Below are positions 1-64,000 of a DNA stretch of 64,000 bases, one piece after another. The DNA comes from Gemmatimonadota bacterium (GTDB lineage: Bacteria; Gemmatimonadota; Gemmatimonadetes; Gemmatimonadales; Gemmatimonadaceae). Numbering within the stretch: position 1 is the stretch's first letter; each line of letters starts with the position of its first letter. A program made the position numbers and the translations under genes. Location of the stretch: positions 62,001 through 126,000 of the forward strand of contig JAIOPJ010000039.1 in NCBI GenBank assembly GCA_021413975.1. Reading direction: 5' to 3'. The notes under the pieces were generated by a model, which was not told where the DNA came from, ran no database searches, and was given only the letters and a program-made list of their open reading frames with translations.

Positions 1-722
1 TGGGCGGTCGTGGTCGTGGGGTCCGTCGAGCCCTCACGCCCGAGATTCGAGATCACCATGCCGCGTTCGTCGATCAGGTAGGCGTCGGCGCGTGAATCGG
101 GGCGCACCGCGACACGCACACGGCGCAGCGGGGCATCGGTGTCGAAGAAGAACGCGAGGACCCCGGCGGCCCGTCCCTCGGCGTCGAGGACCGGCGTGGC
201 GGCGACGAGCAGCCAGCTGCCCGCCTCCGATCCGTCGCGCGTGGCCGCCGGCCAGATCGGTCCCGCGACCGATGCCGTGCCGGCACGTGCGCGCTGGATC
301 GACGCGAGTCGCTGACCGAGCATCGGATCGGAGAGCAGTTGTGGCGCGGTCGATGACAGCATCGCCCCCTGTGCGGAGAAGAGCGCGATGGCGCGGATCC
401 CGTCGCTGTTGACCGCGTTCTTCGCGAGGGCCGCGAGTGGCGCGGGGATCACGCCGGCGGCGGACACCACCGACGGATCCGCCGCCCAGCGCCGGGCGCG
501 ATCGAGTTCGTCGGCCTCCCATTGCACGACCGCGCCCTTCGCGCGCGAGATGCCGAAACCGAGTCGCGAGACGACCTCGGCCTGCTCCTGTCGCGAGTAC
601 ACGACCAGCCCCGTGGCGCTGGCGGCGAGCACGAGCACGATCGCCGCCGGGATCAACCAGGCGGGGAGGCGGGCAGGACGGAGGCCGTCGGCCGATGTGG
701 GGGCACGCATGAGAGTCGTCAT
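1..722 (-). CDS. Membrane-anchored sensor protein, C-terminus cut by window edge
   Basis: The frame is open from an ATG at 722 to the left edge, giving about 240 residues. After a short cytoplasmic tail there is one membrane helix (roughly residues 22-42, ending in GLVVYSRQ). It is followed by an extracytoplasmic region with the feel of a single or double Cache sensor: an alpha-helical start, then LFSAQGAMLSS, a WLLVAATPVLDAEGRAAG strand-turn-strand segment and AYLIDERGMVISN. The output domain lies outside the window. It follows the hybrid kinase by 36 bp on the same strand, so the two are probably co-transcribed. Whether it ends as a kinase, a cyclase or a chemoreceptor cannot be seen. Fold assignment is by motif only. 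Confidence 0.7.
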   Translation of the reverse strand, partial: MTTLMRAPTSADGLRPARLPAWLIPAAIVLVLAASATGLVVYSRQEQAEVVSRLGFGISRAKGAVVQWEADELDRARRWAADPSVVSAAGVIPAPLAALAKNAVNSDGIRAIALFSAQGAMLSSTAPQLLSDPMLGQRLASIQRARAGTASVAGPIWPAATRDGSEAGSWLLVAATPVLDAEGRAAGVLAFFFDTDAPLRRVRVAVRPDSRADAYLIDERGMVISNLGREGSTDPTTTTA

Positions 723-758
723 GCCTCGGAGTATCGGCGCGACGCCCTGAGGGCTGAA

Positions 759-2309
759 TCACCCGTCGAGGGCCGCCTTCGTCACGCGCAACAGCGTGCT
801 CAGGTCGAAGGGTTTCTGCAGGAATCCGACGATCCCGCTGCCCTGGACCCGTCCGTTGAGTGATGCCTCGCTGTGCCCCGAGGTCAACACGACGCGGGCC
901 GTCGGCACCGCCGTGCGCATCTCCCGGCAGGTCTCGCATCCGTCCATCCCCGGCATCGACATGTCGAGCAGGACCAGCCGGATGCGGTCACGCGCCTGGA
1001 TGAGCAGCTTGACGCCGGTGGGTCCGTCCGCGGCTTCGAGGACATCGAAGCCCTGTCGCGTGAGGAGGCGGCGGGTCACGTCGCGCACGGCCGCGTCGTC
1101 GTCCACCACGAGGATCGTGCCGGCGCCTGCGAGGCGCGCGCTGGAACGGCGCTCGACCGGCACCGTGACCGGTTGCGTGGGATCGATCGGCAGGAGGAGC
1201 CGGAAGGTCGTGCCCACGCCCGGTTCACTCGTCACCTCGAGCCCCGCCTTGTGCGCGCGGATCGTGCCGATCGTGGCGGCGAGACCGAGGCCGCGCCCCT
1301 TCGCCTTCGTGGTGAAGAACGGGTCGAAGATCCTCCCCAGCGTGGCGGCGCTCATGCCGCAGCCGGTGTCGCGCACCTCGAGCAGCACCTGACGGCCGGG
1401 TACGACGCCGCCGTCCACCATGAGGGCGCTCTTGCGCGCCTCGTCGACCATCTCGGAGCCCGTGCGGATCGTGATCTCACCCCCCTCCTCGCCGATCGCG
1501 TCGGCGGCGTTCGTCAGGAGGTTCATCACGAGCTGGCGGAGCCGCGTCGCGTCCCCGGTCACGAGCGGCAGCGCGGCGGCGAGCGCGAGCGTCACATGCA
1601 CGCGCGGCGGGATCGTGGACTTGAGTAGTGTGTGCGTCTCCTCCACCGCCGCCGTGAGGTCCACGGGCATCGTCGCGGACGCCCCGCGCCCCGAGAAGGC
1701 GAGCAGTTGCGCCGTCAGTTCCGTCGCACGCTCGGCGGCGAGTCGCAGGTCCTCGAGCGCGGCGCCCGCCTCGCTGGCGGGATCGACATCCATCTGCACC
1801 AGTGCCGCGTTGCCCACGATCCCCACGAGCAGGTTGTTGAAGTCGTGGGCGATCCCCCCTGCCAGCACGCCGAGGCTCTCGAGCTTGTGCGTCCGCTGCA
1901 GCTTCGCTTCGAGGGCACGCGACTGCTCCTCCTCCGCACGCACGCGGGTGATGTCCTCGAGCACACCGGCGATCCCCGTGATCGCGCCGGCCCCGTCGCG
2001 GATCGGCGAGGCCCAGACGCGGACCCAGACCTCGGTCGTCCCCGAGCGCACCAGCCGGTAGTCGGTCGAGGTGCCCTCGCCGATCGTGAGCTTCTCGGCG
2101 ATGTGCCTGGTCGCGCGGGCCCGGTCCTCGGGGTGGATGCAGCCGACGAACCCCGCTCCGAGGATCTCGTCGGCGGGCGCGCCGAGGATCTCGCAGAGCC
2201 GCGGGTTCACGAACGTCGCCTCGCCGGCGGTGTCGATCAGGAAGATGCCGGTCGGTGCCGCCATGGTGGCGAGGCGGTAGAGGTCCGGCGCCACGACCGT
2301 CGGCGTCAC
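759..2309 (-). CDS. Hybrid histidine kinase (PAS-HisKA-HATPase-REC)
   Basis: This is a soluble 516-residue sensor kinase. A PAS domain spans about residues 12-125. The HisKA helix carries the phospho-acceptor His155 in GGIAHDFNNL. An HATPase domain follows, with NLLTNAADA (N box), DTGCGM (G1) and FDPFFTTKAKGRGLGL (F and G2 boxes). A C-terminal receiver has VVDDDAAVRD, the phospho-acceptor Asp449 in LLDMSMPG, and LQKPF. I chose the GTG at 2309 because it overlaps the TGA of the upstream PilZ gene (GTGA). A longer in-frame reading upstream only copies the PilZ gene in another frame. No membrane segment is present, so it should sense a cytoplasmic or partner-delivered signal. Confidence 0.9.
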   Translation of the reverse strand: MTPTVVAPDLYRLATMAAPTGIFLIDTAGEATFVNPRLCEILGAPADEILGAGFVGCIHPEDRARATRHIAEKLTIGEGTSTDYRLVRSGTTEVWVRVWASPIRDGAGAITGIAGVLEDITRVRAEEEQSRALEAKLQRTHKLESLGVLAGGIAHDFNNLLVGIVGNAALVQMDVDPASEAGAALEDLRLAAERATELTAQLLAFSGRGASATMPVDLTAAVEETHTLLKSTIPPRVHVTLALAAALPLVTGDATRLRQLVMNLLTNAADAIGEEGGEITIRTGSEMVDEARKSALMVDGGVVPGRQVLLEVRDTGCGMSAATLGRIFDPFFTTKAKGRGLGLAATIGTIRAHKAGLEVTSEPGVGTTFRLLLPIDPTQPVTVPVERRSSARLAGAGTILVVDDDAAVRDVTRRLLTRQGFDVLEAADGPTGVKLLIQARDRIRLVLLDMSMPGMDGCETCREMRTAVPTARVVLTSGHSEASLNGRVQGSGIVGFLQKPFDLSTLLRVTKAALDG

Positions 2310-2683
2310 TTGCCGTCCCGCCAGGGATAACGGGCGCGCAACCAGAGTTGCTCCTTGATGATCTGGCCGAACGGGAGCTTGCTCACGTCGAGGCGCAGCA
2401 CGAGGGTCTGGGAGTCGTACCGCACCACCACGCCTTCCACCTCCGACGTCTCGCCGCGGACGAACCGGACGGCGCCGGTCATGCGGTCGCCGGCATGGAT
2501 ACTCGCATCGGCCGGCAGCCCGGCGGGGAAGAGCACGCGGATGCCGGACTCGGAGCAGTCCGCGACCGCGCCGCATAGCGCTCCCGCGGTGAACACCGGG
2601 CGGTCATGGGCCGGGTAGTCCACGCGGTAGTGCGCGCGGCGGTTCGTGGCATCGGTTGGTGACTCGCGATAGGGCTCGTTCAT
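2306..2683 (-). CDS. PilZ-domain protein, putative c-di-GMP receptor
   Basis: This 125-residue protein is essentially one PilZ domain. PilZ domains bind cyclic di-GMP through an Arg-rich stretch and a D/N-x-S-x-x-G motif. Both are visible: RRAHYRVDYP near residues 15-24 and DCSESGI near residue 43. It begins with ATG at 2683 and overlaps the following hybrid kinase by GTGA, so the two are translationally coupled. That coupling suggests the kinase and c-di-GMP signalling act together, although no GGDEF or EAL gene is in the window. The output partner is unknown. Confidence 0.85.
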   Translation of the reverse strand: MNEPYRESPTDATNRRAHYRVDYPAHDRPVFTAGALCGAVADCSESGIRVLFPAGLPADASIHAGDRMTGAVRFVRGETSEVEGVVVRYDSQTLVLRLDVSKLPFGQIIKEQLWLRARYPWRDGK

Positions 2684-2787
2684 CCGGCGATGGGATGGGG
2701 CGGGGACTCCTCCTCGATGAGTATCGGGTGGGTGGTCGCCGACTTGAGGCCCGGGTGGCCCCCCGCGGCGCCGTGTACATTCAGCGG

Positions 2788-4710
2788 ATGTGGGACGCCC
2801 TCCAAGATCCGGTCATCGCGGCCGCGCTGGTGCGCGAGGCCCCCGACATCATCGCGACCTTCGATAGCGACGGGAGCTTCCTGCAGGGGAATCCCGCTGC
2901 CGTGCGCCAGTCGGGCTACTCGCTCGCGGAACTGCGCGTCCTCCCGCTCGCCGCGCTCTTCGACCCGCCGGACCTCGCGCGGCTCAGCGCGGCCCGGGAT
3001 CGTACCCTCGCGGGGGAGCAGGTCTCGTTCACGGTGCGGTACCGCCGCCGCGACGGCGAGCAACGATGGATCGCGGTGCGTGCCGCGCCGATCGTGCGCG
3101 ATGGGGCCGGCGGCGCGGTGCTCGTCTTCGCCCGCGACGTCACCGACGACGTCATCCGCACGCGAGCCCTCCGGGAGAGCGACGAGCGCTTCCGGAGCCT
3201 CGTCTCCGCCTTCGATCGCGCCTTCTTCGTGGTGGATCTGGACCTTCGGGTCGCCGGTGTCTTCGGTCGCTGGGTCCGCACCGGTGGCTTCGACGCGCGC
3301 GCCTGGCTGGGCCGCACGGCGGCGGAGCTCTCCCCCAGGACGGGCGGCGAACCCCACACCTCGGCCTTGCAGCGGACGCTCACCGGCGAGGACGTCACCT
3401 ATGAGTGGCACTACGAACCCGGCGGTGATGGCGAGGCACGCCGGCTCCGGGTGAACCTCTCCCCCATGCGCGATGCGGATGGCAACGTCACCGGGATCGC
3501 CGGCGTCGCCGCCGACGTGACGGGCCGCGTCCGCGCCGAGGCCGAGGCCGCCGCGCTCCGGGCCCGCATCGTCGAGTCGGAGCGCGCCGAGGCACTCGGC
3601 AAGCTGGTGAGCGGCGTGGCCCACGAGCTCAACAACCCGCTCGCGGCGGTCCTCAACTTCACGGAGGACCTGCTCGACACCGAGCCGGACCCGGATCGGC
3701 GCGCGGCCCTCGAGGTCGTCCGCGCGCAGGCGCTGCGCTCACGGACCATCGTGCGCGACCTGCTCACGTTCGCGCGACGCGGGGGCCATCGTCCCCTCTC
3801 GCCGCAGGAGCCCGGGCCGATCATCGAGAGCATCGTGAAGGCCATGCGGCCGGGACTCGGCCGGGGCGTCTCGCTGCACTGCGAGATCAGCGACGGCGAT
3901 ACGTCGATCGAACTCGACCGCGCGGGCTTCGAGCAGGTCGTCACCAACCTCGTCACCAATGCGGCGCATTCGGCGCCGCGTGACGGGCATGTGCGCCTGA
4001 TCGCGCGCCGCGACGGCGCGGCGTTCCTGATCGAGGTCTGCGACGACGGCCCGGGGATCCCCAGCGAGATCCTGCCGCGCATCTTCGAGCCCTTCTTCAC
4101 GACCAAGGCCACCGGTCAGGGCGTCGGCCTCGGTCTCTCCGTCTCGCTCGGGATCGTCCAGGAGCACCATGGATCGCTCGAGGCGTCCAACGGAGCCGAC
4201 GGCCTGGGCGCCTGTTTCACCGTGCGGCTCCCCGTGAGCGCCCGGGTGCCGATCGCTCCGACGCCGCCGATCGGCATTCCCCTCGTGCGCGGCCACCAGC
4301 GGACGCCGTCGCCCGATGCCCCCGGTCTGCTCATCGTCGACGACGAGGAGCCGATCCGCCGCGCGCTCCGGCGCTTCTTCGAGCGGCGCGGCTGGCGCGT
4401 GGACGAGGCGACGGACGGACTCGAGGGGCTCGAGAAGCTCGTCGCCCCGGGCGCCGAGAAGCGCTACGCCGCGATCCTCTGTGACCTGCGGATGCCGGGC
4501 CTCGACGGTCCGGAACTCTACGAGAAGGTGCGCGAACTCGTGCCGGCGCTCCTCGGGCGGATCGTGATCTCCACCGGCGACACCTCCGGAGACAAGGCGG
4601 CGGACTTCCTCGACTCGGTGAACGCGCCGGTGCTCCAGAAGCCCTACGAACTCTCCGAGGTCGCTACCTTGCTCGATCAGTTGCGCGCCGGCAACCTGAC
4701 CGGCGGCTGA
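2788..4710 (+). CDS. Hybrid histidine kinase (PAS-PAS-HisKA-HATPase-REC)
   Basis: A 640-residue cytoplasmic kinase is divergent from the PilZ gene. The first PAS domain covers about residues 15-130 (PDIIATFDSDGSF). The second covers about 135-260 (LRESDERFRSLVSAFDRAFF). HisKA has His279 in SGVAHELNNPLAAV. The HATPase shows NLVTNAAHS, DDGPGIP and FEPFFTTKATGQGVGLGL. The receiver has LLIVDDEEPIRR and Asp566 in CDLRMPG. The ATG at 2788 fits the beginning of the first PAS domain and lies six bases after a TACATT element that could be a -10 box. An upstream in-frame ATG at 2656 would run through the divergent PilZ gene and is rejected. The cognate output is not visible. Confidence 0.88.
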   Translation: MWDALQDPVIAAALVREAPDIIATFDSDGSFLQGNPAAVRQSGYSLAELRVLPLAALFDPPDLARLSAARDRTLAGEQVSFTVRYRRRDGEQRWIAVRAAPIVRDGAGGAVLVFARDVTDDVIRTRALRESDERFRSLVSAFDRAFFVVDLDLRVAGVFGRWVRTGGFDARAWLGRTAAELSPRTGGEPHTSALQRTLTGEDVTYEWHYEPGGDGEARRLRVNLSPMRDADGNVTGIAGVAADVTGRVRAEAEAAALRARIVESERAEALGKLVSGVAHELNNPLAAVLNFTEDLLDTEPDPDRRAALEVVRAQALRSRTIVRDLLTFARRGGHRPLSPQEPGPIIESIVKAMRPGLGRGVSLHCEISDGDTSIELDRAGFEQVVTNLVTNAAHSAPRDGHVRLIARRDGAAFLIEVCDDGPGIPSEILPRIFEPFFTTKATGQGVGLGLSVSLGIVQEHHGSLEASNGADGLGACFTVRLPVSARVPIAPTPPIGIPLVRGHQRTPSPDAPGLLIVDDEEPIRRALRRFFERRGWRVDEATDGLEGLEKLVAPGAEKRYAAILCDLRMPGLDGPELYEKVRELVPALLGRIVISTGDTSGDKAADFLDSVNAPVLQKPYELSEVATLLDQLRAGNLTGG

Positions 4711-4717
4711 TGCGTTC

Positions 4718-5551
4718 GTGCCGGAGTCGGGGTATGACCTCCGGCGCCCTTCACCGTATGGAGTGTACGACGTGACACCGTGGGTGCTGCGCCTCGTGAT
4801 CGCGAACGTCGCCGTGTTCGGGCTGCAGATCCTCATGCCCGAGCTCGCCAACCAGCTGGTCTTCGTGCCGCAACTCGCCCTCCGCGAGCCGTGGACCGCC
4901 GTCACGTACATGTTCCTGCACGGCAGCCCGACGCATCTGCTCTTCAACATGCTCGCGCTGTTCTGGTTCGGGGGCCGGGTGGAGGAGCGGCTCGGGGGCG
5001 CGCACTTCGTCCAGCTCTACTTCATCGCCGGCGTCACGGGCGCGCTCTTCCAGCTGGTGCTCGCGCCCGGCGGCGCCATGGTCGGCGCCTCGGCCGGCGT
5101 CTTCGGCGTCATGATGGCCTATGCGGTCTTCTGGCCCCGGCAGGTCTTCCTGATCTGGGGGATCGTCCCCATGCAGGTCTGGATGATGGTCGCCATCTAT
5201 ACGGTGATGTCGGTCTTCTCCGGCCTCGGCGGCTCGCGCGGCGGTGTGGCCGACTTCGCGCATCTGGGCGGCTACGCCGGCGCGATCATCTTCCTCTGGG
5301 CGCTCGACCGCTGGTCGCCCGCCAACCGGTGGCGCAAGCGCGTGAACTCCGTGAAGCCCGAGACCGAGCGCGCCCTCAAGCAGAACTTCGACAAGGTCAA
5401 CCTCGAGGGCGTGCATGCGATCTCGCGCGAGGAGGTCAACCGCATCCTCGACAAGATCAATACCTCGGGGATCGGCAGCCTCACCCTGCAGGAGAAGCTC
5501 TTCCTCTCGAACTTCGTGCCGCCGGACGACCGGAGGAGCTGGACGCAGTAG
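4718..5551 (+). CDS. Rhomboid-family intramembrane serine protease
   Basis: This is a 277-residue polytopic protein. Rhomboids cut substrate helices within the membrane using a Ser-His dyad. The catalytic serine is S125 in GASAGVFG and the histidine is H182 in FAHLGGYAG. The family HG loop motif (FLHGSPTHLLFNM) precedes them. About six hydrophobic segments lie between residues 18 and 205, followed by a soluble tail (residues 215-277) that is rich in charged residues. Translation starts at GTG 4718, seven bases after the preceding kinase gene ends. The natural substrate is unknown. The tail length resembles other bacterial rhomboids with C-terminal extensions. Confidence 0.88.
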   Translation: MPESGYDLRRPSPYGVYDVTPWVLRLVIANVAVFGLQILMPELANQLVFVPQLALREPWTAVTYMFLHGSPTHLLFNMLALFWFGGRVEERLGGAHFVQLYFIAGVTGALFQLVLAPGGAMVGASAGVFGVMMAYAVFWPRQVFLIWGIVPMQVWMMVAIYTVMSVFSGLGGSRGGVADFAHLGGYAGAIIFLWALDRWSPANRWRKRVNSVKPETERALKQNFDKVNLEGVHAISREEVNRILDKINTSGIGSLTLQEKLFLSNFVPPDDRRSWTQ

Positions 5552-5635
5552 CCGCCGTTCACCCGCGCGCGGCGGAGCGTAACTTGTGCGCAGCGGGCGA
5601 CACGGGTGACCATCGAACTTCCAAGGAGCAGGCAG

Positions 5636-6187
5636 ATGTCGGTCTATGGCGGCAAGCAGCTGGCAGCGAGTTTCCGCACGGTGCGCGCGAACACGGTGCG
5701 CGTGGTCGAGGAGATCCCCGAGGAGAAGTTCGACTTCGTCGCGGCACCGGGCCTGCGCACGGTGCGCGCTCTCGTCGCGCATGTGCTCTGGGGTCCCCAG
5801 ATGTACGAGGCGTTCCATGGTGGCGCCCAGGCCATCACGACACTCAAGGGATTCGACTTCGGGGCGATCATGGCCCGAGCCGGTAGGTTCGAGGCGCAAC
5901 CCCGCAGCAAGGCGGAAGTCGTGGCCCTGCTGAAGGCCGACGGCGAGAGGTTCGCCGCGTGGATGGAGACGCTCTCCGACGCCTTCCTGGCGCAGACGTA
6001 CACCGACCCGACCGGCGCGAACCCCAAGTCGCGGCTAGAGAGCCTGCTCTCACCCAAGGAACATGAGATGCACCACCGCGCGCAGCTCATGCTGATCCTG
6101 CGATTGCTGGGCGGCGTGCCGCACCTCACGCGCGACCGTCAGGCGCGGGCGGCGGCGCAGGCCGCGGCAACGGCGCCGACCGCGTAG
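5636..6187 (+). CDS. DinB-fold metal-binding protein
   Basis: A 183-residue four-helix-bundle protein of the DinB/DUF664 type. The family usually carries three histidines binding a divalent metal. Here one is in LVAHVLWG and two in HEMHHRAQLM, where the spacing matches. DinB-fold proteins include bacillithiol or mycothiol S-transferases, but many have no known substrate. The ATG at 5636 is chosen because AAGGAG lies at a normal distance upstream; an earlier in-frame start at 5606 has no ribosome-binding site. A TAACTTG sequence near 5580 may be part of its promoter. The C-terminal 20 residues are Ala-rich and probably disordered. Confidence 0.75.
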   Translation: MSVYGGKQLAASFRTVRANTVRVVEEIPEEKFDFVAAPGLRTVRALVAHVLWGPQMYEAFHGGAQAITTLKGFDFGAIMARAGRFEAQPRSKAEVVALLKADGERFAAWMETLSDAFLAQTYTDPTGANPKSRLESLLSPKEHEMHHRAQLMLILRLLGGVPHLTRDRQARAAAQAAATAPTA

Positions 6188-6202
6188 CCGGGGCCGGACG
6201 AC

Positions 6203-7363
6203 GTGCCGTCACGCATCGCCGTGCGGTCCAAGCTGCCCAAGGTCGGCACCACGATCTTCAGCGTGATGTCGCAGCTGGCGGCCGAGGCCGGGGCCGTGAA
6301 CCTCGGGCAGGGGTTCCCCGACTTCGCGGTGCCGGAGTTCCTCGTCGATTCGGTCACGCTGGCCATGCAGGAGGGGCGCAATCAGTACGCCCCCATGCAG
6401 GGCCTGCCGGCGTTGCGCGAGGCGATCGCCGACAAGACGGCCATGTCGTACGGCGCGAGGCCCGACCCCGAGACGGAGATCACGGTCACGAGCGGCGCGT
6501 CGGAGGCGGTCTTCTGCGCCATCCTCTCGGTCATCCGCGCCGGGGACGAGGTGATCGTCCTCGACCCGTGCTACGACCTCTATGAGCCGGCGATCGAGCT
6601 CGCGGGCGGCGCCTGCGTGCATGTGCCGTTGCGCGCCCTCGACTTCTCCATCGACTGGCGGCGTCTGGGCGAGGCGGTGACGCCGCGCACGCGGATGATC
6701 ATCGTCAACTCGCCGCACAACCCGACCGGGGCCGTCTGGTCCGCCGCCGACGTCGCGCAACTCGCGGCCCTCACTCGGGGGACCGAGCTGCTCGTGCTCG
6801 CCGACGAGGTCTATGAGCACATCGTCTACGACGGACGGCGTCACGAGAGCGTCCTGCGCAACGCCGAACTCGCCGCGCGCTCCTTCGTCGTCTCGAGCTT
6901 CGGCAAGACGTATCACTGCACCGGTTGGCGCACGGGGTACTGCGTGGCACCCGCCCGCCTCACCGATGAACTGCGGAAGGTGCATCAGTACAACACCTTC
7001 GGCAGCTTCGCGCCGGCGCAGTGGGCCTTCACCGGCATGCTGCGGGCGCATCCGGAGCATCACCTCGGACTGTCCGACTTCTACCAGCCCAAGCGCGATC
7101 ACTTCGCCGCCCGGTTGGCCCGCACGCGCTTGACGCCACTGCCCGTGCGGGGCGGATACTTCCAGATCGTGGACTACTCGGCCGTCTCCGACCTGCCCGA
7201 CGTGGACTTCGCGCGCTGGCTCTGCATCGAGCACAAGGTCGCGGCGATCCCGCTCTCCCCGTTCTATGGACAGGCGCAGGAGGGGCAGCGACTCGTGCGG
7301 CTCTGCTTCGCGAAGCACCAGGAGACGCTCGACGCGGGGATCGCGCGCCTGGAGCGCATCTGA
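6203..7363 (+). CDS. Class I aminotransferase, YbdL/glutamine-transaminase K type
   Basis: A PLP enzyme of 386 residues, a normal length. It starts with GTG at 6203. Family landmarks are NLGQGFPDF near residue 33, NSPHNPTGAVW, the DEVYEHIVYDG aspartate/tyrosine segment, and the PLP-binding lysine K235 in SSFGKTYHCTGWR. It most resembles the YbdL/KAT group, which transfers amino groups from methionine, glutamine or aromatic amino acids to 2-oxo acids. The next gene is an omega-amidase. That pairing is diagnostic: glutamine used as amino donor yields 2-oxoglutaramate, which the amidase hydrolyses to 2-oxoglutarate, pulling the transamination forward. A role in methionine salvage (4-methylthio-2-oxobutyrate to methionine) is likely but inferred. 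Confidence 0.85.
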   Translation: MPSRIAVRSKLPKVGTTIFSVMSQLAAEAGAVNLGQGFPDFAVPEFLVDSVTLAMQEGRNQYAPMQGLPALREAIADKTAMSYGARPDPETEITVTSGASEAVFCAILSVIRAGDEVIVLDPCYDLYEPAIELAGGACVHVPLRALDFSIDWRRLGEAVTPRTRMIIVNSPHNPTGAVWSAADVAQLAALTRGTELLVLADEVYEHIVYDGRRHESVLRNAELAARSFVVSSFGKTYHCTGWRTGYCVAPARLTDELRKVHQYNTFGSFAPAQWAFTGMLRAHPEHHLGLSDFYQPKRDHFAARLARTRLTPLPVRGGYFQIVDYSAVSDLPDVDFARWLCIEHKVAAIPLSPFYGQAQEGQRLVRLCFAKHQETLDAGIARLERI

Positions 7364-7380
7364 CCGCGACCGCGCTCGGC

Positions 7381-8160
7381 GTGACCCTCGTGCAGGCCGA
7401 TACGGTCTGGCACGACGCCGGTGCCAATCGGGATCAACTGGCGCTATTGATGCGTGCCGAGCGGTCCGCGACCGACCTGTTCGTTCTCCCGGAGACCTTC
7501 TCGACCGGCTTCTCCAACGAGGCCGTCGCCACGGCCGAGGGCATGGACGGGGAGACGGTGCGCTGGCTGCTGGCCACGGCGCGTGCGCTCGGCGCCGCGA
7601 TCACGGGCAGCATGCAGGTCCGCTTGGGCGACCGCGTCCTCAACCGCCTCCTCTGGGCCGATCCCGACGGGACGCTGCTCCATTATGACAAGCGTCACCT
7701 CTTCCGCATGGCGCGCGAGCAGGATCACTACGCGGCCGGTCGCGAGCGGCTCGTCGTGGAGTTCCGCGGCTGGCGCATCTGCCCGCTCGTCTGCTACGAC
7801 CTGCGGTTCCCGGTCTTCTCGCGCAATCGCGTGCGCGCCGGGGGCGTTCTCGACTTCGACCTGCTGCTCTACGTCGCCAACTGGCCCGCGCCGCGTCACG
7901 AGGCCTGGCGCACGCTGCTGCGTGCGCGCGCGATCGAGAACCTCTGCTTCGTCGCGGGGGTCAACCGCTGCGGCACGGACGGCAACGGTCACCCGTACCG
8001 CGGCGGCAGCGTACTGGTCGACGCACTCGGCCGCACGCTCGTCGAAGGCGACGACTCGCCGGGCACCTTGCACCATCCGCTCTCACTGAGTGCGCTTCGC
8101 GATCACCGCCAGCGCTTTCCCGCGCATCTCGACGCCGACGGGTTCACGCTCGAGGAGTGA
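7381..8160 (+). CDS. Omega-amidase, nitrilase superfamily (YafV/NIT2-like)
   Basis: This carbon-nitrogen hydrolase of about 259 residues follows the E. coli YafV pattern closely. The catalytic triad is visible: Glu in LPETFSTGF, Lys in YDKRHLFRM and Cys in LVCYDLRFP. Conserved ANWPAPR and ARAIENL segments follow. It should hydrolyse 2-oxoglutaramate or 2-oxosuccinamate to ammonia and the oxo acid, which completes the glutamine transaminase reaction of the preceding gene. GTG at 7381 is listed as the start. A CTG at 7360 overlaps the TGA of the upstream gene, has GGAG five bases ahead and would add seven residues, so coupling through that start is possible. The ambiguity does not affect the assignment. 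Confidence 0.87.
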   Translation: MTLVQADTVWHDAGANRDQLALLMRAERSATDLFVLPETFSTGFSNEAVATAEGMDGETVRWLLATARALGAAITGSMQVRLGDRVLNRLLWADPDGTLLHYDKRHLFRMAREQDHYAAGRERLVVEFRGWRICPLVCYDLRFPVFSRNRVRAGGVLDFDLLLYVANWPAPRHEAWRTLLRARAIENLCFVAGVNRCGTDGNGHPYRGGSVLVDALGRTLVEGDDSPGTLHHPLSLSALRDHRQRFPAHLDADGFTLEE

Positions 8161-8162
8161 CG

Positions 8163-9206
8163 TCAGGGGCGCGCACCCACCACCTCCCAGGTGCGCGGAT
8201 CCTCGAGTCCCAGCAGCCAGACCGAATAGCCGCGCAGCCCGTGCTGCCGCACGAGTGCGAGCTTCGCCTCGAAGGCGCGCGCGTCCTCGATCCAGGCGTG
8301 CTCGAACACGCCGTGTCGTTCCCACATGGCGTACCAGGCCTTCTGGCGGTCATCCCAGAGCGGCGTCGCCCCTGCGCCATGCATGATGCTCATGAGTCGC
8401 GGGTACGCGATGTCGTTCCCCACCGGTCGCGCGTCCTTGCGGGCCGCGTTGTAGCCGGGGTACCAGTAGTCGGAGTAGGCGGGGATGCCGAGCGAGATCT
8501 TCCCCGGCGCGACGCCCTGCGCGAGCACGTACTCGAGTGATGCCAGCATCCACGGGAATCCGGCCACCGGCCCAGGCGTGGAACCACCGGCGTGCTGCGC
8601 GTACGTCATGTACGAGATGAAGTCGAGCGTGTCGGCGAGCGCCTTGTAGTCGTAGGCGCCGCGCCAGTAGTCGAACATCCACTGGTGGTACGGGAGCACG
8701 CCGCGGTCGTCACCCGTGCGCGGCACCACCGCGGCGGAGAGCTGGCAGCCCGCGCGATGCACCGAGTCGGTGGCCTCGCGCACGAAGGCCGTGAACGCGT
8801 CCCGGTCGCTCACGTGGATGTTCTCGAGGTCCAGCTGGATCCCGTCGAGCCGCTCGCGCCGGCAGAGTGCGGCGAGGCTCCCTGCGGAGGCCGTGCGTGC
8901 CGTGCGGTCCGTGACGATGTGATGCAGGATGCCCAGGTCGAAGCCCGGGTTCATCACCAAGGGGTGCAGCCTGACGCCATTCGCCTTCGCGGCCGCGACG
9001 ATACGTGCGTCGGTGCCGCCGCGGATGGTGCCCGCGCTGTCGATCGAATAGACCTGCGGCGCCACGATCGAGATCCGGCGCGCGTTGGCGACGAAGCTCG
9101 CGATGCCCGCCGAGTCGTTGCGGACGTACCAGATCGACTCCGGTGCCTGCGCGGCCAGGAGGGCAGGGAGGACGGCGAGCAGAGCAGGGAGGCAGGTCGG
9201 TCGCAT
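8163..9206 (-). CDS. Secreted glycoside hydrolase family 18-type protein
   Basis: A 347-residue exported protein with a signal peptide ending near ALLAAQA (residues 1-20). The body is a TIM barrel of the GH18 type, recognised by DGIQLDLENI near residue 140. That segment fits the DGxxxDxE catalytic signature, with the glutamate as acid. DFISYMTYAQHA, then YSVWLLGLEDPRTWEVV near the C-terminus, match spore-peptidoglycan-hydrolase (YaaH/SleL) and chitinase-like proteins. The likely substrate is an N-acetylglucosamine polymer such as peptidoglycan, but this is inferred from the family. It converges on the omega-amidase with two bases between the stops. No LysM repeats are present. Confidence 0.78.
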   Translation of the reverse strand: MRPTCLPALLAVLPALLAAQAPESIWYVRNDSAGIASFVANARRISIVAPQVYSIDSAGTIRGGTDARIVAAAKANGVRLHPLVMNPGFDLGILHHIVTDRTARTASAGSLAALCRRERLDGIQLDLENIHVSDRDAFTAFVREATDSVHRAGCQLSAAVVPRTGDDRGVLPYHQWMFDYWRGAYDYKALADTLDFISYMTYAQHAGGSTPGPVAGFPWMLASLEYVLAQGVAPGKISLGIPAYSDYWYPGYNAARKDARPVGNDIAYPRLMSIMHGAGATPLWDDRQKAWYAMWERHGVFEHAWIEDARAFEAKLALVRQHGLRGYSVWLLGLEDPRTWEVVGARP

Positions 9207-9296
9207 GCGGAATTCTACTCGAATGACGGTCGGCGGCGATGCGTGCGTCGCGGTCTCGTCGACAGACGACGGTTCCGCGCCTTTGCCCGAACGGCT

Positions 9297-9444
9297 CTCA
9301 CCACAGGGGCACAGGGGACACAGGGAACCGCGAGCGCAGTCACTCGAGACGGGCGAAGCGGAGAATGCTCGCCGTGTCTCCTCTCGGCTCGCGCGGTTCC
9401 CTCAGTCCCCGCAGTTCCCGGTGCCCTCGGTGCCTCGGTGGTGA
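9297..9444. repeat. Long imperfect inverted repeat (CACAGGGGCACAGG type), copy 1
   Basis: The left arm begins TCACCACAGGGGCACAGGGG at 9299. The right arm ends with the complement of TCACCACCGAGGCACCGAGG at about 9425-9443. The arms continue inward through GGGAACCGCG and further to GAGAC/GTCTC near the centre, so the element could form one long, imperfect hairpin of about 148 bp. It carries no convincing gene. Sequences built from CACAGAGG-like units are common dispersed elements in many bacterial genomes and often give spurious Gly-His-Arg repeat proteins when translated. Confidence 0.7.
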
Positions 9445-9497
9445 ACGCAGTGGCGATTCAAGGGGACGATCACGGCCCCGCGTCATCCACGGAAGGG

Positions 9498-9674
9498 CTC
9501 TCACCACCGAGGCACTGAGGACACCGGGGACGGCAACGGCGCGAAGGTGACGGAGCCCGGTGGGGAAGGTCCCCGAGCCCCTCCTCAGCTCGTTCGCATC
9601 CATCACTCCCAGCAGTTCCCTGTGCCCCCTGTGCCCCCTGTGCCCCCTGTGCCCCCTGTGCCCCTGTGGTGGAT
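9498..9674. repeat. Long imperfect inverted repeat, copy 2, with 9-bp tandem array
   Basis: The left arm is CTCACCACCGAGGCACTGAG at 9498 onward. The right arm is inverted (9611-9674) and holds an array of the 9-bp unit TGTGCCCCC, about five copies between 9621 and 9664, ending in CCTGTGGTGGATGC. This is the same family as the element at 9297-9444 but with an expanded right arm, and only about 50 bp separate the two copies. The whole 9207-9739 gap between the GH18-type and GHL10-type genes is otherwise without a recognisable gene. Confidence 0.7.
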
Positions 9675-9739
9675 GCAGTTTCCGGTCCCGCGCACGAGAT
9701 TCAGGGAGCCCGTCCCTCTCCTCCACTTGGGCCTCCTGC

Positions 9740-11254
9740 ATGCACGCACCCGTCCGCTCCGTTGGTCGCGCCGCGACTCTCATGCTCGCGACTGTGGCGG
9801 CCGCCTGCGCCGACGGTCCCACCGCGCCGCGTTCCTCCGGACCGCTCGACGTGCCGGCCATCACGCGCGAGTTCCGCGGGATGTGGGTCGCCACCGTGGC
9901 GAATATCGATTGGCCCGCCTCGGCGGGACTCTCGATCGTGGCGCAACAGGCGGGGTTCGCGCAGCTCATGGACGCCGCCGAGCGCACCGGGCTCAATGCG
10001 GTCGTCCTCCAGGTGCGCGCCGCCGGCGACGCCATGTACCCGTCGTCGCTCGAGCCGTGGTCGCGATCACTCACCGGCACGCAGGGCGCGGATCCGGGGT
10101 ACGATCCGTTGGCGTACGCCCTGCAGGCGGCGCACGCGCGCGGGCTCGAACTGCACGCCTGGTTCAACCCCTTCCGCGCCGGCAATCTGAGCGACACGCT
10201 CACGCTCGCGGCCACGCACTTCGCGCGCCAGCGACCTGATCTCACGCGCCGCTACTGCACGCAACTCTGGTTCGACCCCGGGGAGCAGGCGGTGCAGGAC
10301 CATGCGATCGCGGTCATCCTCGATGTCGTCAGCCGGTACGGCGTGGATGCCGTGCAGATCGACGACTACTTCTATCCGTATCCCGATTCGAGGTGTCCGG
10401 GTCTCGACTTCCCGGACAGCTCGGCGTACGCGCGCTTCGTGAACGGCGGGGGGTCGCTCGGACGCGCCGAGTGGCGACGGGACAACGTGAACCGGTTCGT
10501 GGAGCGGCTCTACACCCAGGTTCGAGCCGCGTCGGCGACGGTGCGCGTGGGGATCAGTCCGTTCGGCATCTGGCGTCCGGGCAATCCGGCCGGGATCGTC
10601 GGTCTCGACGCGTACGCGTCGATCTACGCGGATTCGCGCCTGTGGCTGCAGCGGGGATGGCTCGACTACTTCGCGCCGCAGCTCTACTGGTCCATCGCCT
10701 CGAGCGGGCAGAGCTTCCCGTCGCTGCTGGGCTGGTGGATGCAACAGAACACGCAACGGCGGCACCTCTGGCCGGGGTTGGCGTCGTACCGCGTGGCGGA
10801 CGGGACCGGGTCGGCCTTCTCGACGACTGAGATAGCCGCGCAGGTGGGACTCGCGCGGCAGCAATCGACCCAGGCGGGTGGCGCGAGCGGGGTGATCCTG
10901 TACAACGCCAGCAGCGTGCGCGCCGACCGGGGCGGGTTCGCGACCGCTCTGGCCGGCAGCGTCTACGCACAACGGGCGTTGCCACCGGCGACCACCTGGC
11001 TCGATGCGTCGCCTCCCGTGGCCCCGACCGTCACCGCAGTCGTCTCGGGCGGCGTGGTCCAGGTCGCCATCGCCGGCGGCGCCGATGCGTACTGGTGGCT
11101 GGTCCGCTGGCGTGCCGACGGCCTCTGGTCGCAACGTCTGCTCCCGGCCGGTGAGCGTTCCGCGACCATCGCCACGCCGAACGTGGACGGCGTGGTGGTG
11201 ACCGCGGTGGATCGGGTCGGGAACGCGTCCGCGGAGGCCATCTGGCGGCCCTGA
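9740..11254 (+). CDS. GHL10-type (DUF187) glycosyl hydrolase-like lipoprotein
   Basis: This is a 504-residue lipoprotein. The ATG at 9740 starts a signal peptide whose lipobox is VAAAC around residue 23, so it is probably anchored in the outer or inner membrane. The catalytic-like barrel begins at REFRGMWVATVANIDWP and includes LNAVVLQVRAAGDAMYPS, HAWFNPFRAG, VDAVQIDDYFYPYP and DYFAPQLYWS. These are landmarks of the FenI/YngK glycosyl-hydrolase-like family, whose substrates are largely unknown cell-wall or exopolysaccharides. The last 85 residues, after PPVAPTVTAV, look like a fibronectin type III domain. It follows the two inverted-repeat elements directly, and no good ribosome-binding site is evident. 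Confidence 0.8.
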   Translation: MHAPVRSVGRAATLMLATVAAACADGPTAPRSSGPLDVPAITREFRGMWVATVANIDWPASAGLSIVAQQAGFAQLMDAAERTGLNAVVLQVRAAGDAMYPSSLEPWSRSLTGTQGADPGYDPLAYALQAAHARGLELHAWFNPFRAGNLSDTLTLAATHFARQRPDLTRRYCTQLWFDPGEQAVQDHAIAVILDVVSRYGVDAVQIDDYFYPYPDSRCPGLDFPDSSAYARFVNGGGSLGRAEWRRDNVNRFVERLYTQVRAASATVRVGISPFGIWRPGNPAGIVGLDAYASIYADSRLWLQRGWLDYFAPQLYWSIASSGQSFPSLLGWWMQQNTQRRHLWPGLASYRVADGTGSAFSTTEIAAQVGLARQQSTQAGGASGVILYNASSVRADRGGFATALAGSVYAQRALPPATTWLDASPPVAPTVTAVVSGGVVQVAIAGGADAYWWLVRWRADGLWSQRLLPAGERSATIATPNVDGVVVTAVDRVGNASAEAIWRP

Positions 11255-11294
11255 AGCGCCTCGGACTCGGGTGGCATTTGACGCGGCGGCCGAC

Positions 11295-11302
11295 TAGCTT
11301 TC
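11295..11302 (+). promoter_or_regulatory. TAGCTTTC box upstream of tRNA-Pro
   Basis: The sequence TAGCTTTC lies 36 bp before the 5' end of the tRNA, where a promoter -10 element could sit. The same box in the form TAnnTTTC recurs before several other genes in the window. A TTGAC sequence at 11278 is present but too close for a normal -35. Confidence 0.45.
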
Positions 11303-11338
11303 CCGCTCTGTCGCTGGGCGGTACGAACGCTTGGCTGA

Positions 11339-11412
11339 CGGGACGTGGCGCAGCCCGGTAGCGCACTTCCTTGGGGTGGAAGGGGTCGCAGGTTCGAATC
11401 CTGTCGTCCCGA
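11339..11412 (+). tRNA. tRNA-Pro (anticodon GGG)
   Basis: A complete 74-nt cloverleaf can be drawn. The acceptor stem CGGGACG pairs with CGTCCCG and the discriminator is A. The D stem is GCGC/GCGC around AGCCCGGTA. The anticodon stem CTTCC/GGAAG encloses the loop TTGGGGT, so the anticodon at positions 34-36 is GGG and reads proline CCC/CCU. The T arm is GCAGG-TTCGAAT-CCTGT. The 3' CCA is not encoded. A terminator-like hairpin follows at 11425-11452. Confidence 0.95.
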
Positions 11413-11424
11413 TTCAAGTAGCGG

Positions 11425-11452
11425 CGGGGTCACCCTTCACGGGGTGGCCCCG
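11425..11452 (+). terminator. Hairpin downstream of tRNA-Pro
   Basis: CGGGGTCACCC and GGGGTGGCCCCG pair with one G-T wobble around the loop TTCAC. A short T-containing stretch follows. It probably ends the tRNA transcript before the NTPase gene. The rest of the 11413-11580 interval shows no gene. Confidence 0.55.
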
Positions 11453-11580
11453 TTCGCTGTTCGGGGGGGGGCCACGATCGGATCCCGCCGCCCCGATTCA
11501 CGCGCCACGCTCCTTGAGCCATCTTTTCGGCAGGCGGCTTCGCGCATCGGCGAGGCCGGCGCCGGCACCCCGGAGGTCCA

Positions 11581-13251
11581 TTGCGTCTGGCAGCGGTAGA
11601 AAAGGCCCTGACGGCCTTCGTCCACACGACCGATGGCATCACGCTCGCCCTCAAGGGCCCGTGGGGCCGCGGCAAGACCTTCTATTGGGACCGCTTCATG
11701 CGTGCCCAGGCCGCCGCATCTCCCACGCAGGGCTACGCCTACGTCTCCCTCTTCGGGCTGACCTCCGTCGCCGAGATGAAGCGCGCCGTCGCCGTCAATG
11801 CACGCGCCCTCGGCACCCTCGCCGACGAGCACGCGCGCACCTACCTCGAGGAAGCGCTCGCCAGCAAGTGGTGGTCGCGCCCGACACCGGCCATCAGCCC
11901 CTTCAAGACGCTCCAAGGGGGCAGCGCGGCCGGAAGCCCGATCGTGGAGGATCTCCTCCAACGCGAGGTCTCCGACCTCATCGTCTGCATCGACGACCTC
12001 GAGCGTCGCGGCAACGGTCTCCGACTTGCCGACGTCCTCGGGTACTGCAGCCATCTCAAGGAGCGGCGCGGCTGTCGCGTGGTGGTGATCCTCAACGAGG
12101 AGGCCTTCACGGCGGAGGAGGCCGAGGCCTACCGGGGACTGAGCGAGAAGGTCTTCGACCATCAGGTCCTCTTCGATCCCAGTCCGCGCGAGTGCACGGC
12201 GATCGCGATCCCCGAGACGGATGAGCGCTACGCGCCCCTGCGCGAGAGTTGCGAACGGTTGCGCATCACCAACATCCGCATCCTCCAGCGCGCCAAACGC
12301 CTCGTCGCGGACTTCGCACCCTTCATGAAGCGGCACGACGCGGCGCTCGCGCGCCGCTTCGCGCACTCGGCGGCGCTCTACACCCTCTGCTTCTACAGCC
12401 GCGAGGCCGCGCAGCCTCCCTACGCCTTCGTGAAGGGCTACCGCGACGCCGGTGTCGCCCGGCTCGGCGGGACGCACGAGGCGACGCCCGAGGAGGAGCG
12501 CTGGGAAGCGTTCCTCACCACGTACGGGTTCCGCGGCGGCGATCCGCTGGACCGCGAGATCGTGAAGTACATCGAATCCGGTGTGGTCGATGGGACCGCG
12601 CTCCGCTTCCTGCTCGACGAGACCGAGCGCGAACTCGAGTCGGAGAAGCGGTTCCGGCGCTTCGAGACCGCGTGGGAGAAGCTCTTCGAGAGTTTCGACG
12701 AGCAGGACGCGGACCGCCTGGCCGACGTCGAGGTCACGCTCCAGGCCGCGGGAGAGCTCGTGGACATCTCGTTCGTGAACGCATTCGCCACGCTCTGTCG
12801 CGGGGTCGGCCAGACCGAGGTCGCGACGCGGGTCATCGACGGGTGGATCGCGGCGGTGCAGGCCAAGCGGACGATCGCGCTCGACCTCACGGTGCGGAAG
12901 GATCGCGACGAGATCCGTGACCCCGAACTGCTCGCGGCGCTCACGGCCGCCCGTGAGTCGGTGCGGGATCCGCGCGGACTCGAGGAGGTCCTCACGGCGC
13001 TCGAGTCGGCGGATGGATGGGGCGAGCCCGATGTCGAGGTGCTGCTCTCGGCGTCGGCCGAGCAGTACGAACGGCTCTTCCGCGCGACGCGCGGCGAACG
13101 GCTCGGTCGCTGGGTCGGGCTCTGCATGCGCTTCGCCTCAGTCGAGGGCCCGGAGGCGGAGGTGGGGCGGCGCGCGCAGGCCGCCCTGCGGAGCATCGCC
13201 AGCGACGGCCCGCTGAACGCCTGGCGCGTCCGGCGCTATCTGCGCAGCTGA
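11581..13251 (+). CDS. KAP-type P-loop NTPase
   Basis: A 556-residue protein with Walker A GPWGRGKT (residues 26-33) only 25 residues from the N-terminus and Walker B LIVCIDDLERR near residues 131-142. This arrangement, with the strong GxWGxGKT motif and a DDLER aspartate pair, fits the KAP NTPase group related to STAND ATPases. After the NTPase core come a helical winged segment (ITNIRILQRAKRLV) and a 300-residue helical C-terminal region with no recognised domain. No membrane helices are evident. It starts at TTG 11581 with GGAGG four bases upstream. It sits alone just after a tRNA gene, a typical island entry point. Bacterial relatives are often accessory or defence-linked, but a defence role here is inference. 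Confidence 0.75.
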   Translation: MRLAAVEKALTAFVHTTDGITLALKGPWGRGKTFYWDRFMRAQAAASPTQGYAYVSLFGLTSVAEMKRAVAVNARALGTLADEHARTYLEEALASKWWSRPTPAISPFKTLQGGSAAGSPIVEDLLQREVSDLIVCIDDLERRGNGLRLADVLGYCSHLKERRGCRVVVILNEEAFTAEEAEAYRGLSEKVFDHQVLFDPSPRECTAIAIPETDERYAPLRESCERLRITNIRILQRAKRLVADFAPFMKRHDAALARRFAHSAALYTLCFYSREAAQPPYAFVKGYRDAGVARLGGTHEATPEEERWEAFLTTYGFRGGDPLDREIVKYIESGVVDGTALRFLLDETERELESEKRFRRFETAWEKLFESFDEQDADRLADVEVTLQAAGELVDISFVNAFATLCRGVGQTEVATRVIDGWIAAVQAKRTIALDLTVRKDRDEIRDPELLAALTAARESVRDPRGLEEVLTALESADGWGEPDVEVLLSASAEQYERLFRATRGERLGRWVGLCMRFASVEGPEAEVGRRAQAALRSIASDGPLNAWRVRRYLRS

Positions 13252-13259
13252 CGCACCCG

Positions 13260-14087
13260 CTACCCGACCATCCGCGCCACGATCACCGTCACGTTGTCGG
13301 TCCCGCCGCCCGCCAGCGCGTCCGCGATCAATGCCTTCGTCATCGCCTCCGCCGACCCCCCGGCGCCGAGCACTTCCGCGATCCGCGCATCGTTCACGTG
13401 CTTCGTGAGCCCGTCCGAACAGAGCAGCAACACGTCCCCCCGCACGAAGTCCACCAGCCCCACCGACGGCGTCATCTCCTCGCCTCCGAGTGCGCTGTAG
13501 AGCCGGTTGCTCAGGCTGGAGCGCGCGGCCTGCTCCTCGGTGAGCGCCCCCGCATCCACCATCGCCTCGGCCATCGTCTGGTCACGGGTCAGCGTGCGCA
13601 GCCGGCCGTCGTGGAGGTACATCGCGCGGCTGTCACCGACGTGCACCAGGTAGCCCCTCGGCCAGACGAAGGTCATCATCGTGAGCGTCGTCGCGGGCGG
13701 CGTCCGATCCGTCGCGAGCGCGCGCACCCGGTCATGCGCCGTGTGCACCGCCTTCTCGAGTTCGGCGAGGAAGTCGTGCTCGGCGTCGGTGCTGAAGTTC
13801 GTGAAGCAGCCGGCCGCCTTCGCCACGTACTCGAGCGAGGCCGAGACGGCCGTGCCGCTCGCGATCTCACCACCGGCGTTGCCGCCCACGCCGTCCGCCA
13901 CCACGAGGAGCTGCGCTTCCGCTCCCCGGAGCGCGGTGAACACGCTGCGGTCCTCGACGTTCGTCTGGCGCAGGTCGATCGCCTTGCGGATCCCGGCGAT
14001 GATGAAGTGGTCCTCGTTGTTGTCGCGCACGCGGCCCACGTCGCTCGCGCCGAAGACGTCGATCCCCCCCGGCAATGCCGTGTTCAT
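13260..14087 (-). CDS. PP2C-family serine/threonine phosphatase
   Basis: A 275-residue PPM/PP2C phosphatase with all metal-binding motifs: ASDVGRVRDNNED near residue 14, VVADGVGGNAGG (DGxGG), VHVGDSRAMY (GDSR), LLCSDGLTKHV (SDG) and GGTDNVTVIV (DN). It should dephosphorylate phospho-Ser/Thr proteins in the cytoplasm with Mn or Mg. Its ATG at 14087 overlaps the stop of the Ras-like GTPase (ATGA). It is the last gene of the coiled-coil/OmpA/GTPase/PP2C set. No partner Ser/Thr kinase gene occurs in the window. The coupling suggests it tunes the same pathway as the GTPase. Confidence 0.9.
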   Translation of the reverse strand: MNTALPGGIDVFGASDVGRVRDNNEDHFIIAGIRKAIDLRQTNVEDRSVFTALRGAEAQLLVVADGVGGNAGGEIASGTAVSASLEYVAKAAGCFTNFSTDAEHDFLAELEKAVHTAHDRVRALATDRTPPATTLTMMTFVWPRGYLVHVGDSRAMYLHDGRLRTLTRDQTMAEAMVDAGALTEEQAARSSLSNRLYSALGGEEMTPSVGLVDFVRGDVLLLCSDGLTKHVNDARIAEVLGAGGSAEAMTKALIADALAGGGTDNVTVIVARMVG

Positions 14088-14590
14088 GCACCCTCCGGCG
14101 ATGCGATGAGCGCCGTCGCCATCGCGAGGAACATCGCCTCCACGCCCTCGCCGCTCTTGGCGCTCGTCCGGAAGAGCGTGCCTCGCGCGGCGAGGGCGGC
14201 TTCGTCGGCCGAGGAGAGCGCCCAGTCGGCCACGAGGTCGCACTTGTTCAGGGCGATCACCGCCGGCACCGCACCCGCCGCCGCCGTCGCCACGCGCTGG
14301 AGGTCGGCGACCTGCTCGCATGTCTCCTTCCGCGTGCCGTCGGCGACGTAGATCACGCCATGCGCGCCGCGGACGTAGCTCGCACCGATGTCCTCGTCCT
14401 TGTCGCGCCCCGCGAGATCCCAGAGCACGATCGTGACCTCGCCGCCCTTCAGCTCCACGACCTTGCGGTCGATCTTCACACCCACCGTGGAGTGGTACTT
14501 CTCGCTGAAGCGCGTGTGCACGAACTGCTGGACCAGGCTCGTCTTCCCGGTGCCGAACACACCCACCATGCAGACTTTCTTCTGGATCAC
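14084..14590 (-). CDS. Ras-like small GTPase
   Basis: This 168-residue protein is a stand-alone small GTPase. G1 is GVFGTGKTSL (residues 8-17), a switch-I threonine occurs in YHSTVGVKI, G3 is WDLAGRD, G4 is ALNKCDL and G5 is TSAKSGEG. It lacks the C-terminal lipidation cysteines of eukaryotic Ras, as usual in bacteria. Bacterial relatives include MglA and Rab/Roc-like proteins that direct polarity, but this one lacks an adjacent MglB-type roadblock gene. I chose the GTG at 14590 (VIQKKVCMVGVFG) because upstream in-frame sequence belongs to the OmpA gene, whose stop is at 14598. It is coupled to the PP2C gene by ATGA. Confidence 0.87.
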   Translation of the reverse strand: MIQKKVCMVGVFGTGKTSLVQQFVHTRFSEKYHSTVGVKIDRKVVELKGGEVTIVLWDLAGRDKDEDIGASYVRGAHGVIYVADGTRKETCEQVADLQRVATAAAGAVPAVIALNKCDLVADWALSSADEAALAARGTLFRTSAKSGEGVEAMFLAMATALIASPEGA

Positions 14591-14597
14591 GCGCGAG

Positions 14598-16403
14598 TCA
14601 CCGAACGGAAGGATGGAGGAGGAGGCGCACGGCGAACGATACGCTTCGGTTCTCGCGTGCGCGAGCCGCCGGATCGGCCGTCTCCAGCGGCTGCGTCGCA
14701 CCCAGCGCCCGCGTCACGATCGTGGCACCGCCCGCACGCGGAGCGAGCAGCGCGCGGACGGCGTCGGCGCGCTGCTGGCTGAGCGCGGCGTTCGCCGCAT
14801 CGGTGCCGCTCCCGTCGCTGCGGCCGGTGAGGCCGAGCTCCACGTCGCCGCCGAGGTCGCGCACACGCGCCTGGAGTTCTGACAGTCGCCGCGCCAACGC
14901 CGACGGACTCGCGCTCCCCGCGGCCCCGGGGACCGCGGAGCCGACGTCGAAGAGCACGCGCGCCTCGCTGATCTCGCGGACCAACGGATCGAGCTCGGCA
15001 GGCACGTCGAGTCCCACCGCCGAGAGGTCGGTCGCGCCGACCCCGTTGGGGAGCGACGCGCGCGCTCGCACGGCCGAGACCCAATCGAGTGCCGCGTGCC
15101 CCGAAGCCACGAGCGTGTCGCCGCGCAGCGCATACCGCACTCCCGCCGCCTCGCCGAGTGCGCGTCGTGCCCGGGCGATCACCACATCGGGCGCGAGGGA
15201 GAGATAGGGATCCCACCGCTGCGTGATGTGCAGGGTGTCTCCGCCGGCCGCGGCGATCGTCGCGCCCGGCGAGGCGGCATCGGGATCACGCAGCCCGCGG
15301 ATGGATCCCGACCGCCACCCGCGATCGGACGAGACCACCGTGAGTCCGGCCGTCGCGTCGAGCGCCGCGATCACGCGCCGCCAGCGCCACGCCGAGAGCG
15401 CGCTCAGCGCGATCACCGCCGCGAGCACGAGTCCGGCGCCGATCGCGAGCGGACGCCAGTTCACGCTCGCGCCGGGGCGCGCATCGGTGTCGAGTACCGT
15501 CACCAGGCAGTCCTGCAGCAACGGCTGCACCGGCTCGAACGGCCGGCTGTCCCCGTCGAACTCGGTCAGGGCATTGCTGAACTGCGCGTGCACGCTCTCG
15601 ATCGTCTCCTGCGTCTTCCGGCGGAACGACTCGGCGGGCTGTCCGCGCACCACGGCCGCGAGCAGGGCATGCGGCCCGGGTTCGACCATCACCGTGAGCT
15701 CGCCCACGCTGAAGGTCCGCAGGCCGCCCGCGGCGGCGTCCTGCGCGAACGAGTCGCCCACGAAGTCGCGGATCGCCGTGAGCATCCCCGAGACGAGGTC
15801 GGCGTCGGGGACCGCGAGGTCGGGAGGCGAGGCCTTCGCGAGCAGCAGGCCGGTCTCGGCGTGGACGAGGAAGACCTGTTCCACGCGGTACACGAGCGCA
15901 TGACGCAGCACCACCTGAGCATACGGCACTCCGGAGCGCCACGATTCCATCCGCCACTGGAGGCCGCGCACCGAGAACGAATGCTCCATCGCGCGGTTGA
16001 TCGAGCCCACCAACTCGGCCATCGTCTCGGCGATCGCCTTGCGGATCGCCGGACCGAGCACCGGGAAGATCGCGTCGGCGAACTCGCCGGGACGGCGCCG
16101 GACCGACTCGCTGATCGCGCTCTCGACGGTCGGGGCGAGGGCCACGCCGAGCTGCCTGTCCTGGCGCGCGCGCAACGCGATCGCCTCGGGGAGGCGCTCG
16201 GCGAGCGCCTCGGGCGTGAGTTCCATCGCCTCGAGGCGTGTCTCGATCCCGTCGACGCGCGTGCGTGTGTCGCCAAGGAGCAGCGCGCGGAGCCGCCTGA
16301 GTTCGTCGCTGGACGCGGGCGCTCCCGCGGCGCCCGTCGCTCCGGGTTCGTCGCGTGGGGTCGGCGACGGGTCGTCGCGCGGCACCGGCGGGGTGCCGGA
16401 CAC
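14598..16403 (-). CDS. Membrane protein with C-terminal OmpA domain
   Basis: A 601-residue protein starting at GTG 16403. Residues 34-58 hold a DELRRLRALLLG...IETRLE helix motif also found in the next upstream gene. Residues 60-300 are helical and then alpha/beta; the segment VFLVHAETGLLLAKAS through ALLAAVVRG (about 177-253) resembles a roadblock-type fold, which could contact a GTPase, but this is only a resemblance. One membrane helix lies at about 318-338. The periplasmic part has BON-like segments and then an OmpA peptidoglycan-binding domain at about 485-600 (ARVLFDVGSAVP, GLTGRSDGSG, ALSQQRADAVRALL). It therefore could link the cytoplasm to the cell wall. The GTPase gene follows after seven bases. 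Confidence 0.85.
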   Translation of the reverse strand: MSGTPPVPRDDPSPTPRDEPGATGAAGAPASSDELRRLRALLLGDTRTRVDGIETRLEAMELTPEALAERLPEAIALRARQDRQLGVALAPTVESAISESVRRRPGEFADAIFPVLGPAIRKAIAETMAELVGSINRAMEHSFSVRGLQWRMESWRSGVPYAQVVLRHALVYRVEQVFLVHAETGLLLAKASPPDLAVPDADLVSGMLTAIRDFVGDSFAQDAAAGGLRTFSVGELTVMVEPGPHALLAAVVRGQPAESFRRKTQETIESVHAQFSNALTEFDGDSRPFEPVQPLLQDCLVTVLDTDARPGASVNWRPLAIGAGLVLAAVIALSALSAWRWRRVIAALDATAGLTVVSSDRGWRSGSIRGLRDPDAASPGATIAAAGGDTLHITQRWDPYLSLAPDVVIARARRALGEAAGVRYALRGDTLVASGHAALDWVSAVRARASLPNGVGATDLSAVGLDVPAELDPLVREISEARVLFDVGSAVPGAAGSASPSALARRLSELQARVRDLGGDVELGLTGRSDGSGTDAANAALSQQRADAVRALLAPRAGGATIVTRALGATQPLETADPAARARENRSVSFAVRLLLHPSVR

Positions 16404-16405
16404 GG

Positions 16406-16981
16406 TCAGCTCTTGCCGCCCTTGGCGCCCTTGGCCGGGCCGTCCCCGAGACGCGTCGCCACGTCCGTGAAGAGCGCGGCGAGGCCCGCCCGGTCGGTCT
16501 TCGCATGCTGCAGGTCGTCGACGGACTTGCTGAGCTCCGCGCGGAGCCGGTCGTGCACCTTGCCGAGTTCCGCGCTCGCGGCCTTGGCGTGGGCGATGAG
16601 CTGGTCGCGCAGTTCGGCATCGGAGAGGGAGGTCGACTCCTCGAGTTTGGCGTGCCGCTTGTCCATCGCCTTCTGCGCCTCCTTCACGTCGGTGACGAGC
16701 GACTTGAGCGCCGCCACGCGCGCATCGCTCTCCGCCGCCACGCGCTCGTGCAGCGCCTGCGTCTCGCGTCGCGCGAACGCGTCGAGGTCCGCCACCCGCT
16801 TCGCGAACTCGGCGCGCATCGCCTCCTGTTCACGGCTGAGCCGTTCCTCGATGCCCTTGAGCCGCGTCTCGACGGTGCGCATCTGCCCACCGAAGAGGAT
16901 GTCGCGGACCTGTTCGAGGCTCTCCGGCGTGGCTTCCTCAGCCGGTTTCTTCTTGCCGGCGGTGCGGTCGGGCTTGCTCAT
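16406..16981 (-). CDS. Coiled-coil protein sharing a motif with the OmpA protein
   Basis: A 191-residue, charged, almost wholly helical protein with heptad character from residue 35 to 165. It has no signal peptide or membrane helix. Residues 20-48 (ESLEQVRDILFGGQ, then VETRLKGIEERL) match residues 34-58 of the following OmpA protein in pattern: an L-x-x-(L/V)-R-x-(I/L)-L-x-G helix followed by an ExRL repeat. This suggests that both use a common helix for assembly. The ATG at 16981 gives a normal N-terminus (MSKPDRT); the gene ends two bases before the OmpA start. No functional family is recognised. The C-terminus is Lys/Gly-rich. Confidence 0.75.
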   Translation of the reverse strand: MSKPDRTAGKKKPAEEATPESLEQVRDILFGGQMRTVETRLKGIEERLSREQEAMRAEFAKRVADLDAFARRETQALHERVAAESDARVAALKSLVTDVKEAQKAMDKRHAKLEESTSLSDAELRDQLIAHAKAASAELGKVHDRLRAELSKSVDDLQHAKTDRAGLAALFTDVATRLGDGPAKGAKGGKS

Positions 16982-17089
16982 GTCGGGCTCGTGGCGCGGG
17001 TTGGACGACGGCGGGGAGGGGATAATACGGTTGGAGGCGCCAGTCCGCATCCCGCCGGCCGGCACGACCCTCTACCGCCTCCCGCGGAC

Positions 17090-17638
17090 CTACGAGGGCG
17101 CCGACTCGGCGCGTCCGGGTCCGCTCCCGACCGGCTCACGTGCCCACAGGGCGCAGACCGCGAGCGCGAATCCCCACGCCAGGCCGAGTCGCACCAGGCC
17201 CGGTGCCAACGGCCTGGCCAGCGTCACCGCGCCGAGCCGCTCCCCGGCGAGGAACGCGATCGGCCCGCCCACGAGCCCGAACAGGGCCGCGCGCACCGGG
17301 ACGGTCATGATGCTCCGCAGGCTCGAGCGGAACGTCGTCGCGAACTGGGCCCACATCATCAACAGCCAGGGCGGCGACATCCATGCGACCACCGCGCCAG
17401 ACCGGAACCGGTATGTCCCGCTCCACACCTGGAAACCCTCGACCACGAGGCCCAGCGCGAGCGCGAGCAGGATCGCTCGTGTCTCGCGGGCACGGTCGGC
17501 CGAGAGGTGGAGGTGAACGGCGGTCAGCACGACTGCGATCAGGAACCCCGCGATCGGCCGGTCCCAGGCGGCGCCGAGGATGCAGGCGAACCAACCGGAT
17601 TGATAGAGCGCATAGTTGATGCGTTGCGAGCGGGTCAC
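17090..17638 (-). CDS. DUF2878-type integral membrane protein
   Basis: A 182-residue protein with about five hydrophobic helices (residues 10-30, 30-45, 55-75, 110-130 and 145-165). The segments YALYQSGWFACILGAA and PPWLLMMWAQFATTF fit DUF2878 membrane proteins of unknown function. It starts at GTG 17638. The sequence TAGCTTTC lies four bases before the GTG on the same strand, so its transcript may be nearly leaderless. It is divergent from the following four-helix protein. Confidence 0.7.
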   Translation of the reverse strand: MTRSQRINYALYQSGWFACILGAAWDRPIAGFLIAVVLTAVHLHLSADRARETRAILLALALGLVVEGFQVWSGTYRFRSGAVVAWMSPPWLLMMWAQFATTFRSSLRSIMTVPVRAALFGLVGGPIAFLAGERLGAVTLARPLAPGLVRLGLAWGFALAVCALWAREPVGSGPGRAESAPS

Positions 17639-17642
17639 GCGC

Positions 17643-17650
17643 GAAAGCTA
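17643..17650 (-). promoter_or_regulatory. TAGCTTTC box just before the DUF2878 gene
   Basis: Read on the minus strand, TAGCTTTC is followed by GCGC and then the GTG start. It is identical to the box before tRNA-Pro. The close spacing suggests transcription starting at or within a few bases of the start codon. Confidence 0.4.
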
Positions 17651-17742
17651 CTCGGACCCGCCGCGCCTCGATGTTTCCGTAGCTCGCGGCGCCGGACCGA
17701 AGCGTGCATGTTCTCTCCCTCACCGACCTCAAGGAGCGAGTC

Positions 17743-18255
17743 ATGGAGGGTGAACTGATCGCGTTGCGCGTGATCCACGTGCTCGGTGGGACCTTCTGGG
17801 CCGGGTCGCTGCTCTTCATGAGCTTCTTCCTGCTGCCCTCGCTCGCCGAAGCGGGGCCGGCGGCCGGTGCGGTCTCGGCGGGACTGGAGAAACGGAAGCT
17901 GTTGGACTGGCTCCCGGTCGTCGCCCTGCTCACCGTTCTCTCCGGCCTGCGACTGCTGATGCGCGCGTCCGGAGGGTTCGGGGGCGCGTTCTTCCGGACG
18001 ACGCAGGGAGAGGCCTACCTGGTGGCGGCGATCGCGGCGATCCTCGCGCTCGTGCTCGGGCTCACGGTCTCCCGGCCGGCCATGAACGCGGCGGGCCGTC
18101 TCGTGGCGCAGTTGCCGGACGCCGCTCCCGACGCGCGCGCCGGATTGATGGCGCAGGCGGCCGCCCTCCGACTCAAGAGCGCGAAGGCCGTGCGGGTGAT
18201 CGCGTTGCTCGTGCTGCTCTCGGCGCTGGTGATGTCCGTCGCCCGGTACCTCTAG
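17743..18255 (+). CDS. Four-helix integral membrane protein
   Basis: A 170-residue protein with four membrane helices: residues 5-30 (IALRVIHVLGGTFWAGSLLF), about 55-75, 90-110 and 145-168. The first helix has a histidine in a position seen in CopD/DUF2269-type small haem or copper membrane proteins. The motif is too weak to assign a function. The ATG at 17743 is preferred because AAGGAG precedes it by six bases; the upstream in-frame GTG at 17704 has no such site. It shares a short promoter region with the divergent DUF2878 gene and converges with the dehydrogenase gene at 18283. Confidence 0.6.
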   Translation: MEGELIALRVIHVLGGTFWAGSLLFMSFFLLPSLAEAGPAAGAVSAGLEKRKLLDWLPVVALLTVLSGLRLLMRASGGFGGAFFRTTQGEAYLVAAIAAILALVLGLTVSRPAMNAAGRLVAQLPDAAPDARAGLMAQAAALRLKSAKAVRVIALLVLLSALVMSVARYL

Positions 18256-18282
18256 CGGGGCGCGAGGGGCAACACCCCAGAG

Positions 18283-19503
18283 TCAGAACCGGAACGCCAC
18301 CTTCACGCTCCCGCTCCCGCCGCGCTCGCGCGCGGTCGCGAGGGCCTTCCGGTGCTCCCCGAGCGTGAACTCATGCGTGACCAGCCCGGCTAGCTCCACC
18401 CGCCGCTCGCCGATCAGGGTGGCCGCCTCGTTGAACGCGTTCGTGCTCGCCCCACCATGGCCGGCGTGTGCGCCGTAGGCGAGGGTGCCCGCGATCGTGA
18501 GCTCCTTGAGCCAGAGCGGCGTCCAATCGAGTCCGCGCAGCGTGCTCGCGTTGCCGAGCAGCACGATCGCGCCGCCCTGTGCGGTGAAGCGCAACGCATC
18601 CTCCACGCCCCGGGTGCCGCCGATGCACACGTAGGTCGCGTCGAAGCCGCCGACGCCGATCGGTCGCCCGAGGATCGGCTGCAGCAATCGCGCCCCGCCG
18701 GCATCGGCGAGCTCCGGCAGATAGTCGCCGCGCGCCATCACGACGCGCGTCGCGCCGAGCCGCTTGGCGTGCGCCGCCTGGAAGGCGTGCCGCGCCAGCA
18801 CCGTCACCGAGGCGCCCGGCGCGATGGCGCGAAGTGCCGCCACCTGCAGCAGTCCCATGGTGCCGGCGCCGATCACGAGGACCCGCTGTCCCGCTGCGGG
18901 GCGCACCCGGTGCACCGCGTGCACGCAGCAGGCGAACGGTTCGGTGAGCACCGCCTCGGCGTCGGGGACGGCGTCGTGCACGCGCACGAGCTGCGAGGCA
19001 TGCGCGACGAACCACTCGCCCCAGCTGCCGCCGAGCCCGCGGGTGGTCCCGATGAACATGCCGGGCGCGAGGTGCCCGTCGGTGAAGTGCGCGCACCGCG
19101 AGTGATGCCCGGCGGCGCACGCGGCACAGGGCGGCGTGACCCCGCGCGGCTCGCAGCAGAGCAGGGGATTCACCACCACGCGCTCGCCCACGGCGAATCC
19201 GCGCACACCCGCCCCCATCTCGGCGATCTCACCCACGTTCTCGTGCCCGAGCACGAACGGGAACGACGAGAAGGGCGACGCCGACGGACTCGCACCGAGC
19301 GTGACGATGTTGGTGTCGCTCCCGCAGATCCCGCCCATGCGCGTGCGGACGCGCACCCACTCGGGGCCGGGCAGTTCGGGTGTCGCGATCTCGCGGCAGC
19401 GCGTGCAGGCGTGAGGCCCCACGTACAGCTCGCTCGAGAGCGAGCCCGCCGCGAGCGTGAGCAGGTAGCGGGGGATCGGCGCCTCGAACGTGATCGCCCT
19501 CAT
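18283..19503 (-). CDS. Zinc-dependent medium-chain dehydrogenase
   Basis: A 406-residue MDR-family oxidoreductase. The catalytic zinc site includes Cys in GGICGSD and the GHENVGEI histidine-glutamate pair. Structural-zinc cysteines appear in CAACAAGHHSRC. The cofactor fold has VLVIGAGTMGLLQ. The substrate cannot be read from sequence. The gene is the last of a tight minus-strand run beginning with the alpha-oxoamine synthase and follows the lipid-kinase gene by ten bases. It could therefore act as a ketoreductase on the lipid made there, such as a 3-keto-sphinganine-like product, but this is inference. Residues 10-30 are a family-atypical insert. Confidence 0.82.
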   Translation of the reverse strand: MRAITFEAPIPRYLLTLAAGSLSSELYVGPHACTRCREIATPELPGPEWVRVRTRMGGICGSDTNIVTLGASPSASPFSSFPFVLGHENVGEIAEMGAGVRGFAVGERVVVNPLLCCEPRGVTPPCAACAAGHHSRCAHFTDGHLAPGMFIGTTRGLGGSWGEWFVAHASQLVRVHDAVPDAEAVLTEPFACCVHAVHRVRPAAGQRVLVIGAGTMGLLQVAALRAIAPGASVTVLARHAFQAAHAKRLGATRVVMARGDYLPELADAGGARLLQPILGRPIGVGGFDATYVCIGGTRGVEDALRFTAQGGAIVLLGNASTLRGLDWTPLWLKELTIAGTLAYGAHAGHGGASTNAFNEAATLIGERRVELAGLVTHEFTLGEHRKALATARERGGSGSVKVAFRF

Positions 19504-19513
19504 GGCACCGTCG

Positions 19514-20428
19514 TCACGGCACGGCCGCGTCGGCGGGCACCACGAGACGCAGCCCGTTCGGCACGCACGACACCTCGATCGTCGCCGAGGCCGCGCGCCG
19601 GTACTCGCCGTCGGTCTCGTACGCCGGTGCGGTGGGGAAGCGCAGCGTGAAGGTGCGCGACGGTTCGATGTGCACCTCGGGCATGGCCGCGTGCGTTCCG
19701 CGGATCACGGCACCGAAGAGCTGCAGCCGCCGGAACGGCGAGGCGTCCCCGATCGCCACGGCATCGAGCATACCGTCGGTGATGGACGCGTTCGGCGCGA
19801 TCCGGAAGGTGCCGCCGAAGTGCCGGGCGTTCGCGATCACGAGCATGAGGTGGGCCGCGCTCGCCCGGGCCCGCGCGGCGGAGTCGATCGCGATCTCGGT
19901 GCCGACGTACGAGCCGAGCTGGCGCAGTGCGGCATAGGCATAGAGCGCGTCGCCCTTGAGCCACTTGATCCCGGCGACGCTCTCGAGCACCGAGACGTCG
20001 AATCCGAACCCGACGATGTTGAGGAACCAGCGGTCCTCGATCCGCCCCACATCCACCCGGCGATCGATGCCCGCGGCGACCAGCCGTGCCGTGGCGGCCG
20101 CGTCGTGCGCCGGCGCACCGGTGGTCTTGGCGAAGTCGTTCCCCGTGCCGGCGGCGATGAGCGCGAGCCGGCAGTCGGCCCCTGACCGCATGATCGCGTT
20201 CGCGACGTTGCTCCAGGTGCCGTCGCCCCCCACGGCGACCAGGGTGTCGCACCCCTCGGCGATCGCCCGCGCGGCGACGGTCGCCTCCCCTTCGCGTTCC
20301 GTGCTCTGGCGGACGTCGGTGATGCCGACGGCCGCGAAGGCCTCGCGCACGCCGGGGAGCGCGCGCCCCCCGCGTCCGCGCCCCGCCGCCGGATTGACGA
20401 TGACGCAGACGCGCGGCGACCCCGACAT
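19514..20428 (-). CDS. Diacylglycerol-kinase-fold lipid kinase (YegS/BmrU type)
   Basis: A 304-residue lipid kinase. The nucleotide-binding site is VGGDGTWSNVAN (GGDGT motif, about residue 70), preceded by VIVNPAAGRGRGG. LIAAGTGNDFAKTTG is the family GTxNDxA signature. The all-beta C-terminal domain follows (NIVGFGFDVSV). Family members phosphorylate diacylglycerol, phosphatidylglycerol, sphingosine or ceramide. Its ATG at 20428 overlaps the stop of the acetoacetate-decarboxylase-like gene (ATGA). Sitting downstream of an alpha-oxoamine synthase, a sphingoid-base or ceramide kinase role is plausible but unproved. Confidence 0.85.
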   Translation of the reverse strand: MSGSPRVCVIVNPAAGRGRGGRALPGVREAFAAVGITDVRQSTEREGEATVAARAIAEGCDTLVAVGGDGTWSNVANAIMRSGADCRLALIAAGTGNDFAKTTGAPAHDAAATARLVAAGIDRRVDVGRIEDRWFLNIVGFGFDVSVLESVAGIKWLKGDALYAYAALRQLGSYVGTEIAIDSAARARASAAHLMLVIANARHFGGTFRIAPNASITDGMLDAVAIGDASPFRRLQLFGAVIRGTHAAMPEVHIEPSRTFTLRFPTAPAYETDGEYRRAASATIEVSCVPNGLRLVVPADAAVP

Positions 20429-21114
20429 CAGGGAACGACGATGTGCTGCAGCGGGTGGAACGTCTGCAGTCCGTCCTTCAGCCACATCTCGCGGAAGGGC
20501 GTCGTGTTGATCTCGGCGCGGTCGAGCGCCGCATTGAACGGATGGTCGTGCATCATGAGCGAACCGCGTTCGTCCTCGCTCTCGCTGAACGGCCCCTCCA
20601 TCACGATCGTCGACTGGTACGAGCCCGCCGTGTCATGCATGTGGCACTGGTAGTTGTGCGAGACCTTCTCCCACGAGTGGTCCGTGAGATGCATGTCCAC
20701 GATCGGCCTGCCGCCATGCTTGGCCGCGATCCGGACGTCGTGCGGACCGCGGTCGAACGTCAGCTCGATGTCGTGCATGAAGTGCGGGAGGTGCCAGCGC
20801 TCGATCGCGTGCTCGCGCGACGCCTTGGTGGTGGTGCCGAGCAGGAAGGGGTAGAACGCGGCGCGCGGCAACCGGCCACCGGGCGCGAGCCGCGGCGCGA
20901 CGTGCACGGAGTAGATCAGCTCGCCGTAGGCGCCGACCATGGAGTCGTGGAAGTCGAACGCCATCACCGAGAGCACGCTCTGGCCGTGATGCGGCTCCAC
21001 CGGCTGCAGGTGCGGCGGCAGGATCCGGATGGCGTTCGCCGTGGGGATCTCGAAGAAGCCGCCGATCGCGGTGCGGAAGTGGTACTGCACGAACCCTTCG
21101 GGCAACACGCTCAC
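20428..21114 (-). CDS. Acetoacetate decarboxylase-fold protein
   Basis: A 228-residue protein with the ADC beta-barrel outline (GGFFEIPTANAIRILPPHLQ, SVMAFDFHDS, ELIYSVHVAPRL, FYPFLLGTT). In true acetoacetate decarboxylase a lysine in a P-K-K context forms the Schiff base. I see no equivalent, so it may be a non-decarboxylating ADC relative; several such proteins act on lipids or polyketides. GTG at 21114 overlaps the TGA of the upstream gene (GTGA), and its own stop overlaps the lipid-kinase start. The tight coupling to lipid genes argues for a lipid-modifying or lipid-binding role. The function is not established. Confidence 0.65.
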   Translation of the reverse strand: MSVLPEGFVQYHFRTAIGGFFEIPTANAIRILPPHLQPVEPHHGQSVLSVMAFDFHDSMVGAYGELIYSVHVAPRLAPGGRLPRAAFYPFLLGTTTKASREHAIERWHLPHFMHDIELTFDRGPHDVRIAAKHGGRPIVDMHLTDHSWEKVSHNYQCHMHDTAGSYQSTIVMEGPFSESEDERGSLMMHDHPFNAALDRAEINTTPFREMWLKDGLQTFHPLQHIVVP

Positions 21115-22421
21115 AGGATCTGCTCCTTCGTCAGGACGTCGATGAGGATGTCCGCCGCCGTGTCCAGGAGCTCTGGCGTGTGGACGGAGGACACGGAGAT
21201 GCGGAACCGCGACTTGTGCTTGGCCACGGCGGGGTAGATGATCGGTTGCAGGTACAGGCCGGCGTTGAGCAGCGACTCGCCGATCGCGAACACCCGCGGA
21301 TCCTTCCGGATCATCACCGGGATGATCTGCGACGTCGACTCGGCGACGTCCACGCCGGCGTCGGCGAAGCGCTTGCGCAGATGCGCCACGTTCTTCCACA
21401 GCCGGTCGCGCAGCTGCGGTTCGCGCTCGGAGATCTCGAGCGCCTTGAGCACGCCGGCGGTCACGACCGGCGAGAGCGCGCACGAGAAGACGCGCGAACG
21501 GGCGAACCCCATGAGGTAGTTGATGAGGCTCTTCGACCCCGCCACGTACCCGCCCATGCCGCCCAGCGCCTTGGAGAAGGTGCCGACGTGGATGTCGATC
21601 TCGTCATCGAGCCCGAAGTGCTCGGCGACGCCGCGGCCGGTGGGACCGTAGACGAACCCCGAGTGCGCCTCGTCGATCATGATGCGCGCGCCGTGCTTCT
21701 TGGCCACCGCCACCATCTCGGGCAGGTGCGCGACGTCGCCGTCCATGGAGTAGACACCCTCGACGATCACGAGCTTCTTGCCCTTCACGTCGCGCAACTT
21801 GCGGTCGAGCTCGTCGGGCCGGTTGTGCCGGAAGAACCGCGTGTTGGCCTTGGAGAGGATCGCACCGTCCACGATGCTGGCGTGGACGTTCTGGTCCATG
21901 ATGATCGTGTCGCCGGGGCGCACGAGCCCGGAGATGAGCCCGACGTTGGTGCTGTACCCGGTGGGGAAGACCATCGCCGCCTCCTTCCCCATGTGACGGG
22001 CGAGGGCCTTCTCGAGCTGCACGTGCACGTCCATGGTCCCGCTCAGCGTCGGCGAGCCGGCGGAGCCGAGGCCGTACTGGTCCACCGCCGCCTTGGCGGC
22101 GGCGATCACCTCGGGGTGGTACGACAGCCCGAGGTAGTTGTACGACGCGAGGTTGAGCAGCGCGCGCTTCTCGTGGTGCAGCCCTTCCTCGAGGTCGATC
22201 CGCGGCTTGGGAGCCGTCGACATCGCCTGGTAGAACAGGTAGTAGCCCTTCTCGCGCGCGTGTCCGTACCACCAATCGTCGTAGGCGCCGAAGATGGTGA
22301 AGAGGTCGTCACTCGACGAGTAGAAGAAGTTGCTGTAGTCGTACTCCGACATCGCCGCGTTCGACTTGGAGGCGTCGGCGGGCGGAGGGGTCGACTCGGG
22401 AGGTAGCGTCTGGTGGGCCAT
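21111..22421 (-). CDS. Alpha-oxoamine synthase, serine palmitoyltransferase-like
   Basis: A 436-residue PLP enzyme of the AONS group (8-amino-7-oxononanoate synthase, KBL, CqsA, serine palmitoyltransferase). Key parts are NLASYNYLGLS, GSAGSPTLSGTMDVH, VVEGVYSMDGD-like (IVEGVYSMDGDVA), DEAHSGF and the PLP lysine in GTFSKALGGMGGY. These enzymes condense an acyl thioester with an amino acid and release CO2. The 45-residue N-terminal extension (DWWYGHAREKGYYLFYQ) and the lipid neighbours favour a serine palmitoyltransferase-like sphingoid-base synthase rather than biotin synthesis: no bio genes are nearby. The acyl-CoA or acyl-ACP donor cannot be read. The start is ATG 22421. Confidence 0.78.
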   Translation of the reverse strand: MAHQTLPPESTPPPADASKSNAAMSEYDYSNFFYSSSDDLFTIFGAYDDWWYGHAREKGYYLFYQAMSTAPKPRIDLEEGLHHEKRALLNLASYNYLGLSYHPEVIAAAKAAVDQYGLGSAGSPTLSGTMDVHVQLEKALARHMGKEAAMVFPTGYSTNVGLISGLVRPGDTIIMDQNVHASIVDGAILSKANTRFFRHNRPDELDRKLRDVKGKKLVIVEGVYSMDGDVAHLPEMVAVAKKHGARIMIDEAHSGFVYGPTGRGVAEHFGLDDEIDIHVGTFSKALGGMGGYVAGSKSLINYLMGFARSRVFSCALSPVVTAGVLKALEISEREPQLRDRLWKNVAHLRKRFADAGVDVAESTSQIIPVMIRKDPRVFAIGESLLNAGLYLQPIIYPAVAKHKSRFRISVSSVHTPELLDTAADILIDVLTKEQIL

Positions 22422-22477
22422 GGGAGGTCACGCTGGGGTGAAGATCCGGTCTCGGTCTGGCAGAAAGATGCGCACTG

Positions 22478-22509
22478 TACGGCGTTTTGGGGATACGTCA
22501 AACGCCGTA
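22478..22509 (-). terminator. Perfect 10-bp inverted repeat at the end of plsC
   Basis: TACGGCGTTT (22478-22487) and AAACGCCGTA (22500-22509) are perfect complements with a 12-base spacer. On the minus strand the first arm encodes the last residues and stop of the acyltransferase and the second follows it. It could end the plsC transcript or be an operator for the alpha-oxoamine synthase gene, which starts 56 bp downstream. Confidence 0.5.
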
Positions 22510-23217
22510 GACGTCCCGCAGGAACTGCTCCATCCGGCCCCGCACCAGCGCCGCGAGGGCGTCGCGGTCCTCGTAGGTCAGGCCGGCCACGGGGACCGGC
22601 TCGAGGAAGTGGATGTCCACATGCCCCCGCCGCACCCGCCAGTCGCCCTTGGGGTGCACCTCCAGCGTGCCGTGGATGATCGTCGGGACGATCGGCACAC
22701 CGGCACTGATGGCGAGCACGAACGGTCCCTTCTTGAACGGCCTGAGCGCGTAGGACGGGCTGCGGCCTCCCTCGGGGAACATCACCACCGATGTGCCGTC
22801 GCCGATCTGGGCCGCGGCCTTCCGGAGCGAGTTGATGCTCGAGCGGGACTGCTGCCGCTCGATGTAGATCGTGCCGATGGCGCCCGCCGCCCTCCCGAAG
22901 AACGGGATCCTGGAGAGTTCGGCCTTGGCCACGAAACTGATACGGCGCAACCGGGCCGCGAGTGCCAGCACGTCGAATCGCGAGACGTGGTTGCCGACGA
23001 AGATCCGGCTCCCGCCCGTCAGGTGCCCGGTGCCGTGCACCTCCACCGTCACGCCCGACGCCCACAGCAACCCGCGGCTCCAGTTCCGGAACGCGAAGTC
23101 GTAGACGGCCCTGCTGCGGGCCCCGGTCCGGACGCCGAAGAGCGCCGCCAGGAGCGCGATGCCGCCGAAGACGAGCGTGAGGAACGGGAGCGACGCCCAC
23201 GCGAGGATCGATCTCAT
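22498..23217 (-). CDS. 1-acylglycerol-3-phosphate acyltransferase (PlsC family)
   Basis: A 239-residue membrane acyltransferase. The catalytic motif is NHVSRFD (H-x4-D) near residue 77, and block III is FPEGGRSPSY near residue 145. Two N-terminal hydrophobic stretches (residues 3-28) anchor it. The family esterifies lysophosphatidic acid with acyl-CoA or acyl-ACP at position 2. Block II GTIYIERQQSRSS is also visible. ATG at 23217 is the first sensible start, eleven bases after the hydroxylase gene ends. It may provide ordinary phospholipid or act on the lipid produced by the neighbouring genes. Confidence 0.87.
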   Translation of the reverse strand: MRSILAWASLPFLTLVFGGIALLAALFGVRTGARSRAVYDFAFRNWSRGLLWASGVTVEVHGTGHLTGGSRIFVGNHVSRFDVLALAARLRRISFVAKAELSRIPFFGRAAGAIGTIYIERQQSRSSINSLRKAAAQIGDGTSVVMFPEGGRSPSYALRPFKKGPFVLAISAGVPIVPTIIHGTLEVHPKGDWRVRRGHVDIHFLEPVPVAGLTYEDRDALAALVRGRMEQFLRDVYGV

Positions 23218-23228
23218 GCGTGCACGCG

Positions 23229-24086
23229 TCAGTCGATCGGGATGTGTTTCTCGCGACCGAGGACCGTCTCGGCCCGTCTGGACCTGAAGATCGGGAAGAG
23301 CAGTTGGTGGTACCACCGCTCCGGACCCTGCCGGCGGTCGTCGTTGAGACCGTACGCCGGCGGGTACTGCCGCGTGATCCGCGCGGTGCCGAAGAGCACG
23401 TCCCAGAGGAACAGCATGTTGCCGTAGTTCCCCATGTAGTGCCCGATGCCGTCGTCCTGCGTGAGCGCGTGATGGGCGAAGTGCGTCGCCGGCGTGGAGA
23501 TCGTGCGCTCGAGCACCCACGCGAGCGGCCGGAGCGCGCGGTACCGGTAGAGCCACCGATCCCACCGGACCGCCGAATGCGCGCCGATGATCACCGCGAG
23601 CTTCACCACGCTGTAGCCGACGAACACCCAGCCGAACCCGAGATACAGCAGGATGCCGCTCAGCCAGAGCCCCGGCATGAGCGCGTAGTAGAACGCATTG
23701 TTGCGGTAGACCACGCGCACGCTCATGTAGGCGGCCGAGTGGTGGGCGCGGTGCAGCGGCCACATCACCGAGGTGTGCGAGAGGCGATGCCACCAGTACT
23801 GCGTGAGGTCGTCGGCCAGGAGCAGCACCAGGACCATGAGCCACCACGGCCAGGCCGCCCACGCGTCCTTCATGCCGGGCATCGCCAGCGCCGACAGCCA
23901 TTTCGCCGCCGCGAAGACCGCGCCCGAGATGACGGGGAAGGTCACGCCGACGGCCACGTCGAGACGGTTGTCCTCGGAACTCGCCTCGGGGGCGAAGAAG
24001 GTCCCCATCACGAGTTCGGCCACGGCGAAGAGGCCGAAGATCACCGTGACGGCGAGGAGTTGAGTGGTCTGCAGGTCGAGGTGCAT
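23229..24086 (-). CDS. Fatty acid hydroxylase / sterol desaturase superfamily protein
   Basis: A 285-residue polytopic di-iron enzyme. Histidine clusters typical of the superfamily are visible: HRLSH (about residue 105), HRAHHS (about 119) and HFAHHA near residue 211. Four or five hydrophobic segments surround them. Such enzymes hydroxylate or desaturate fatty acids, sphingoid bases, ceramides or sterols. The ATG at 24086 begins MHLDLQTTQ. Its placement upstream of plsC and the alpha-oxoamine synthase suggests hydroxylation of a membrane lipid. The substrate is inferred. Confidence 0.85.
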   Translation of the reverse strand: MHLDLQTTQLLAVTVIFGLFAVAELVMGTFFAPEASSEDNRLDVAVGVTFPVISGAVFAAAKWLSALAMPGMKDAWAAWPWWLMVLVLLLADDLTQYWWHRLSHTSVMWPLHRAHHSAAYMSVRVVYRNNAFYYALMPGLWLSGILLYLGFGWVFVGYSVVKLAVIIGAHSAVRWDRWLYRYRALRPLAWVLERTISTPATHFAHHALTQDDGIGHYMGNYGNMLFLWDVLFGTARITRQYPPAYGLNDDRRQGPERWYHQLLFPIFRSRRAETVLGREKHIPID

Positions 24087-24124
24087 GGGCGGCGTCGCCG
24101 GGAGCGGGATCGCGTTCGGCGCGG

Positions 24125-24670
24125 CTAGGTCGGCCGGCGCAACCGCGCCGACGTGCGTCGGCTCGGCGCCACCAACCGGTCGTGGACCACCTGCGCCTCG
24201 GACCTGAGCGTCGCCGGGTCCATCGTCTCGAGCGGCAACTTGAGCAGCGCGTTTATCCGGGCGACGAGCGCGTCGTAGGTGCCCGCGAAGGCCGCGCGTG
24301 CCGTCGCCGACGCGATGTGCTCGGCCGGGTCGGGCAGTCCCCAATGCACCTGCGCCGTCGCGCCGGGGAAGAACGGGCAGGCGTCGCGGGCGTTGTCGCA
24401 GACCGTGATCACGAGATCGAACTCTTGCCCCGAGAACGCATCGAGGTGCTTGGGCTGGCTCCTGCTCCAGTCGATCCCATGCGTCATGAGCGTCATGAGG
24501 GCGTACTCGTTGACCTTCGTGGCCGGGCGCGACCCGGCGCTCTCCGCCAGCACCGTGCCCATCGGACGCTTCGCTCCCCGCGTGGCGATGATCGCCTCGG
24601 CCATCTGGCTGCGCGCCGAGTTGCCGGTGCAGAGCACCAGGATGCGAAAGGGGGTGGATCGCTCGGTCAT
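24125..24670 (-). CDS. arsC: Arsenate reductase, low-molecular-weight phosphatase type
   Basis: A 181-residue ArsC of the thioredoxin-coupled kind. The catalytic P-loop CTGNSARSQ (C-x5-R) is at residues 14-22, and the resolving-region motif VCDNARDACPFFP and the DPAEH segment follow. It reduces arsenate to arsenite. The family usually ends near residue 140; here about 35 extra residues (SEAQVVHDRLVAPS...) form a helical tail of unknown use. No arsR, arsB or acr3 lies beside it. It is separated from the hydroxylase gene by 38 bp. Confidence 0.82.
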   Translation of the reverse strand: MTERSTPFRILVLCTGNSARSQMAEAIIATRGAKRPMGTVLAESAGSRPATKVNEYALMTLMTHGIDWSRSQPKHLDAFSGQEFDLVITVCDNARDACPFFPGATAQVHWGLPDPAEHIASATARAAFAGTYDALVARINALLKLPLETMDPATLRSEAQVVHDRLVAPSRRTSARLRRPT

Positions 24671-24735
24671 CGGGTACGTGAGGCAGGGAGGGGGAACCGG
24701 CGCGCGCCGCTCGTGGTGACGCGCGCCGCGGCCCG

Positions 24736-25134
24736 CTACTTCACCACGACCTTCTTGAACCGGTCACGGATCTTCATCAGTTCCACCGCGGAATCGGCGT
24801 TCTTCTTGATGAGGTCCTCGAGCAGTGTCATGACCGTCGCGTCGTCCTCGACCAACGTCGGCTCCGGGCTGAGGTGCACGCCGAAGCTCATGTGGCGGCC
24901 GGGCTCGATCACCTGCTCGTTCTTGACCACCACGTCCGACTCGGAATCGGCGACGCGCACGACGCAGAACTTCTTCCCGGCCTTCTCCATGTAGCCGAAG
25001 CGCAGGTACGCGCTCTCGGGCCACTTGGGCAGGTCGTGCACGTAGCCGTCGGTGCCGGTGAAGGTCGTCGCACCGGGCTTCAGCGCGGGGAGATTCCGTT
25101 CGAGGCCACCGTGGTACATGAAGACGTGACGCAT
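24736..25134 (-). CDS. Hypothetical protein, 132 residues
   Basis: I do not recognise a family. The protein is soluble, begins MRHVFMYHGGLER and is beta-rich in the first 90 residues with two Gly-Thr turns. It ends in a charged helix (KIRDRFKKVVVK). It has no signal peptide. The ATG at 25134 is the best start; upstream in-frame sequence only mirrors the permease gene and intergenic DNA. A TAGATTC element on this strand at 25219-25213 could belong to its promoter. The 25135-25295 interval carries nothing else I can identify. Confidence 0.55.
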   Translation of the reverse strand: MRHVFMYHGGLERNLPALKPGATTFTGTDGYVHDLPKWPESAYLRFGYMEKAGKKFCVVRVADSESDVVVKNEQVIEPGRHMSFGVHLSPEPTLVEDDATVMTLLEDLIKKNADSAVELMKIRDRFKKVVVK

Positions 25135-25295
25135 CGGGGTCTTGGGAGCGAGAGGTGACGCGAGGCCCGTCGGAGACGAGCCCTGCAGGTGGGGGGTGGA
25201 GCGTTGGCGTTCGAATCTACCGGGAAGACGAGTCGGAGGCCAATCTCCGGACGATCCTCCCCGTCCGAGGTGCGCCCAGGATGCATCGAGGCCGG

Positions 25296-26882
25296 TCAGC
25301 GGCCGAGCGCCCCCGAGGACTGCAGCAGCACCCAGAGCCCCATCAAGGCGGCCAGCGCGACGGAATGCCAGAAGACCCGCCGCAGGATCGTCCCTTCCTC
25401 TCCGTGGGCGCCCGTGGCCGCGCTCGCCACCACGATGCTCTGTGCGTCGATCATCTTGCCCATCACCCCGCCGGAGCTGTTCGCCGCCGCCATGAGCACG
25501 GGGTCCACACCCACCTGGTTGGCCGACACCACCTGCAGGCCCCCGAAGAGCACGTTCGACGAGGTGTCGCTCCCGGTGAGCGCCACGCCCAACCAGCCGA
25601 GCAGCGTCCCGAAGAAGGGGTAGAGCACCCCGGTGTGCGCGAAGGCGAGCCCGAGGATGGTGTCGGTGCCCGAGTAGCGTGTGACGAAGCCGATCGCCAT
25701 CATCGCCGAGATGGTCATCAGCGAGGGCACGAGCCGTCGGGCATTCATGGCGTAGGTACGGGCCATCGTGCCGGCGCCGCACCCCATGACCAGGCCTCCC
25801 AGCAGCGCCGCGAGTGCGATCCCGCTGCCGGTCGCGCTCAGCCAGTTGAACGCGAACACCGCCGCCTCGGCCTTGGGGACCGGGACCACCGGCGCGATGC
25901 GCATGACCATCTCGTGCAGCCCCGGCACGGGGAATGCCGGCGCCGAGAGCGCGTTGAGCCACCCCTTCACCTGCGGTGTGCCCCAGGCGAAGACCACGAG
26001 CGTGAGGATCGCCCACGGCATCCAGGCACGGACGATCGCACCACGGTCGGCGACCTCGGTGGTGATCGACGGCCGCCAGACTCGCAGGAAGATCGCGAGC
26101 GCGCTCATGGAGCAGAGCGAGGCGATCACGTCGACGAGCCAGGGCCCGTGGTACACGGAGACGAGATACTGCGGCACGGCGAACGAGACTCCCGCCACGA
26201 GCAAGGCCGGCCAGACCTCCACCGTGCGCTTCACGCCGGCATACGCGAGCACGAGCCAGAACGGGATGATCACGGAGAAGGGTGGCAGCTGATGCCCGAC
26301 CATCGCCGAGAGATCGCGCAGGTCGAGACCGGTCACCCCCTGCAAGGCGATGAGTGGCGTGCCGAGCGCGCCGAACGCCACCGGCGCGGTGTTCGCGATG
26401 AGCGAGAAGACCGACGCTTCGATGGCCGGGAAGCCGAGCCCGATGAGCAACGCCGCGGTCACGGCGACCGGAGTGCCGAAACCGGCCGCCCCCTCGAAGA
26501 AGGCGCCGAAGCAGAAGGCGATCAGCACGAGTTGCAGTCGCCGGTCGGTCGTCACGTGCGCGATGCTCCCCTGCAACACCGCGAACAACCCGCGGTCCAC
26601 CGTGAGCTGGTAGAGGAAGAGCACGTTGAGCAGGATCCAGCCGATCGGGAAGAGTCCGTAGGCGGCGCCGTACGCGGCGGCGCGCAACGCCAGCGCCGCC
26701 GGCATGCCGATCGCCGCGACGGCCACGAGCAGCGCGACCAGGAGCCCCGCCAGCGCCGCCCATTGCGCCCGCACGCGATGCGTCGCGAGCAGCCCGAGCA
26801 ACACCGCGATCGGCAGCAGCGCCACGAGCGTCGAGAGCGCGGCGGAGCCGAGCGGATCGTAGTCCTGCGTCCAGGGCGTCAT
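25296..26882 (-). CDS. lctP: L-lactate permease family transporter
   Basis: A 528-residue inner-membrane transporter with about 12-13 helices. Family signatures are FFEGAAGFGTPVAV, SLIANTAPVAFGALGTPL and, in the C-terminal half, GSDTSSNVLFG and ANSSGGVMGKMID. LctP/GlcA proteins import lactate and glycolate with protons. It lies downstream of the FMN-dependent lactate dehydrogenase gene (36 bp gap), which makes a lactate uptake and oxidation unit. The start is ATG 26882. Confidence 0.9.
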   Translation of the reverse strand: MTPWTQDYDPLGSAALSTLVALLPIAVLLGLLATHRVRAQWAALAGLLVALLVAVAAIGMPAALALRAAAYGAAYGLFPIGWILLNVLFLYQLTVDRGLFAVLQGSIAHVTTDRRLQLVLIAFCFGAFFEGAAGFGTPVAVTAALLIGLGFPAIEASVFSLIANTAPVAFGALGTPLIALQGVTGLDLRDLSAMVGHQLPPFSVIIPFWLVLAYAGVKRTVEVWPALLVAGVSFAVPQYLVSVYHGPWLVDVIASLCSMSALAIFLRVWRPSITTEVADRGAIVRAWMPWAILTLVVFAWGTPQVKGWLNALSAPAFPVPGLHEMVMRIAPVVPVPKAEAAVFAFNWLSATGSGIALAALLGGLVMGCGAGTMARTYAMNARRLVPSLMTISAMMAIGFVTRYSGTDTILGLAFAHTGVLYPFFGTLLGWLGVALTGSDTSSNVLFGGLQVVSANQVGVDPVLMAAANSSGGVMGKMIDAQSIVVASAATGAHGEEGTILRRVFWHSVALAALMGLWVLLQSSGALGR

Positions 26883-26918
26883 GAGCGGCTCGTGATCAGG
26901 TCGGTCGCCGGGCGTCGC

Positions 26919-28019
26919 TCACGGCGCCAGCAGGTCGCGCGTCGCCTCGGCCGGCGTGCGGCACCCGGCGAGGGCGAGCGCGAGGTCGCACTCTTCCTTC
27001 AGCAACTGCAGCACGCGCTGCGCCCCCGCCGCCCCGTCCACGGCGAGTCCCCAGAGCACGGGGCGCCCGAGGAGCACCGCCTGCGCGCCGAGCGCGAGCG
27101 CCTTCACCACGTCGGTGCCGCGGCGGATGCCGCCGTCCACGAGGAGCGCGCCGCCGCCGGCCATCGCATCGGCCACGTCGCCGAGCGCGCGGGCGGTGGG
27201 GATCGCCGTGTCGAGCTGACGCCCGCCATGGTTGGAGACGATCACGCCGGAGGCGCCGTGCTGGAGCGCGCGCACGGCGTCGTCACCGCGCACGATGCCC
27301 TTCACGAGGATCGGCATGCGCGTGAGCGAGCCGAGCCAGTCGAGGTCGGCCCAGGAGATCGACGCATCCCAATGCCGCTCGGTGAAGGCCGCGAGCGACG
27401 ATGCCGTCTCGACCCGCTCGGCGAGCACGTCGCGTGGCGCCGCCCCGACATTGGGTATGGGCGTCTCCGCCGGCACATGGAAGCCGTTGAGCAGGTCGCG
27501 CTCGCGCCGGCCGAGCATGGGCGCATCCACCGTGAGCACGAGGGCGGTGCAGCCCGCCTGCTCGGCGCGGCGCACGAGCGCCTCCGTCAGGCCGCGATCA
27601 CGGTAGATGTAGAGCTGGAACCAGAGCGGCCCGCCCGTCGCCGCGCGCACCGACTCGATCGACCGGGTCGCGAGCGTGGAGAGGATGAACCCCGTGCCGG
27701 TGGCGTCGGCCGCGCGCGCGGTGGCGAGTTCGCCGTCGGCATGCGCGAGCTGCTGGAAGGCCATCGGCGCGACGAGCACGGGCCAGTCGAGCGCGTGGCC
27801 GAGGAGTTCGATCCGGTGCGACCGCCGGGACACGTCGCGGAGCACGCGGTAGCGGATCGCGATCCCGTCCCAGGCGGCGCGCGAGGTGCGCAGGAGGAGT
27901 TCGTCGCCGGCGCCCCCGGCGTAGTAGTCGAACACCATGCGCGGGAGACGCTCGGCCGCCGCGGACTCGTACTGGTGGAGATTCACGAGCGGCATGACCG
28001 CGGCGCGGTCCTGCGTCAC
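26919..28019 (-). CDS. lldD: FMN-dependent alpha-hydroxy-acid (L-lactate) dehydrogenase
   Basis: A 366-residue FMN enzyme of the lactate dehydrogenase/glycolate oxidase family. Landmarks are FDYYAGGAGDE near residue 28, WFQLYIYRDR, the catalytic histidine-arginine motif VSNHGGRQLD, and VDGGIRRGTDVVKAL for flavin phosphate binding. It oxidises L-lactate to pyruvate; in bacteria electrons normally go to the quinone pool or oxygen. I chose GTG at 28019, which overlaps the TGA of the upstream aminotransferase gene (GTGA); an internal ATG at 27995 is the alternative. LctP follows, supporting lactate as the substrate. Confidence 0.87.
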   Translation of the reverse strand: MTQDRAAVMPLVNLHQYESAAAERLPRMVFDYYAGGAGDELLLRTSRAAWDGIAIRYRVLRDVSRRSHRIELLGHALDWPVLVAPMAFQQLAHADGELATARAADATGTGFILSTLATRSIESVRAATGGPLWFQLYIYRDRGLTEALVRRAEQAGCTALVLTVDAPMLGRRERDLLNGFHVPAETPIPNVGAAPRDVLAERVETASSLAAFTERHWDASISWADLDWLGSLTRMPILVKGIVRGDDAVRALQHGASGVIVSNHGGRQLDTAIPTARALGDVADAMAGGGALLVDGGIRRGTDVVKALALGAQAVLLGRPVLWGLAVDGAAGAQRVLQLLKEECDLALALAGCRTPAEATRDLLAP

Positions 28020-29497
28020 GCGAGCGCCGACGCGTACCACCCCGCGACCTGTTCCCGCAGCGCCGCATCCCCGTCGCGATGCCGGTACTCGTTGGTCACG
28101 CTCGAGTACGCATAGTCCGCGGCCCACTCGTCACCGTGGCGCATGACCTGCGCGACCGCCTCGAGGGCGCGGTCGATGTCCGCCATCGTCGTGCTCGGAT
28201 GGAAGGAGAGCCGCACCCACCCCGGCTTCTCCGAGAGGTCGCCACGATCGATCCGGTCGGTGATCGCCTTGGAACGCGACGGGTCCACGTGCAGCAGGAA
28301 GTGTCCGTACGTGCCGGCGCACGAACACCCGCCGCGCGCCTGCACGCCGAACCGGTCGTTGAGCAGTCGCACCACGAGGTTGTAGTGCAGCCCCTCCGTC
28401 CAGAACGAGAGCATCGCCAGCCGGTGCCGCACGCCGGGGGCCAGGAGGTGCACCCCCGGGATCGCCTGCAAACGGTCCATCGCGTAGGGCACGATCGCCT
28501 CCTCGCGCCGCCGCATCGCGTCGACTCCCATCGCTTCCTTGAGGTCCACCGCGAGCGCGGCCTTGATCGTCTGCAGGAACCCCGGCGTGCCCGCGTCCTC
28601 CCGCGCCTCGATGTCGTCGTGGAAGGCGTACTGCCCCCACGGGTTGGTCCACGCCACCGTGCCGCCGCCGGCTTCGTCGGGCACCGAGTTGTGGTAGAGC
28701 GCGCGGTTGAAGATCAGCACCCCCGACGAGCCCGGCCCCCCGAGGAACTTGTGCGGGGAGAAGAGCACCGCGTCGAGCGCGGCCTCCGGGTCGCCCGCCG
28801 GATGCATGTCGATCGCCACGTAGGGCGCGGAGGCGGCGAAGTCGATCAGCGAGATCCCGCCCGCCCGACGCATCAGTCTCGCCATCTCGTGATAGGGCGT
28901 GAAGATCCCGGTCACGTTCGAGCAGGCGCTGAACGCCCCGATCTTCATCGGCCGGTCGCGGTACTCGTGCAGCTGTGCCGAGAGCGCGTCGAGGTTCACC
29001 ACGCCGTTCTCGTCGGGCGGCACCACCACCACGTCGGCGATCGACTCGTACCAGGAGGTGTGGTTGGAGTGGTGCTCGAGATGCGTGACGAAGACGACCG
29101 GACGCTCGGCCTCCGGGAGGTCGATGAAGTGTCGCAAGCCTTCGGGCGCCTTGAGACCGAGGATGCGCTGCAGCTTGTTCACCACGCCGGTCATCCCCGA
29201 GCCGCTCGTCAGCACGAGGTCGTCCGGACCCGCGTTCACATGCCGCTTGAGGCGCGCATGGGCCTCGTGGTAGGCGATGGTCATCGCCGAACCGGTCACC
29301 GAGGACTCGCTGTGCGTGTTGCCGACGTAGGGGCCGAAACGCGTGAGGAGCGCCGCCTCGATCGGAGCGTAGAGACGCCCACTCGCGGTCCAGTCGGCAT
29401 AGACCAGCTTCTGCTCGCCGTAGGGCGTGCGGAAGGTCAGGCCGTCACCGATGGTGTTGGCGCGGAAGGGTGCGAAATGGCGTTCGAGGTCGGACAC
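28016..29497 (-). CDS. Class V aminotransferase/cysteine desulfurase-fold enzyme
   Basis: A 493-residue PLP enzyme. Motifs include VYADWTASGRLYAPIE, LTSGSGMTGVVNK, THLEHHSNHTSWY, IDFAASAPY and the PLP lysine in FSPHKFLGGPGSSG. The family covers cysteine desulfurases, selenocysteine lyases and isopenicillin-N epimerase-like proteins. A cysteine-rich GGCSCAGTYG segment near residue 400 sits where desulfurases carry the catalytic loop cysteine. The substrate is therefore probably a sulfur amino acid, but this is not certain. GTG 29497 has GGAG five bases upstream. It is coupled by GTGA to the lactate dehydrogenase gene. Confidence 0.75.
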   Translation of the reverse strand: MSDLERHFAPFRANTIGDGLTFRTPYGEQKLVYADWTASGRLYAPIEAALLTRFGPYVGNTHSESSVTGSAMTIAYHEAHARLKRHVNAGPDDLVLTSGSGMTGVVNKLQRILGLKAPEGLRHFIDLPEAERPVVFVTHLEHHSNHTSWYESIADVVVVPPDENGVVNLDALSAQLHEYRDRPMKIGAFSACSNVTGIFTPYHEMARLMRRAGGISLIDFAASAPYVAIDMHPAGDPEAALDAVLFSPHKFLGGPGSSGVLIFNRALYHNSVPDEAGGGTVAWTNPWGQYAFHDDIEAREDAGTPGFLQTIKAALAVDLKEAMGVDAMRRREEAIVPYAMDRLQAIPGVHLLAPGVRHRLAMLSFWTEGLHYNLVVRLLNDRFGVQARGGCSCAGTYGHFLLHVDPSRSKAITDRIDRGDLSEKPGWVRLSFHPSTTMADIDRALEAVAQVMRHGDEWAADYAYSSVTNEYRHRDGDAALREQVAGWYASALA

Positions 29498-29553
29498 GGG
29501 GACTCCGGTCGATGTGCGTCAGGGGAACGTAAGCGATTCCGGCCCCTACCGAC

Positions 29554-30931
<1,378 letters not shown>

Positions 30932-30933
<2 letters not shown>

Positions 30934-30971
30934 CGCGTCCTGGGAGGACGCGTCCTGGGAGGACGCGTCCT
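30932..30971. terminator. Tandem palindromic repeat after argG
   Basis: A 15-bp unit GACGCGTCCTGGGAG is repeated twice and part of a third time. Each unit contains GACGCGTCC, and two copies complete the palindrome GGACGCGTCC (30946-30955, 30961-30970) around TGGGA. The result can form a 10-bp hairpin in either direction. It lies between convergent genes and probably ends both transcripts. Confidence 0.55.
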
Positions 30972-31452
30972 AGAAGCGGAGTCCGACGCCGAGCCCGGCC
31001 CAGTTGGACTTCGGGTCGGAGTTCACGATGGTGTACGAGAGCATCACGTCGAAGTTGAGCAGGCCGAGCGACGCGCTGGGCACGATGCCGACCTTCTTGA
31101 AGTTGGTGAAGTAGCCGGCCTCGACGCCGAGGTCGAGCATCGGCAGCGAGAGGTGCGGGCCGGCGGTGAGGCCGATCACGTCCTGATCCTCGATGCCCAC
31201 CGGCGTCCCGAGCACGTCGATCGTCTTGCCCGGGAGTCGGGTCCACGTGGCCGTTCCCATGAGCTTGATCCCGCCGAGCGGGATGCCGAGGCGGCCATAG
31301 GCGCCGAAGCCGCCCTTGTACACGTCGGCGAGGTCGCCCTGGGGCAAGACGGCCTGGGCACCGATCCGGACGTCGAGCAGGGGCATCTGCGCTGCGGCAG
31401 GGGCCGCGAGGATGGCGGTGAGGCCGAGGACCATGGCGCTGCGACGAAGCAT
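30970..31452 (-). CDS. Small outer-membrane beta-barrel-like protein
   Basis: A 160-residue exported protein. The signal peptide ends near APAAAQ (residue 22). The mature part is made of alternating strands with aromatic ends and terminates in GLGVGLRF, a classic C-terminal outer-membrane signal with a final phenylalanine. It resembles small eight-stranded OmpW/Omp25-type barrels in design but has no clear family match. Its stop lies inside the third palindromic unit. Function unknown. Confidence 0.7.
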   Translation of the reverse strand: MLRRSAMVLGLTAILAAPAAAQMPLLDVRIGAQAVLPQGDLADVYKGGFGAYGRLGIPLGGIKLMGTATWTRLPGKTIDVLGTPVGIEDQDVIGLTAGPHLSLPMLDLGVEAGYFTNFKKVGIVPSASLGLLNFDVMLSYTIVNSDPKSNWAGLGVGLRF

Positions 31453-31540
31453 GTGGATCTCCTGAGGGAAGGGACGAGCACCCCGCGCCGGGTGGGCGAG
31501 GGCCTACGAGAACGACTCCTTGCGCCACGGCGACGTCACC

Positions 31541-31564
31541 GTATATTCCCGTATCGTCATATAC
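31541..31564. promoter_or_regulatory. Operator-like inverted repeat GTATAT-N12-ATATAC
   Basis: Between the divergent barrel-protein and rhodanese genes there is one AT-rich site with GTATAT at 31541 and ATATAC at 31559. The 24-bp dyad is the size of a typical dimeric repressor site and also overlaps possible -10 sequences on both strands. Confidence 0.4.
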
Positions 31565-31632
31565 TGCGTGCAGGCCGCCCGCGAGGGGTTCCGCGGCCGG
31601 CTCCGCATCCCAATCCTCCTTCCGTCCACTCC

Positions 31633-31917
31633 ATGCCACGGTTCCGCGATCTTCCCGTCGACGCGGTCGTCGACGTCCGTTCCAAGCTCGAGTTCTGGCT
31701 CGGCCACCTGCCCGGCGCGGTCTGCGTGCCGGTCGACCAGCTGCCGGACGGCCTCGCCGATCATGCCGGAATCACGAAGGCGAGTCGGATCCTCGTCTAC
31801 TGCGCCTCGGGCGCCCGATCGGCCTCCGCGGCGGCCGCGCTCCGCAGGGCCGGCTACGCCCGCGTGACCGACGGCGGCGGCATCGGCGAGGCCAGGCGCG
31901 ACTTCGTCCCCGCCTGA
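31633..31917 (+). CDS. Single-domain rhodanese-like protein
   Basis: A 94-residue rhodanese domain. VVDVRSKLEFWLGHLPGAVCVP near residue 12 is the common N-terminal pattern. The catalytic cysteine is in LVYCASGARSASAA, where the six-residue active-site loop CASGAR matches sulfur-transfer rhodaneses. Such single-domain proteins move sulfane sulfur or act in thiol redox. ATG 31633 is the start; upstream in-frame sequence belongs to a long open frame that mirrors the barrel protein. It is followed after 49 bp by the zinc-ribbon protein. Confidence 0.8.
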   Translation: MPRFRDLPVDAVVDVRSKLEFWLGHLPGAVCVPVDQLPDGLADHAGITKASRILVYCASGARSASAAAALRRAGYARVTDGGGIGEARRDFVPA

Positions 31918-31930
31918 TCCCGCGCGGCCG

Positions 31931-31960
31931 TTGTAACGGCGAGCTCGACCGGTTCTATTT
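31931..31960 (+). promoter_or_regulatory. Sigma-70-like promoter before the zinc-ribbon gene
   Basis: TTGTAA at 31931 and CTATTT at 31955 are separated by 18 bp, a reasonable -35/-10 pair. The start codon lies only seven bases after the -10, so the transcript would be close to leaderless. Confidence 0.35.
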
Positions 31961-31966
31961 CCATCC

Positions 31967-32608
31967 ATGGTCTGCGCCGTCTGCAACAAAGAGAGCAACA
32001 ACCGCCGGGTCTGCCCCTTCTGCTTCACGCCCTATCCGGCGGACGCGCCGCAGTCCCGGCAGTCGACCGCGACGGGCCGGCAGTCCACGGGCACCACCCG
32101 CCAGTCGACCGCGGCCGGCAAGGCGAGCTGGCCCGGCGACCGCCAGACGGCCGCGGCCACCGGCGAGGGCGGCGGCGCGATCGGCGGCGCCGTGGAGCGG
32201 GCCCGCGCATTCGTCATGCGCCAGACGCCCCTGGTGCGCTGGAGTGCCGCCGGGATCGTGGTCGTGCTCATCCTCTGGACGACCACCGGCGGCAGCGACG
32301 AGAAGAAGTACGCCGCGGGTTCGGTCCCGTCCAACATCATCGCGACGCCGATGCAGCGCGAGGAGGCGATCGCACTGCTCAAGCGCACGCGCGAGACCGC
32401 GCTCGTGGACATGCAGTCGGACGAGGTCTTCGTGAGCTACCCCGCGGCCACGTTCCCCTTGCTCGCCGAGGGGCAGATCGCCCTCGCCCAGCAGTTCGCG
32501 CGCGCCGATGAGATCGTCGAGGGGCGCAAGCGGAGGATCTTCTTCTACAATCCGAGCGGCCGGATCTTCGCGCAGTCGGACGGCGTCACCGGCGTCACGG
32601 TGAAGTGA
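31967..32608 (+). CDS. Zinc-ribbon membrane protein of unknown function
   Basis: A 213-residue protein with a clear modular layout. Residues 3-23 hold two cysteine pairs (CAVC and CPFC), a small zinc ribbon. Residues 28-60 are a low-complexity linker with RQST repeated three times. One hydrophobic helix follows at about 92-107 (WSAAGIVVVLILWTT). The C-terminal domain (residues 120-213) has LLKRTRETALVDMQSDEVFVSY and ends in a beta segment GRIFAQSDGVTGVTVK. I do not recognise the C-terminal domain. The zinc ribbon would be cytoplasmic and the last domain periplasmic. It follows the rhodanese gene. Confidence 0.6.
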   Translation: MVCAVCNKESNNRRVCPFCFTPYPADAPQSRQSTATGRQSTGTTRQSTAAGKASWPGDRQTAAATGEGGGAIGGAVERARAFVMRQTPLVRWSAAGIVVVLILWTTTGGSDEKKYAAGSVPSNIIATPMQREEAIALLKRTRETALVDMQSDEVFVSYPAATFPLLAEGQIALAQQFARADEIVEGRKRRIFFYNPSGRIFAQSDGVTGVTVK

Positions 32609-32621
32609 CCGGCCCGTCCGG

Positions 32622-33659
32622 TCACTGGTACTGGATGTAGAGCACCTTCGGCTTCAGCGCCGCGATCTCGGCGATCGTCGTGCGCGGGTTGTCGTTCTTC
32701 GCCTTGTAGAACTGCTTCCACCCCACGAACTGCACCGGTTCCGCCTTCACGTATTGCCGGAACGTGTTGCGCTTGAGGTGCGGGGCGCCGAAGCCATCCA
32801 TGTGCATCACCACCTGCACCTCCGGCCGCAGCCGGATGTTGCGATAGTTGGTCACGCCGCGCTGCGTGAAGCGATGCACGACGAGCACCTTGGGCGGGAG
32901 CTTGTGGTTCACCACCAGTCCCTGCAGGAACTCCGCGGCGTAGTTGATGTCCCTCGCGTCGAGGGTGCCCACCTTCTTGCCGGGGAAACCGTCGGCCCCC
33001 ATCGCGAACTCGGGATCGATCCCCAGGTGGAAGTTCGGCCGGGCGAGGAAGCCCGCGAGCCGCGGGAGTTCGGCCTGCAGGGTGCTGCGCCCCAGCTGGA
33101 CGTCGAGGAAGACCAGCGCATTGCGCGTCGCCGCCCAACCCGCCACGCGCTCGATCAGGGTGTCGGCCATGCGCAGGCGGTACTTCCCGTCGCGTCCGGC
33201 CGAGCCCTGCGCGACCACGGCGATCAGGTGCAGGGCCGGTATCACGGGCGTCGACGGATCGGCCTTCTCCCACGCCGCCACCTCGGCGTCGAGCATCTTG
33301 AGCATCTGGTCCGACGGGTATTCGCCGAGCACGCCCATGCGCTTGGAGAGCGGGTTGCCGTAGTACGCGACGATCCGCCTCTCCGGCAGGATCGAGCCGG
33401 GCAGCGGCTCGGGTCCCTTCACCGGCCAATAGGAGTCGAGGATCGAGTCGCGCCGCGCGATCCGCTGCTGCTCCGCCGTCAGTGGGCGGGCCGGCGCACC
33501 GGAGCGCGCCGAGCTGTCGGGCGCGGTGCGGCGCGCTCCGGTGTCCGCGGCGGCACGGCGCGCCTGACTGTCCGCGGCGGCACGACGGGAGGGATCACCC
33601 TGCTGCAGCGAGACGGGCGTGAGGACGACGGACGCGGCGAGAACGAGCGCGAGACGCAC
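32622..33659 (-). CDS. Secreted protein with Ala/Arg repeats, function unknown
   Basis: A 345-residue protein with a short signal peptide (residues 1-18). Residues 22-60 are a low-complexity stretch of RRAAAD-like repeats, then a globular region begins near residue 85 (PERRIVAYYGNPLSKRMG). Its alternating strands and helices (ALHLIAVVAQGSAG, NALVFLDVQLGRS, NFHLGIDPEFAMG, VQVVMHMDGFGAP) look like a TIM-type barrel. I cannot assign an enzyme family. A perfect hairpin separates it from the gene upstream, so it has its own promoter. Confidence 0.6.
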   Translation of the reverse strand: MRLALVLAASVVLTPVSLQQGDPSRRAAADSQARRAAADTGARRTAPDSSARSGAPARPLTAEQQRIARRDSILDSYWPVKGPEPLPGSILPERRIVAYYGNPLSKRMGVLGEYPSDQMLKMLDAEVAAWEKADPSTPVIPALHLIAVVAQGSAGRDGKYRLRMADTLIERVAGWAATRNALVFLDVQLGRSTLQAELPRLAGFLARPNFHLGIDPEFAMGADGFPGKKVGTLDARDINYAAEFLQGLVVNHKLPPKVLVVHRFTQRGVTNYRNIRLRPEVQVVMHMDGFGAPHLKRNTFRQYVKAEPVQFVGWKQFYKAKNDNPRTTIAEIAALKPKVLYIQYQ

Positions 33660-33686
33660 GGAGGGTTGATCGTGGGAGTGGGGGAT

Positions 33687-33721
33687 GCACGAGAGGCGGG
33701 CCGCAGGCCCGCCTCTCGTGC
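33687..33721 (-). terminator. Perfect 16-bp hairpin terminator
   Basis: GCACGAGAGGCGGGCC and its exact complement surround the three-base loop GCA. It lies 13 bases after the stop of the 622-residue secreted protein gene and before the next gene. There is no T-run, but the stem is very stable and is likely to stop transcription. Confidence 0.75.
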
Positions 33722-33733
33722 CCGGAATCTAGT

Positions 33734-35602
33734 TCAGTGCGGGACGACCGTGATGCGGCGGTCGGCACGGATCACGTACTGTCCGGCCACGTCCACCTCG
33801 AGTTGCACGAGGTAGTCGCCGGGCTTGAGCGTGGAGATGTCCACCTGCACCGCGCGGGGCGAGGTGCGCGCGCCACGCGCCGACATGTCCTCCACGGTCA
33901 GGCTCACCGGCGAACTCCCGCGGGTGAGCCGCAGTGCCCGTGCCGCGCGACCGACGCGACCCGGCTCCTCCTCGACCTCGGGGGCGACGACCAGCGAGAT
34001 CGTCATGCGCTCGCCCGCCGGGTTGGTGTTGTACGCTTCCCAGTAGATGCCCAGCGGCTGGTCGGCGTGCACCTTCTGCGTGGCCAGCGCGTGCGGCAGG
34101 GCCTCCTCGACGGTGGTCGGGAAGGTGCCGTACGGCGTGTAGAAGAGCAGGTCCGAGAGCGACACGCGCGCGCCGATCGCGAACGGCGGCCGGATCCCGT
34201 AGCGGGCGCGGACGAGCGTGGACGCGGAGTCGGCGGCGATCTCGGCGCTCATGAGGAGCGGTCCCCATGGTGCGCGGACGGTCATGGTCCCCTTCGGCTG
34301 GATGCCGCGCACGATCGTCGTGTACCCGGCGGGACGCGTGCCGGGGGTGAGCACGAATGCGCCGTCGAGCCGGGAGAACGCGATCCCGGGGACCTTGCTC
34401 ACGTCATAGGCGAGCACGACGAGCGCGGTATCCCCTCGGCGGAAGAGCGCCTGCTGGTGCTCGAGCATCAACAGACGCGACGCGTACTTGGGATGGTAGC
34501 GCGCGACCACCGGCGGCAGTTGCACCGCCCAGTCGGTGGAGTCCGAACTCGCCGGGCTCGTGAGCACCTCGCTCGGCGGGATGAAACGATGCGCCGGCGT
34601 CGCTTCCTGGCCGATCACGTTGATCGACATCGACGGGTCGTAGCGTTGCGGCCGGCCGTCAGGACCCGGCGGCATCTGCGACGGCATGGGGCCGCGCATC
34701 GATCCGTCGCGCGCCCACCGCCGGGTCCAGCCGAATCGCACCATCATCTCGCGCTCCGACTCGTCGAAGCCGCGCGAATACGCCGTCGCGGCGTCGCGCA
34801 GGAACTCCACGTAGGTGAGGCGCGAGAAGTGCTCGGTGCGCGAGTCGTTGCCGGCGAGCCCGTAGCGCGTGCGCGAGAACCACCAGGCGCGCGCCTCGAA
34901 CGCCTCGCGCTCCGGCGTGCCGCAGGCGTTCCGGATGTACTGGCGACGGGTGTCGTCGTCGAGGTAGGGTGTGAGGTCGCGCCAGGTGCAGCGCTCGCGC
35001 GGAGTCATGGCGGCGAGGACCTTCTCGTAGCGCGCCTCGGACTCCAGGTAGCGCCCGGCCTCGTGCAGGGAGATGCCGGCGAGCGCGTCGCACCACCACC
35101 CGAAGGCCCGGCACTGCTCGGCCACCTTCAACGCGTCGAGCGGCCGGCCCGATTCGATGAGGTAGCGCACCCGCTGCCCGCTGATCCAGTTGTCGCCCGG
35201 CTCCGCGGTGCCGAGTGTGTCGAGGACCCGGAGCAGCTGCTCGCGGGCCTCGGAGATCTTCGGCGGGTCGGGGAGCATCGGCGTGCTCTCATCGTACCAG
35301 TAGCACCAGTTCATCCCGACCGGCTCGGGGCAGGTGCGCCCGGAGAAGACCTTGCCGCGGTACTCGGGGAGATTCATCCGCCGGAATCGCTCGAACTCCG
35401 CTTGCACGCGCTGCCCGCGCATGCGGGGGTCCTCGGGGGGAAGACTCTCCACCAGGACGACGGTCCCCGGGGCGACGCGGACGGTGTCCTGGGCGGCGAG
35501 CGCGGGGGCGAGCGCGGGGGCGAGCAGGAGGATCGGGAGGAGCGCCGCGGCGTCGGCACCCCGTCGGAGGCGGGCGATGAGGGTCACGGGAGGATGATAC
35601 AC
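33734..35602 (-). CDS. Large secreted protein, function unknown
   Basis: A 622-residue exported protein. ATG 35602 is supported by GGAGG five bases upstream; GTG 35587 is the alternative. The signal peptide runs to about LAAQ (residue 37). The middle part (residues 115-330) is helical with TPR-like spacing (EAGRYLESEARYEKVLAAM) and several tryptophan pairs (GWWCDA, ARAWWFSRTRYG) plus FGWTRRWARDG. The last 250 residues are beta-rich. It resembles GWxTD-containing secreted proteins known from these phyla, but the motif is not exact. It is followed by a strong terminator. Confidence 0.6.
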   Translation of the reverse strand: MYHPPVTLIARLRRGADAAALLPILLLAPALAPALAAQDTVRVAPGTVVLVESLPPEDPRMRGQRVQAEFERFRRMNLPEYRGKVFSGRTCPEPVGMNWCYWYDESTPMLPDPPKISEAREQLLRVLDTLGTAEPGDNWISGQRVRYLIESGRPLDALKVAEQCRAFGWWCDALAGISLHEAGRYLESEARYEKVLAAMTPRERCTWRDLTPYLDDDTRRQYIRNACGTPEREAFEARAWWFSRTRYGLAGNDSRTEHFSRLTYVEFLRDAATAYSRGFDESEREMMVRFGWTRRWARDGSMRGPMPSQMPPGPDGRPQRYDPSMSINVIGQEATPAHRFIPPSEVLTSPASSDSTDWAVQLPPVVARYHPKYASRLLMLEHQQALFRRGDTALVVLAYDVSKVPGIAFSRLDGAFVLTPGTRPAGYTTIVRGIQPKGTMTVRAPWGPLLMSAEIAADSASTLVRARYGIRPPFAIGARVSLSDLLFYTPYGTFPTTVEEALPHALATQKVHADQPLGIYWEAYNTNPAGERMTISLVVAPEVEEEPGRVGRAARALRLTRGSSPVSLTVEDMSARGARTSPRAVQVDISTLKPGDYLVQLEVDVAGQYVIRADRRITVVPH

Positions 35603-35671
35603 ATGAAGGCCTCCGAAGTGTCTCCCCCTGACCGGATCCGGCCGGAGATGACCGGGATGGCCGCCGGAGAT

Positions 35672-35679
35672 TAGTTTTC
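35672..35679 (+). promoter_or_regulatory. TAGTTTTC box seven bases before dut
   Basis: TAGTTTTC is followed by CGCCCG and then the ATG of dut. If it is a -10-like box, the dut transcript starts at or next to its start codon, and no ribosome-binding site is visible. The same octamer occurs before argG. Confidence 0.45.
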
Positions 35680-35685
35680 CGCCCG

Positions 35686-36201
35686 ATGTCAGACATCATC
35701 TTCGAGCCGTTGCACGCGGGCGTCGAGCCTCCCGTGCGTGCCACCTCCGCGAGCGCGGGTCACGACCTCGCCCTCTGCCTCACGGGCGGACGCGTGCGGG
35801 TGTTCGTGGCCGGCGTCGCGCATGAACGCGAGGTGGCCGCCGATCCGGCGGGTGACCCGGCGGGCGCGACGATCACGCTCGCTGCCGGGGAGAAGGCGCT
35901 CTTCCCGCTCGGATTCAAGGCGCGGCTCCCGGTGGGCTATGAGGCGCAGGTGCGTCCGCGGTCGGGCACGAGCCTCAAGACCGACCTGGTGATCGTGAAC
36001 AGTCCGGGGACCATCGACGCCGATTACCCCGACGAGTGGTGCGTGCCGGTGAAGAACGGCGGCACCGCTCCGCTCACGGTGCGTCATGGCGAGCGGATCG
36101 CGCAGATGGTGATCGCCCGTTACGAGACGCTGTCCTTCACGCGCGGCACCGTCGCGCGCACCACCGACCGAGCCGGCGGATTCGGCTCCACCGGCCGCTG
36201 A
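35686..36201 (+). CDS. dut: dUTP diphosphatase
   Basis: A 171-residue trimeric-type dUTPase with all five motifs in order: SAGHDLAL (I), RPRSGTSLK (II), NSPGTIDADYPDEW (III), GERIAQMVI (IV) and DRAGGFGSTG (V). It hydrolyses dUTP to dUMP, keeping uracil out of DNA and feeding dTMP synthesis. Residues 35-60 hold a small insert (GRVRVFVAGVAHERE...) not found in the shortest bacterial forms. The next gene is an M16 peptidase 43 bp later. Pairing of dut with M16 proteases is seen elsewhere, but no functional link is known to me. Confidence 0.93.
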   Translation: MSDIIFEPLHAGVEPPVRATSASAGHDLALCLTGGRVRVFVAGVAHEREVAADPAGDPAGATITLAAGEKALFPLGFKARLPVGYEAQVRPRSGTSLKTDLVIVNSPGTIDADYPDEWCVPVKNGGTAPLTVRHGERIAQMVIARYETLSFTRGTVARTTDRAGGFGSTGR

Positions 36202-36244
36202 CGGCCCGGTGCCCTCGTTGTCCTTCACCCTCAGGAGACTCGCG

Positions 36245-37588
36245 ATGCATTCGCGTGGTTCGCTCCTCATCGCCCTCGTGATGACCGCCGTTCCGGCCCT
36301 CGGCGCCCAGGCGCCCGGCCGTGTGCAGGTCGAGTCCTTCACCCTGCCCAACGGACTGCGCGTGCACCTCGTGGAGGATCACTCGGCGCAGGTGGTCGCC
36401 GTGAACGTCTGGTACGACGTCGGGTCGCGCAACGAGCGCGCCGGCCGCACCGGCTTCGCGCACCTGTTCGAGCACATGATGTTCCAGGGCTCGGCCAACG
36501 TGAAGAAGGCCGAGCACGGACAGTTCATCGAGCGCGCCGGGGGTCAGCTCAACGGCTCCACGCAGCCCGATCGCACCAACTACTACAACGAGGTGCCGAG
36601 CAACCGGCTGAATCTCGCCCTCTGGCTCGAGGCCGACCGCATGCGGTCGCTCGCGGTGAATGCCGAGAACCTCAAGAACCAGCAGGAGGCGGTGAAGGAG
36701 GAGCGGCGCCTGCGTTTCGACAACGCGCCGTACACCGCGGCCTTCGTCGATTCGCTCCCCACGCTCTTCGACCGCGCCAGCTGCTTCGCGTATGCGCACT
36801 CGATCATCGGCTCCATGGATGACCTGAATGCCGCGACGGTGACCGACGTGAAGGCCTTCTTCGACCTGTACTACGCGCCGAACAACGCCGTCCTCGTGAT
36901 CGTCGGCGACTTCCAGCCCGCCCAGGCGCGCCGGATGGTGACCGAGTACTTCGGCGGGATCGCCCGCGGTGCCACGCCACCCGCGGTGACCTGCGCGCCG
37001 CAGGGTGCGACCGGTCGCGAGGTCGTGCGCCGCATCCCCGACCGCAACGCCAACCTCCCGGCGATCCTCACCGCGTACCGTGCGGTGCCCCCCTCGCATG
37101 CCGACTATCCGGCGCTCGAACTCCTCTCGACGATCATCGGCGGGGGCGAGAGTTCGCGCCTGAACCGCACCCTCGTGCGCGATGCCAAGGTCGCGGTCGC
37201 GGCGCAGTCGCTCTTCAATCCGTTCGGCCCCATGCGCGGCGCCGGGATCTTCGGCGCGCTCGTGATCGCCAACCAGGGTGTGGACGTCGACACCCTGCGG
37301 GCGCGGTTCGCGCGCGAGATGACCACGGTGGCGCAGGGGATCACGCCCGACGAACTCACCAAGGCCAAGAACTCGTGGCGTTCGTCCACGATCTTCGGCC
37401 GACAGACGGCCATCGCGACGTCCGAGGCGGTGCACTACGCGGCGATGTACCTCGGCTCGCCGGATGCCATCAACTCCGACGCCGCGCGCTACGAGGCCGT
37501 GACGCTCGCCGACCTCCGCCGCGTCGCCGCGACCTACCTGCGTCCCGACAACTCGCTCACGCTCGTGATCGTCCCGGAGGCCAAGTGA
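36245..37588 (+). CDS. M16 zinc metallopeptidase, catalytic subunit
   Basis: A 447-residue exported peptidase. The ATG at 36245 has AGGAG upstream and begins a signal peptide (SLLIALVMTAVPALGAQ). The inverted zinc motif H-x-x-E-H is HLFEH in TGFAHLFEHMMF, and the third ligand glutamate lies in EAVKEERRLR about 75 residues later. The protein covers both M16 halves. It overlaps the next gene by TGATG; that gene encodes an M16 protein without the zinc motif. Together they should form the two-subunit chamber typical of bacterial M16B proteases, in the periplasm or on the cell surface. Confidence 0.88.
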   Translation: MHSRGSLLIALVMTAVPALGAQAPGRVQVESFTLPNGLRVHLVEDHSAQVVAVNVWYDVGSRNERAGRTGFAHLFEHMMFQGSANVKKAEHGQFIERAGGQLNGSTQPDRTNYYNEVPSNRLNLALWLEADRMRSLAVNAENLKNQQEAVKEERRLRFDNAPYTAAFVDSLPTLFDRASCFAYAHSIIGSMDDLNAATVTDVKAFFDLYYAPNNAVLVIVGDFQPAQARRMVTEYFGGIARGATPPAVTCAPQGATGREVVRRIPDRNANLPAILTAYRAVPPSHADYPALELLSTIIGGGESSRLNRTLVRDAKVAVAAQSLFNPFGPMRGAGIFGALVIANQGVDVDTLRARFAREMTTVAQGITPDELTKAKNSWRSSTIFGRQTAIATSEAVHYAAMYLGSPDAINSDAARYEAVTLADLRRVAATYLRPDNSLTLVIVPEAK

Positions 37589-39723
37589 TGTCCCCGCTCG
37601 CCGGCTCCACGCTGCGCCGCCAGACCGCGGCCGCGCACTTCGCTCGTGTCTCGGCCTGGCCGCTCGTCGCCGCCGGCGCCTGCCTGATCGTCACCGCGCC
37701 GCTCGCGGCGCAGTTCCCCACGCGCCCGCCCGCGCCGATGCCGCTGCAACCGGCGCAGTTCCCGCCGTTCGCGGAGACGGTGCTGGCGAACGGCATGCGC
37801 GTGCTCGTGGTCTCCAACGCCAAGCAGCCCGTGCTCTCGCTCACGCTCGCCGTGCCCGGGGGATCGTTCTACGACGCTGCCGGACGGGCCGGCACGGCGG
37901 AGATGATGGCCGGACTGCTCACCAAGGGCGCCGGGGCCCGCACCGCCGAGCAGATCTCGGCGACCATCGAAGGCGTGGGGGGCTCCCTGGGCGCCTCGGC
38001 CGGACCGGACTTCCTCACGGTGAGCGCCGCGGTGTTGAGCAACGACCGCCGACTCGCCTTCGAGCTCCTGGCCGACGCGGCGTTGCGCCCGACCTTCCCG
38101 GCGACGGAGATCGAGCTCCTGCGCAAGCAGACGCTCACCTCGCTCGCGCTCGCGAAGTCGCAACCCGCGTCGATCGCCGGTGAGGCGTTCGCCAAGGGAC
38201 TCTACGGCGACCACCCCTACGGCCGCACGGCCGACGAAGCGAGCGTCGCGGCGATCACGCGCGACGACCTCGCCGCCTTCCACGGCCAGCGCATGCGGCC
38301 GAACCAGGCACTGCTCGTCATCGCCGGCGCGATCGACACCCTCGAGGCGCGTCAGCTCGCGGAGGAGACCTTCGGCGCCTGGGGCGGTGTCGCGGCCGGT
38401 GCCCCGGTCACGCGCGCCGCACCCCAGCGCGCGCGCACCGAGATCATCCTCGTGCACCGCGCGGGGTCGGTGCAGTCGAACATCATCGTCGGCAACACGA
38501 CGTGGATGGCGACCGACACGCGGGGCTACGCGCTCACGCTCGCGAACCAGATCGTCGGAGGCGCGAGTGACTCCCGCCTCTTCCAGATCCTGCGTGAACA
38601 GAAGGGCTGGACCTACGGCGCCTATTCGAGCGTGGCCCGTCGCAAGGGACTCGGCTCGTTCAGCGCCACCGCCGAGGTGCGCACCGAGGTGACCGATTCC
38701 TCACTCGTGGAGATGCTCGCGCAGCTGCGCCGCGCCGGCAGCACGCCCTTCCCGGCGGACGAGTTCGAGCGGCAGAAGCAGACGTTGGTGGGTCGCTTCC
38801 CCCTGCAGGTCGAGACGGCCGATGCGGTGGCCGCTCAGGTCGCCAACGCGCGGCTCCTCGGGCTCGCGACGGACTACGTGCAGACGTACCGGCAGCGGCT
38901 GGCCGCCGTCACGGCGGAACAGGCGCAGGCGGCGGCCCGGATGGGGATGCGCGTCGATGGCGCGCTCGTCGTGGTGGTGGGTGACGCGACGAAGATCCTC
39001 GACCGGCTGCGCGCGATCGCTCCGGTGACCATGGTCGACGTGGATGGGAAGCCGATGACCGTCGAGGACCTCGCGCCGAAGGTCGTCGCGCTCGCGCTCG
39101 ACCGCGCGCGCATCACCGCGGGGTCCGACTCGTTCGCCGTGCTGGTGCAGGGGCAGAACTTCGGATACCAGGTCTCCTCGCTCGAGCGTGACGGAGATGG
39201 CTGGGTGTACAAGGAGCGTTCGCAGCTCGCGACCGTGATCCAGCAGTCGACCGAGGTGCGCTTCGGCGCCGATCTGGCGATGCGCAGCGCCGCGCAGACC
39301 GGGAAGTTCCAGGGCGCCGACCTCCGGCTCAACGTGCGCTATGCGGACGGCAAGGCCACGGGAGAGGGAGTGACGCCCGGCGCCGGGGGCATGCAGCCGG
39401 TGAACTTCACCGGCGTCGACGTCCCACCGGGCACCATCGACGACAACGCGATCCAGGGTCTTCTGCCGTTCTTCCAGTGGGCCCCGGGCGTGACCGTCAA
39501 CGTCTCGATCCTCTCGTCTGGCAAGGGCGTCGTGCGCGTGAACACGTACCAGGTGACCGGCGAGGAGACGATCACGATCCCGCTCGGCACCGTGGAGACC
39601 TACCGCGTGTCGTTCACCGGTGGCGACGCGCCCGGCACGTACTGGATCGAGAAGGCGGCGGCGCACCGGGTGATGAAGTTCGGGCCGGTGGGGCAGCCGG
39701 TGGAGTTCGCGAGGGTGCGTTGA
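37588..39723 (+). CDS. M16 non-catalytic partner with C-terminal extension
   Basis: A 711-residue exported protein. The M16-like part (residues 45-480) lacks H-x-x-E-H: the equivalent place reads GTAEMMAGLL. It keeps the Arg/Tyr pair of inactive subunits in ILREQKGWTYGAYS. This is the expected partner of the catalytic subunit encoded just upstream, to which it is joined by TGATG. The extra 200 residues at the C-terminus (from about 510) form a beta-rich domain with VKSS-type turns that is not part of the M16 fold and looks like a DUF3108-like lipocalin module. It ends before a terminator hairpin. Confidence 0.83.
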   Translation: MSPLAGSTLRRQTAAAHFARVSAWPLVAAGACLIVTAPLAAQFPTRPPAPMPLQPAQFPPFAETVLANGMRVLVVSNAKQPVLSLTLAVPGGSFYDAAGRAGTAEMMAGLLTKGAGARTAEQISATIEGVGGSLGASAGPDFLTVSAAVLSNDRRLAFELLADAALRPTFPATEIELLRKQTLTSLALAKSQPASIAGEAFAKGLYGDHPYGRTADEASVAAITRDDLAAFHGQRMRPNQALLVIAGAIDTLEARQLAEETFGAWGGVAAGAPVTRAAPQRARTEIILVHRAGSVQSNIIVGNTTWMATDTRGYALTLANQIVGGASDSRLFQILREQKGWTYGAYSSVARRKGLGSFSATAEVRTEVTDSSLVEMLAQLRRAGSTPFPADEFERQKQTLVGRFPLQVETADAVAAQVANARLLGLATDYVQTYRQRLAAVTAEQAQAAARMGMRVDGALVVVVGDATKILDRLRAIAPVTMVDVDGKPMTVEDLAPKVVALALDRARITAGSDSFAVLVQGQNFGYQVSSLERDGDGWVYKERSQLATVIQQSTEVRFGADLAMRSAAQTGKFQGADLRLNVRYADGKATGEGVTPGAGGMQPVNFTGVDVPPGTIDDNAIQGLLPFFQWAPGVTVNVSILSSGKGVVRVNTYQVTGEETITIPLGTVETYRVSFTGGDAPGTYWIEKAAAHRVMKFGPVGQPVEFARVR

Positions 39724-39850
39724 ACGGGCGATGAAGGCCGAAGGATGAAGGCTGAATGGTCGTGGCAGCAGGCGGGATGAATGAGAAACGGCGGGAAGCG
39801 AGAACCCTCTCGCCTCCCGCCGTCGCTCTTTCATCCTGCATCCTCCCACC
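39724..39850. repeat. Imperfect inverted repeat with central hairpin
   Basis: A purine-rich arm (GATGAAGGCCGAAGGATGAAG) faces a pyrimidine-rich arm (TTTCATCCTGCATCCTCCCA) around a strong hairpin at 39788-39823, where ACGGCGGGAAGCGAGA pairs with its complement except for one mismatch. It lies between convergent genes and probably ends both transcripts. Its design resembles the element at 59902-60016. Confidence 0.55.
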
Positions 39851-39856
39851 TACATC

Positions 39857-42472
39857 TTACTTCGGCTCCAACGCCTGCTTGATCTGCCACCGCATGTCCG
39901 CCAGGTGCGCGCGGGTCATGGCATCGGTCGCCTTCGGTTGCGCGGCGGCGAGCTGGCCGTCGAGCGTCCGGAGTTCGGCACGGAGCATCGCCTTCATGTC
40001 CGTGCTCGGACGCGGGGCCGCGGTGTAGAGCTGCCCCGTCTGTGCACTGCTCGAGATGCGCGGCGTCGTGGACGGCGGCGCATTGAGCCGCGCCGTCACG
40101 AGTTCGATGTAGCTGCGCTGCAGGCCGCGACGGTACGCGTCCACGCGCACCGACCCGGCGCCGAGCTCGCTCCAGATCCCCGAGCGGATGTCGCCGAGAT
40201 ACTCGCCGAGCGAGTACGCGCCGGTCGCGCCGGGGAAGGATTCGTACTCCACCATGCGCGCCATCCGGTCTTCGGTCATGAGCGATCCGAGCACTCCGCG
40301 CTGGGCGTTGTTGATGCGCGCCACCGCACCGTCGGGCTCGAGGCGGCGGAGGATCGCCGGATCGAGGAGCCAGGTCGGCGTGGTGAAGAGGTTGTCCTGC
40401 AGGAACTTCACGGCCTGCTTCTGCCGCTCGCGCGGGACCGGCGTGAAGCGCGGGCCCGGCTGCGAACCGTACTTCTCCTGACCCGTCGACGACCCCGGGA
40501 TCGCGGACACGTGCCGCAGCTCGTTCAGCATCTGGCCGATGATGCGGTTGTAGCCTTCCTTGGTGTACGACACGTCCTCGGTCGGCTGCGTGGTGGCCGG
40601 CACCAGCATCGGGATGAGGCGCTTGAGGTTGCGCAGGCCCAGTTCGGTGCTCTTCACCGCATCCTGGTCGCCCACCGCCTCGGAGTACGAGGTGAACGGG
40701 ATCGCGCCGAAGTCGTCCGGGATACCGTAGCGGTACCACGGGGTCGCGTCCTGCTCGCGCGCGATCGCATCGAGCGCGGGGCGTTCGGCGTCCGACGAGC
40801 GGGCGCCCGGGACCGGGGCATAGCCCCAGCGGATCGCGTACTTGTCATAGACGCCGACCTTCGGGATCAGCTGATCGAGGGGGATGTTGTCCTCGGGCTG
40901 TGCGACGTAGTTGAAGCGCGCGTAGTCCATGATCGACGGCGAGTGGCCCATGCGCGCGACCCAGGTGCGCGAGCGCACCGAGTCGGCCGGATAGGTGCTC
41001 GAGGCGAACTGGTTGTGCGGCAGGCCGAGCGTGTGTCCGACCTCGTGCGCCACGACGAACTGCACGAGCCGGCCCTGCAGCGAATCGGGGAAGGGCAGCT
41101 TGGCCGCGCGCGGGTCGAGCGGGCCGACCTGCGTCCAATACCACCAGGTCTGCAGGTTCATGATGTTGTGGTACATGTTCACGTCGGCGTTGAGGATCTC
41201 GCCGCTGCGCGGGTCCGTGTCGCTCGGCCCGTTCGCGTTCTCGATCGTCGACGGGAGCCACCGGACGCTCGAATAGCGGGCATCCTCCGGCGACCAATCC
41301 GGGTCCTCCTGCTTGCTCGGCGCTTCCTTGGCGATGATCGCATTCCGGAAGCCGGCGGCCTCGAACGCGACCTGCCATTCCTCGATGCCCTTCTTGACCC
41401 ATGGCACGAGCCAGGTCGGCGTGGCCGGATCGATGTAGTAGACGATCGGCTTCACCGGCTCCGAGATGGCGGCGTTCGGGTCCTTCTTCTCGAGGCGGTA
41501 GCGGGCGATGAAGTTCCGCTGCTGCGCCCGCTGCTCGGGACGGCTGTAGTCGGTGGTGCTCGTGTAGAAGTAGCCGACCCGCGAATCGCGCAGGCGCGGC
41601 ATCATCGGCGTCTCGGGCAGCTTCACCATCGACCAGTGCACGACGACCGACTTGGTCGTGGTCGGCGTGCCGGGCGCAGGCTGCTGCGGCGGCAGGCCGG
41701 GGAAGAACGACTGCGGCTGCGGCTGCGCGTTGATCGTGAGCGCCGCCTCGACCTCGACGTTCTGCGGGTAGGCCGCGACACGCTCCAGGAAGCTGCGGGC
41801 GGCGTCGAGCTGGCCGCGGATCGCCTGGATCGCGCTGATCTCGTTCGGCGGCGACGTGTAGAGGCGCGTCACGTCGATCACCGCGGCGGAGTCGGGGCCG
41901 AACGCGGCCACCGGGAAGACCGCGAGGATCGCGTCGAAGTTGGCGTTGCGCACGGCCTCGGCGATCGGCGCCGACGGGTCCGCCACCACCCCGAACGAGA
42001 CGTTGCGCAGGAGCACCCGGTTGCCGCGACGCTCCCACTTCACGACGCGATTGTCGATCGGCTCGCCGCCATAGCCGTCGCCGTCATTGTTCTTGGCGAT
42101 CTGCGTGATGAGGAGCATGTCCTTGCCCAGCTCGCCCGCGGGGATCTCGTAGTAGAGCGAGGTCCCCATCATGTGCGTCTTGAAGAGGCCGGACTTGGTG
42201 GTGACGGTGCCGCGGATGACCTGGGCGTAGGGACGCGGCGCCGGATCGGCCGCCCCGCCGCCGGGGCCGCCGGCACCGGGGGCCTGCGCGCCGGCCGGAC
42301 CCTGACCGGCGGGAGGCGAACCGGTCGGAGCTCCAGGGGTCGGCGTGGGAGCCGGCGTCGACACGGTCGGCGCGGGCGTAGGGGTGGGAGTCGTGGATGG
42401 GGTCGTGGGCTGGCACGCGAGGGCCAGTACCGCGACGCCGGCCGCGAGCGCGAACGGACGGATGGGCTTCAT
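39857..42472 (-). CDS. Zinc-dependent metalloprotease lipoprotein (DUF5117/5118 type)
   Basis: An 871-residue lipoprotein. The signal peptide ends in the lipobox LALAC (Cys20). Residues 22-80 form a Thr-Pro and Gly-Ala linker. The metzincin-like zinc site is AHEVGHTLGLPHN (H-E-x-x-H-x-x-G-x-x-H) near residue 490, with a methionine in SPSIMDYARFN about 45 residues later. The region before it (TTKSGLFKTHMMGTSLYYEIP) and after it match the large secreted DUF5117/DUF5118 zinc proteases common in Bacteroidota and Gemmatimonadota. Probable cell-surface protein degradation; substrate unknown. It is transcribed alone. Confidence 0.85.
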   Translation of the reverse strand: MKPIRPFALAAGVAVLALACQPTTPSTTPTPTPAPTVSTPAPTPTPGAPTGSPPAGQGPAGAQAPGAGGPGGGAADPAPRPYAQVIRGTVTTKSGLFKTHMMGTSLYYEIPAGELGKDMLLITQIAKNNDGDGYGGEPIDNRVVKWERRGNRVLLRNVSFGVVADPSAPIAEAVRNANFDAILAVFPVAAFGPDSAAVIDVTRLYTSPPNEISAIQAIRGQLDAARSFLERVAAYPQNVEVEAALTINAQPQPQSFFPGLPPQQPAPGTPTTTKSVVVHWSMVKLPETPMMPRLRDSRVGYFYTSTTDYSRPEQRAQQRNFIARYRLEKKDPNAAISEPVKPIVYYIDPATPTWLVPWVKKGIEEWQVAFEAAGFRNAIIAKEAPSKQEDPDWSPEDARYSSVRWLPSTIENANGPSDTDPRSGEILNADVNMYHNIMNLQTWWYWTQVGPLDPRAAKLPFPDSLQGRLVQFVVAHEVGHTLGLPHNQFASSTYPADSVRSRTWVARMGHSPSIMDYARFNYVAQPEDNIPLDQLIPKVGVYDKYAIRWGYAPVPGARSSDAERPALDAIAREQDATPWYRYGIPDDFGAIPFTSYSEAVGDQDAVKSTELGLRNLKRLIPMLVPATTQPTEDVSYTKEGYNRIIGQMLNELRHVSAIPGSSTGQEKYGSQPGPRFTPVPRERQKQAVKFLQDNLFTTPTWLLDPAILRRLEPDGAVARINNAQRGVLGSLMTEDRMARMVEYESFPGATGAYSLGEYLGDIRSGIWSELGAGSVRVDAYRRGLQRSYIELVTARLNAPPSTTPRISSSAQTGQLYTAAPRPSTDMKAMLRAELRTLDGQLAAAQPKATDAMTRAHLADMRWQIKQALEPK

Positions 42473-42559
42473 CTGTGAGGTGGGTTGGGGATCGATGCTG
42501 CTGCGTCGGTGGGGGCGACCGGGAAAAGATGGTCGTCGCGCCGCCGCACCGCCACGGCC

Positions 42560-43846
42560 CTAGGCCCGGCGACCCGCACCCGTTCGGATCGCGTCGGAGC
42601 CGAACCGCTCTCGGACCCGATCGACAGCGCGGGAGACCGCACGGTCCTGCGGTCGCTCCACCGGAACGGTGGTGACCGTGCCCACGACGTTGCCGCCGCG
42701 CGCCGGCGGCCCAGCCGCTGACCCCGCCGCGGCGCCGCCCGAGGTCGCGAACAGCCCGAGCTGCTCGGCGTCGCGCGCCGGCATGAAGTTCCCGAGCGCG
42801 ACGCCCACGAGCCGGGCCGGCGTCATCCGCGCGGCGCGCAACTTGGCGAGCAGCGCCACCGCGATCTCCGCCACGGCGCGATCGCTCTCCACCGGCTCCC
42901 GCAGGGTGCGGCTCGCGTGCCGCGACGTGAAGTCGCTGTCCTTGAGCTTCACCGTGACCGTGCGCGCTCCGAGCTTGTCGCCGCGCAGGTCGGCGGCGAC
43001 CGTGGCCGAGAGGGTGCGCAACACGGCGGCGATCGCCGCCGATTCCTTGACGTCGCGATCGAACGTCGTCTCGCGGCTGATCTGCTTCGCCGGGGCGCGG
43101 GCCTCGACCGGTGTCGTGTGGATCCCGCGTACGCGCGCCCACAGCCACTCGGCGGGCCGTCGCCCGATCCAGCGCGCGAGCGTGGCGCGCTCGTGCGGCA
43201 GGACGTCGACGACGCGCTCCATGCCGAGGGCCGAGAGCTTCGCTTGCAGCTTGGGACCCACGCCCGGCAGCTCGGCGAGGTCGAACTCCTTCATGAACTC
43301 GCCCTCGCCGCCCTCCTCGACCACGCGCACTCCGGTCGCGCCCGTGCCCGGTCGCGGCTTCGCGCGCTCGGCCGCGAGTTTGGCGATCAGCTTCGAGCTG
43401 CCCCCGCCGATCGAGATCCACATCCCGGTCTCGAGATGCACCGACTCCCGGATCCGCCGCGCCGTGGTCTCGAGCGACTCGCCGCCGTACAAGGTCTCCG
43501 TGCCCGAGAGGTCGAGGTACCATTCGTCGATGCTCGCCCCCTCGACGAGCGGGGTGTAACGCGCGAGCACGGCGGCGATCGCCTTGGAGGTCGCGCCGCA
43601 TGCCTGTCGCGGCACGGGAACGCACAGGGCGTCGGGGCAGAGGCGCAGCGCCTGGGAGATCGGCATCGCGGACCGCACGCCGAAGGCGCGGGTCTCGTAC
43701 GAGGCCGAACAGACCACGCCGCGCGATCCCGGACGGCCCCCCACGATCAACAGGGGCGACTTGCCGGCGCCGTCGGGATCGGCCATGCGCGCCACGGCCA
43801 CGAAGAAGGCGTCGGCGTCGGCGTGGAGGATGCGGCGGGCGGTCAT
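42560..43846 (-). CDS. dinB: Y-family DNA polymerase, Pol IV type
   Basis: A 428-residue translesion polymerase. Catalytic motifs are HADADAFFVAVAR at residues 8-20 and ASIDEWYLDLSG near residue 105; both acidic clusters are intact. The helix-hairpin-helix segment LPGVGPKLQAKL and a little-finger domain follow. Two points are unusual: Pol IV normally has a glutamate after the FF-x-x-V segment (here Ala), and the motif usually reading N-K-x-x-A-K is SSKLIAKLAA here. ATG 43846 matches the family N-terminus; an upstream GTG/ATG would add a spurious stretch. The last 70 residues are low-complexity. No lexA or imuA is near. Confidence 0.85.
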   Translation of the reverse strand: MTARRILHADADAFFVAVARMADPDGAGKSPLLIVGGRPGSRGVVCSASYETRAFGVRSAMPISQALRLCPDALCVPVPRQACGATSKAIAAVLARYTPLVEGASIDEWYLDLSGTETLYGGESLETTARRIRESVHLETGMWISIGGGSSKLIAKLAAERAKPRPGTGATGVRVVEEGGEGEFMKEFDLAELPGVGPKLQAKLSALGMERVVDVLPHERATLARWIGRRPAEWLWARVRGIHTTPVEARAPAKQISRETTFDRDVKESAAIAAVLRTLSATVAADLRGDKLGARTVTVKLKDSDFTSRHASRTLREPVESDRAVAEIAVALLAKLRAARMTPARLVGVALGNFMPARDAEQLGLFATSGGAAAGSAAGPPARGGNVVGTVTTVPVERPQDRAVSRAVDRVRERFGSDAIRTGAGRRA

Positions 43847-43956
43847 GGTCAAAGAGTACCGCACGATCCGGACCGTGGCGAGCGGCGGGGTGTTCCGCGG
43901 GCCCGATCGCGACGGCCCGCGCACGACTCCGCGTCTGGTCCTGCGGGGTGCGCAAC

Positions 43957-43963
43957 TATTAAT
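43957..43963 (+). promoter_or_regulatory. -10-like TATTAAT before acetoacetyl-CoA synthetase gene
   Basis: TATTAAT is a near-consensus -10 box in otherwise GC-rich DNA. The ATG of the next gene is eight bases downstream, so the transcript would be nearly leaderless. Confidence 0.45.
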
Positions 43964-43971
43964 TCGGCCCC

Positions 43972-46011
<2,040 letters not shown>

Positions 46012-46072
46012 GTAGGGAGATCGGAGAGGGGAGGGCACGCGCCCCGCTGGACGGCCGTGCCGCCCGCAGGGG

Positions 46073-46080
46073 TATATTTC
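46073..46080 (+). promoter_or_regulatory. TATATTTC box upstream of the homogentisate operon
   Basis: TATATTTC sits 36 bp before the mini-ORF at 46116 and 242 bp before the 4-hydroxyphenylpyruvate dioxygenase start. It belongs to the TAnnTTTC set and is the most AT-rich site in the gap. Confidence 0.4.
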
Positions 46081-46115
46081 ACGATCGACAGCGGCACCAA
46101 CCCGACGGAGCGAAG

Positions 46116-46196
46116 ATGCGGATCGAGGACTGGGCGTCGAACGACACGTGGGGCCGCTGGTGGACCAGCGCCCGCACGGGTGCACGGGGAGCTTGA
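46116..46196 (+). CDS. Tryptophan-rich 26-residue leader-like mini-ORF
   Basis: The ORF runs from ATG 46116 to TGA 46196 and has GGAG five bases upstream. Four of its 26 residues are Trp (positions 6, 12, 15 and 16), far above the usual frequency. It sits downstream of a TATATTTC box and upstream of a repeat element and the tyrosine-degradation dioxygenase genes. Its position and composition resemble an attenuation leader peptide. However, the downstream genes handle tyrosine, not tryptophan, so it could instead be a remnant or a small functional peptide. I have no family match. Confidence 0.4.
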   Translation: MRIEDWASNDTWGRWWTSARTGARGA

Positions 46197-46197
46197 C

Positions 46198-46308
46198 CTG
46201 AGGGCAGATGCGAGATGGGAGATGTGAGAGGTGAGTGACGCTCTCCGCACCCTGTCTCCGCTCGCCGGCTCTTACCTCTCCCATCTCCCCTTCCCATCTG
46301 CAGTTCAG
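46198..46308. repeat. Purine/pyrimidine inverted repeat element, copy A
   Basis: The purine arm 46198-46235 contains GAGATGGGAGATGTGAGAGG. The pyrimidine arm 46271-46308 contains ACCTCTCCCATCTCCCCT and ends CAGTTCAG. The arms are imperfect complements about 35 bp apart. The pyrimidine arm is nearly repeated at 50294-50332, and the element ends only 13 bp before the dioxygenase start. Confidence 0.6.
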
Positions 46309-46321
46309 AGGATTCCCGCCA

Positions 46322-47446
46322 ATGGCCACGACGACCGCCCCCGCCAAGGAAACGGCGCACGACACCTTCCCGATCAACGGGACCGACTACATCGAGTTCT
46401 GGGTCGGCAACGCGAAGCAGTCCGCGCTCTTCTATCGTGCGGCATTCGGCTTCCAGCTCACCGGATACCGCGGACCCGAGACGGGCGTCCGCGACCGGGC
46501 CAGCTACCTGCTCGAGCAGGGGAAGATCCGCCTCGTGCTCACCACGCCCATGGGGCCCGAGGGCGAGATGGCCGCGCACATCGCCAAGCATGGCGACGGC
46601 GTCCGCGACATGGCCTTCTGGGTCGACGACGCGCGCGATGCCTACGCCAAGGCGATCGAGCGCGGCGCCGTGTCGGTGCAGGAACCCACCGTGATGAAGG
46701 ACGACCAGGGCGAGGTCATCATCGCCGGCATCCGCACCTACGGTGACACGATCCACTCGATCGTCGAGCGCAAGAACTACCGCGGCCCCTTCATGCCCGG
46801 CTTCCGCAAGACCGAATCGCCCTTCATGCCCGCGCCCGTGGGACTCAAGTACGTCGACCACTGCGTCGGCAACGTCGAACTCGGCAAGATGAACCACTGG
46901 GTCGACTTCTACTCCAAGGTCCTCGGCTTCTACAACCTGCTCTCGTTCGACGACAAGACCATCAGCACCGAGTACTCGGCGCTCATGTCGAAGGTGATGA
47001 CCAACGGGAACGGCCGCATCAAGTTCCCGATCAACGAGCCGGCCGCCGGCAAGAAGAAGTCGCAGATCGAGGAGTACCTGGACTTCTATCGCGGGCCCGG
47101 CGTGCAGCACATCGCCGTGGCGACCGACGACATCATCACGACCGTGCGCCAGCTCAAGTCGCGCGGCGTCGAGTTCCTGACCATCCCGAAGGTGTACTAC
47201 GACACCGTGCTCGACCGCGTGGGGAAGATCGACGAGGACATCGCGCCGCTCGCCGAACTCGGGATCCTCGTGGACCGCGACGACGAGGGCTACCTGCTGC
47301 AGATCTTCACCAAGCCGGTGTTCGACCGGCCGACCCTCTTCTTCGAGATCATCCAGCGCAAGGGCGCCAAGAGCTTCGGCGCCGGCAACTTCAAGGCGCT
47401 CTTCGAGAGCATCGAGCGCGAGCAGGCCCTGCGAGGCAACCTGTAA
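46322..47446 (+). CDS. hppD: 4-hydroxyphenylpyruvate dioxygenase
   Basis: A 374-residue non-haem iron enzyme made of two vicinal-oxygen-chelate halves. The iron ligands are the histidine in YVDHCVGN, the histidine in VQHIAVATDD and the glutamate in LFFEIIQRKG. It converts 4-hydroxyphenylpyruvate to homogentisate, the second step of tyrosine catabolism. The C-terminal GAGNFKALFESIEREQ helix is typical. ATG 46322 matches family N-termini. Its stop overlaps the hmgA start by TAATG, so the two are coupled. Confidence 0.94.
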   Translation: MATTTAPAKETAHDTFPINGTDYIEFWVGNAKQSALFYRAAFGFQLTGYRGPETGVRDRASYLLEQGKIRLVLTTPMGPEGEMAAHIAKHGDGVRDMAFWVDDARDAYAKAIERGAVSVQEPTVMKDDQGEVIIAGIRTYGDTIHSIVERKNYRGPFMPGFRKTESPFMPAPVGLKYVDHCVGNVELGKMNHWVDFYSKVLGFYNLLSFDDKTISTEYSALMSKVMTNGNGRIKFPINEPAAGKKKSQIEEYLDFYRGPGVQHIAVATDDIITTVRQLKSRGVEFLTIPKVYYDTVLDRVGKIDEDIAPLAELGILVDRDDEGYLLQIFTKPVFDRPTLFFEIIQRKGAKSFGAGNFKALFESIEREQALRGNL

Positions 47447-48627
47447 TGCCGTTCTATCACACGCTCGGCCAGATCCCCCGCAAGCGGCACATCGCGTTCC
47501 GCAAGCCGGACGGGGGGCTCTACAACGAACAGCTCGTCGGGATCGAGGGATTCACCGGACCGTCGGCGCTGCTGTACCACCTGTATCCGCCCACCACCGT
47601 GAAGTCGGTGCGCCGGCTGGCCGAGACGCCGTACGTCGAGGACACCGATCGCGCGCTCCGGCACCGGCACTTCCGCACGGCGCCGATCGCGCGCGGCGGC
47701 AGCCCCACGCTCGACCGCGTCCCGATGCTCTTCAACAACGACATCGCGATGCTCTACGTCGCGCCCGACGAGCAGGACGAGCACTTCTATCGCAATGCGC
47801 AGGGCGACGAAGTGGTCTACGTCGCCGAAGGGGAGGGGACGCTCGAGACGCAGTACGGCGACCTGCCCATCAAGCCGGGGGACTACCTGGTGATCCACCG
47901 CCACATCCTGCACCGGTACCGGTTCACCAAGCCGGCCAAGCTCCTCGTGATGGAGTCGCGCGGCCACATCCGGCCGCCGTCGCGGTATCTCAACAACGTG
48001 GGGCAGATGGTCGAGGGCGCGCCGTACAGCGAGCGCGACATCCGCGTCCCTCGCGTGTTGCGCACGCACGACGAGAAGGGCGACTTCCCGCTGGTGATCA
48101 AGCAGTACAACGGACTCAACGAGGTCGTGCTCGACCACCACCCGCTCGACGTGATCGGCTGGGACGGGCAGTTCTACCCGTGGGCGTTCAACATCCACGA
48201 CTTCGAGCCCATCGTCGGCCGGGTGCACCAGCCCCCGCCGGTGCACCAGACGTTCCAGGGCGACGGCTTCGTGATCTGCTCGTTCTGTCCGCGGCCCTAC
48301 GACTTCCATCCCGAGGCGATCCCCGCGCCGTACAACCACAGCAACGTCGACTCCGACGAGGTGCTCTTCTACGCCTCGAGCGAGTTCATGAGCCGCAAGG
48401 GGATCGAGTACGGGAGCATCACGCATCATCCCGACGGCATCCCGCACGGCCCGCATCCGGGCCGGTACGAGGGGAGCATCGGCATGACGCACACCAACGA
48501 GCTCGCGGTCATGATGGACTCGTTCCGTCCGCTCAAGGTGGCGAAGGCGATCCTGCCGTACGAGGACGCGAAGTACATGTTCTCGTGGATCGAGCCGGGG
48601 CAGGGATTCTCGCCTCCGACCTCTTGA
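47446..48627 (+). CDS. hmgA: Homogentisate 1,2-dioxygenase
   Basis: A 393-residue cupin-type ring-cleaving dioxygenase, of the shorter bacterial form. Segments NNDIAMLYVAP, DEVVYVAEGEGTLET and the metal region YNHSNVDSDEVLFYASSEF plus HPGRYEGSIG are characteristic. It opens homogentisate to maleylacetoacetate. It is coupled to hppD by TAATG and to the next gene by TGATG. The isomerase and fumarylacetoacetase needed to finish the route are not in the window. Confidence 0.93.
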   Translation: MPFYHTLGQIPRKRHIAFRKPDGGLYNEQLVGIEGFTGPSALLYHLYPPTTVKSVRRLAETPYVEDTDRALRHRHFRTAPIARGGSPTLDRVPMLFNNDIAMLYVAPDEQDEHFYRNAQGDEVVYVAEGEGTLETQYGDLPIKPGDYLVIHRHILHRYRFTKPAKLLVMESRGHIRPPSRYLNNVGQMVEGAPYSERDIRVPRVLRTHDEKGDFPLVIKQYNGLNEVVLDHHPLDVIGWDGQFYPWAFNIHDFEPIVGRVHQPPPVHQTFQGDGFVICSFCPRPYDFHPEAIPAPYNHSNVDSDEVLFYASSEFMSRKGIEYGSITHHPDGIPHGPHPGRYEGSIGMTHTNELAVMMDSFRPLKVAKAILPYEDAKYMFSWIEPGQGFSPPTS

Positions 48628-49286
48628 TGCGCATCACGCTCGCGGATCTCCAGCCGTCCCAACGTCACGCCTGGCTCACGCCGCTCATCGTGCCGCGGCC
48701 GATCGCGCTCGTGAGCACGGTGAGCGCGGGCGGCGTGGGCAACCTCGCCCCGTTCTCGTTCTTCGCCATGGGCGGGCAGAATCCGCAGTCGATCGCGTTC
48801 TGCCCCGTCGCCGACCGCGACGGCAACCCCAAGGACACGCTGCGCAACGTGCTCGAGACCGGCGAGTTCGTGATCAACGTCGTCTCGCGGTCGATGATCG
48901 AGCGCGTGAATCAGGCGTCGGCGCCGTATCCGTTCGAGGTCGACGAGTTCGACGCCGCCGGGTTCACGCGGGTGCCGTCCACGGTCGTGACGCCGCCGCG
49001 GGTGGGCGAGAGCTTGGCGCAGTTGGAGTGCGAGGTGTTCCAGATCGTGCCACATGGCAGCGGACCACAGCACAGCACCTGGGTGATCGGCGAGGTCCTC
49101 GTGCTGCACGTGGACGATTCGCTGATCGCCGAGGACGGGCTCCCCGACACGACGCGTCTGCACCCGGCGGCGCGGCTCGGGCGGCAGGAGTGGGCCTACG
49201 TCACGGCGCAGAACATGCTCATCCTGCCGCGTCCCACGACGGTGCCGGGTGGCAAGCCGGCGCCGCGACGGACGATGGGGCTCTGA
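48627..49286 (+). CDS. Flavin reductase-like FMN-binding protein
   Basis: A 219-residue split-barrel protein of the flavin reductase domain family. PRPIALVSTVSAGGVGNLAPFSFF near residue 23 is the family FMN-binding start, followed by DTLRNVLETGEFVINVVS. It probably binds FMN and may reduce flavins or act on an FMN-linked substrate. The family is often found in the homogentisate operon, where its exact role is unclear. It is coupled to hmgA (TGATG) and followed by the NTF2-like gene after four bases. Confidence 0.82.
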   Translation: MRITLADLQPSQRHAWLTPLIVPRPIALVSTVSAGGVGNLAPFSFFAMGGQNPQSIAFCPVADRDGNPKDTLRNVLETGEFVINVVSRSMIERVNQASAPYPFEVDEFDAAGFTRVPSTVVTPPRVGESLAQLECEVFQIVPHGSGPQHSTWVIGEVLVLHVDDSLIAEDGLPDTTRLHPAARLGRQEWAYVTAQNMLILPRPTTVPGGKPAPRRTMGL

Positions 49287-49290
49287 GCGG

Positions 49291-49812
49291 ATGGTGCCGC
49301 GTCCACGCGCGCTCGCCGCACTGCTCGGGCCGCTGCTCGTGCTGAACCTCTCGGCGCGTCCGGCCTCCGCGCAGACCCCGGGCGTCACCGCGACGAGACC
49401 GATGGAGGACCTCATCCGGCGGCGCCGCGAGTCCTCGAACGTGGCCATCGCGCTGCACGACACGGCCGGTTTCGCCGCCATACTCGCCGAGGGTCTGTTC
49501 GTCGTCTCATCGACGTCGGCGCACGACGCCAGCAAGCGCGAGCATGTGCGCTCCATGGCCGAGTGGTTCGCCGCCCGGCCCGACGTGACATATCGGCGCA
49601 CGCCCGCGTCGGTGCGCGTCTTCGATGCCTGGGGGATGGCGAGTGAATCGGGGAGCTGGGTCGGCTCGTGGACCGAGGCCGACGGGAAGGTCGTGATCGG
49701 TGGCAGCTATTTCGCCAAGTGGCGGTACCGGGGCGGCGACTGGTTCGTCGAGAGCGAGACCTACGTCCCCGAGCACTGCACCGGCTCGGTCTACTGCTCG
49801 AGAGTGCCATGA
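49291..49812 (+). CDS. Exported SnoaL/NTF2-like domain protein
   Basis: A 173-residue protein with a signal peptide (residues 1-28, ending ARPASAQ). The mature part has the DUF4440/NTF2-like outline: a helical start (MEDLIRRRRESSNVAIALHDTAGF), FAAILAEGLFVVSSTSA and a curved sheet with YRRTPASVRVFDAWGMASESG and GGSYFAKWRYRGGDWFVESE. Proteins of this fold bind small ligands or act as weak isomerases; no catalytic residue can be named. It ends the operon before a clear terminator. Confidence 0.7.
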   Translation: MVPRPRALAALLGPLLVLNLSARPASAQTPGVTATRPMEDLIRRRRESSNVAIALHDTAGFAAILAEGLFVVSSTSAHDASKREHVRSMAEWFAARPDVTYRRTPASVRVFDAWGMASESGSWVGSWTEADGKVVIGGSYFAKWRYRGGDWFVESETYVPEHCTGSVYCSRVP

Positions 49813-49845
49813 CGGGCGTCCGACCTGGTCTGGCCCGAACGCACT

Positions 49846-49874
49846 GAGGGCCAGAGCACATCGCTCTGGCCCTC
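49846..49874 (+). terminator. Terminator of the homogentisate operon
   Basis: GAGGGCCAGAGC and its exact complement GCTCTGGCCCTC surround the loop ACATC. It lies 33 bases after the last stop codon of the operon. The stem is perfect and GC-rich. Confidence 0.75.
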
Positions 49875-50239
49875 GTTGCGCCGGCCCCGGAGGATCTTGG
49901 CGGCTAAGCCGGGGGAGCGCGAAGGCTCCCGGTTTCCGGGTCGGTGTCGGTTCGGGTGCGGCGTGGAGCCACCCGACCGTGCGCCCCGCTCAGCGGCGGG
50001 ATGTGGGCAGCGGGTCCACGCATGCTAGCCTTGGCGCTGAGCTCCCTCCTGGAAGGGAGAGTCGGGACCAGGTGCCCGACCCGCTTGAGGCATCGCGGAG
50101 GCGTCGCCCTCGCTCTGCAAGACGACTATTCAACTTCCGCGACGCGCGCGCAATAGGCAGAAAGATGACAGCGCCGTCATCGGACGGACGCAGGGACACG
50201 GCCGCGACAGCGCGACCTGCCGACACGAGTCCGAGCGCG
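49875..50239. other. Non-coding interval with several hairpins, possible structured RNA
   Basis: No convincing gene lies here. The DNA holds several exact short hairpins: GGGAGC/GCTCCC around 49913, CTCCCT/AGGGAG near 50042, GTCGGG/CCCGAC near 50061 and GATGAC/GTCATC near 50164. TAGCCTTG at 50026 could act as a promoter box. I compared by eye with RNase P RNA, tmRNA, SRP RNA, 6S RNA and common riboswitches and found no match. It may encode an unrecognised small RNA or be a decayed region. Confidence 0.35.
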
Positions 50240-50247
50240 TAAGTTTC
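50240..50247 (+). promoter_or_regulatory. TAAGTTTC box upstream of the DapL-like gene
   Basis: TAAGTTTC lies 87 bp before the aminotransferase start and immediately before the purine/pyrimidine repeat. It is a member of the TAnnTTTC group. Confidence 0.35.
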
Positions 50248-50249
50248 GA

Positions 50250-50333
50250 ATGATGTGGGAGGAGAAGACCGCCGGCGTTTCATGTCGCCATGTCCCACCT
50301 CTCCCATCTCCCCTCTCACATCTGCCCTTCAGC
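50250..50333. repeat. Purine/pyrimidine repeat element, copy B
   Basis: The pyrimidine arm 50294-50332 shares an 18-base identical stretch (ACCTCTCCCATCTCCCCT) with copy A at 46271 and ends in the same CATCTG...TTCAG pattern. A shorter purine arm (GATGTGGGAGGAGA) lies at about 50253-50266. The arm ends directly before the ATG of the next gene, so it forms its 5' leader. Confidence 0.6.
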
Positions 50334-51509
50334 ATGTTCACCAAGCGCTTCGAAAGCCTCCCCGTCTACCTCCTCGCCACCATCCCGCAGAAGAAGCGGG
50401 ACCTGATCGCGAAGGGCGTCGATGTGATCGACCTCGGCGCCGGCGACGCCGACCTGGCTCCGCCGCCCGCGGCGGTCGCCGCCTTGCAGGCCGCCGCCGC
50501 GGATCCGAACATGAGCCGCTATGGCTTCGGACTCGGTCTCCCGGCCTATCGCGAGGCCGTGAGCGCGTGGATGCAGAAGCGATTCGGGCACACCTTCGAT
50601 CCGCTCAAGGAGGTCGTGCCCCTCATCGGCAGCAAGGAGGGCATCGCGCACCTGGCGTTCGCCTACCTGCAGAAGGGGGACGTCGCGATCATCCCCGATC
50701 CCGGCTATCTCGCCTACCTGGGTGGTACGCTGCTGAGCGAAGCCGAACCGTATCTCTACCCGATCACGCCGCGCACGAACTTCCTCGTCGAGCTCGACGA
50801 GATCCCTGCCGAGGTGCTCAAGCGAGCGAAGATCCTCTACCTGAACTATCCGAACAACCCGACCGCCGCCGTCGCGCCGATGGAGTACCTCGAGCGGGTG
50901 GTGCGCCGCTGCAAGGAACTCGGGATCATCCTCGTCTACGACAACGCCTACTCGGAGATGACCTTCGACGGCTACGTCGCGCCGAGCATCTTCGACGTCC
51001 CGGGCGCGCGCGACGTGGCGATCGAGTTCCATTCGCTCTCCAAGACGTACAACATGACCGGTTGGCGCTGCGGCTGGGCCTGCGGCAATGCCGCGATCGT
51101 CGGCGCGCTCGGTAAGGTGAAGAGCTTCCTCGACACGGGGCAGTTCATGGCGGTGCAGAAGGCCGGCATCGCGGCGCTCGATTCATGGGCGTCCTGGGTG
51201 CCGGGCAACGTCGAGGTCTTCCGCGAGCGGCGAGACGCCGCGGTGGCGGCCTTCCGCGCGAACGGGTTCGCCGGCGTGGAGTCGCCGAAGGCGTCGATGT
51301 ACCTCTGGGTGCCGCTGCCTGCGGGGATCAAGTCGCTCGAGTTCCACGAGCGGCTCATGGCGGAGGAGGGCGTGATCGCGCTCGCGGGCTCGTCGCTCGG
51401 TGCGGGCGGGGAAGGGTTCTTCCGTGTCTCGTTCGTCACGAGTCCGGCGCGCATCACCGAGGCGGCGGTGCGGGCCGGTCGTGTGCTCAGGAGGATGGAG
51501 GCCCGGTGA
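50334..51509 (+). CDS. Class I aminotransferase, LL-diaminopimelate aminotransferase-like
   Basis: A 391-residue PLP enzyme. It has the DapL-like pattern VIDLGAGDADLAPPPAAVAAL, PDPGYLAYLGGTLLS, NYPNNPTAAVA and the PLP lysine in FHSLSKTYNMTGWR. DapL makes LL-diaminopimelate from tetrahydrodipicolinate for lysine and peptidoglycan, but this broad group also contains aspartate and aromatic aminotransferases. No dap genes are nearby, so the substrate stays open; lying close to tyrosine catabolism, an aromatic role is possible. The start ATG directly follows the repeat arm, with no obvious ribosome-binding site. Confidence 0.8.
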   Translation: MFTKRFESLPVYLLATIPQKKRDLIAKGVDVIDLGAGDADLAPPPAAVAALQAAAADPNMSRYGFGLGLPAYREAVSAWMQKRFGHTFDPLKEVVPLIGSKEGIAHLAFAYLQKGDVAIIPDPGYLAYLGGTLLSEAEPYLYPITPRTNFLVELDEIPAEVLKRAKILYLNYPNNPTAAVAPMEYLERVVRRCKELGIILVYDNAYSEMTFDGYVAPSIFDVPGARDVAIEFHSLSKTYNMTGWRCGWACGNAAIVGALGKVKSFLDTGQFMAVQKAGIAALDSWASWVPGNVEVFRERRDAAVAAFRANGFAGVESPKASMYLWVPLPAGIKSLEFHERLMAEEGVIALAGSSLGAGGEGFFRVSFVTSPARITEAAVRAGRVLRRMEAR

Positions 51510-52162
51510 ACGCGCGTCCGGCGCTGCTGGCAGCCGCACTGTCGCTCGTCGCGTCGACCGCGTGCCGGACCTCGAGTGGCGTGGCCGATCCGCGGTCTCT
51601 CCGGCCGCCGCGCGAGATGCAGTTTCCGGGAGGCGTGAGGATGACCCCTGCCTTGGTCCTCCTCGGCCTCGAGGAGGATCGGCGCTTCCGGTGGGTACCC
51701 CCCGACTCGCTCCTGCGCGGACTCACATCGGACGACGTCGCGAGTGTCGGCTCGCCGACGGTCCTCGGTCTCCGGGAGTCGGTCGAGACCGTGGTCACCG
51801 CCAACGGTTGGCGTCTCGTGCCCGATTCCGCCGACTACGAGATCGCGATCTTCACCGTGGCGCGCACCGAGTTGCGGCGGGAGACGCGCACCGAGCAGGC
51901 GGTCACGGCGACGACGGGTCTTCCGCGCTGCGACGAGTCGAAGGGGCAGCGCGCGGGCAGCACGTGCAGCAACAACCCGGTGAGTTCACGGTCCTACGAG
52001 GTCGGCGTGCCGCTCACCGTGCGCAACGTCTTCCATGTCGTGCGCCGACGCGCCGATGGGGCCGTGCGTGTCTGGGTGAACCCCGACGGGAACCTCCCCG
52101 CGGTCGAGGCCACCGTCGCGCGCGATCTCCTGCGTCTCTTCCTCAGTCGCGATCCAGAATGA
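51506..52162 (+). CDS. DUF4136-like lipoprotein
   Basis: A 218-residue lipoprotein. GTG 51506 overlaps the stop of the aminotransferase gene. The signal peptide ends in the lipobox ASTAC (Cys20). The mature part has LVPDSADYEIAIFTVARTELRRE and a YEVGVPLTVRNVFHVVRRRADG segment, as in DUF4136 lipoproteins, whose function is unknown. A small disulfide-like pair (CDES, TCSN) lies between. Its end overlaps the end of the convergent fusion gene by 20 bp. Confidence 0.65.
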   Translation: MNARPALLAAALSLVASTACRTSSGVADPRSLRPPREMQFPGGVRMTPALVLLGLEEDRRFRWVPPDSLLRGLTSDDVASVGSPTVLGLRESVETVVTANGWRLVPDSADYEIAIFTVARTELRRETRTEQAVTATTGLPRCDESKGQRAGSTCSNNPVSSRSYEVGVPLTVRNVFHVVRRRADGAVRVWVNPDGNLPAVEATVARDLLRLFLSRDPE

Positions 52163-55100
52163 GCACGACGAGACGCGACGTCGTGCCGCCGCCTGTCGCG
52201 ATCGCGACGAACTGGCGCCCGTCGCTCGTGCGGTAGGTCATCGGGTTCGCGTACGCCTGCTGCCCCAGGTCGAACTCCCAGAGCGTCACGCCGGTGCGCG
52301 TGTCGATGGCATGCAGCACACGGCCGCCGCCCGAGGCGAACACGAGCCCGCCGCCCGTGACGAGTCCGCCCGGAGACCCCGATACGCCGAGCCGCGCCGG
52401 GAGCACCGCGCCGCGAAGCGCGGGGTGGTGACGGACCTCGGGCGTATCACCGAGCGGGACCTGCCACATGGTCTCGCCCGTGTTCATGTCCACGGCGGTG
52501 AGCGTGCCGTAGGGCGGCTTGTTCACGGGCAATCGCGTGGAAGACCGATCCGCGCCCTCGGCGTTGTCCCGCTGCGACACGCCGAGCGAGGAACGCGGCA
52601 GGTCGACCATGTAGGGCGTGTCCACCGTGTCGCTCGTCCGCTCGCGCCTCACGAGCCGGAAGAGCGCGGGCGCGTTCGAGCCCTTCACGAAGAGCCAGCC
52701 CGTGCTCGGGTCCGCGGCGGCGCCCCCCCAGCCGGCGCCACCGATCACGCCGGGCATCGCCACCGTTCCCTGGAGCGAAGGTGGAGAGTAGATCGGCCCG
52801 AGTCGGTATGGCGCGAGCTCGTCGAGCGCGGCCTGACGCAACGCCGGCGTGAAGTCCATCACGTCGTCGACCGTGAGCCCCTGCCTGGTGAACGGGGCAG
52901 GGCGAGTGGGGAACGGTTGGGTCGGCGATGCGACCTCGCCCGGCACGTCGCTCGCGGGGACCGCGCGTTCCTCGATCGGCCAGAGCGGCGTTCCGGTCGC
53001 GCGCTCGAACGCGAAGAGCATCCCTTGCTTCGTGGGCACGACGACGATGTCGGTCCGTCGCCCTGCGTGCATCACCGTCATGAGGTTCGGCGGTGCGGGG
53101 AGGTCGTAGTCCCAGAGTCCGTGGTGCGCGACCTGGAAGTGCCAGACCCGCCGGCCGGTCCGGGCATCGAGCGCTACCAGCGACTCGCCGAACAGGTTCG
53201 CACCCTTCCGCTCGCCACCGTACCAATCGTCACTCGGCGTGCCGACGGGAAGGAAGACCAGCCCCCGCGCGCTGTCGACCGTGAAGGGTGCCCACACGTT
53301 CGTGTGTCCCTTGTAGCGCCACGACCCGTTCTCCCACGTCTCGTTCCCCACCTCACCGGGTTCCGGCACGGTCTTGAAGCGCCAGACGCGACGCCCCGTC
53401 CGTACGTCGAATGCCTGCACGTCGCCCGGCGGATCGCCGCGATAGACGAGCCGGTCACCGACGCCGTTGCCGACGATCACCAGGTCGCCCCAGATCACCG
53501 GAGGCGAGGTGTTGGTGTAATGCTCGCGCCGCACCTCGCGCGAGAGACCGGCCGTGAGGTCGATCTCGCCCCGCGCGCCGAATGACGGGATCGGCCTCCC
53601 GGTGGTGGCATCGAGCGCGATCAGTCGCCAACGCGAGTTGATGAACACGCGCCGGCTGCGGCCGTCGGTCCAGGTGGCCACGCCGCGATGCACGAAGCCG
53701 GTGCCGTTGCTCGGCTGGCCGTACCCTTTCCACGGCTGCGGGTCATACGACCAGAGTTCACGCCCGTTGCGCGCGTCGAGTGCCACCACGCGGTTGTACG
53801 GCGTGGGGAAGAACAGCGTGTCGCTGATCGCGAGCGGCGTGGCCTGGAAGAGACCCGGGCGCGCCGCCTTCTGTCCCTCACTCGCAGCGACGGGGCGTTC
53901 GTTCGCGTCCCAGCGGAACGCGACGCGCAGTCCCTGCACGTTCGTGCGGTCGATGTCGCTGAGCGCCGAGTACTTGAGTCCACCCGCGTCGTTGCCGTAC
54001 GCGGCCCAGCCGACGGCGCCGCCGCGCGCGCGATCGAGCCGCGCCGGGGCCACCACGGCCGCACCACCCTTCATCACGAAGGCGATGCGCTGCAGCGCCG
54101 TGATGTCGGTGAGCGGATCGCCGTCCACCGCGATGAGGTCCGCCACGCGCCCCTCGGCCACCGTGCCGATGCTGTCGCCGAGTCCGAGCGCCTCGGCGGC
54201 GAGCGACGTCGCCGAGCGGATCGCGTCGGCATTCGGCTGGCCCGCCTCGCGCACCCGGAAGACGATCTCGCGCGCGTTCTGACCGTGCGCCCCGGCGACG
54301 GCGTCGGTCCCCATCACCACCTTGAGTCCCGGGGTGTTCATCGCGGCCCGGAAGACGATGAGGTTCTTCGGGGTGACCTCCTCCATGAACCGGAAGCCCT
54401 CGTCGGTGAAGTTCCCGGTGCCGAGGAAGCGCGCGCGGTTCTCGAGGTAGTTCTGGATCACGAGCCCGATGTTCGGCTCGAAGTACGTGCCGCGCTCCGC
54501 CATGAGGGTCAGCTCGCTCGCGGTCACCTGCGTGCCGTGCGTGACGCCGGTGCAGCCGGCGTTCGCCGCGGCCCGCACGGCCGACGCGGCGTGGGCATGC
54601 ACCCAGCTCCGGAGGCCGAGGCGGCGCGCCTCGTCGCAGGCGGCGGCGATCTGCGCATCGCTCAGTGTCTGGCCGCCACCCTCGCGGATGCTCTTGGACG
54701 CGAAGATCTTGATCACGTCGGCGCCGCGCGCGGCCGTGGCACGCGCCCACTCGCGGATCTGTTCCGGCGTCCGCGACGTGTCCGTGAACTGGGCCACGGC
54801 GGTGAGGATGCGCGGTCCCTCGGCGCGCCCGTCGGCGATCGCGGCGCGCAGGTCGAGGTCGATGGCGGCACCGAGGCTCTGCACCGTGGTGAATCCCGCG
54901 CGCAGCGTGAGTTGCGCGTTCTCCATGGCAGCGCGCAGGCGCTGCTGCGGCGTCTCGCCCCGGGTGTTCGCGCGTCCGTCGGAGCCGAAGTGCCCGTCGA
55001 TGTGCACATGGGTGTCGATCAATCCCGGCATGACCGTGCGGCCCGAGAGATCCCACGACACGGCGGTGCCCGCACGCCAGGGCGCGATGCGCGTGATCCG

Positions 55101-55280
55101 CGTGCCGTCGATCGTGAGCACCACGTCGCGCTGCACGCTCCCGCGCCCGTCGAGGAGCACGCCGGCGCGGATCGTGGTCGGGGCGCGGACCGCCCGGGGC
55201 ACCGGGTCCTGCGGCTCCGCACTCATCGAGCCGGCTGCGATCAGGACGGGAAGGGAGAACAGTACGACGCGGCTCAGCAT
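52143..55280 (-). CDS. Fusion of amidohydrolase and PQQ glucose-dehydrogenase-like propeller
   Basis: A single stop-free frame of 1045 residues starting at ATG 55280 with a signal peptide (residues 1-20). Residues 30-415 are an imidazolonepropionase-like amidohydrolase: GLIDTHVHIDGHF (metal HxH), SWVHAHAAS, MGTDAVAGAHG and ADLIAVDGDPLTDITAL. From about 425 (WAAYGNDAGGLKYSALSDI) to the end is a PQQ beta-propeller like membrane glucose dehydrogenase, with repeated Trp-docking turns (GRRVWHFQVAHHGLWDYDL, GETMWQVPLGDTPE). Each half is complete. The propeller lacks its own signal peptide. I know no standard protein of this build, so the activity is open: it could hydrolyse and oxidise a common substrate in the periplasm. 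Confidence 0.85.
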   Translation of the reverse strand: MLSRVVLFSLPVLIAAGSMSAEPQDPVPRAVRAPTTIRAGVLLDGRGSVQRDVVLTIDGTRITRIAPWRAGTAVSWDLSGRTVMPGLIDTHVHIDGHFGSDGRANTRGETPQQRLRAAMENAQLTLRAGFTTVQSLGAAIDLDLRAAIADGRAEGPRILTAVAQFTDTSRTPEQIREWARATAARGADVIKIFASKSIREGGGQTLSDAQIAAACDEARRLGLRSWVHAHAASAVRAAANAGCTGVTHGTQVTASELTLMAERGTYFEPNIGLVIQNYLENRARFLGTGNFTDEGFRFMEEVTPKNLIVFRAAMNTPGLKVVMGTDAVAGAHGQNAREIVFRVREAGQPNADAIRSATSLAAEALGLGDSIGTVAEGRVADLIAVDGDPLTDITALQRIAFVMKGGAAVVAPARLDRARGGAVGWAAYGNDAGGLKYSALSDIDRTNVQGLRVAFRWDANERPVAASEGQKAARPGLFQATPLAISDTLFFPTPYNRVVALDARNGRELWSYDPQPWKGYGQPSNGTGFVHRGVATWTDGRSRRVFINSRWRLIALDATTGRPIPSFGARGEIDLTAGLSREVRREHYTNTSPPVIWGDLVIVGNGVGDRLVYRGDPPGDVQAFDVRTGRRVWRFKTVPEPGEVGNETWENGSWRYKGHTNVWAPFTVDSARGLVFLPVGTPSDDWYGGERKGANLFGESLVALDARTGRRVWHFQVAHHGLWDYDLPAPPNLMTVMHAGRRTDIVVVPTKQGMLFAFERATGTPLWPIEERAVPASDVPGEVASPTQPFPTRPAPFTRQGLTVDDVMDFTPALRQAALDELAPYRLGPIYSPPSLQGTVAMPGVIGGAGWGGAAADPSTGWLFVKGSNAPALFRLVRRERTSDTVDTPYMVDLPRSSLGVSQRDNAEGADRSSTRLPVNKPPYGTLTAVDMNTGETMWQVPLGDTPEVRHHPALRGAVLPARLGVSGSPGGLVTGGGLVFASGGGRVLHAIDTRTGVTLWEFDLGQQAYANPMTYRTSDGRQFVAIATGGGTTSRLVVLILDRD

Positions 55281-55405
55281 CAACGCCTCGGGGAACGGGT
55301 GCGGAGCAATCTGCGCGGTGCGGCCCGCGGCGGCCAGAACGCGTCCCCGTCGCATTCGCCGGGCCGGCGCTCGCGCGCGACTCGAGTGCGAGTTACCATC
55401 CCCGC

Positions 55406-56074
55406 GTGACGACAGACCGCCGGGACTTCATCAAGCGCGCCGCCCTCGCGGCCGCCTCCGCGTCGAGCATCGGCGCGACCGATGCGATCGTGCAGGCCGC
55501 CGCCCCCGCGCCGGCTTCGCCTCCGGCGCAAGCGGCCGCGAGCGCGACGGGGCAGGACCCCGCACGACCGGCGCCGCGAGCACTCGATCCGGCGCTCCTT
55601 GGCGCGCTCGGTGACGCGGTCCTGCCGGAGATGCTCGGCGCACCGGGGCGGCAGCGCGCCATCGCCGCCTTCTCCACCTGGCTCGCGCGCTACGTGCCGG
55701 TGGCCGAGGAGATGCACGGCTACGGCGACGCCGAGATCACCTACACGCCGAGCGACCCGGCACCCGGGTGGAACGCCCAGCTCCGAGGGCTGGACCTGCT
55801 CGCGCGCCGCAAGCACCGTCGCGGCTTCACGCGCCTTGGCGTACCGCAGCGTCGTGAGATCGTGCGCACGCAACTCGCACGCGTGAGCGGCGCGCGCCTG
55901 CCGTCCAATCCGCTCGCCGCCTCGCATGTCGCCGTGGCACTCCTCTCCCACTGGGCCGCCTCGAGCGAGGCGACGGACCTCGCCTACGAGGCGCGCATAA
56001 TGAAGGAGAACTGCCGGGTGCTCTCCGAGACCTCGCGCGCGCCGCTGCCGCTCGCCACCACGGGGGAGGCATGA
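55406..56074 (+). CDS. Gluconate 2-dehydrogenase subunit 3-like protein, Tat-exported
   Basis: A 222-residue small subunit. The N-terminus RRDFIKRAAL is a twin-arginine signal, so the subunit is exported folded, probably carrying its GMC partner. After an Ala/Pro-rich linker (residues 30-60), ALGDAVLPEMLGAPG marks the subunit-3 family. GTG 55406 is the start; GTTACCAT upstream could be its -10. It overlaps the following GMC gene by ATGA. The partner usually needs this subunit for export and folding. The divergent neighbour is the amidohydrolase-PQQ fusion. Confidence 0.83.
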   Translation: MTTDRRDFIKRAALAAASASSIGATDAIVQAAAPAPASPPAQAAASATGQDPARPAPRALDPALLGALGDAVLPEMLGAPGRQRAIAAFSTWLARYVPVAEEMHGYGDAEITYTPSDPAPGWNAQLRGLDLLARRKHRRGFTRLGVPQRREIVRTQLARVSGARLPSNPLAASHVAVALLSHWAASSEATDLAYEARIMKENCRVLSETSRAPLPLATTGEA

Positions 56075-57702
56075 CCGCACCGCGCATCCTCGAGGCGGAC
56101 ATCTGCATCGTGGGGTCGGGCATCACCGCCGCTCTCATGGCCGAGAAGCTCGCGGCCGAACGCGACGCCACGATCCTCGTGGTCGAGGCCGGCGGCCATT
56201 CGACTCCATTGCGTGAGCGGGCGTTACGCCGGAACCGCTGGCTCGAGTATGGCGAGACGCCCTGGCCGAACGACCATCTCGACGACCAGAACGCACTCGG
56301 CACCGCGTACGGGTTCTCCCCGTCCATGAACGTCGGCGGTCTCGCGCTGCACTGGGGCGGCGTCACGCCGCGCTACTCGCCGGAGGACTTCCGGCTCCGC
56401 ACGCTCTACGGCGTCGGGGATGACTGGCCGATCACGTACGACGACCTCGATCCCTTCTATCAGGAGGCCGAGGAACGGATCGGCATCGCGGGAGAGCAGG
56501 GGCCGCCGGAGATGGACCCCCGTGGGAAACCGTTCCCGATGCCCGCGCTCCCGCTCAGCCAGAACCTGCAGCGGCTCCGCGAGTGGACGGGGAAGGCCGG
56601 CATCTCCATGTGGAGCCAGCCGAGCGCGAAGAACTCGGTGCCATATCACGGTCGTGGCGCGTGCCAGCGCTGCGACACCTGCTACCCCATCTGCCCGAGC
56701 GGCGCGAAGTATTCCCCCGACTTCTCGTTCGACGCCCTCGTGCGCGCGGGGCGCATCCGGCTCGTGACCGACACGCTCGTGCGCCGCCTGCACACCGACG
56801 CGCGGACCGGGCGCATCACGCACGCGACCGCCAACGCGACGAAGCAGCCGGCGCAGGAGGTCACCATCCGCGCCAGGAGCTTCGTGCTCGCTGCCGGCTT
56901 CACGTGGACGCCGCACCTGCTCCTGCTCTCGGCCGGCGGCGCGTATCCCGGTGGAATCGCGAACCGCTCCGGGCTCGTCGGCAAGTACCTCTGCGGGCAT
57001 CGCAACGTGGGAGCGCAGATCCGCCTGCCGATGAAGCTTTTCCCGGGCGTCAATGCGCAGCACTCGCTCGTCACGAAGCAGTTCATGCGCCCCGGGGCGC
57101 TCAGCAAGTACATCCGGCACGACCTGCGCGTGTGGGAGTCGTCATTCGGCCAGGAGCCGCGCCTGCGCGACGACTCGGGTGAGCTGCTGTTCGGGGACGC
57201 GCTCGTGACCGACTGGCGCTCGCGCACCGTGAAGGGCACGGCGAGGGTGCGCGCCTACTACGATGTGCTCCCTGCGCGCGAGAGCGAGCTCACGCTCGAT
57301 GCGAGCGCGAAGAACGGCTGGGGCGATCCGATGCCGCGTCTCCGGTTCCGCGACGCCCCCGAGTCGGTCGCGCTGCGTGCCTGGACGGAGCAGACGATCC
57401 GCGAGCTCTTCCAGCGCATGGCGCGCGCCGGCGACGGCGAGATCATCTCCAGTGCGTCGGCGGCAGGCGACATCGGCCAGGAGCACCCCGGCGGCGGCTG
57501 TCGGATGGGGAACGACCCGGCGACGAGCGTCGTCGATCGCCACGGCCGGTCGCATGATCACGAGAACCTGTTCATCGCCGGGGCACCGACGAACGTGACG
57601 GCGAGTTGCTGCAATGGCACGCTCACCTTCGCCGCCCTCGGTCTGATGACCGCGGCGACGGTCGGCGAAGCGTTCACAGCGCGTTCACCGCGCAGCCCGT
57701 AA
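56071..57702 (+). CDS. GMC oxidoreductase, gluconate/glucose dehydrogenase type
   Basis: A 543-residue FAD enzyme. The dinucleotide motif is CIVGSGITAALMAEKL near residue 12. PSMNVGGLALHWGG and the C-terminal HPGGGCRMG and NVTASCCNGTLTFAAL segments mark the GMC family. CQRCDTCYPICP around residue 200 is a cysteine cluster as in the bacterial FAD glucose and gluconate dehydrogenases, where cysteines hold a 3Fe-4S cluster. It oxidises a polyol or sugar acid in the periplasm with the Tat-exported small subunit. The third subunit, a multihaem cytochrome c, is not in the window. Confidence 0.85.
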   Translation: MTAPRILEADICIVGSGITAALMAEKLAAERDATILVVEAGGHSTPLRERALRRNRWLEYGETPWPNDHLDDQNALGTAYGFSPSMNVGGLALHWGGVTPRYSPEDFRLRTLYGVGDDWPITYDDLDPFYQEAEERIGIAGEQGPPEMDPRGKPFPMPALPLSQNLQRLREWTGKAGISMWSQPSAKNSVPYHGRGACQRCDTCYPICPSGAKYSPDFSFDALVRAGRIRLVTDTLVRRLHTDARTGRITHATANATKQPAQEVTIRARSFVLAAGFTWTPHLLLLSAGGAYPGGIANRSGLVGKYLCGHRNVGAQIRLPMKLFPGVNAQHSLVTKQFMRPGALSKYIRHDLRVWESSFGQEPRLRDDSGELLFGDALVTDWRSRTVKGTARVRAYYDVLPARESELTLDASAKNGWGDPMPRLRFRDAPESVALRAWTEQTIRELFQRMARAGDGEIISSASAAGDIGQEHPGGGCRMGNDPATSVVDRHGRSHDHENLFIAGAPTNVTASCCNGTLTFAALGLMTAATVGEAFTARSPRSP

Positions 57703-57770
57703 CAAGAGAAGGCAGCGGCGCGAAGCACGCCTGCCAGGAATTCGTCCACCCAACCGGAGTCCCAGTCCCG

Positions 57771-59903
57771 ATGCATCGTCGCGTCCTCTCGCTCGTCCTG
57801 ATCCTCGCCCCCGTCGCGCTCTCGGCTCAGCGGGCCATGCAACCCAACGACTGGCACCGTGTCACCACGCTCTCCCAGCCGGCGATGTCGCCGGACGGGA
57901 GGGTCGTCGCCTTCACGGTCACGACCGTGAACGAGCGGGAGAACAAGCGCCACCAGGAGGTCTGGGTCGTTCCGACCGCCGGGGGCGATCCCGTGCGCTA
58001 TACGGCGCCCGCGACGGAGAGCTCCAGCCCGTCCTTCTCGCCCGACGGCAAGTATCTGCTCTTCTCGTCGCAGCGGCCGGGCGGCACCGGTCCCGTCTGG
58101 TCGATCCGCATGGATGTGCCGTCGGGCGAGGCCACGCAGCTCACCGATCATCCCGCGGGTTCGTGGCCGCGCGACGGTCGGTTCGCGGTCTTTTCCTCGG
58201 CCGTCACTCCCGACACGTCCGCGGCGGGTCCTCGCGCGGCGGGCGCGCGGGACGCCGATCCCTACGGCCGCATGCAGCCCATGGCGCGCCCGCCGTTCGG
58301 GGCGATCACCAAGCCGGTCGACCCGGCGCGCTTCGATGGACGGCAGATCACCGAGACGCGCTACAAGGTGAATGGACAGGGGTTCCTGCCCGGGCCGCGC
58401 GAGGCGCGCGTCGTCCGCCCGCTGCAGCTCTTCACGCAGACGCCCGGTGCCAAGCGCGTGCAGCTGACGAGCACCGCCTACTCGCATCGCTCGCCCGTGG
58501 TCTCGCCGGACGGCAAGTGGATCGCGTTCATCGCCGACGTGGAGCTCCGCCCCGATTCGATCGTCCAGGCGATCGCCGATTCGCTCTCGCGCCTCCCGTA
58601 CGACGCCGCGCGTGACGAGGTCGATCGCAACGAATCCGACATCTATGTGATCCCGGTCGCCGGCGGCACGCCACGCAAGGTCGCGACGCTCGACGGCGCC
58701 GAGTCGGATCTCGCCTGGTCGCCGGACGGTCGGCGCCTCGCGATCATCCATCGCCCCGGTCGCGTGAAGCAGGCGCACTTCGGCGTGGTCGACGTCGTCA
58801 GCGGGCAGGTCACTCCGATGGCGTCGGACTGGCGCTACGAGCCCGCGACCCTCGATTGGCTGCCCAGCGGCGACATCGCCGTCTCGGCGGACATCGGTGG
58901 CGCGAGCGGACTCTTCCTCGTGAATCCGCGCGACGGCAGGCTCCGCGAGATCCTCGGCGGCCGCCGCAAGATGAGCGGCTTCACGTTCGATCAGGCCGGC
59001 CGGCAGGTCGCGTACGTCTCATCCAGCGTGGCCAAGCCCACCGAACTGTTCATCGCCGGCGCCGACGGCAAGGGCGAACGCAAGCTCACGAGCTTCAACG
59101 ATCGTCTCAACACCGAGATCGCCTGGTCCGACGCCGAGCGCTTCACCTTCCGGTCGGTCGGCGATCTGGAGATCGAAGGCTGGCTCATGAAGCCGTTCGG
59201 ATACGAGGCGGGGAAGAAGTACCCGCTCGTGCTCTACATCCACGGCGGTCCGCACAGCCAGTACGGCGAGCAGTGGTTCGACGAGACGCAGAACCTCGCG
59301 GCGGCCGGCCTCATGGTGCTCTACACCAATCCGCGCGGCTCCAGCGGCTACGGCGCCGACTTCACGTACTCGACGCGCGGACGCTGGTTCGCCGAGGACT
59401 ACCAGGATCTCATGAAGGCGACCGACATCGCCGCGGCGCGCCCCGACGTCGACTCCACGCGCATGGGCGTGACCGGCGGTTCGTACGGCGGCGTGATGAC
59501 GGCATGGATCACGACCAAGACGAACCGCTTCAAGGCGGCGCAGGCCGACCGCATGATCAGCAACTGGTGGTCGTGGTACGGCACGTCGGACGCGCAGGGG
59601 CTCACCGAGTTCGAGTTCTACGGTCGCCCGTGGGACAATCCGGCGATGTACGACTCGCTCTCGCCGATCCGCAACGTGCGCGCCGTGCGCACGCCGACGT
59701 TCATCTTGCAGAGCGAGGAGGACCATCGCACGCCGATGACCGACGCCGAGCAGTGGTTCGCCGCACTCAAGCGGCAGGGCACGCCGGTCGAGTTCGTGCG
59801 CTACCCGCGGTCGACGCATGACCTGAGTCGGACCGGGGAGCCGTGGTTGCTCGTCGACCGGCTGGGGCGGTTGCGTGACTGGTTCGGCTACTGGCTGAAG
59901 TGA
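57771..59903 (+). CDS. Secreted S9 prolyl oligopeptidase-family peptidase
   Basis: A 710-residue exported enzyme. The signal peptide ends near ALSAQ (residue 21). A seven-bladed propeller with SPDGK repeats (residues 30-440) precedes an alpha/beta-hydrolase domain. The catalytic serine is in GVTGGSYGGVM, the aspartate in SEEDHRTP and the histidine in STHDLSR. IHGGPHSQYGEQWFDE is typical of acylaminoacyl-peptidase-type S9C enzymes. It degrades short peptides in the periplasm or outside. It is followed by a strong bidirectional terminator. Confidence 0.88.
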   Translation: MHRRVLSLVLILAPVALSAQRAMQPNDWHRVTTLSQPAMSPDGRVVAFTVTTVNERENKRHQEVWVVPTAGGDPVRYTAPATESSSPSFSPDGKYLLFSSQRPGGTGPVWSIRMDVPSGEATQLTDHPAGSWPRDGRFAVFSSAVTPDTSAAGPRAAGARDADPYGRMQPMARPPFGAITKPVDPARFDGRQITETRYKVNGQGFLPGPREARVVRPLQLFTQTPGAKRVQLTSTAYSHRSPVVSPDGKWIAFIADVELRPDSIVQAIADSLSRLPYDAARDEVDRNESDIYVIPVAGGTPRKVATLDGAESDLAWSPDGRRLAIIHRPGRVKQAHFGVVDVVSGQVTPMASDWRYEPATLDWLPSGDIAVSADIGGASGLFLVNPRDGRLREILGGRRKMSGFTFDQAGRQVAYVSSSVAKPTELFIAGADGKGERKLTSFNDRLNTEIAWSDAERFTFRSVGDLEIEGWLMKPFGYEAGKKYPLVLYIHGGPHSQYGEQWFDETQNLAAAGLMVLYTNPRGSSGYGADFTYSTRGRWFAEDYQDLMKATDIAAARPDVDSTRMGVTGGSYGGVMTAWITTKTNRFKAAQADRMISNWWSWYGTSDAQGLTEFEFYGRPWDNPAMYDSLSPIRNVRAVRTPTFILQSEEDHRTPMTDAEQWFAALKRQGTPVEFVRYPRSTHDLSRTGEPWLLVDRLGRLRDWFGYWLK

Positions 59904-60016
59904 GATCCAGGGAGTAGGTGGCAGAGGATGGGTGATGGTGGAGAGCGACAGCGGGGCGACACCCAAGGGTGCCGCCCCGCTGTTCATTCCCATCTCGCAT
60001 CACCCATCTCACTTCT
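59902..60016. repeat. Purine/pyrimidine inverted repeat with central terminator, copy C
   Basis: The outer arms are GATGGGTGATGGTGGAGAG and CCCATCTCGCATCACCCATC. The centre is a very stable hairpin at 59948-59983: ACAGCGGGGCG pairs with CGCCCCGCTGT and continues as CACCC-AA-GGGTG. The unit lies between convergent genes and should end transcription in both directions. The right arm runs into the end of the amidohydrolase gene. Confidence 0.7.
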
Positions 60017-61355
60017 GCACCGCACCCCCCTTCAACACCAGCCGCACCCGGTACAGCGCGGTGATGTCCCGCGTCGGATCCCCCTCGACCGCGACCAGAT
60101 CGGCCAACAGTCCCTCGCGAACACTCCCGAGCCGCCCGTCGAGCCCGAACAACCTCGCGTTGCCGCTCGTCGCCGCACGCAGCGCCGTCGGTGCCGGCAT
60201 CCCGGCCGCGACCATGAGTTCGATCTCCCACGCGTTGCGACCGTGCGCGTACACACCGGCATCGCCCCCGACGCACATCGGCACGCCCGCGGCGATCGCG
60301 GCCGCGAATCCGGCGCGCTTCTGCACCATCCGCGCCGTGGGGGCGGCGCCTTCCCGCCAGCCCGCGTAGCGCGCCGTGGCTTCGACTGCGGCGAGCGTCG
60401 CGCATAGGCCCACGCCCCGCTCCGCCATCATCCGCCAGGTCTCGGCGCTGCCGCCGTCACCATGCTCGATCATCGCCACGCCCGCGCGCACGGCGCGCTG
60501 CATCCCCTCGTCGGTCGCCGCATGCGCCACCACCTTCCGCCCGCTCGAGGCCGCGACCTCGACGAGCGTATGCAGTTCCTGCTCGGTGAAGGTGGGCAGC
60601 GCCTCGCCATGCGGCCCCCAGCGATAGTCGGCGTAGACCTTCACCCAGTCGGCGCCATGTCCGATCTGGTCGCGCGCCGCGCGCATGAGGCCCTCCACAC
60701 CGTCCGCCTCGGCCGCGCCCTGCGGCACCTCCCATTCGCTCGCGTAACCCTTCGGGCCGTAGCTCCCCGTCGCGACGATCGCGCGCGACGAGATCAACAA
60801 TCGCGGTCCGGGGATGATGCCCTGTTCGATCGCCTGCTTGAGGCCCTGGTCGGCGTAGCCAGCGCCCTCCGTGCCCAGGTCGCGCGCCGTCGTGAATCCC
60901 GCCATGAGCGTCGCGCGCGCATGCGTGACCGCGCGCGCCGTGCGGAGGCTCAACGACTCCTTGAGCACCTGGTCGTTCCAGGAGGTCTCGTCGTACGGAT
61001 GCAGGAAGAGGTGCGTGTGTCCCTCGATCATCCCGGGGATCAGCGTCGTGCCGCGCAACTCGACGACGCGCGCGTCGGCGGGCGCGCGCACCTGCGTGCG
61101 CGGACCGACCGCGACGATGCGCTCGCCTCGCACGAGCACGACCCATCCGGTGCGCGCCGAGTCCTCGGTGGCGGTGAAGACACGGTCGGGCACGAGCAAC
61201 AGGGTCGCCGGGGCGGCGGCGCCCGTCGGCGCACCGGTCGGGGCCGCCTGCGCCGTGAGGACGTCCGACGTCGCGGTCGCCCCGAGCGCGAGCAACAGTA
61301 CCAGCCCGCTCGTGGCGGCATCCGCAAGTCGCCGCGTGTCGATCGGTCGAGTCAT
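60009..61355 (-). CDS. Exported amidohydrolase, imidazolonepropionase-like
   Basis: A 448-residue metal-dependent hydrolase with a signal peptide (residues 12-36). Landmarks are LIPGMIEGHTHLFLHP (metal HxH), KVVAHAATDEGM, MIEHGDGG, CVGGDAGVYAHG and the C-terminal ADLVAVEGDPTRDITALYRV. It closely parallels the amidohydrolase half of the fusion at 52143-55280, so the two are paralogues. Family members cleave cyclic amides, dipeptides (Xaa-Pro) or lactams. Its ATG 61355 overlaps the stop of the upstream membrane-protein gene (ATGA). Confidence 0.85.
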   Translation of the reverse strand: MTRPIDTRRLADAATSGLVLLLALGATATSDVLTAQAAPTGAPTGAAAPATLLLVPDRVFTATEDSARTGWVVLVRGERIVAVGPRTQVRAPADARVVELRGTTLIPGMIEGHTHLFLHPYDETSWNDQVLKESLSLRTARAVTHARATLMAGFTTARDLGTEGAGYADQGLKQAIEQGIIPGPRLLISSRAIVATGSYGPKGYASEWEVPQGAAEADGVEGLMRAARDQIGHGADWVKVYADYRWGPHGEALPTFTEQELHTLVEVAASSGRKVVAHAATDEGMQRAVRAGVAMIEHGDGGSAETWRMMAERGVGLCATLAAVEATARYAGWREGAAPTARMVQKRAGFAAAIAAGVPMCVGGDAGVYAHGRNAWEIELMVAAGMPAPTALRAATSGNARLFGLDGRLGSVREGLLADLVAVEGDPTRDITALYRVRLVLKGGAVQK

Positions 61356-61909
61356 CGTTTCGCCTCCGGTACATCGGTCACACCGCCGGACACGATGAAC
61401 GCGAGCACATCGGAACTCGACGCCTCGAGACGCGTCACGCGGGTCGCCGGGACCACGACGAGCTGGCCGGCGAAGTTGTAGGACTGCGGGAAGTACACGG
61501 CCACGTCGCCCGGCAGTCCCAGGGCGCCAAGGGAAGCCTGCGTGGTGAATCCGAAGGTGCGCACCGCGCCGTCCGCCGACAACTGCACCAGCACCGGCGT
61601 GTCGAAGCGGCGCTTCTCGCCCACGAAGGCGCTGAGCAGGTCCTTCGTCGACGAGTACAGGAGGCGCACGAACGGCAGCCGTTCGAGCAGGCTCTCGAGC
61701 CAACGCTCGGCCTGGGTCCAGAGGAACGACGTACCCACGAATCCCACGAAGGTGATGCCGGCGACCGTGATCGCGAATCCGGCGCCCGGGATCGAGAGGC
61801 CGAGCCAGCCGTCCACGCGCGTGAGCACGAGCCAGCAGACGGCGATCGTGACCACCAGCGGCACCGTGAGGATGAGGCCGCGCAGGAAGTAGGTGAGGAG
61901 GCGCTTCAT
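61352..61909 (-). CDS. DUF502 integral membrane protein
   Basis: A 185-residue protein with two N-terminal helices (residues 8-30, 42-65) and a soluble domain. KRLLTYFLRGLILTVPLVVT and the PFVRLLYSSTKDLLSAFV segment identify DUF502, a widespread family of unknown function. The soluble part has FGFTTQASLGALG and VAVYFPQSYNFAGQLVVVP. It begins at ATG 61909 and is coupled by ATGA to the amidohydrolase gene. The latter contact may be only genomic economy. Confidence 0.8.
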   Translation of the reverse strand: MKRLLTYFLRGLILTVPLVVTIAVCWLVLTRVDGWLGLSIPGAGFAITVAGITFVGFVGTSFLWTQAERWLESLLERLPFVRLLYSSTKDLLSAFVGEKRRFDTPVLVQLSADGAVRTFGFTTQASLGALGLPGDVAVYFPQSYNFAGQLVVVPATRVTRLEASSSDVLAFIVSGGVTDVPEAKR

Positions 61910-61991
61910 CGCTCGGGCCCGCAACGTAGGGGGAAGGGCAGGCGTAACTCGGGGTGCCGCAGCAGAAGATAACCCCGAGCCCACCGACCCG

Positions 61992-64000
61992 ATGTCCCGC
62001 GCTCTCCGCCGCCGCTCCCCCGCCCTGAGCACGTCGATCGACGCGCTCGCCCGCGTCTCCGCGATCGTCGCGATCGCGGCCCTCCTGCTCGCCTCCGCCG
62101 TCACGCCGCGCGCGTTGGCCGCGCAGGCAGGGAAGCTGCCGCTCACGCAGGACACCTATGACCTCTGGCGCACGATCCTGCAGCCCGCGCTCTCCGCCGA
62201 CGGCCGTTGGGCCGTGTACACGCTCACGCCGACCGTGGGAGACGGCGAACTCGTGGCGCGTGCGACGACCGGAAGCACCGAGTATCGCGTCGCGCGCGGA
62301 TGGACCGGACGGCCACTCATGAGCGTCACCGGGACACCGTTCACCGCGCTGGCCGCGCAAGTGACCGCGGACTCGCGCCATGTGCTCGCCCTCAGGTATC
62401 CCGCGAAGTCGGCGATGGACTCCGCCCGCGCGCGCCGCGGGCGTCCGGCCGACCAGCCGAAGTCCGGACTCATCATCCTCTCGCTCGCCGACGGCAAGGT
62501 CACGGAGATCCCGACCGTGCGCGGATTCCAGGTCGCGCGCGACGGTGGACGCTTCGTCGCGTATCAGGTGGACGCGGACACGACCTCTCCAGCTGGCCGC
62601 GGAGCCAATGGCGCGGCCTCCGCCGGTGCCGCGGGAGCGGCCGGCGCGACGGCCCGGGCCGACTCCGCGCGGCCAGCCGCACGGCGCAAGGATTCGGGCT
62701 CACCCCTCGTCCTCCGTGAGTTGGCCACCGGCACCGAAGTGCGCATCGACCGTGTGACGAGCTACGTGATCGATCAGAAGGAGCGCTGGCTCGTCTACAG
62801 CACCACCGGTGCCGATTCGCTCAACACCGACGGCGTCTTCGTCCGCGATCTCGTCAGCGGCCTGGTCTCGCCGCTGCATGTCGCGACCGGGAACTACCGC
62901 AGCCTTGCGATCGACGAGGCGGGGACGCAGGTCGCCTTCGTCACCGACGCCGACGAGTGGAAGAGCGAGAAGCCGCGGATGACGCTCTACCACGCGTCGC
63001 TCGTGGGCACCCGTCAGCGTCCAGGTGTCCAGGCGGCCGCGGTAGCGGTCGCGGCCTCGGCGGTCGGCGAGGGGATGCGGATCGCGGACCGCGGCGCGAT
63101 CGACTTCGTGCGCACCGGTGCCGTGCTCCGATTCGGCGTCGCACATGAGCAACCCGACTCCATCCCCGCCGATTCGCTCGCCGACAAAGCGGTCGTCGAT
63201 CTCTGGCATTGGCGGGACACCCGCCCGCAGCCGATGCAGCGTCTCCAGGTCGCGCAGGACCGAAATCGCAGTTTCAGCGCCGTCTTCCATGTGGCGACGC
63301 GGCAGATGCGGCGTCTCGCGAACGACTCGATCCCCACCGTGCAGTTGTCCGAGGACGGGAAGGTGGCCGTCGCCACCACCGGCGTCCCCTACGAGATCGA
63401 CGCGATCGCCGGCGACGACGGAAACGACATCCACGTGTTCAACACCGTGACGGGCGAAGCACGCCGCGTCGCGACCAAGGTGCCGGGCAACGGCCAGCTC
63501 TCCGCCGCGGCGCGCTTCGTGGTCTGGTGGGAGAAGGGCGCGTGGCGCGCGCATGACATCGCCGCCAACCGCACGCGCGACCTCACTGGCGCGATCGCGG
63601 GCGCGCGCTTCGATCAGGAGACCCACGACACGCCCGGGGAGCCGTCGCCATGGGGCGTCGCCGGCTGGACGAAGGATGACGCGCGCGTGCTCATCTATGA
63701 CCGCTATGACGTCTGGGAGATCGATCCCCTCGGCACCGCGGCCCCTCGCAACCTCACCGACGGCGTCGGCCGCCGCGACTCACTCACGTTCCGCCTCCTC
63801 GACCTCGACCCCGAGGAGCGCTTCTACGATCCGGCGCAGCCGCTCCTGCTCCGCACGTTCGACAACGTCACCAAGTTCGCGGGGCTCTACCGAGACCGCG
63901 TCGGTGTCGCGGCAGTGCCGGAGCGCATCATGATGGCGCCCAAATCGTGGCCGGTGTTTGTCAAGGCCCGGCGGGCGGAGCAGTACCTCCTCGCCCGCGC
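61992..64000 (+). CDS. S9-type peptidase, C-terminus cut by window edge
   Basis: ATG 61992 opens a frame that runs to the right edge (669 codons). A signal peptide ends near ALAAQA (residue 42). The visible part is a propeller: QPALSADGRWAVYTL, DSRHVLALRYPAKS, SLAIDEAGTQVAFVTD and GWTKDDARVLIYDRYDVWEI. Residues about 195-240 hold an Ala/Gly-rich insert. The alpha/beta-hydrolase part with the catalytic serine is outside the window. The fold and order match large secreted S9 peptidases of about 900-1000 residues. It is divergent from the DUF502 gene, 82 bp away. Confidence 0.75.
   Translation, partial: MSRALRRRSPALSTSIDALARVSAIVAIAALLLASAVTPRALAAQAGKLPLTQDTYDLWRTILQPALSADGRWAVYTLTPTVGDGELVARATTGSTEYRVARGWTGRPLMSVTGTPFTALAAQVTADSRHVLALRYPAKSAMDSARARRGRPADQPKSGLIILSLADGKVTEIPTVRGFQVARDGGRFVAYQVDADTTSPAGRGANGAASAGAAGAAGATARADSARPAARRKDSGSPLVLRELATGTEVRIDRVTSYVIDQKERWLVYSTTGADSLNTDGVFVRDLVSGLVSPLHVATGNYRSLAIDEAGTQVAFVTDADEWKSEKPRMTLYHASLVGTRQRPGVQAAAVAVAASAVGEGMRIADRGAIDFVRTGAVLRFGVAHEQPDSIPADSLADKAVVDLWHWRDTRPQPMQRLQVAQDRNRSFSAVFHVATRQMRRLANDSIPTVQLSEDGKVAVATTGVPYEIDAIAGDDGNDIHVFNTVTGEARRVATKVPGNGQLSAAARFVVWWEKGAWRAHDIAANRTRDLTGAIAGARFDQETHDTPGEPSPWGVAGWTKDDARVLIYDRYDVWEIDPLGTAAPRNLTDGVGRRDSLTFRLLDLDPEERFYDPAQPLLLRTFDNVTKFAGLYRDRVGVAAVPERIMMAPKSWPVFVKARRAEQYLLAR

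Follow-up and report, generated by a model that had tools for sequence, protein, structure and literature searches.

Within the window, the whole stretch of 64,000 nucleotides that was analysed, a fused gene on the minus strand (52143..55280) encodes an amidohydrolase (AH) and a PQQ-type propeller in a single protein of 1045 amino acids, as identified from the open reading frame, Pfam and a search of the family's genomes. This is one frame joining a hydrolase to a PQQ-type propeller, and it is a new combination of known families. The preferred explanation, to which a probability of roughly 55% is given, is that the product would act as a secreted bifunctional hydrolase and PQQ dehydrogenase within a four-part periplasmic oxidation module that runs on scavenged PQQ; both heads would be active, share a pathway and lie in the periplasm. 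An amide, or else a lactone, would be cleaved by the N-terminal metal-dependent amidohydrolase. The C-terminal propeller, with PQQ and a metal ion, would oxidise a hydroxyl on that same compound or on the product formed from it, with a flexible linker holding the two heads together. The four-part module would be completed by two divergently encoded partners, a protein of the FAD/Fe-S sugar-dehydrogenase type and the small subunit that goes with it, and would hand electrons to the respiratory chain. If true, this would be a periplasmic route on scavenged PQQ of which no description was found in the literature searched. Literature searches on the fusion and on the proposed module listed nothing relevant, in keeping with the statement in the preliminary description that no characterised protein of this type was known.

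The frame, for which the preliminary description named no strand, starts at an ATG at 55280, ends with a stop codon at 52143-52145 and contains no internal stops. It stays open in the 5′ direction as far as an alternative ATG at 55355, and the G+C contents at codon positions 1, 2 and 3 are 0.70, 0.54 and 0.90. A signal-peptide-like N-terminus (approximately residues 1-21; 55218..55280) is putative and was read from the sequence. The amidohydrolase domain (residues 34-412; 54045..55181) is delimited by Pfam, by PDB 3mtw through both sequence and fold, and by invariant residues. It is followed by a linker of about 12 residues (413-424; 54009..54044), defined by alignment, which is 11 residues longer in the relative in G134. 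The propeller domain (residues 425-1045; 52146..54008) is supported by PF01011, by alignment to Klebsiella Gcd and by sequence and fold matches. Amidohydro_1 is matched at residues 82-408 (E 1.6e-40) and PF01011 at residues 425-1025 (E 1.1e-194; 648.9 bits against a cut-off of 26.7), so that the single uninterrupted polypeptide with two complete domains that had been described earlier is borne out by the frame and both Pfam domains. All 595 positions of the PF01011 profile are covered (1-595); completeness of the propeller is judged from this end-to-end alignment and not from a tally of single Trp-docking motifs. The profile match starts at residue 425, and the junction does lie where a propeller normally begins.

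The preliminary description had called for a search for the same two-domain arrangement and would have taken its absence from every related genome as a refutation, which did not materialise. The arrangement is present in at least six of 179 family genomes, all of different species, among the matches listed in a sequence search that scored up to four candidates per genome, through which divergent or truncated fusions could escape. A sample of 395 genomes from the phylum contains the same six fused genomes and, among the matches listed at up to three candidates per genome, no further fusion. No fusion was seen among the listed matches in 297 Acidobacteriota genomes (up to two candidates per genome). 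A plasmid collection searched with the whole protein gave 727 matching records, none of which reached 80% query coverage, and hence no fusion. The wider locus set comprises the best 80 loci, of which L110, L111 and L128 were treated as the same genomes as G077, G053 and G148.

The six fusions form one clade in both the AH tree (support 100/99) and the propeller tree (100/100), with identical internal branching. Values of dN/dS across six pairs are 0.07-0.30 for the AH half and 0.07-0.23 for the propeller half. The occurrence of the fusion in six genomes of different species, together with the low dN/dS of its two halves, rules out chance and mis-assembly. An artefact of assembly, or a frameshift, at the junction was considered; nothing was found in its favour, and it is extremely improbable, being refuted by the relatives: all six genomes share the same junction, in frame and free of stops.

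The AH half was placed in the amidohydrolase superfamily through retained metal-site residues, its alignment to 3mtw (E 2e-52) and a fold match to the same structure. Residues H91, H93, K191, H228, H230, H248 and D326 are invariant across the six fused proteins, and the catalytic motifs reported earlier are indeed intact. We take these residues to fill the HxH, Lys, His, His and Asp roles of the metal site on a TIM barrel, and presume a COG1228-type label for this half. The AH half shares its fold and metal-site residues with Cc2672 and related Xaa-Arg/Lys or Xaa-Pro dipeptidase-like amidohydrolases (3mtw, 2qs8) and with the ochratoxin amidase ADH3 (8ihq). Unlike the fusion, these close PDB relatives are chains of 387-496 residues that carry no propeller. 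Peptidases or ochratoxin amidases, which cut amides, are the closest amidohydrolases with known structure, and the AH half scores 227.7 bits against the NF051886 Xaa-Pro dipeptidase cut-off of 500. A sister AH domain, 59-67% identical, occurs at eight loci of the same bacterial family in amidohydrolase-FG-GAP fusions. These also have a C-terminal propeller, but of another kind, FG-GAP with UnbV_ASPIC (Pfam on one of the eight).

By both sequence and fold, the propeller half matches quinoprotein alcohol dehydrogenases, and WDYDLP (723-728) and TKQG (750-753) are kept in its alignment to Klebsiella Gcd. With these motifs retained, it is predicted to be a quinoprotein that binds PQQ and a metal. 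Gcd, the membrane-bound PQQ glucose dehydrogenase, resembles the fusion's propeller in having a full PF01011 domain, the WDxD and K motifs and no vicinal cysteine pair; it differs in its N-terminal membrane part, which in the fusion is replaced by the amidohydrolase, and the fusion falls below the Gcd family cut-off. The best NCBIfam match is TIGR03074 (glucose/quinate/shikimate dehydrogenases) at 432.8 bits, under the cut-off of 832.65 and starting only at model position 154, which does not place the protein among the membrane-bound PQQ dehydrogenases. A vicinal Cys-Cys in the active site is a hallmark of PQQ-dependent alcohol and methanol dehydrogenases. This pair is visible in the quinoprotein alcohol dehydrogenase chains aligned to the propeller and is absent from the fusion, whose only cysteines, 215 and 243, sit in the AH half. 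The CxxCH motif was not found in the fusion sequence.

The cofactor would be scavenged via a PqqU-like receptor rather than synthesised. The signature of PqqU given in PMC12124388 is Y/F/W99, R304 and R365. A PqqU-like receptor with F99, R304 and R365 is present in all six fused genomes; two other PQQ contacts, Q84 and K274, are not conserved throughout. PqqC was found in none of ten genomes, which are draft assemblies (the own genome being 92.71% complete), and its absence is therefore not proof that synthesis is lacking. As 14 built-in controls gave no PqqC signal, a Klebsiella record was used as the control and scored 388.5 bits. PqqE, the other synthesis gene sought, gave weak matches in 10/10 genomes and 14/14 controls, none above the cut-off, and so carries no information.

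Alternatively, the propeller could have lost its use of PQQ and serve as a scaffold or for binding, leaving the amidohydrolase as the sole enzyme. The nearest AH relatives bear a C-terminal FG-GAP propeller (eight rows), which suggests that the amidohydrolase may take a propeller as an accessory, and the NCBIfam "acido-empty-quinoprotein" is among the matches, far below its cut-off (213.4 of 650 bits). This possibility is nevertheless unlikely given the conserved WDYDLP and TKQG, the PqqU-like receptor and a dN/dS that is lower in the propeller half than in the AH half in five of six pairs.

Divergent from the fusion lie two genes on the plus strand, which the preliminary description did not mention. 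The gap between the start codons (55281..55405) is 125 bases, or 50 with 55355 as the start of the fusion, and is putatively a shared promoter region. The first gene (55406..56074) encodes a small subunit resembling gluconate 2-dehydrogenase subunit 3, whose sequence shows the twin-arginine-like motif DRRDFIKR. Its match to PF13618 has an E-value of 0.094, while a homologue in G083 (44% identical) passes with 25 bits against 23.4. The second (56071..57702) encodes a GMC flavoprotein dehydrogenase of the FAD-GDH catalytic-subunit type, with a CxxCxxCxxxC cluster from residue 198 and PDB matches to the FAD-glucose dehydrogenase 6a2u (E 3.6e-69) and the fructose dehydrogenase large subunit (E 5e-66). 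The Burkholderia FAD-glucose dehydrogenase complex has a hitch-hiker small subunit, according to PMC9727119; the likeness is to the neighbouring genes and not to the fusion itself. Both genes adjoin the fusion in five of the six fused genomes and are absent beside it in G053. They accompany 15 of 57 non-fusion amidohydrolases that are at least 45% identical and none of 19 that are 31-39% identical. The GMC gene also lies directly upstream of lone propellers without an AH in L033 and L081, and the two genes together occur in only 3/22 wide non-fused-propeller loci (L081, L090 and L092 in the set L078-L084 and L090-L104). The low count of 3/22 and the missing genes in G053 run against the preferred explanation, as does a further observation: the closest amidohydrolases of known structure cut amides, and the neighbours do not suggest an amide-bearing compound.

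One specific form of that explanation has the propeller turning an aldose into a lactone, the amidohydrolase opening this to an aldonic acid and the flavin dehydrogenase oxidising the acid further. The glucose, gluconolactone, gluconate, 2-ketogluconate route is its model. TIGR03074 as the best, albeit sub-cut-off, NCBIfam match, neighbours of the FAD sugar-dehydrogenase type and the persistence of the parts together across two phyla are consistent with it. It is a possible but rather doubtful form, since the structurally characterised AHs closest to this one act as peptidases or ochratoxin amidases and the titles and abstract openings covered by the literature search name no lactonase in the AH group.

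In relatives, the two enzymes are also found as separate genes; these unfused pairs, like the FG-GAP counterpart, lay beyond what the preliminary description could draw on. In 8/24 lone-propeller loci (L014-L037) an AH gene immediately precedes the propeller gene; the other 16, which count against the preferred explanation, have no AH in the flanks of up to 1.5 kb examined, some being at contig ends. The genes are adjacent in L053, L095, L096, L112 and the Acidobacteriota locus L121 as well. The own genome holds a second, unfused pair (L038) with a 4-base overlap as called, such overlaps depending on mechanically called start codons. The rare fusion of enzymes that some relatives keep as neighbouring genes hints that both act on the same compound. 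Fusion and conserved adjacency are among the few routes to partners for the large, mostly uncharacterised environmental families of PQQ propellers and amidohydrolases. The earlier proposal that hydrolysis and quinone-linked oxidation are coupled in the periplasm is plausible in light of these adjacent genes in two phyla and the PQQ-importer-like receptor; the coupling itself is predicted.

The fusion AH groups with the FG-GAP-fused amidohydrolases (eight rows, in a 15-row group; 99/95) and away from those in operonic pairs, which means that no single simple pair supplied both partners. An origin by simple joining of an operonic AH/propeller pair was rejected on this grouping. The fusion propeller falls in a 17-row group (99/100) that includes 11 lone propellers, and the operonic propellers are placed next to this group with weak support (84/59). 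The long branches (own-genome paralogues, Klebsiella and Novosphingobium) are unsure in both trees, and seven propeller-only alignment rows, partly misplaced in the AH region (83-113 residues of each), were left unchanged. The AH grouping would suit an accidental fusion of two unrelated enzymes without a common substrate; this is improbable, as several unfused genomes of two phyla carry the AH gene beside the propeller gene and the fusion has been retained in six genomes since a single origin. It is tentatively proposed that a quinoprotein with a built-in hydrolase, its single chain carrying out two successive steps of periplasmic oxidation, arose when a propeller-bearing AH lineage gave up its FG-GAP propeller and took on a catalytic PQQ propeller instead. 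The source may have been an older AH/propeller/flavin-dehydrogenase module common to Gemmatimonadota and Acidobacteriota. If true, a single hydrolase lineage has been combined with propellers of two unrelated kinds.

The predicted structure of the fusion has a pTM of 0.62, so the relative placing of its two domains is not trustworthy. The pLDDT is mostly at least 90 in the AH half and below 50 in residues 1-31 and in the linker region (414-432). It is lower in the propeller than in the AH half, with several stretches below 50, including 522-531 near the expected active site. Among the 50 Foldseek matches listed, target TM-scores are 0.59-0.74 for the propeller (rmsd 6-8) and 0.81-0.87 for the AH half.

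The fusion gene occupies 52143-55280 on the minus strand and encodes 1045 amino acids from the ATG at 55280. Pfam assigns residues 82-408 to Amidohydro_1 and residues 425-1025 to a PQQ propeller (PF01011) of full length. In sequence searches the amidohydrolase (AH) half matched PDB 3mtw (E 2e-52), while the propeller half matched quinoprotein alcohol dehydrogenases, with 8gy2 (E 1.4e-32) covered chiefly over the propeller's first 350 residues. Both folds were recovered in a predicted model, with target TM-scores of 0.81-0.87 for the AH and 0.59-0.74 for the propeller among the 50 matches listed, and the intervening linker is short and predicted to be flexible. A lipoprotein-like reading frame (about 51500-52162, plus strand) is convergent with the fusion and ends 20 bases inside its 3′ end.

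The single polypeptide proposed in the preliminary description is confirmed, and it is conserved. Among the matches listed, the fusion extends over nearly its whole length in 6 of 179 family genomes: the window's own (G000), three of the same genus (G148, G134 and G136) and two of other genera (G077 and G053). The full fused proteins of these relatives are 74-88% identical to that of the window. No further open-frame match across the junction was present among the matches listed (best few candidates per genome) from 395 genomes of the phylum, nor, at the same scope, from 297 genomes of Acidobacteriota, the phylum of genome G434. Three of the best 80 loci from named records carry the fusion, all from Gemmatimonadota MAGs (L110, L111 and L128, taken as the genomes G077, G053 and G148). 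Nei-Gojobori dN/dS, computed with our own script for each half and the linker separately, was 0.07-0.09 (AH) and 0.07-0.08 (propeller) in the three closest pairs, reaching 0.30 and 0.23, respectively, in farther pairs; the linker of 17-18 codons gave 0.06-0.57. The fusion is a new combination of known families rather than a novel type of machine. No AH-PQQ propeller fusion appeared among the papers listed by searches of the open-access literature.

The two parts also occur as separate, adjacent genes. Among 24 loci with lone propellers (L014-L037; 60-76% identical, at most 1.5 kb of flank each), an AH gene lies directly upstream on the same strand in eight (L024, L026-L032) and is absent within that flank in 16. 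In wider loci the two genes overlap by a few bases as called (e.g., L091, L092 and L095). Such pairs are found in another family of the same order (L053), in an additional MAG of the Gemmatimonadaceae (L112) and, among Acidobacteriota, in Bryobacterales (L121, a 7-base overlap as called). The window's own genome also contains a distant second pair (L038:5072-8500, minus strand), AH then propeller with a 4-base overlap (GTGA); its propeller carries a CxxCH haem motif (CASCH), which the fusion lacks. Because of the fusion and this gene adjacency in two phyla, we infer that AH and propeller probably act in a shared pathway.

The six fused proteins form one clade in the AH tree of 46 rows (100/99) and in the propeller tree of 44 rows (100/100), with identical branching inside it. 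The fused AHs share a group of 15 rows (99/95) with L077 and with eight AHs joined to FG-GAP propellers, and operonic AHs are placed elsewhere; the fused propellers group with 11 lone propellers (17 rows, 99/100). One clade in each tree and the same inner branching therefore make a single fusion event, with halves drawn from different neighbours, the simplest reading. A PQQ-type propeller may have replaced an FG-GAP one, or the two fusions may have arisen separately. The FG-GAP-fused AHs of L069-L076 (e.g., L069:6416-9073, minus strand) share 59-67% identity with the AH domain of the fusion, and a literature search by wording found no paper on an amidohydrolase-FG-GAP propeller fusion.

Alignment with the Klebsiella glucose dehydrogenase Gcd showed conservation of WDYDLP and TKQG, motifs expected to hold the catalytic Asp and a PQQ-contacting Lys. 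The synthesis protein PqqC was found in none of ten genomes, all drafts and six of them with the fusion (Klebsiella control record, 388.5 bits). All six fused genomes encode a relative of the E. coli uptake receptor PqqU, 30-32% identical over most of its length. F99, R304, R365 and R536 are present in the best match of each, with Q84 and K274 variable; a second, weaker receptor in the window's own genome lacks the PqqU signature. PqqU is described by one study as widespread in Gemmatimonadetes, often without PQQ synthesis (PMC12124388).

Across a gap of 125 bases from the start codon of the fusion, a divergent pair of plus-strand genes encodes a small subunit (55406-56074) and a GMC flavoprotein (56071-57702). 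The former is of the gluconate-2-dehydrogenase subunit 3 kind (Pfam E 0.094 in the window; the G083 homologue passes the cut-off). The latter is closest to FAD-glucose and fructose dehydrogenases and carries a Cys cluster. For a Burkholderia enzyme, PMC9727119 reports FAD and a 3Fe-4S cluster in the catalytic subunit and a small subunit that serves as hitch-hiker for twin-arginine export. Both genes adjoin the fusion in five of six genomes, G053 being the exception. In G083 (L090) a single strand carries, in this order, small subunit, GMC, AH and propeller. The arrangement in the Bryobacterales locus L121 is AH, propeller, small subunit, GMC; its small subunit shares 32% identity with that of the window and matches no Pfam family. 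In L033 and L081, GMC immediately precedes a lone propeller and AH is absent. Against an association, both genes are present at only three (L081, L090 and L092) of the 22 wide loci whose propeller is not fused. Among the best 80 loci from named records, 57 AHs outside the fusion reach at least 45% identity (one, L115, being FG-GAP-fused). Both genes accompany 15 of these and none of 19 AHs of 31-39% identity, the mean locus length being similar; all four parts are present in three of the 57. The remaining four loci are the three fusions, two with both genes, and L123, where no AH match at threshold was found. In three Acidobacteriota loci (L138, L140 and L141), the small-subunit and GMC genes are followed on the same strand by two AH genes of this group.

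A two-headed hydrolase-dehydrogenase within a periplasmic oxidation module is slightly favoured as the function (probability roughly 0.55). As the neighbours are of sugar-dehydrogenase type, the substrate may be a sugar-like or polyol compound. The structures related to the AH by sequence and fold are enzymes of amide bonds, and two papers (PMC11342369, PMC13081902) likewise connect the group with such bonds. A lactonase step would fit the neighbours as well; that the bond cut is a lactone is possible but less likely than not.

Two further features lie in the surroundings of the fusion. Adjacent genes at 46235-48627 (plus strand), which presumably resemble 4-hydroxyphenylpyruvate dioxygenase and homogentisate dioxygenase, are conserved close to the fusion in G148; G134 and G136 likewise retain the second of them there. 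Another amidohydrolase, Xaa-Pro-dipeptidase-like, is encoded at 60009 to about 61150 on the minus strand (NF051886, 273.9 of 500 bits); G148 and G136 have a copy of it with 74-76% identity close to the fusion.
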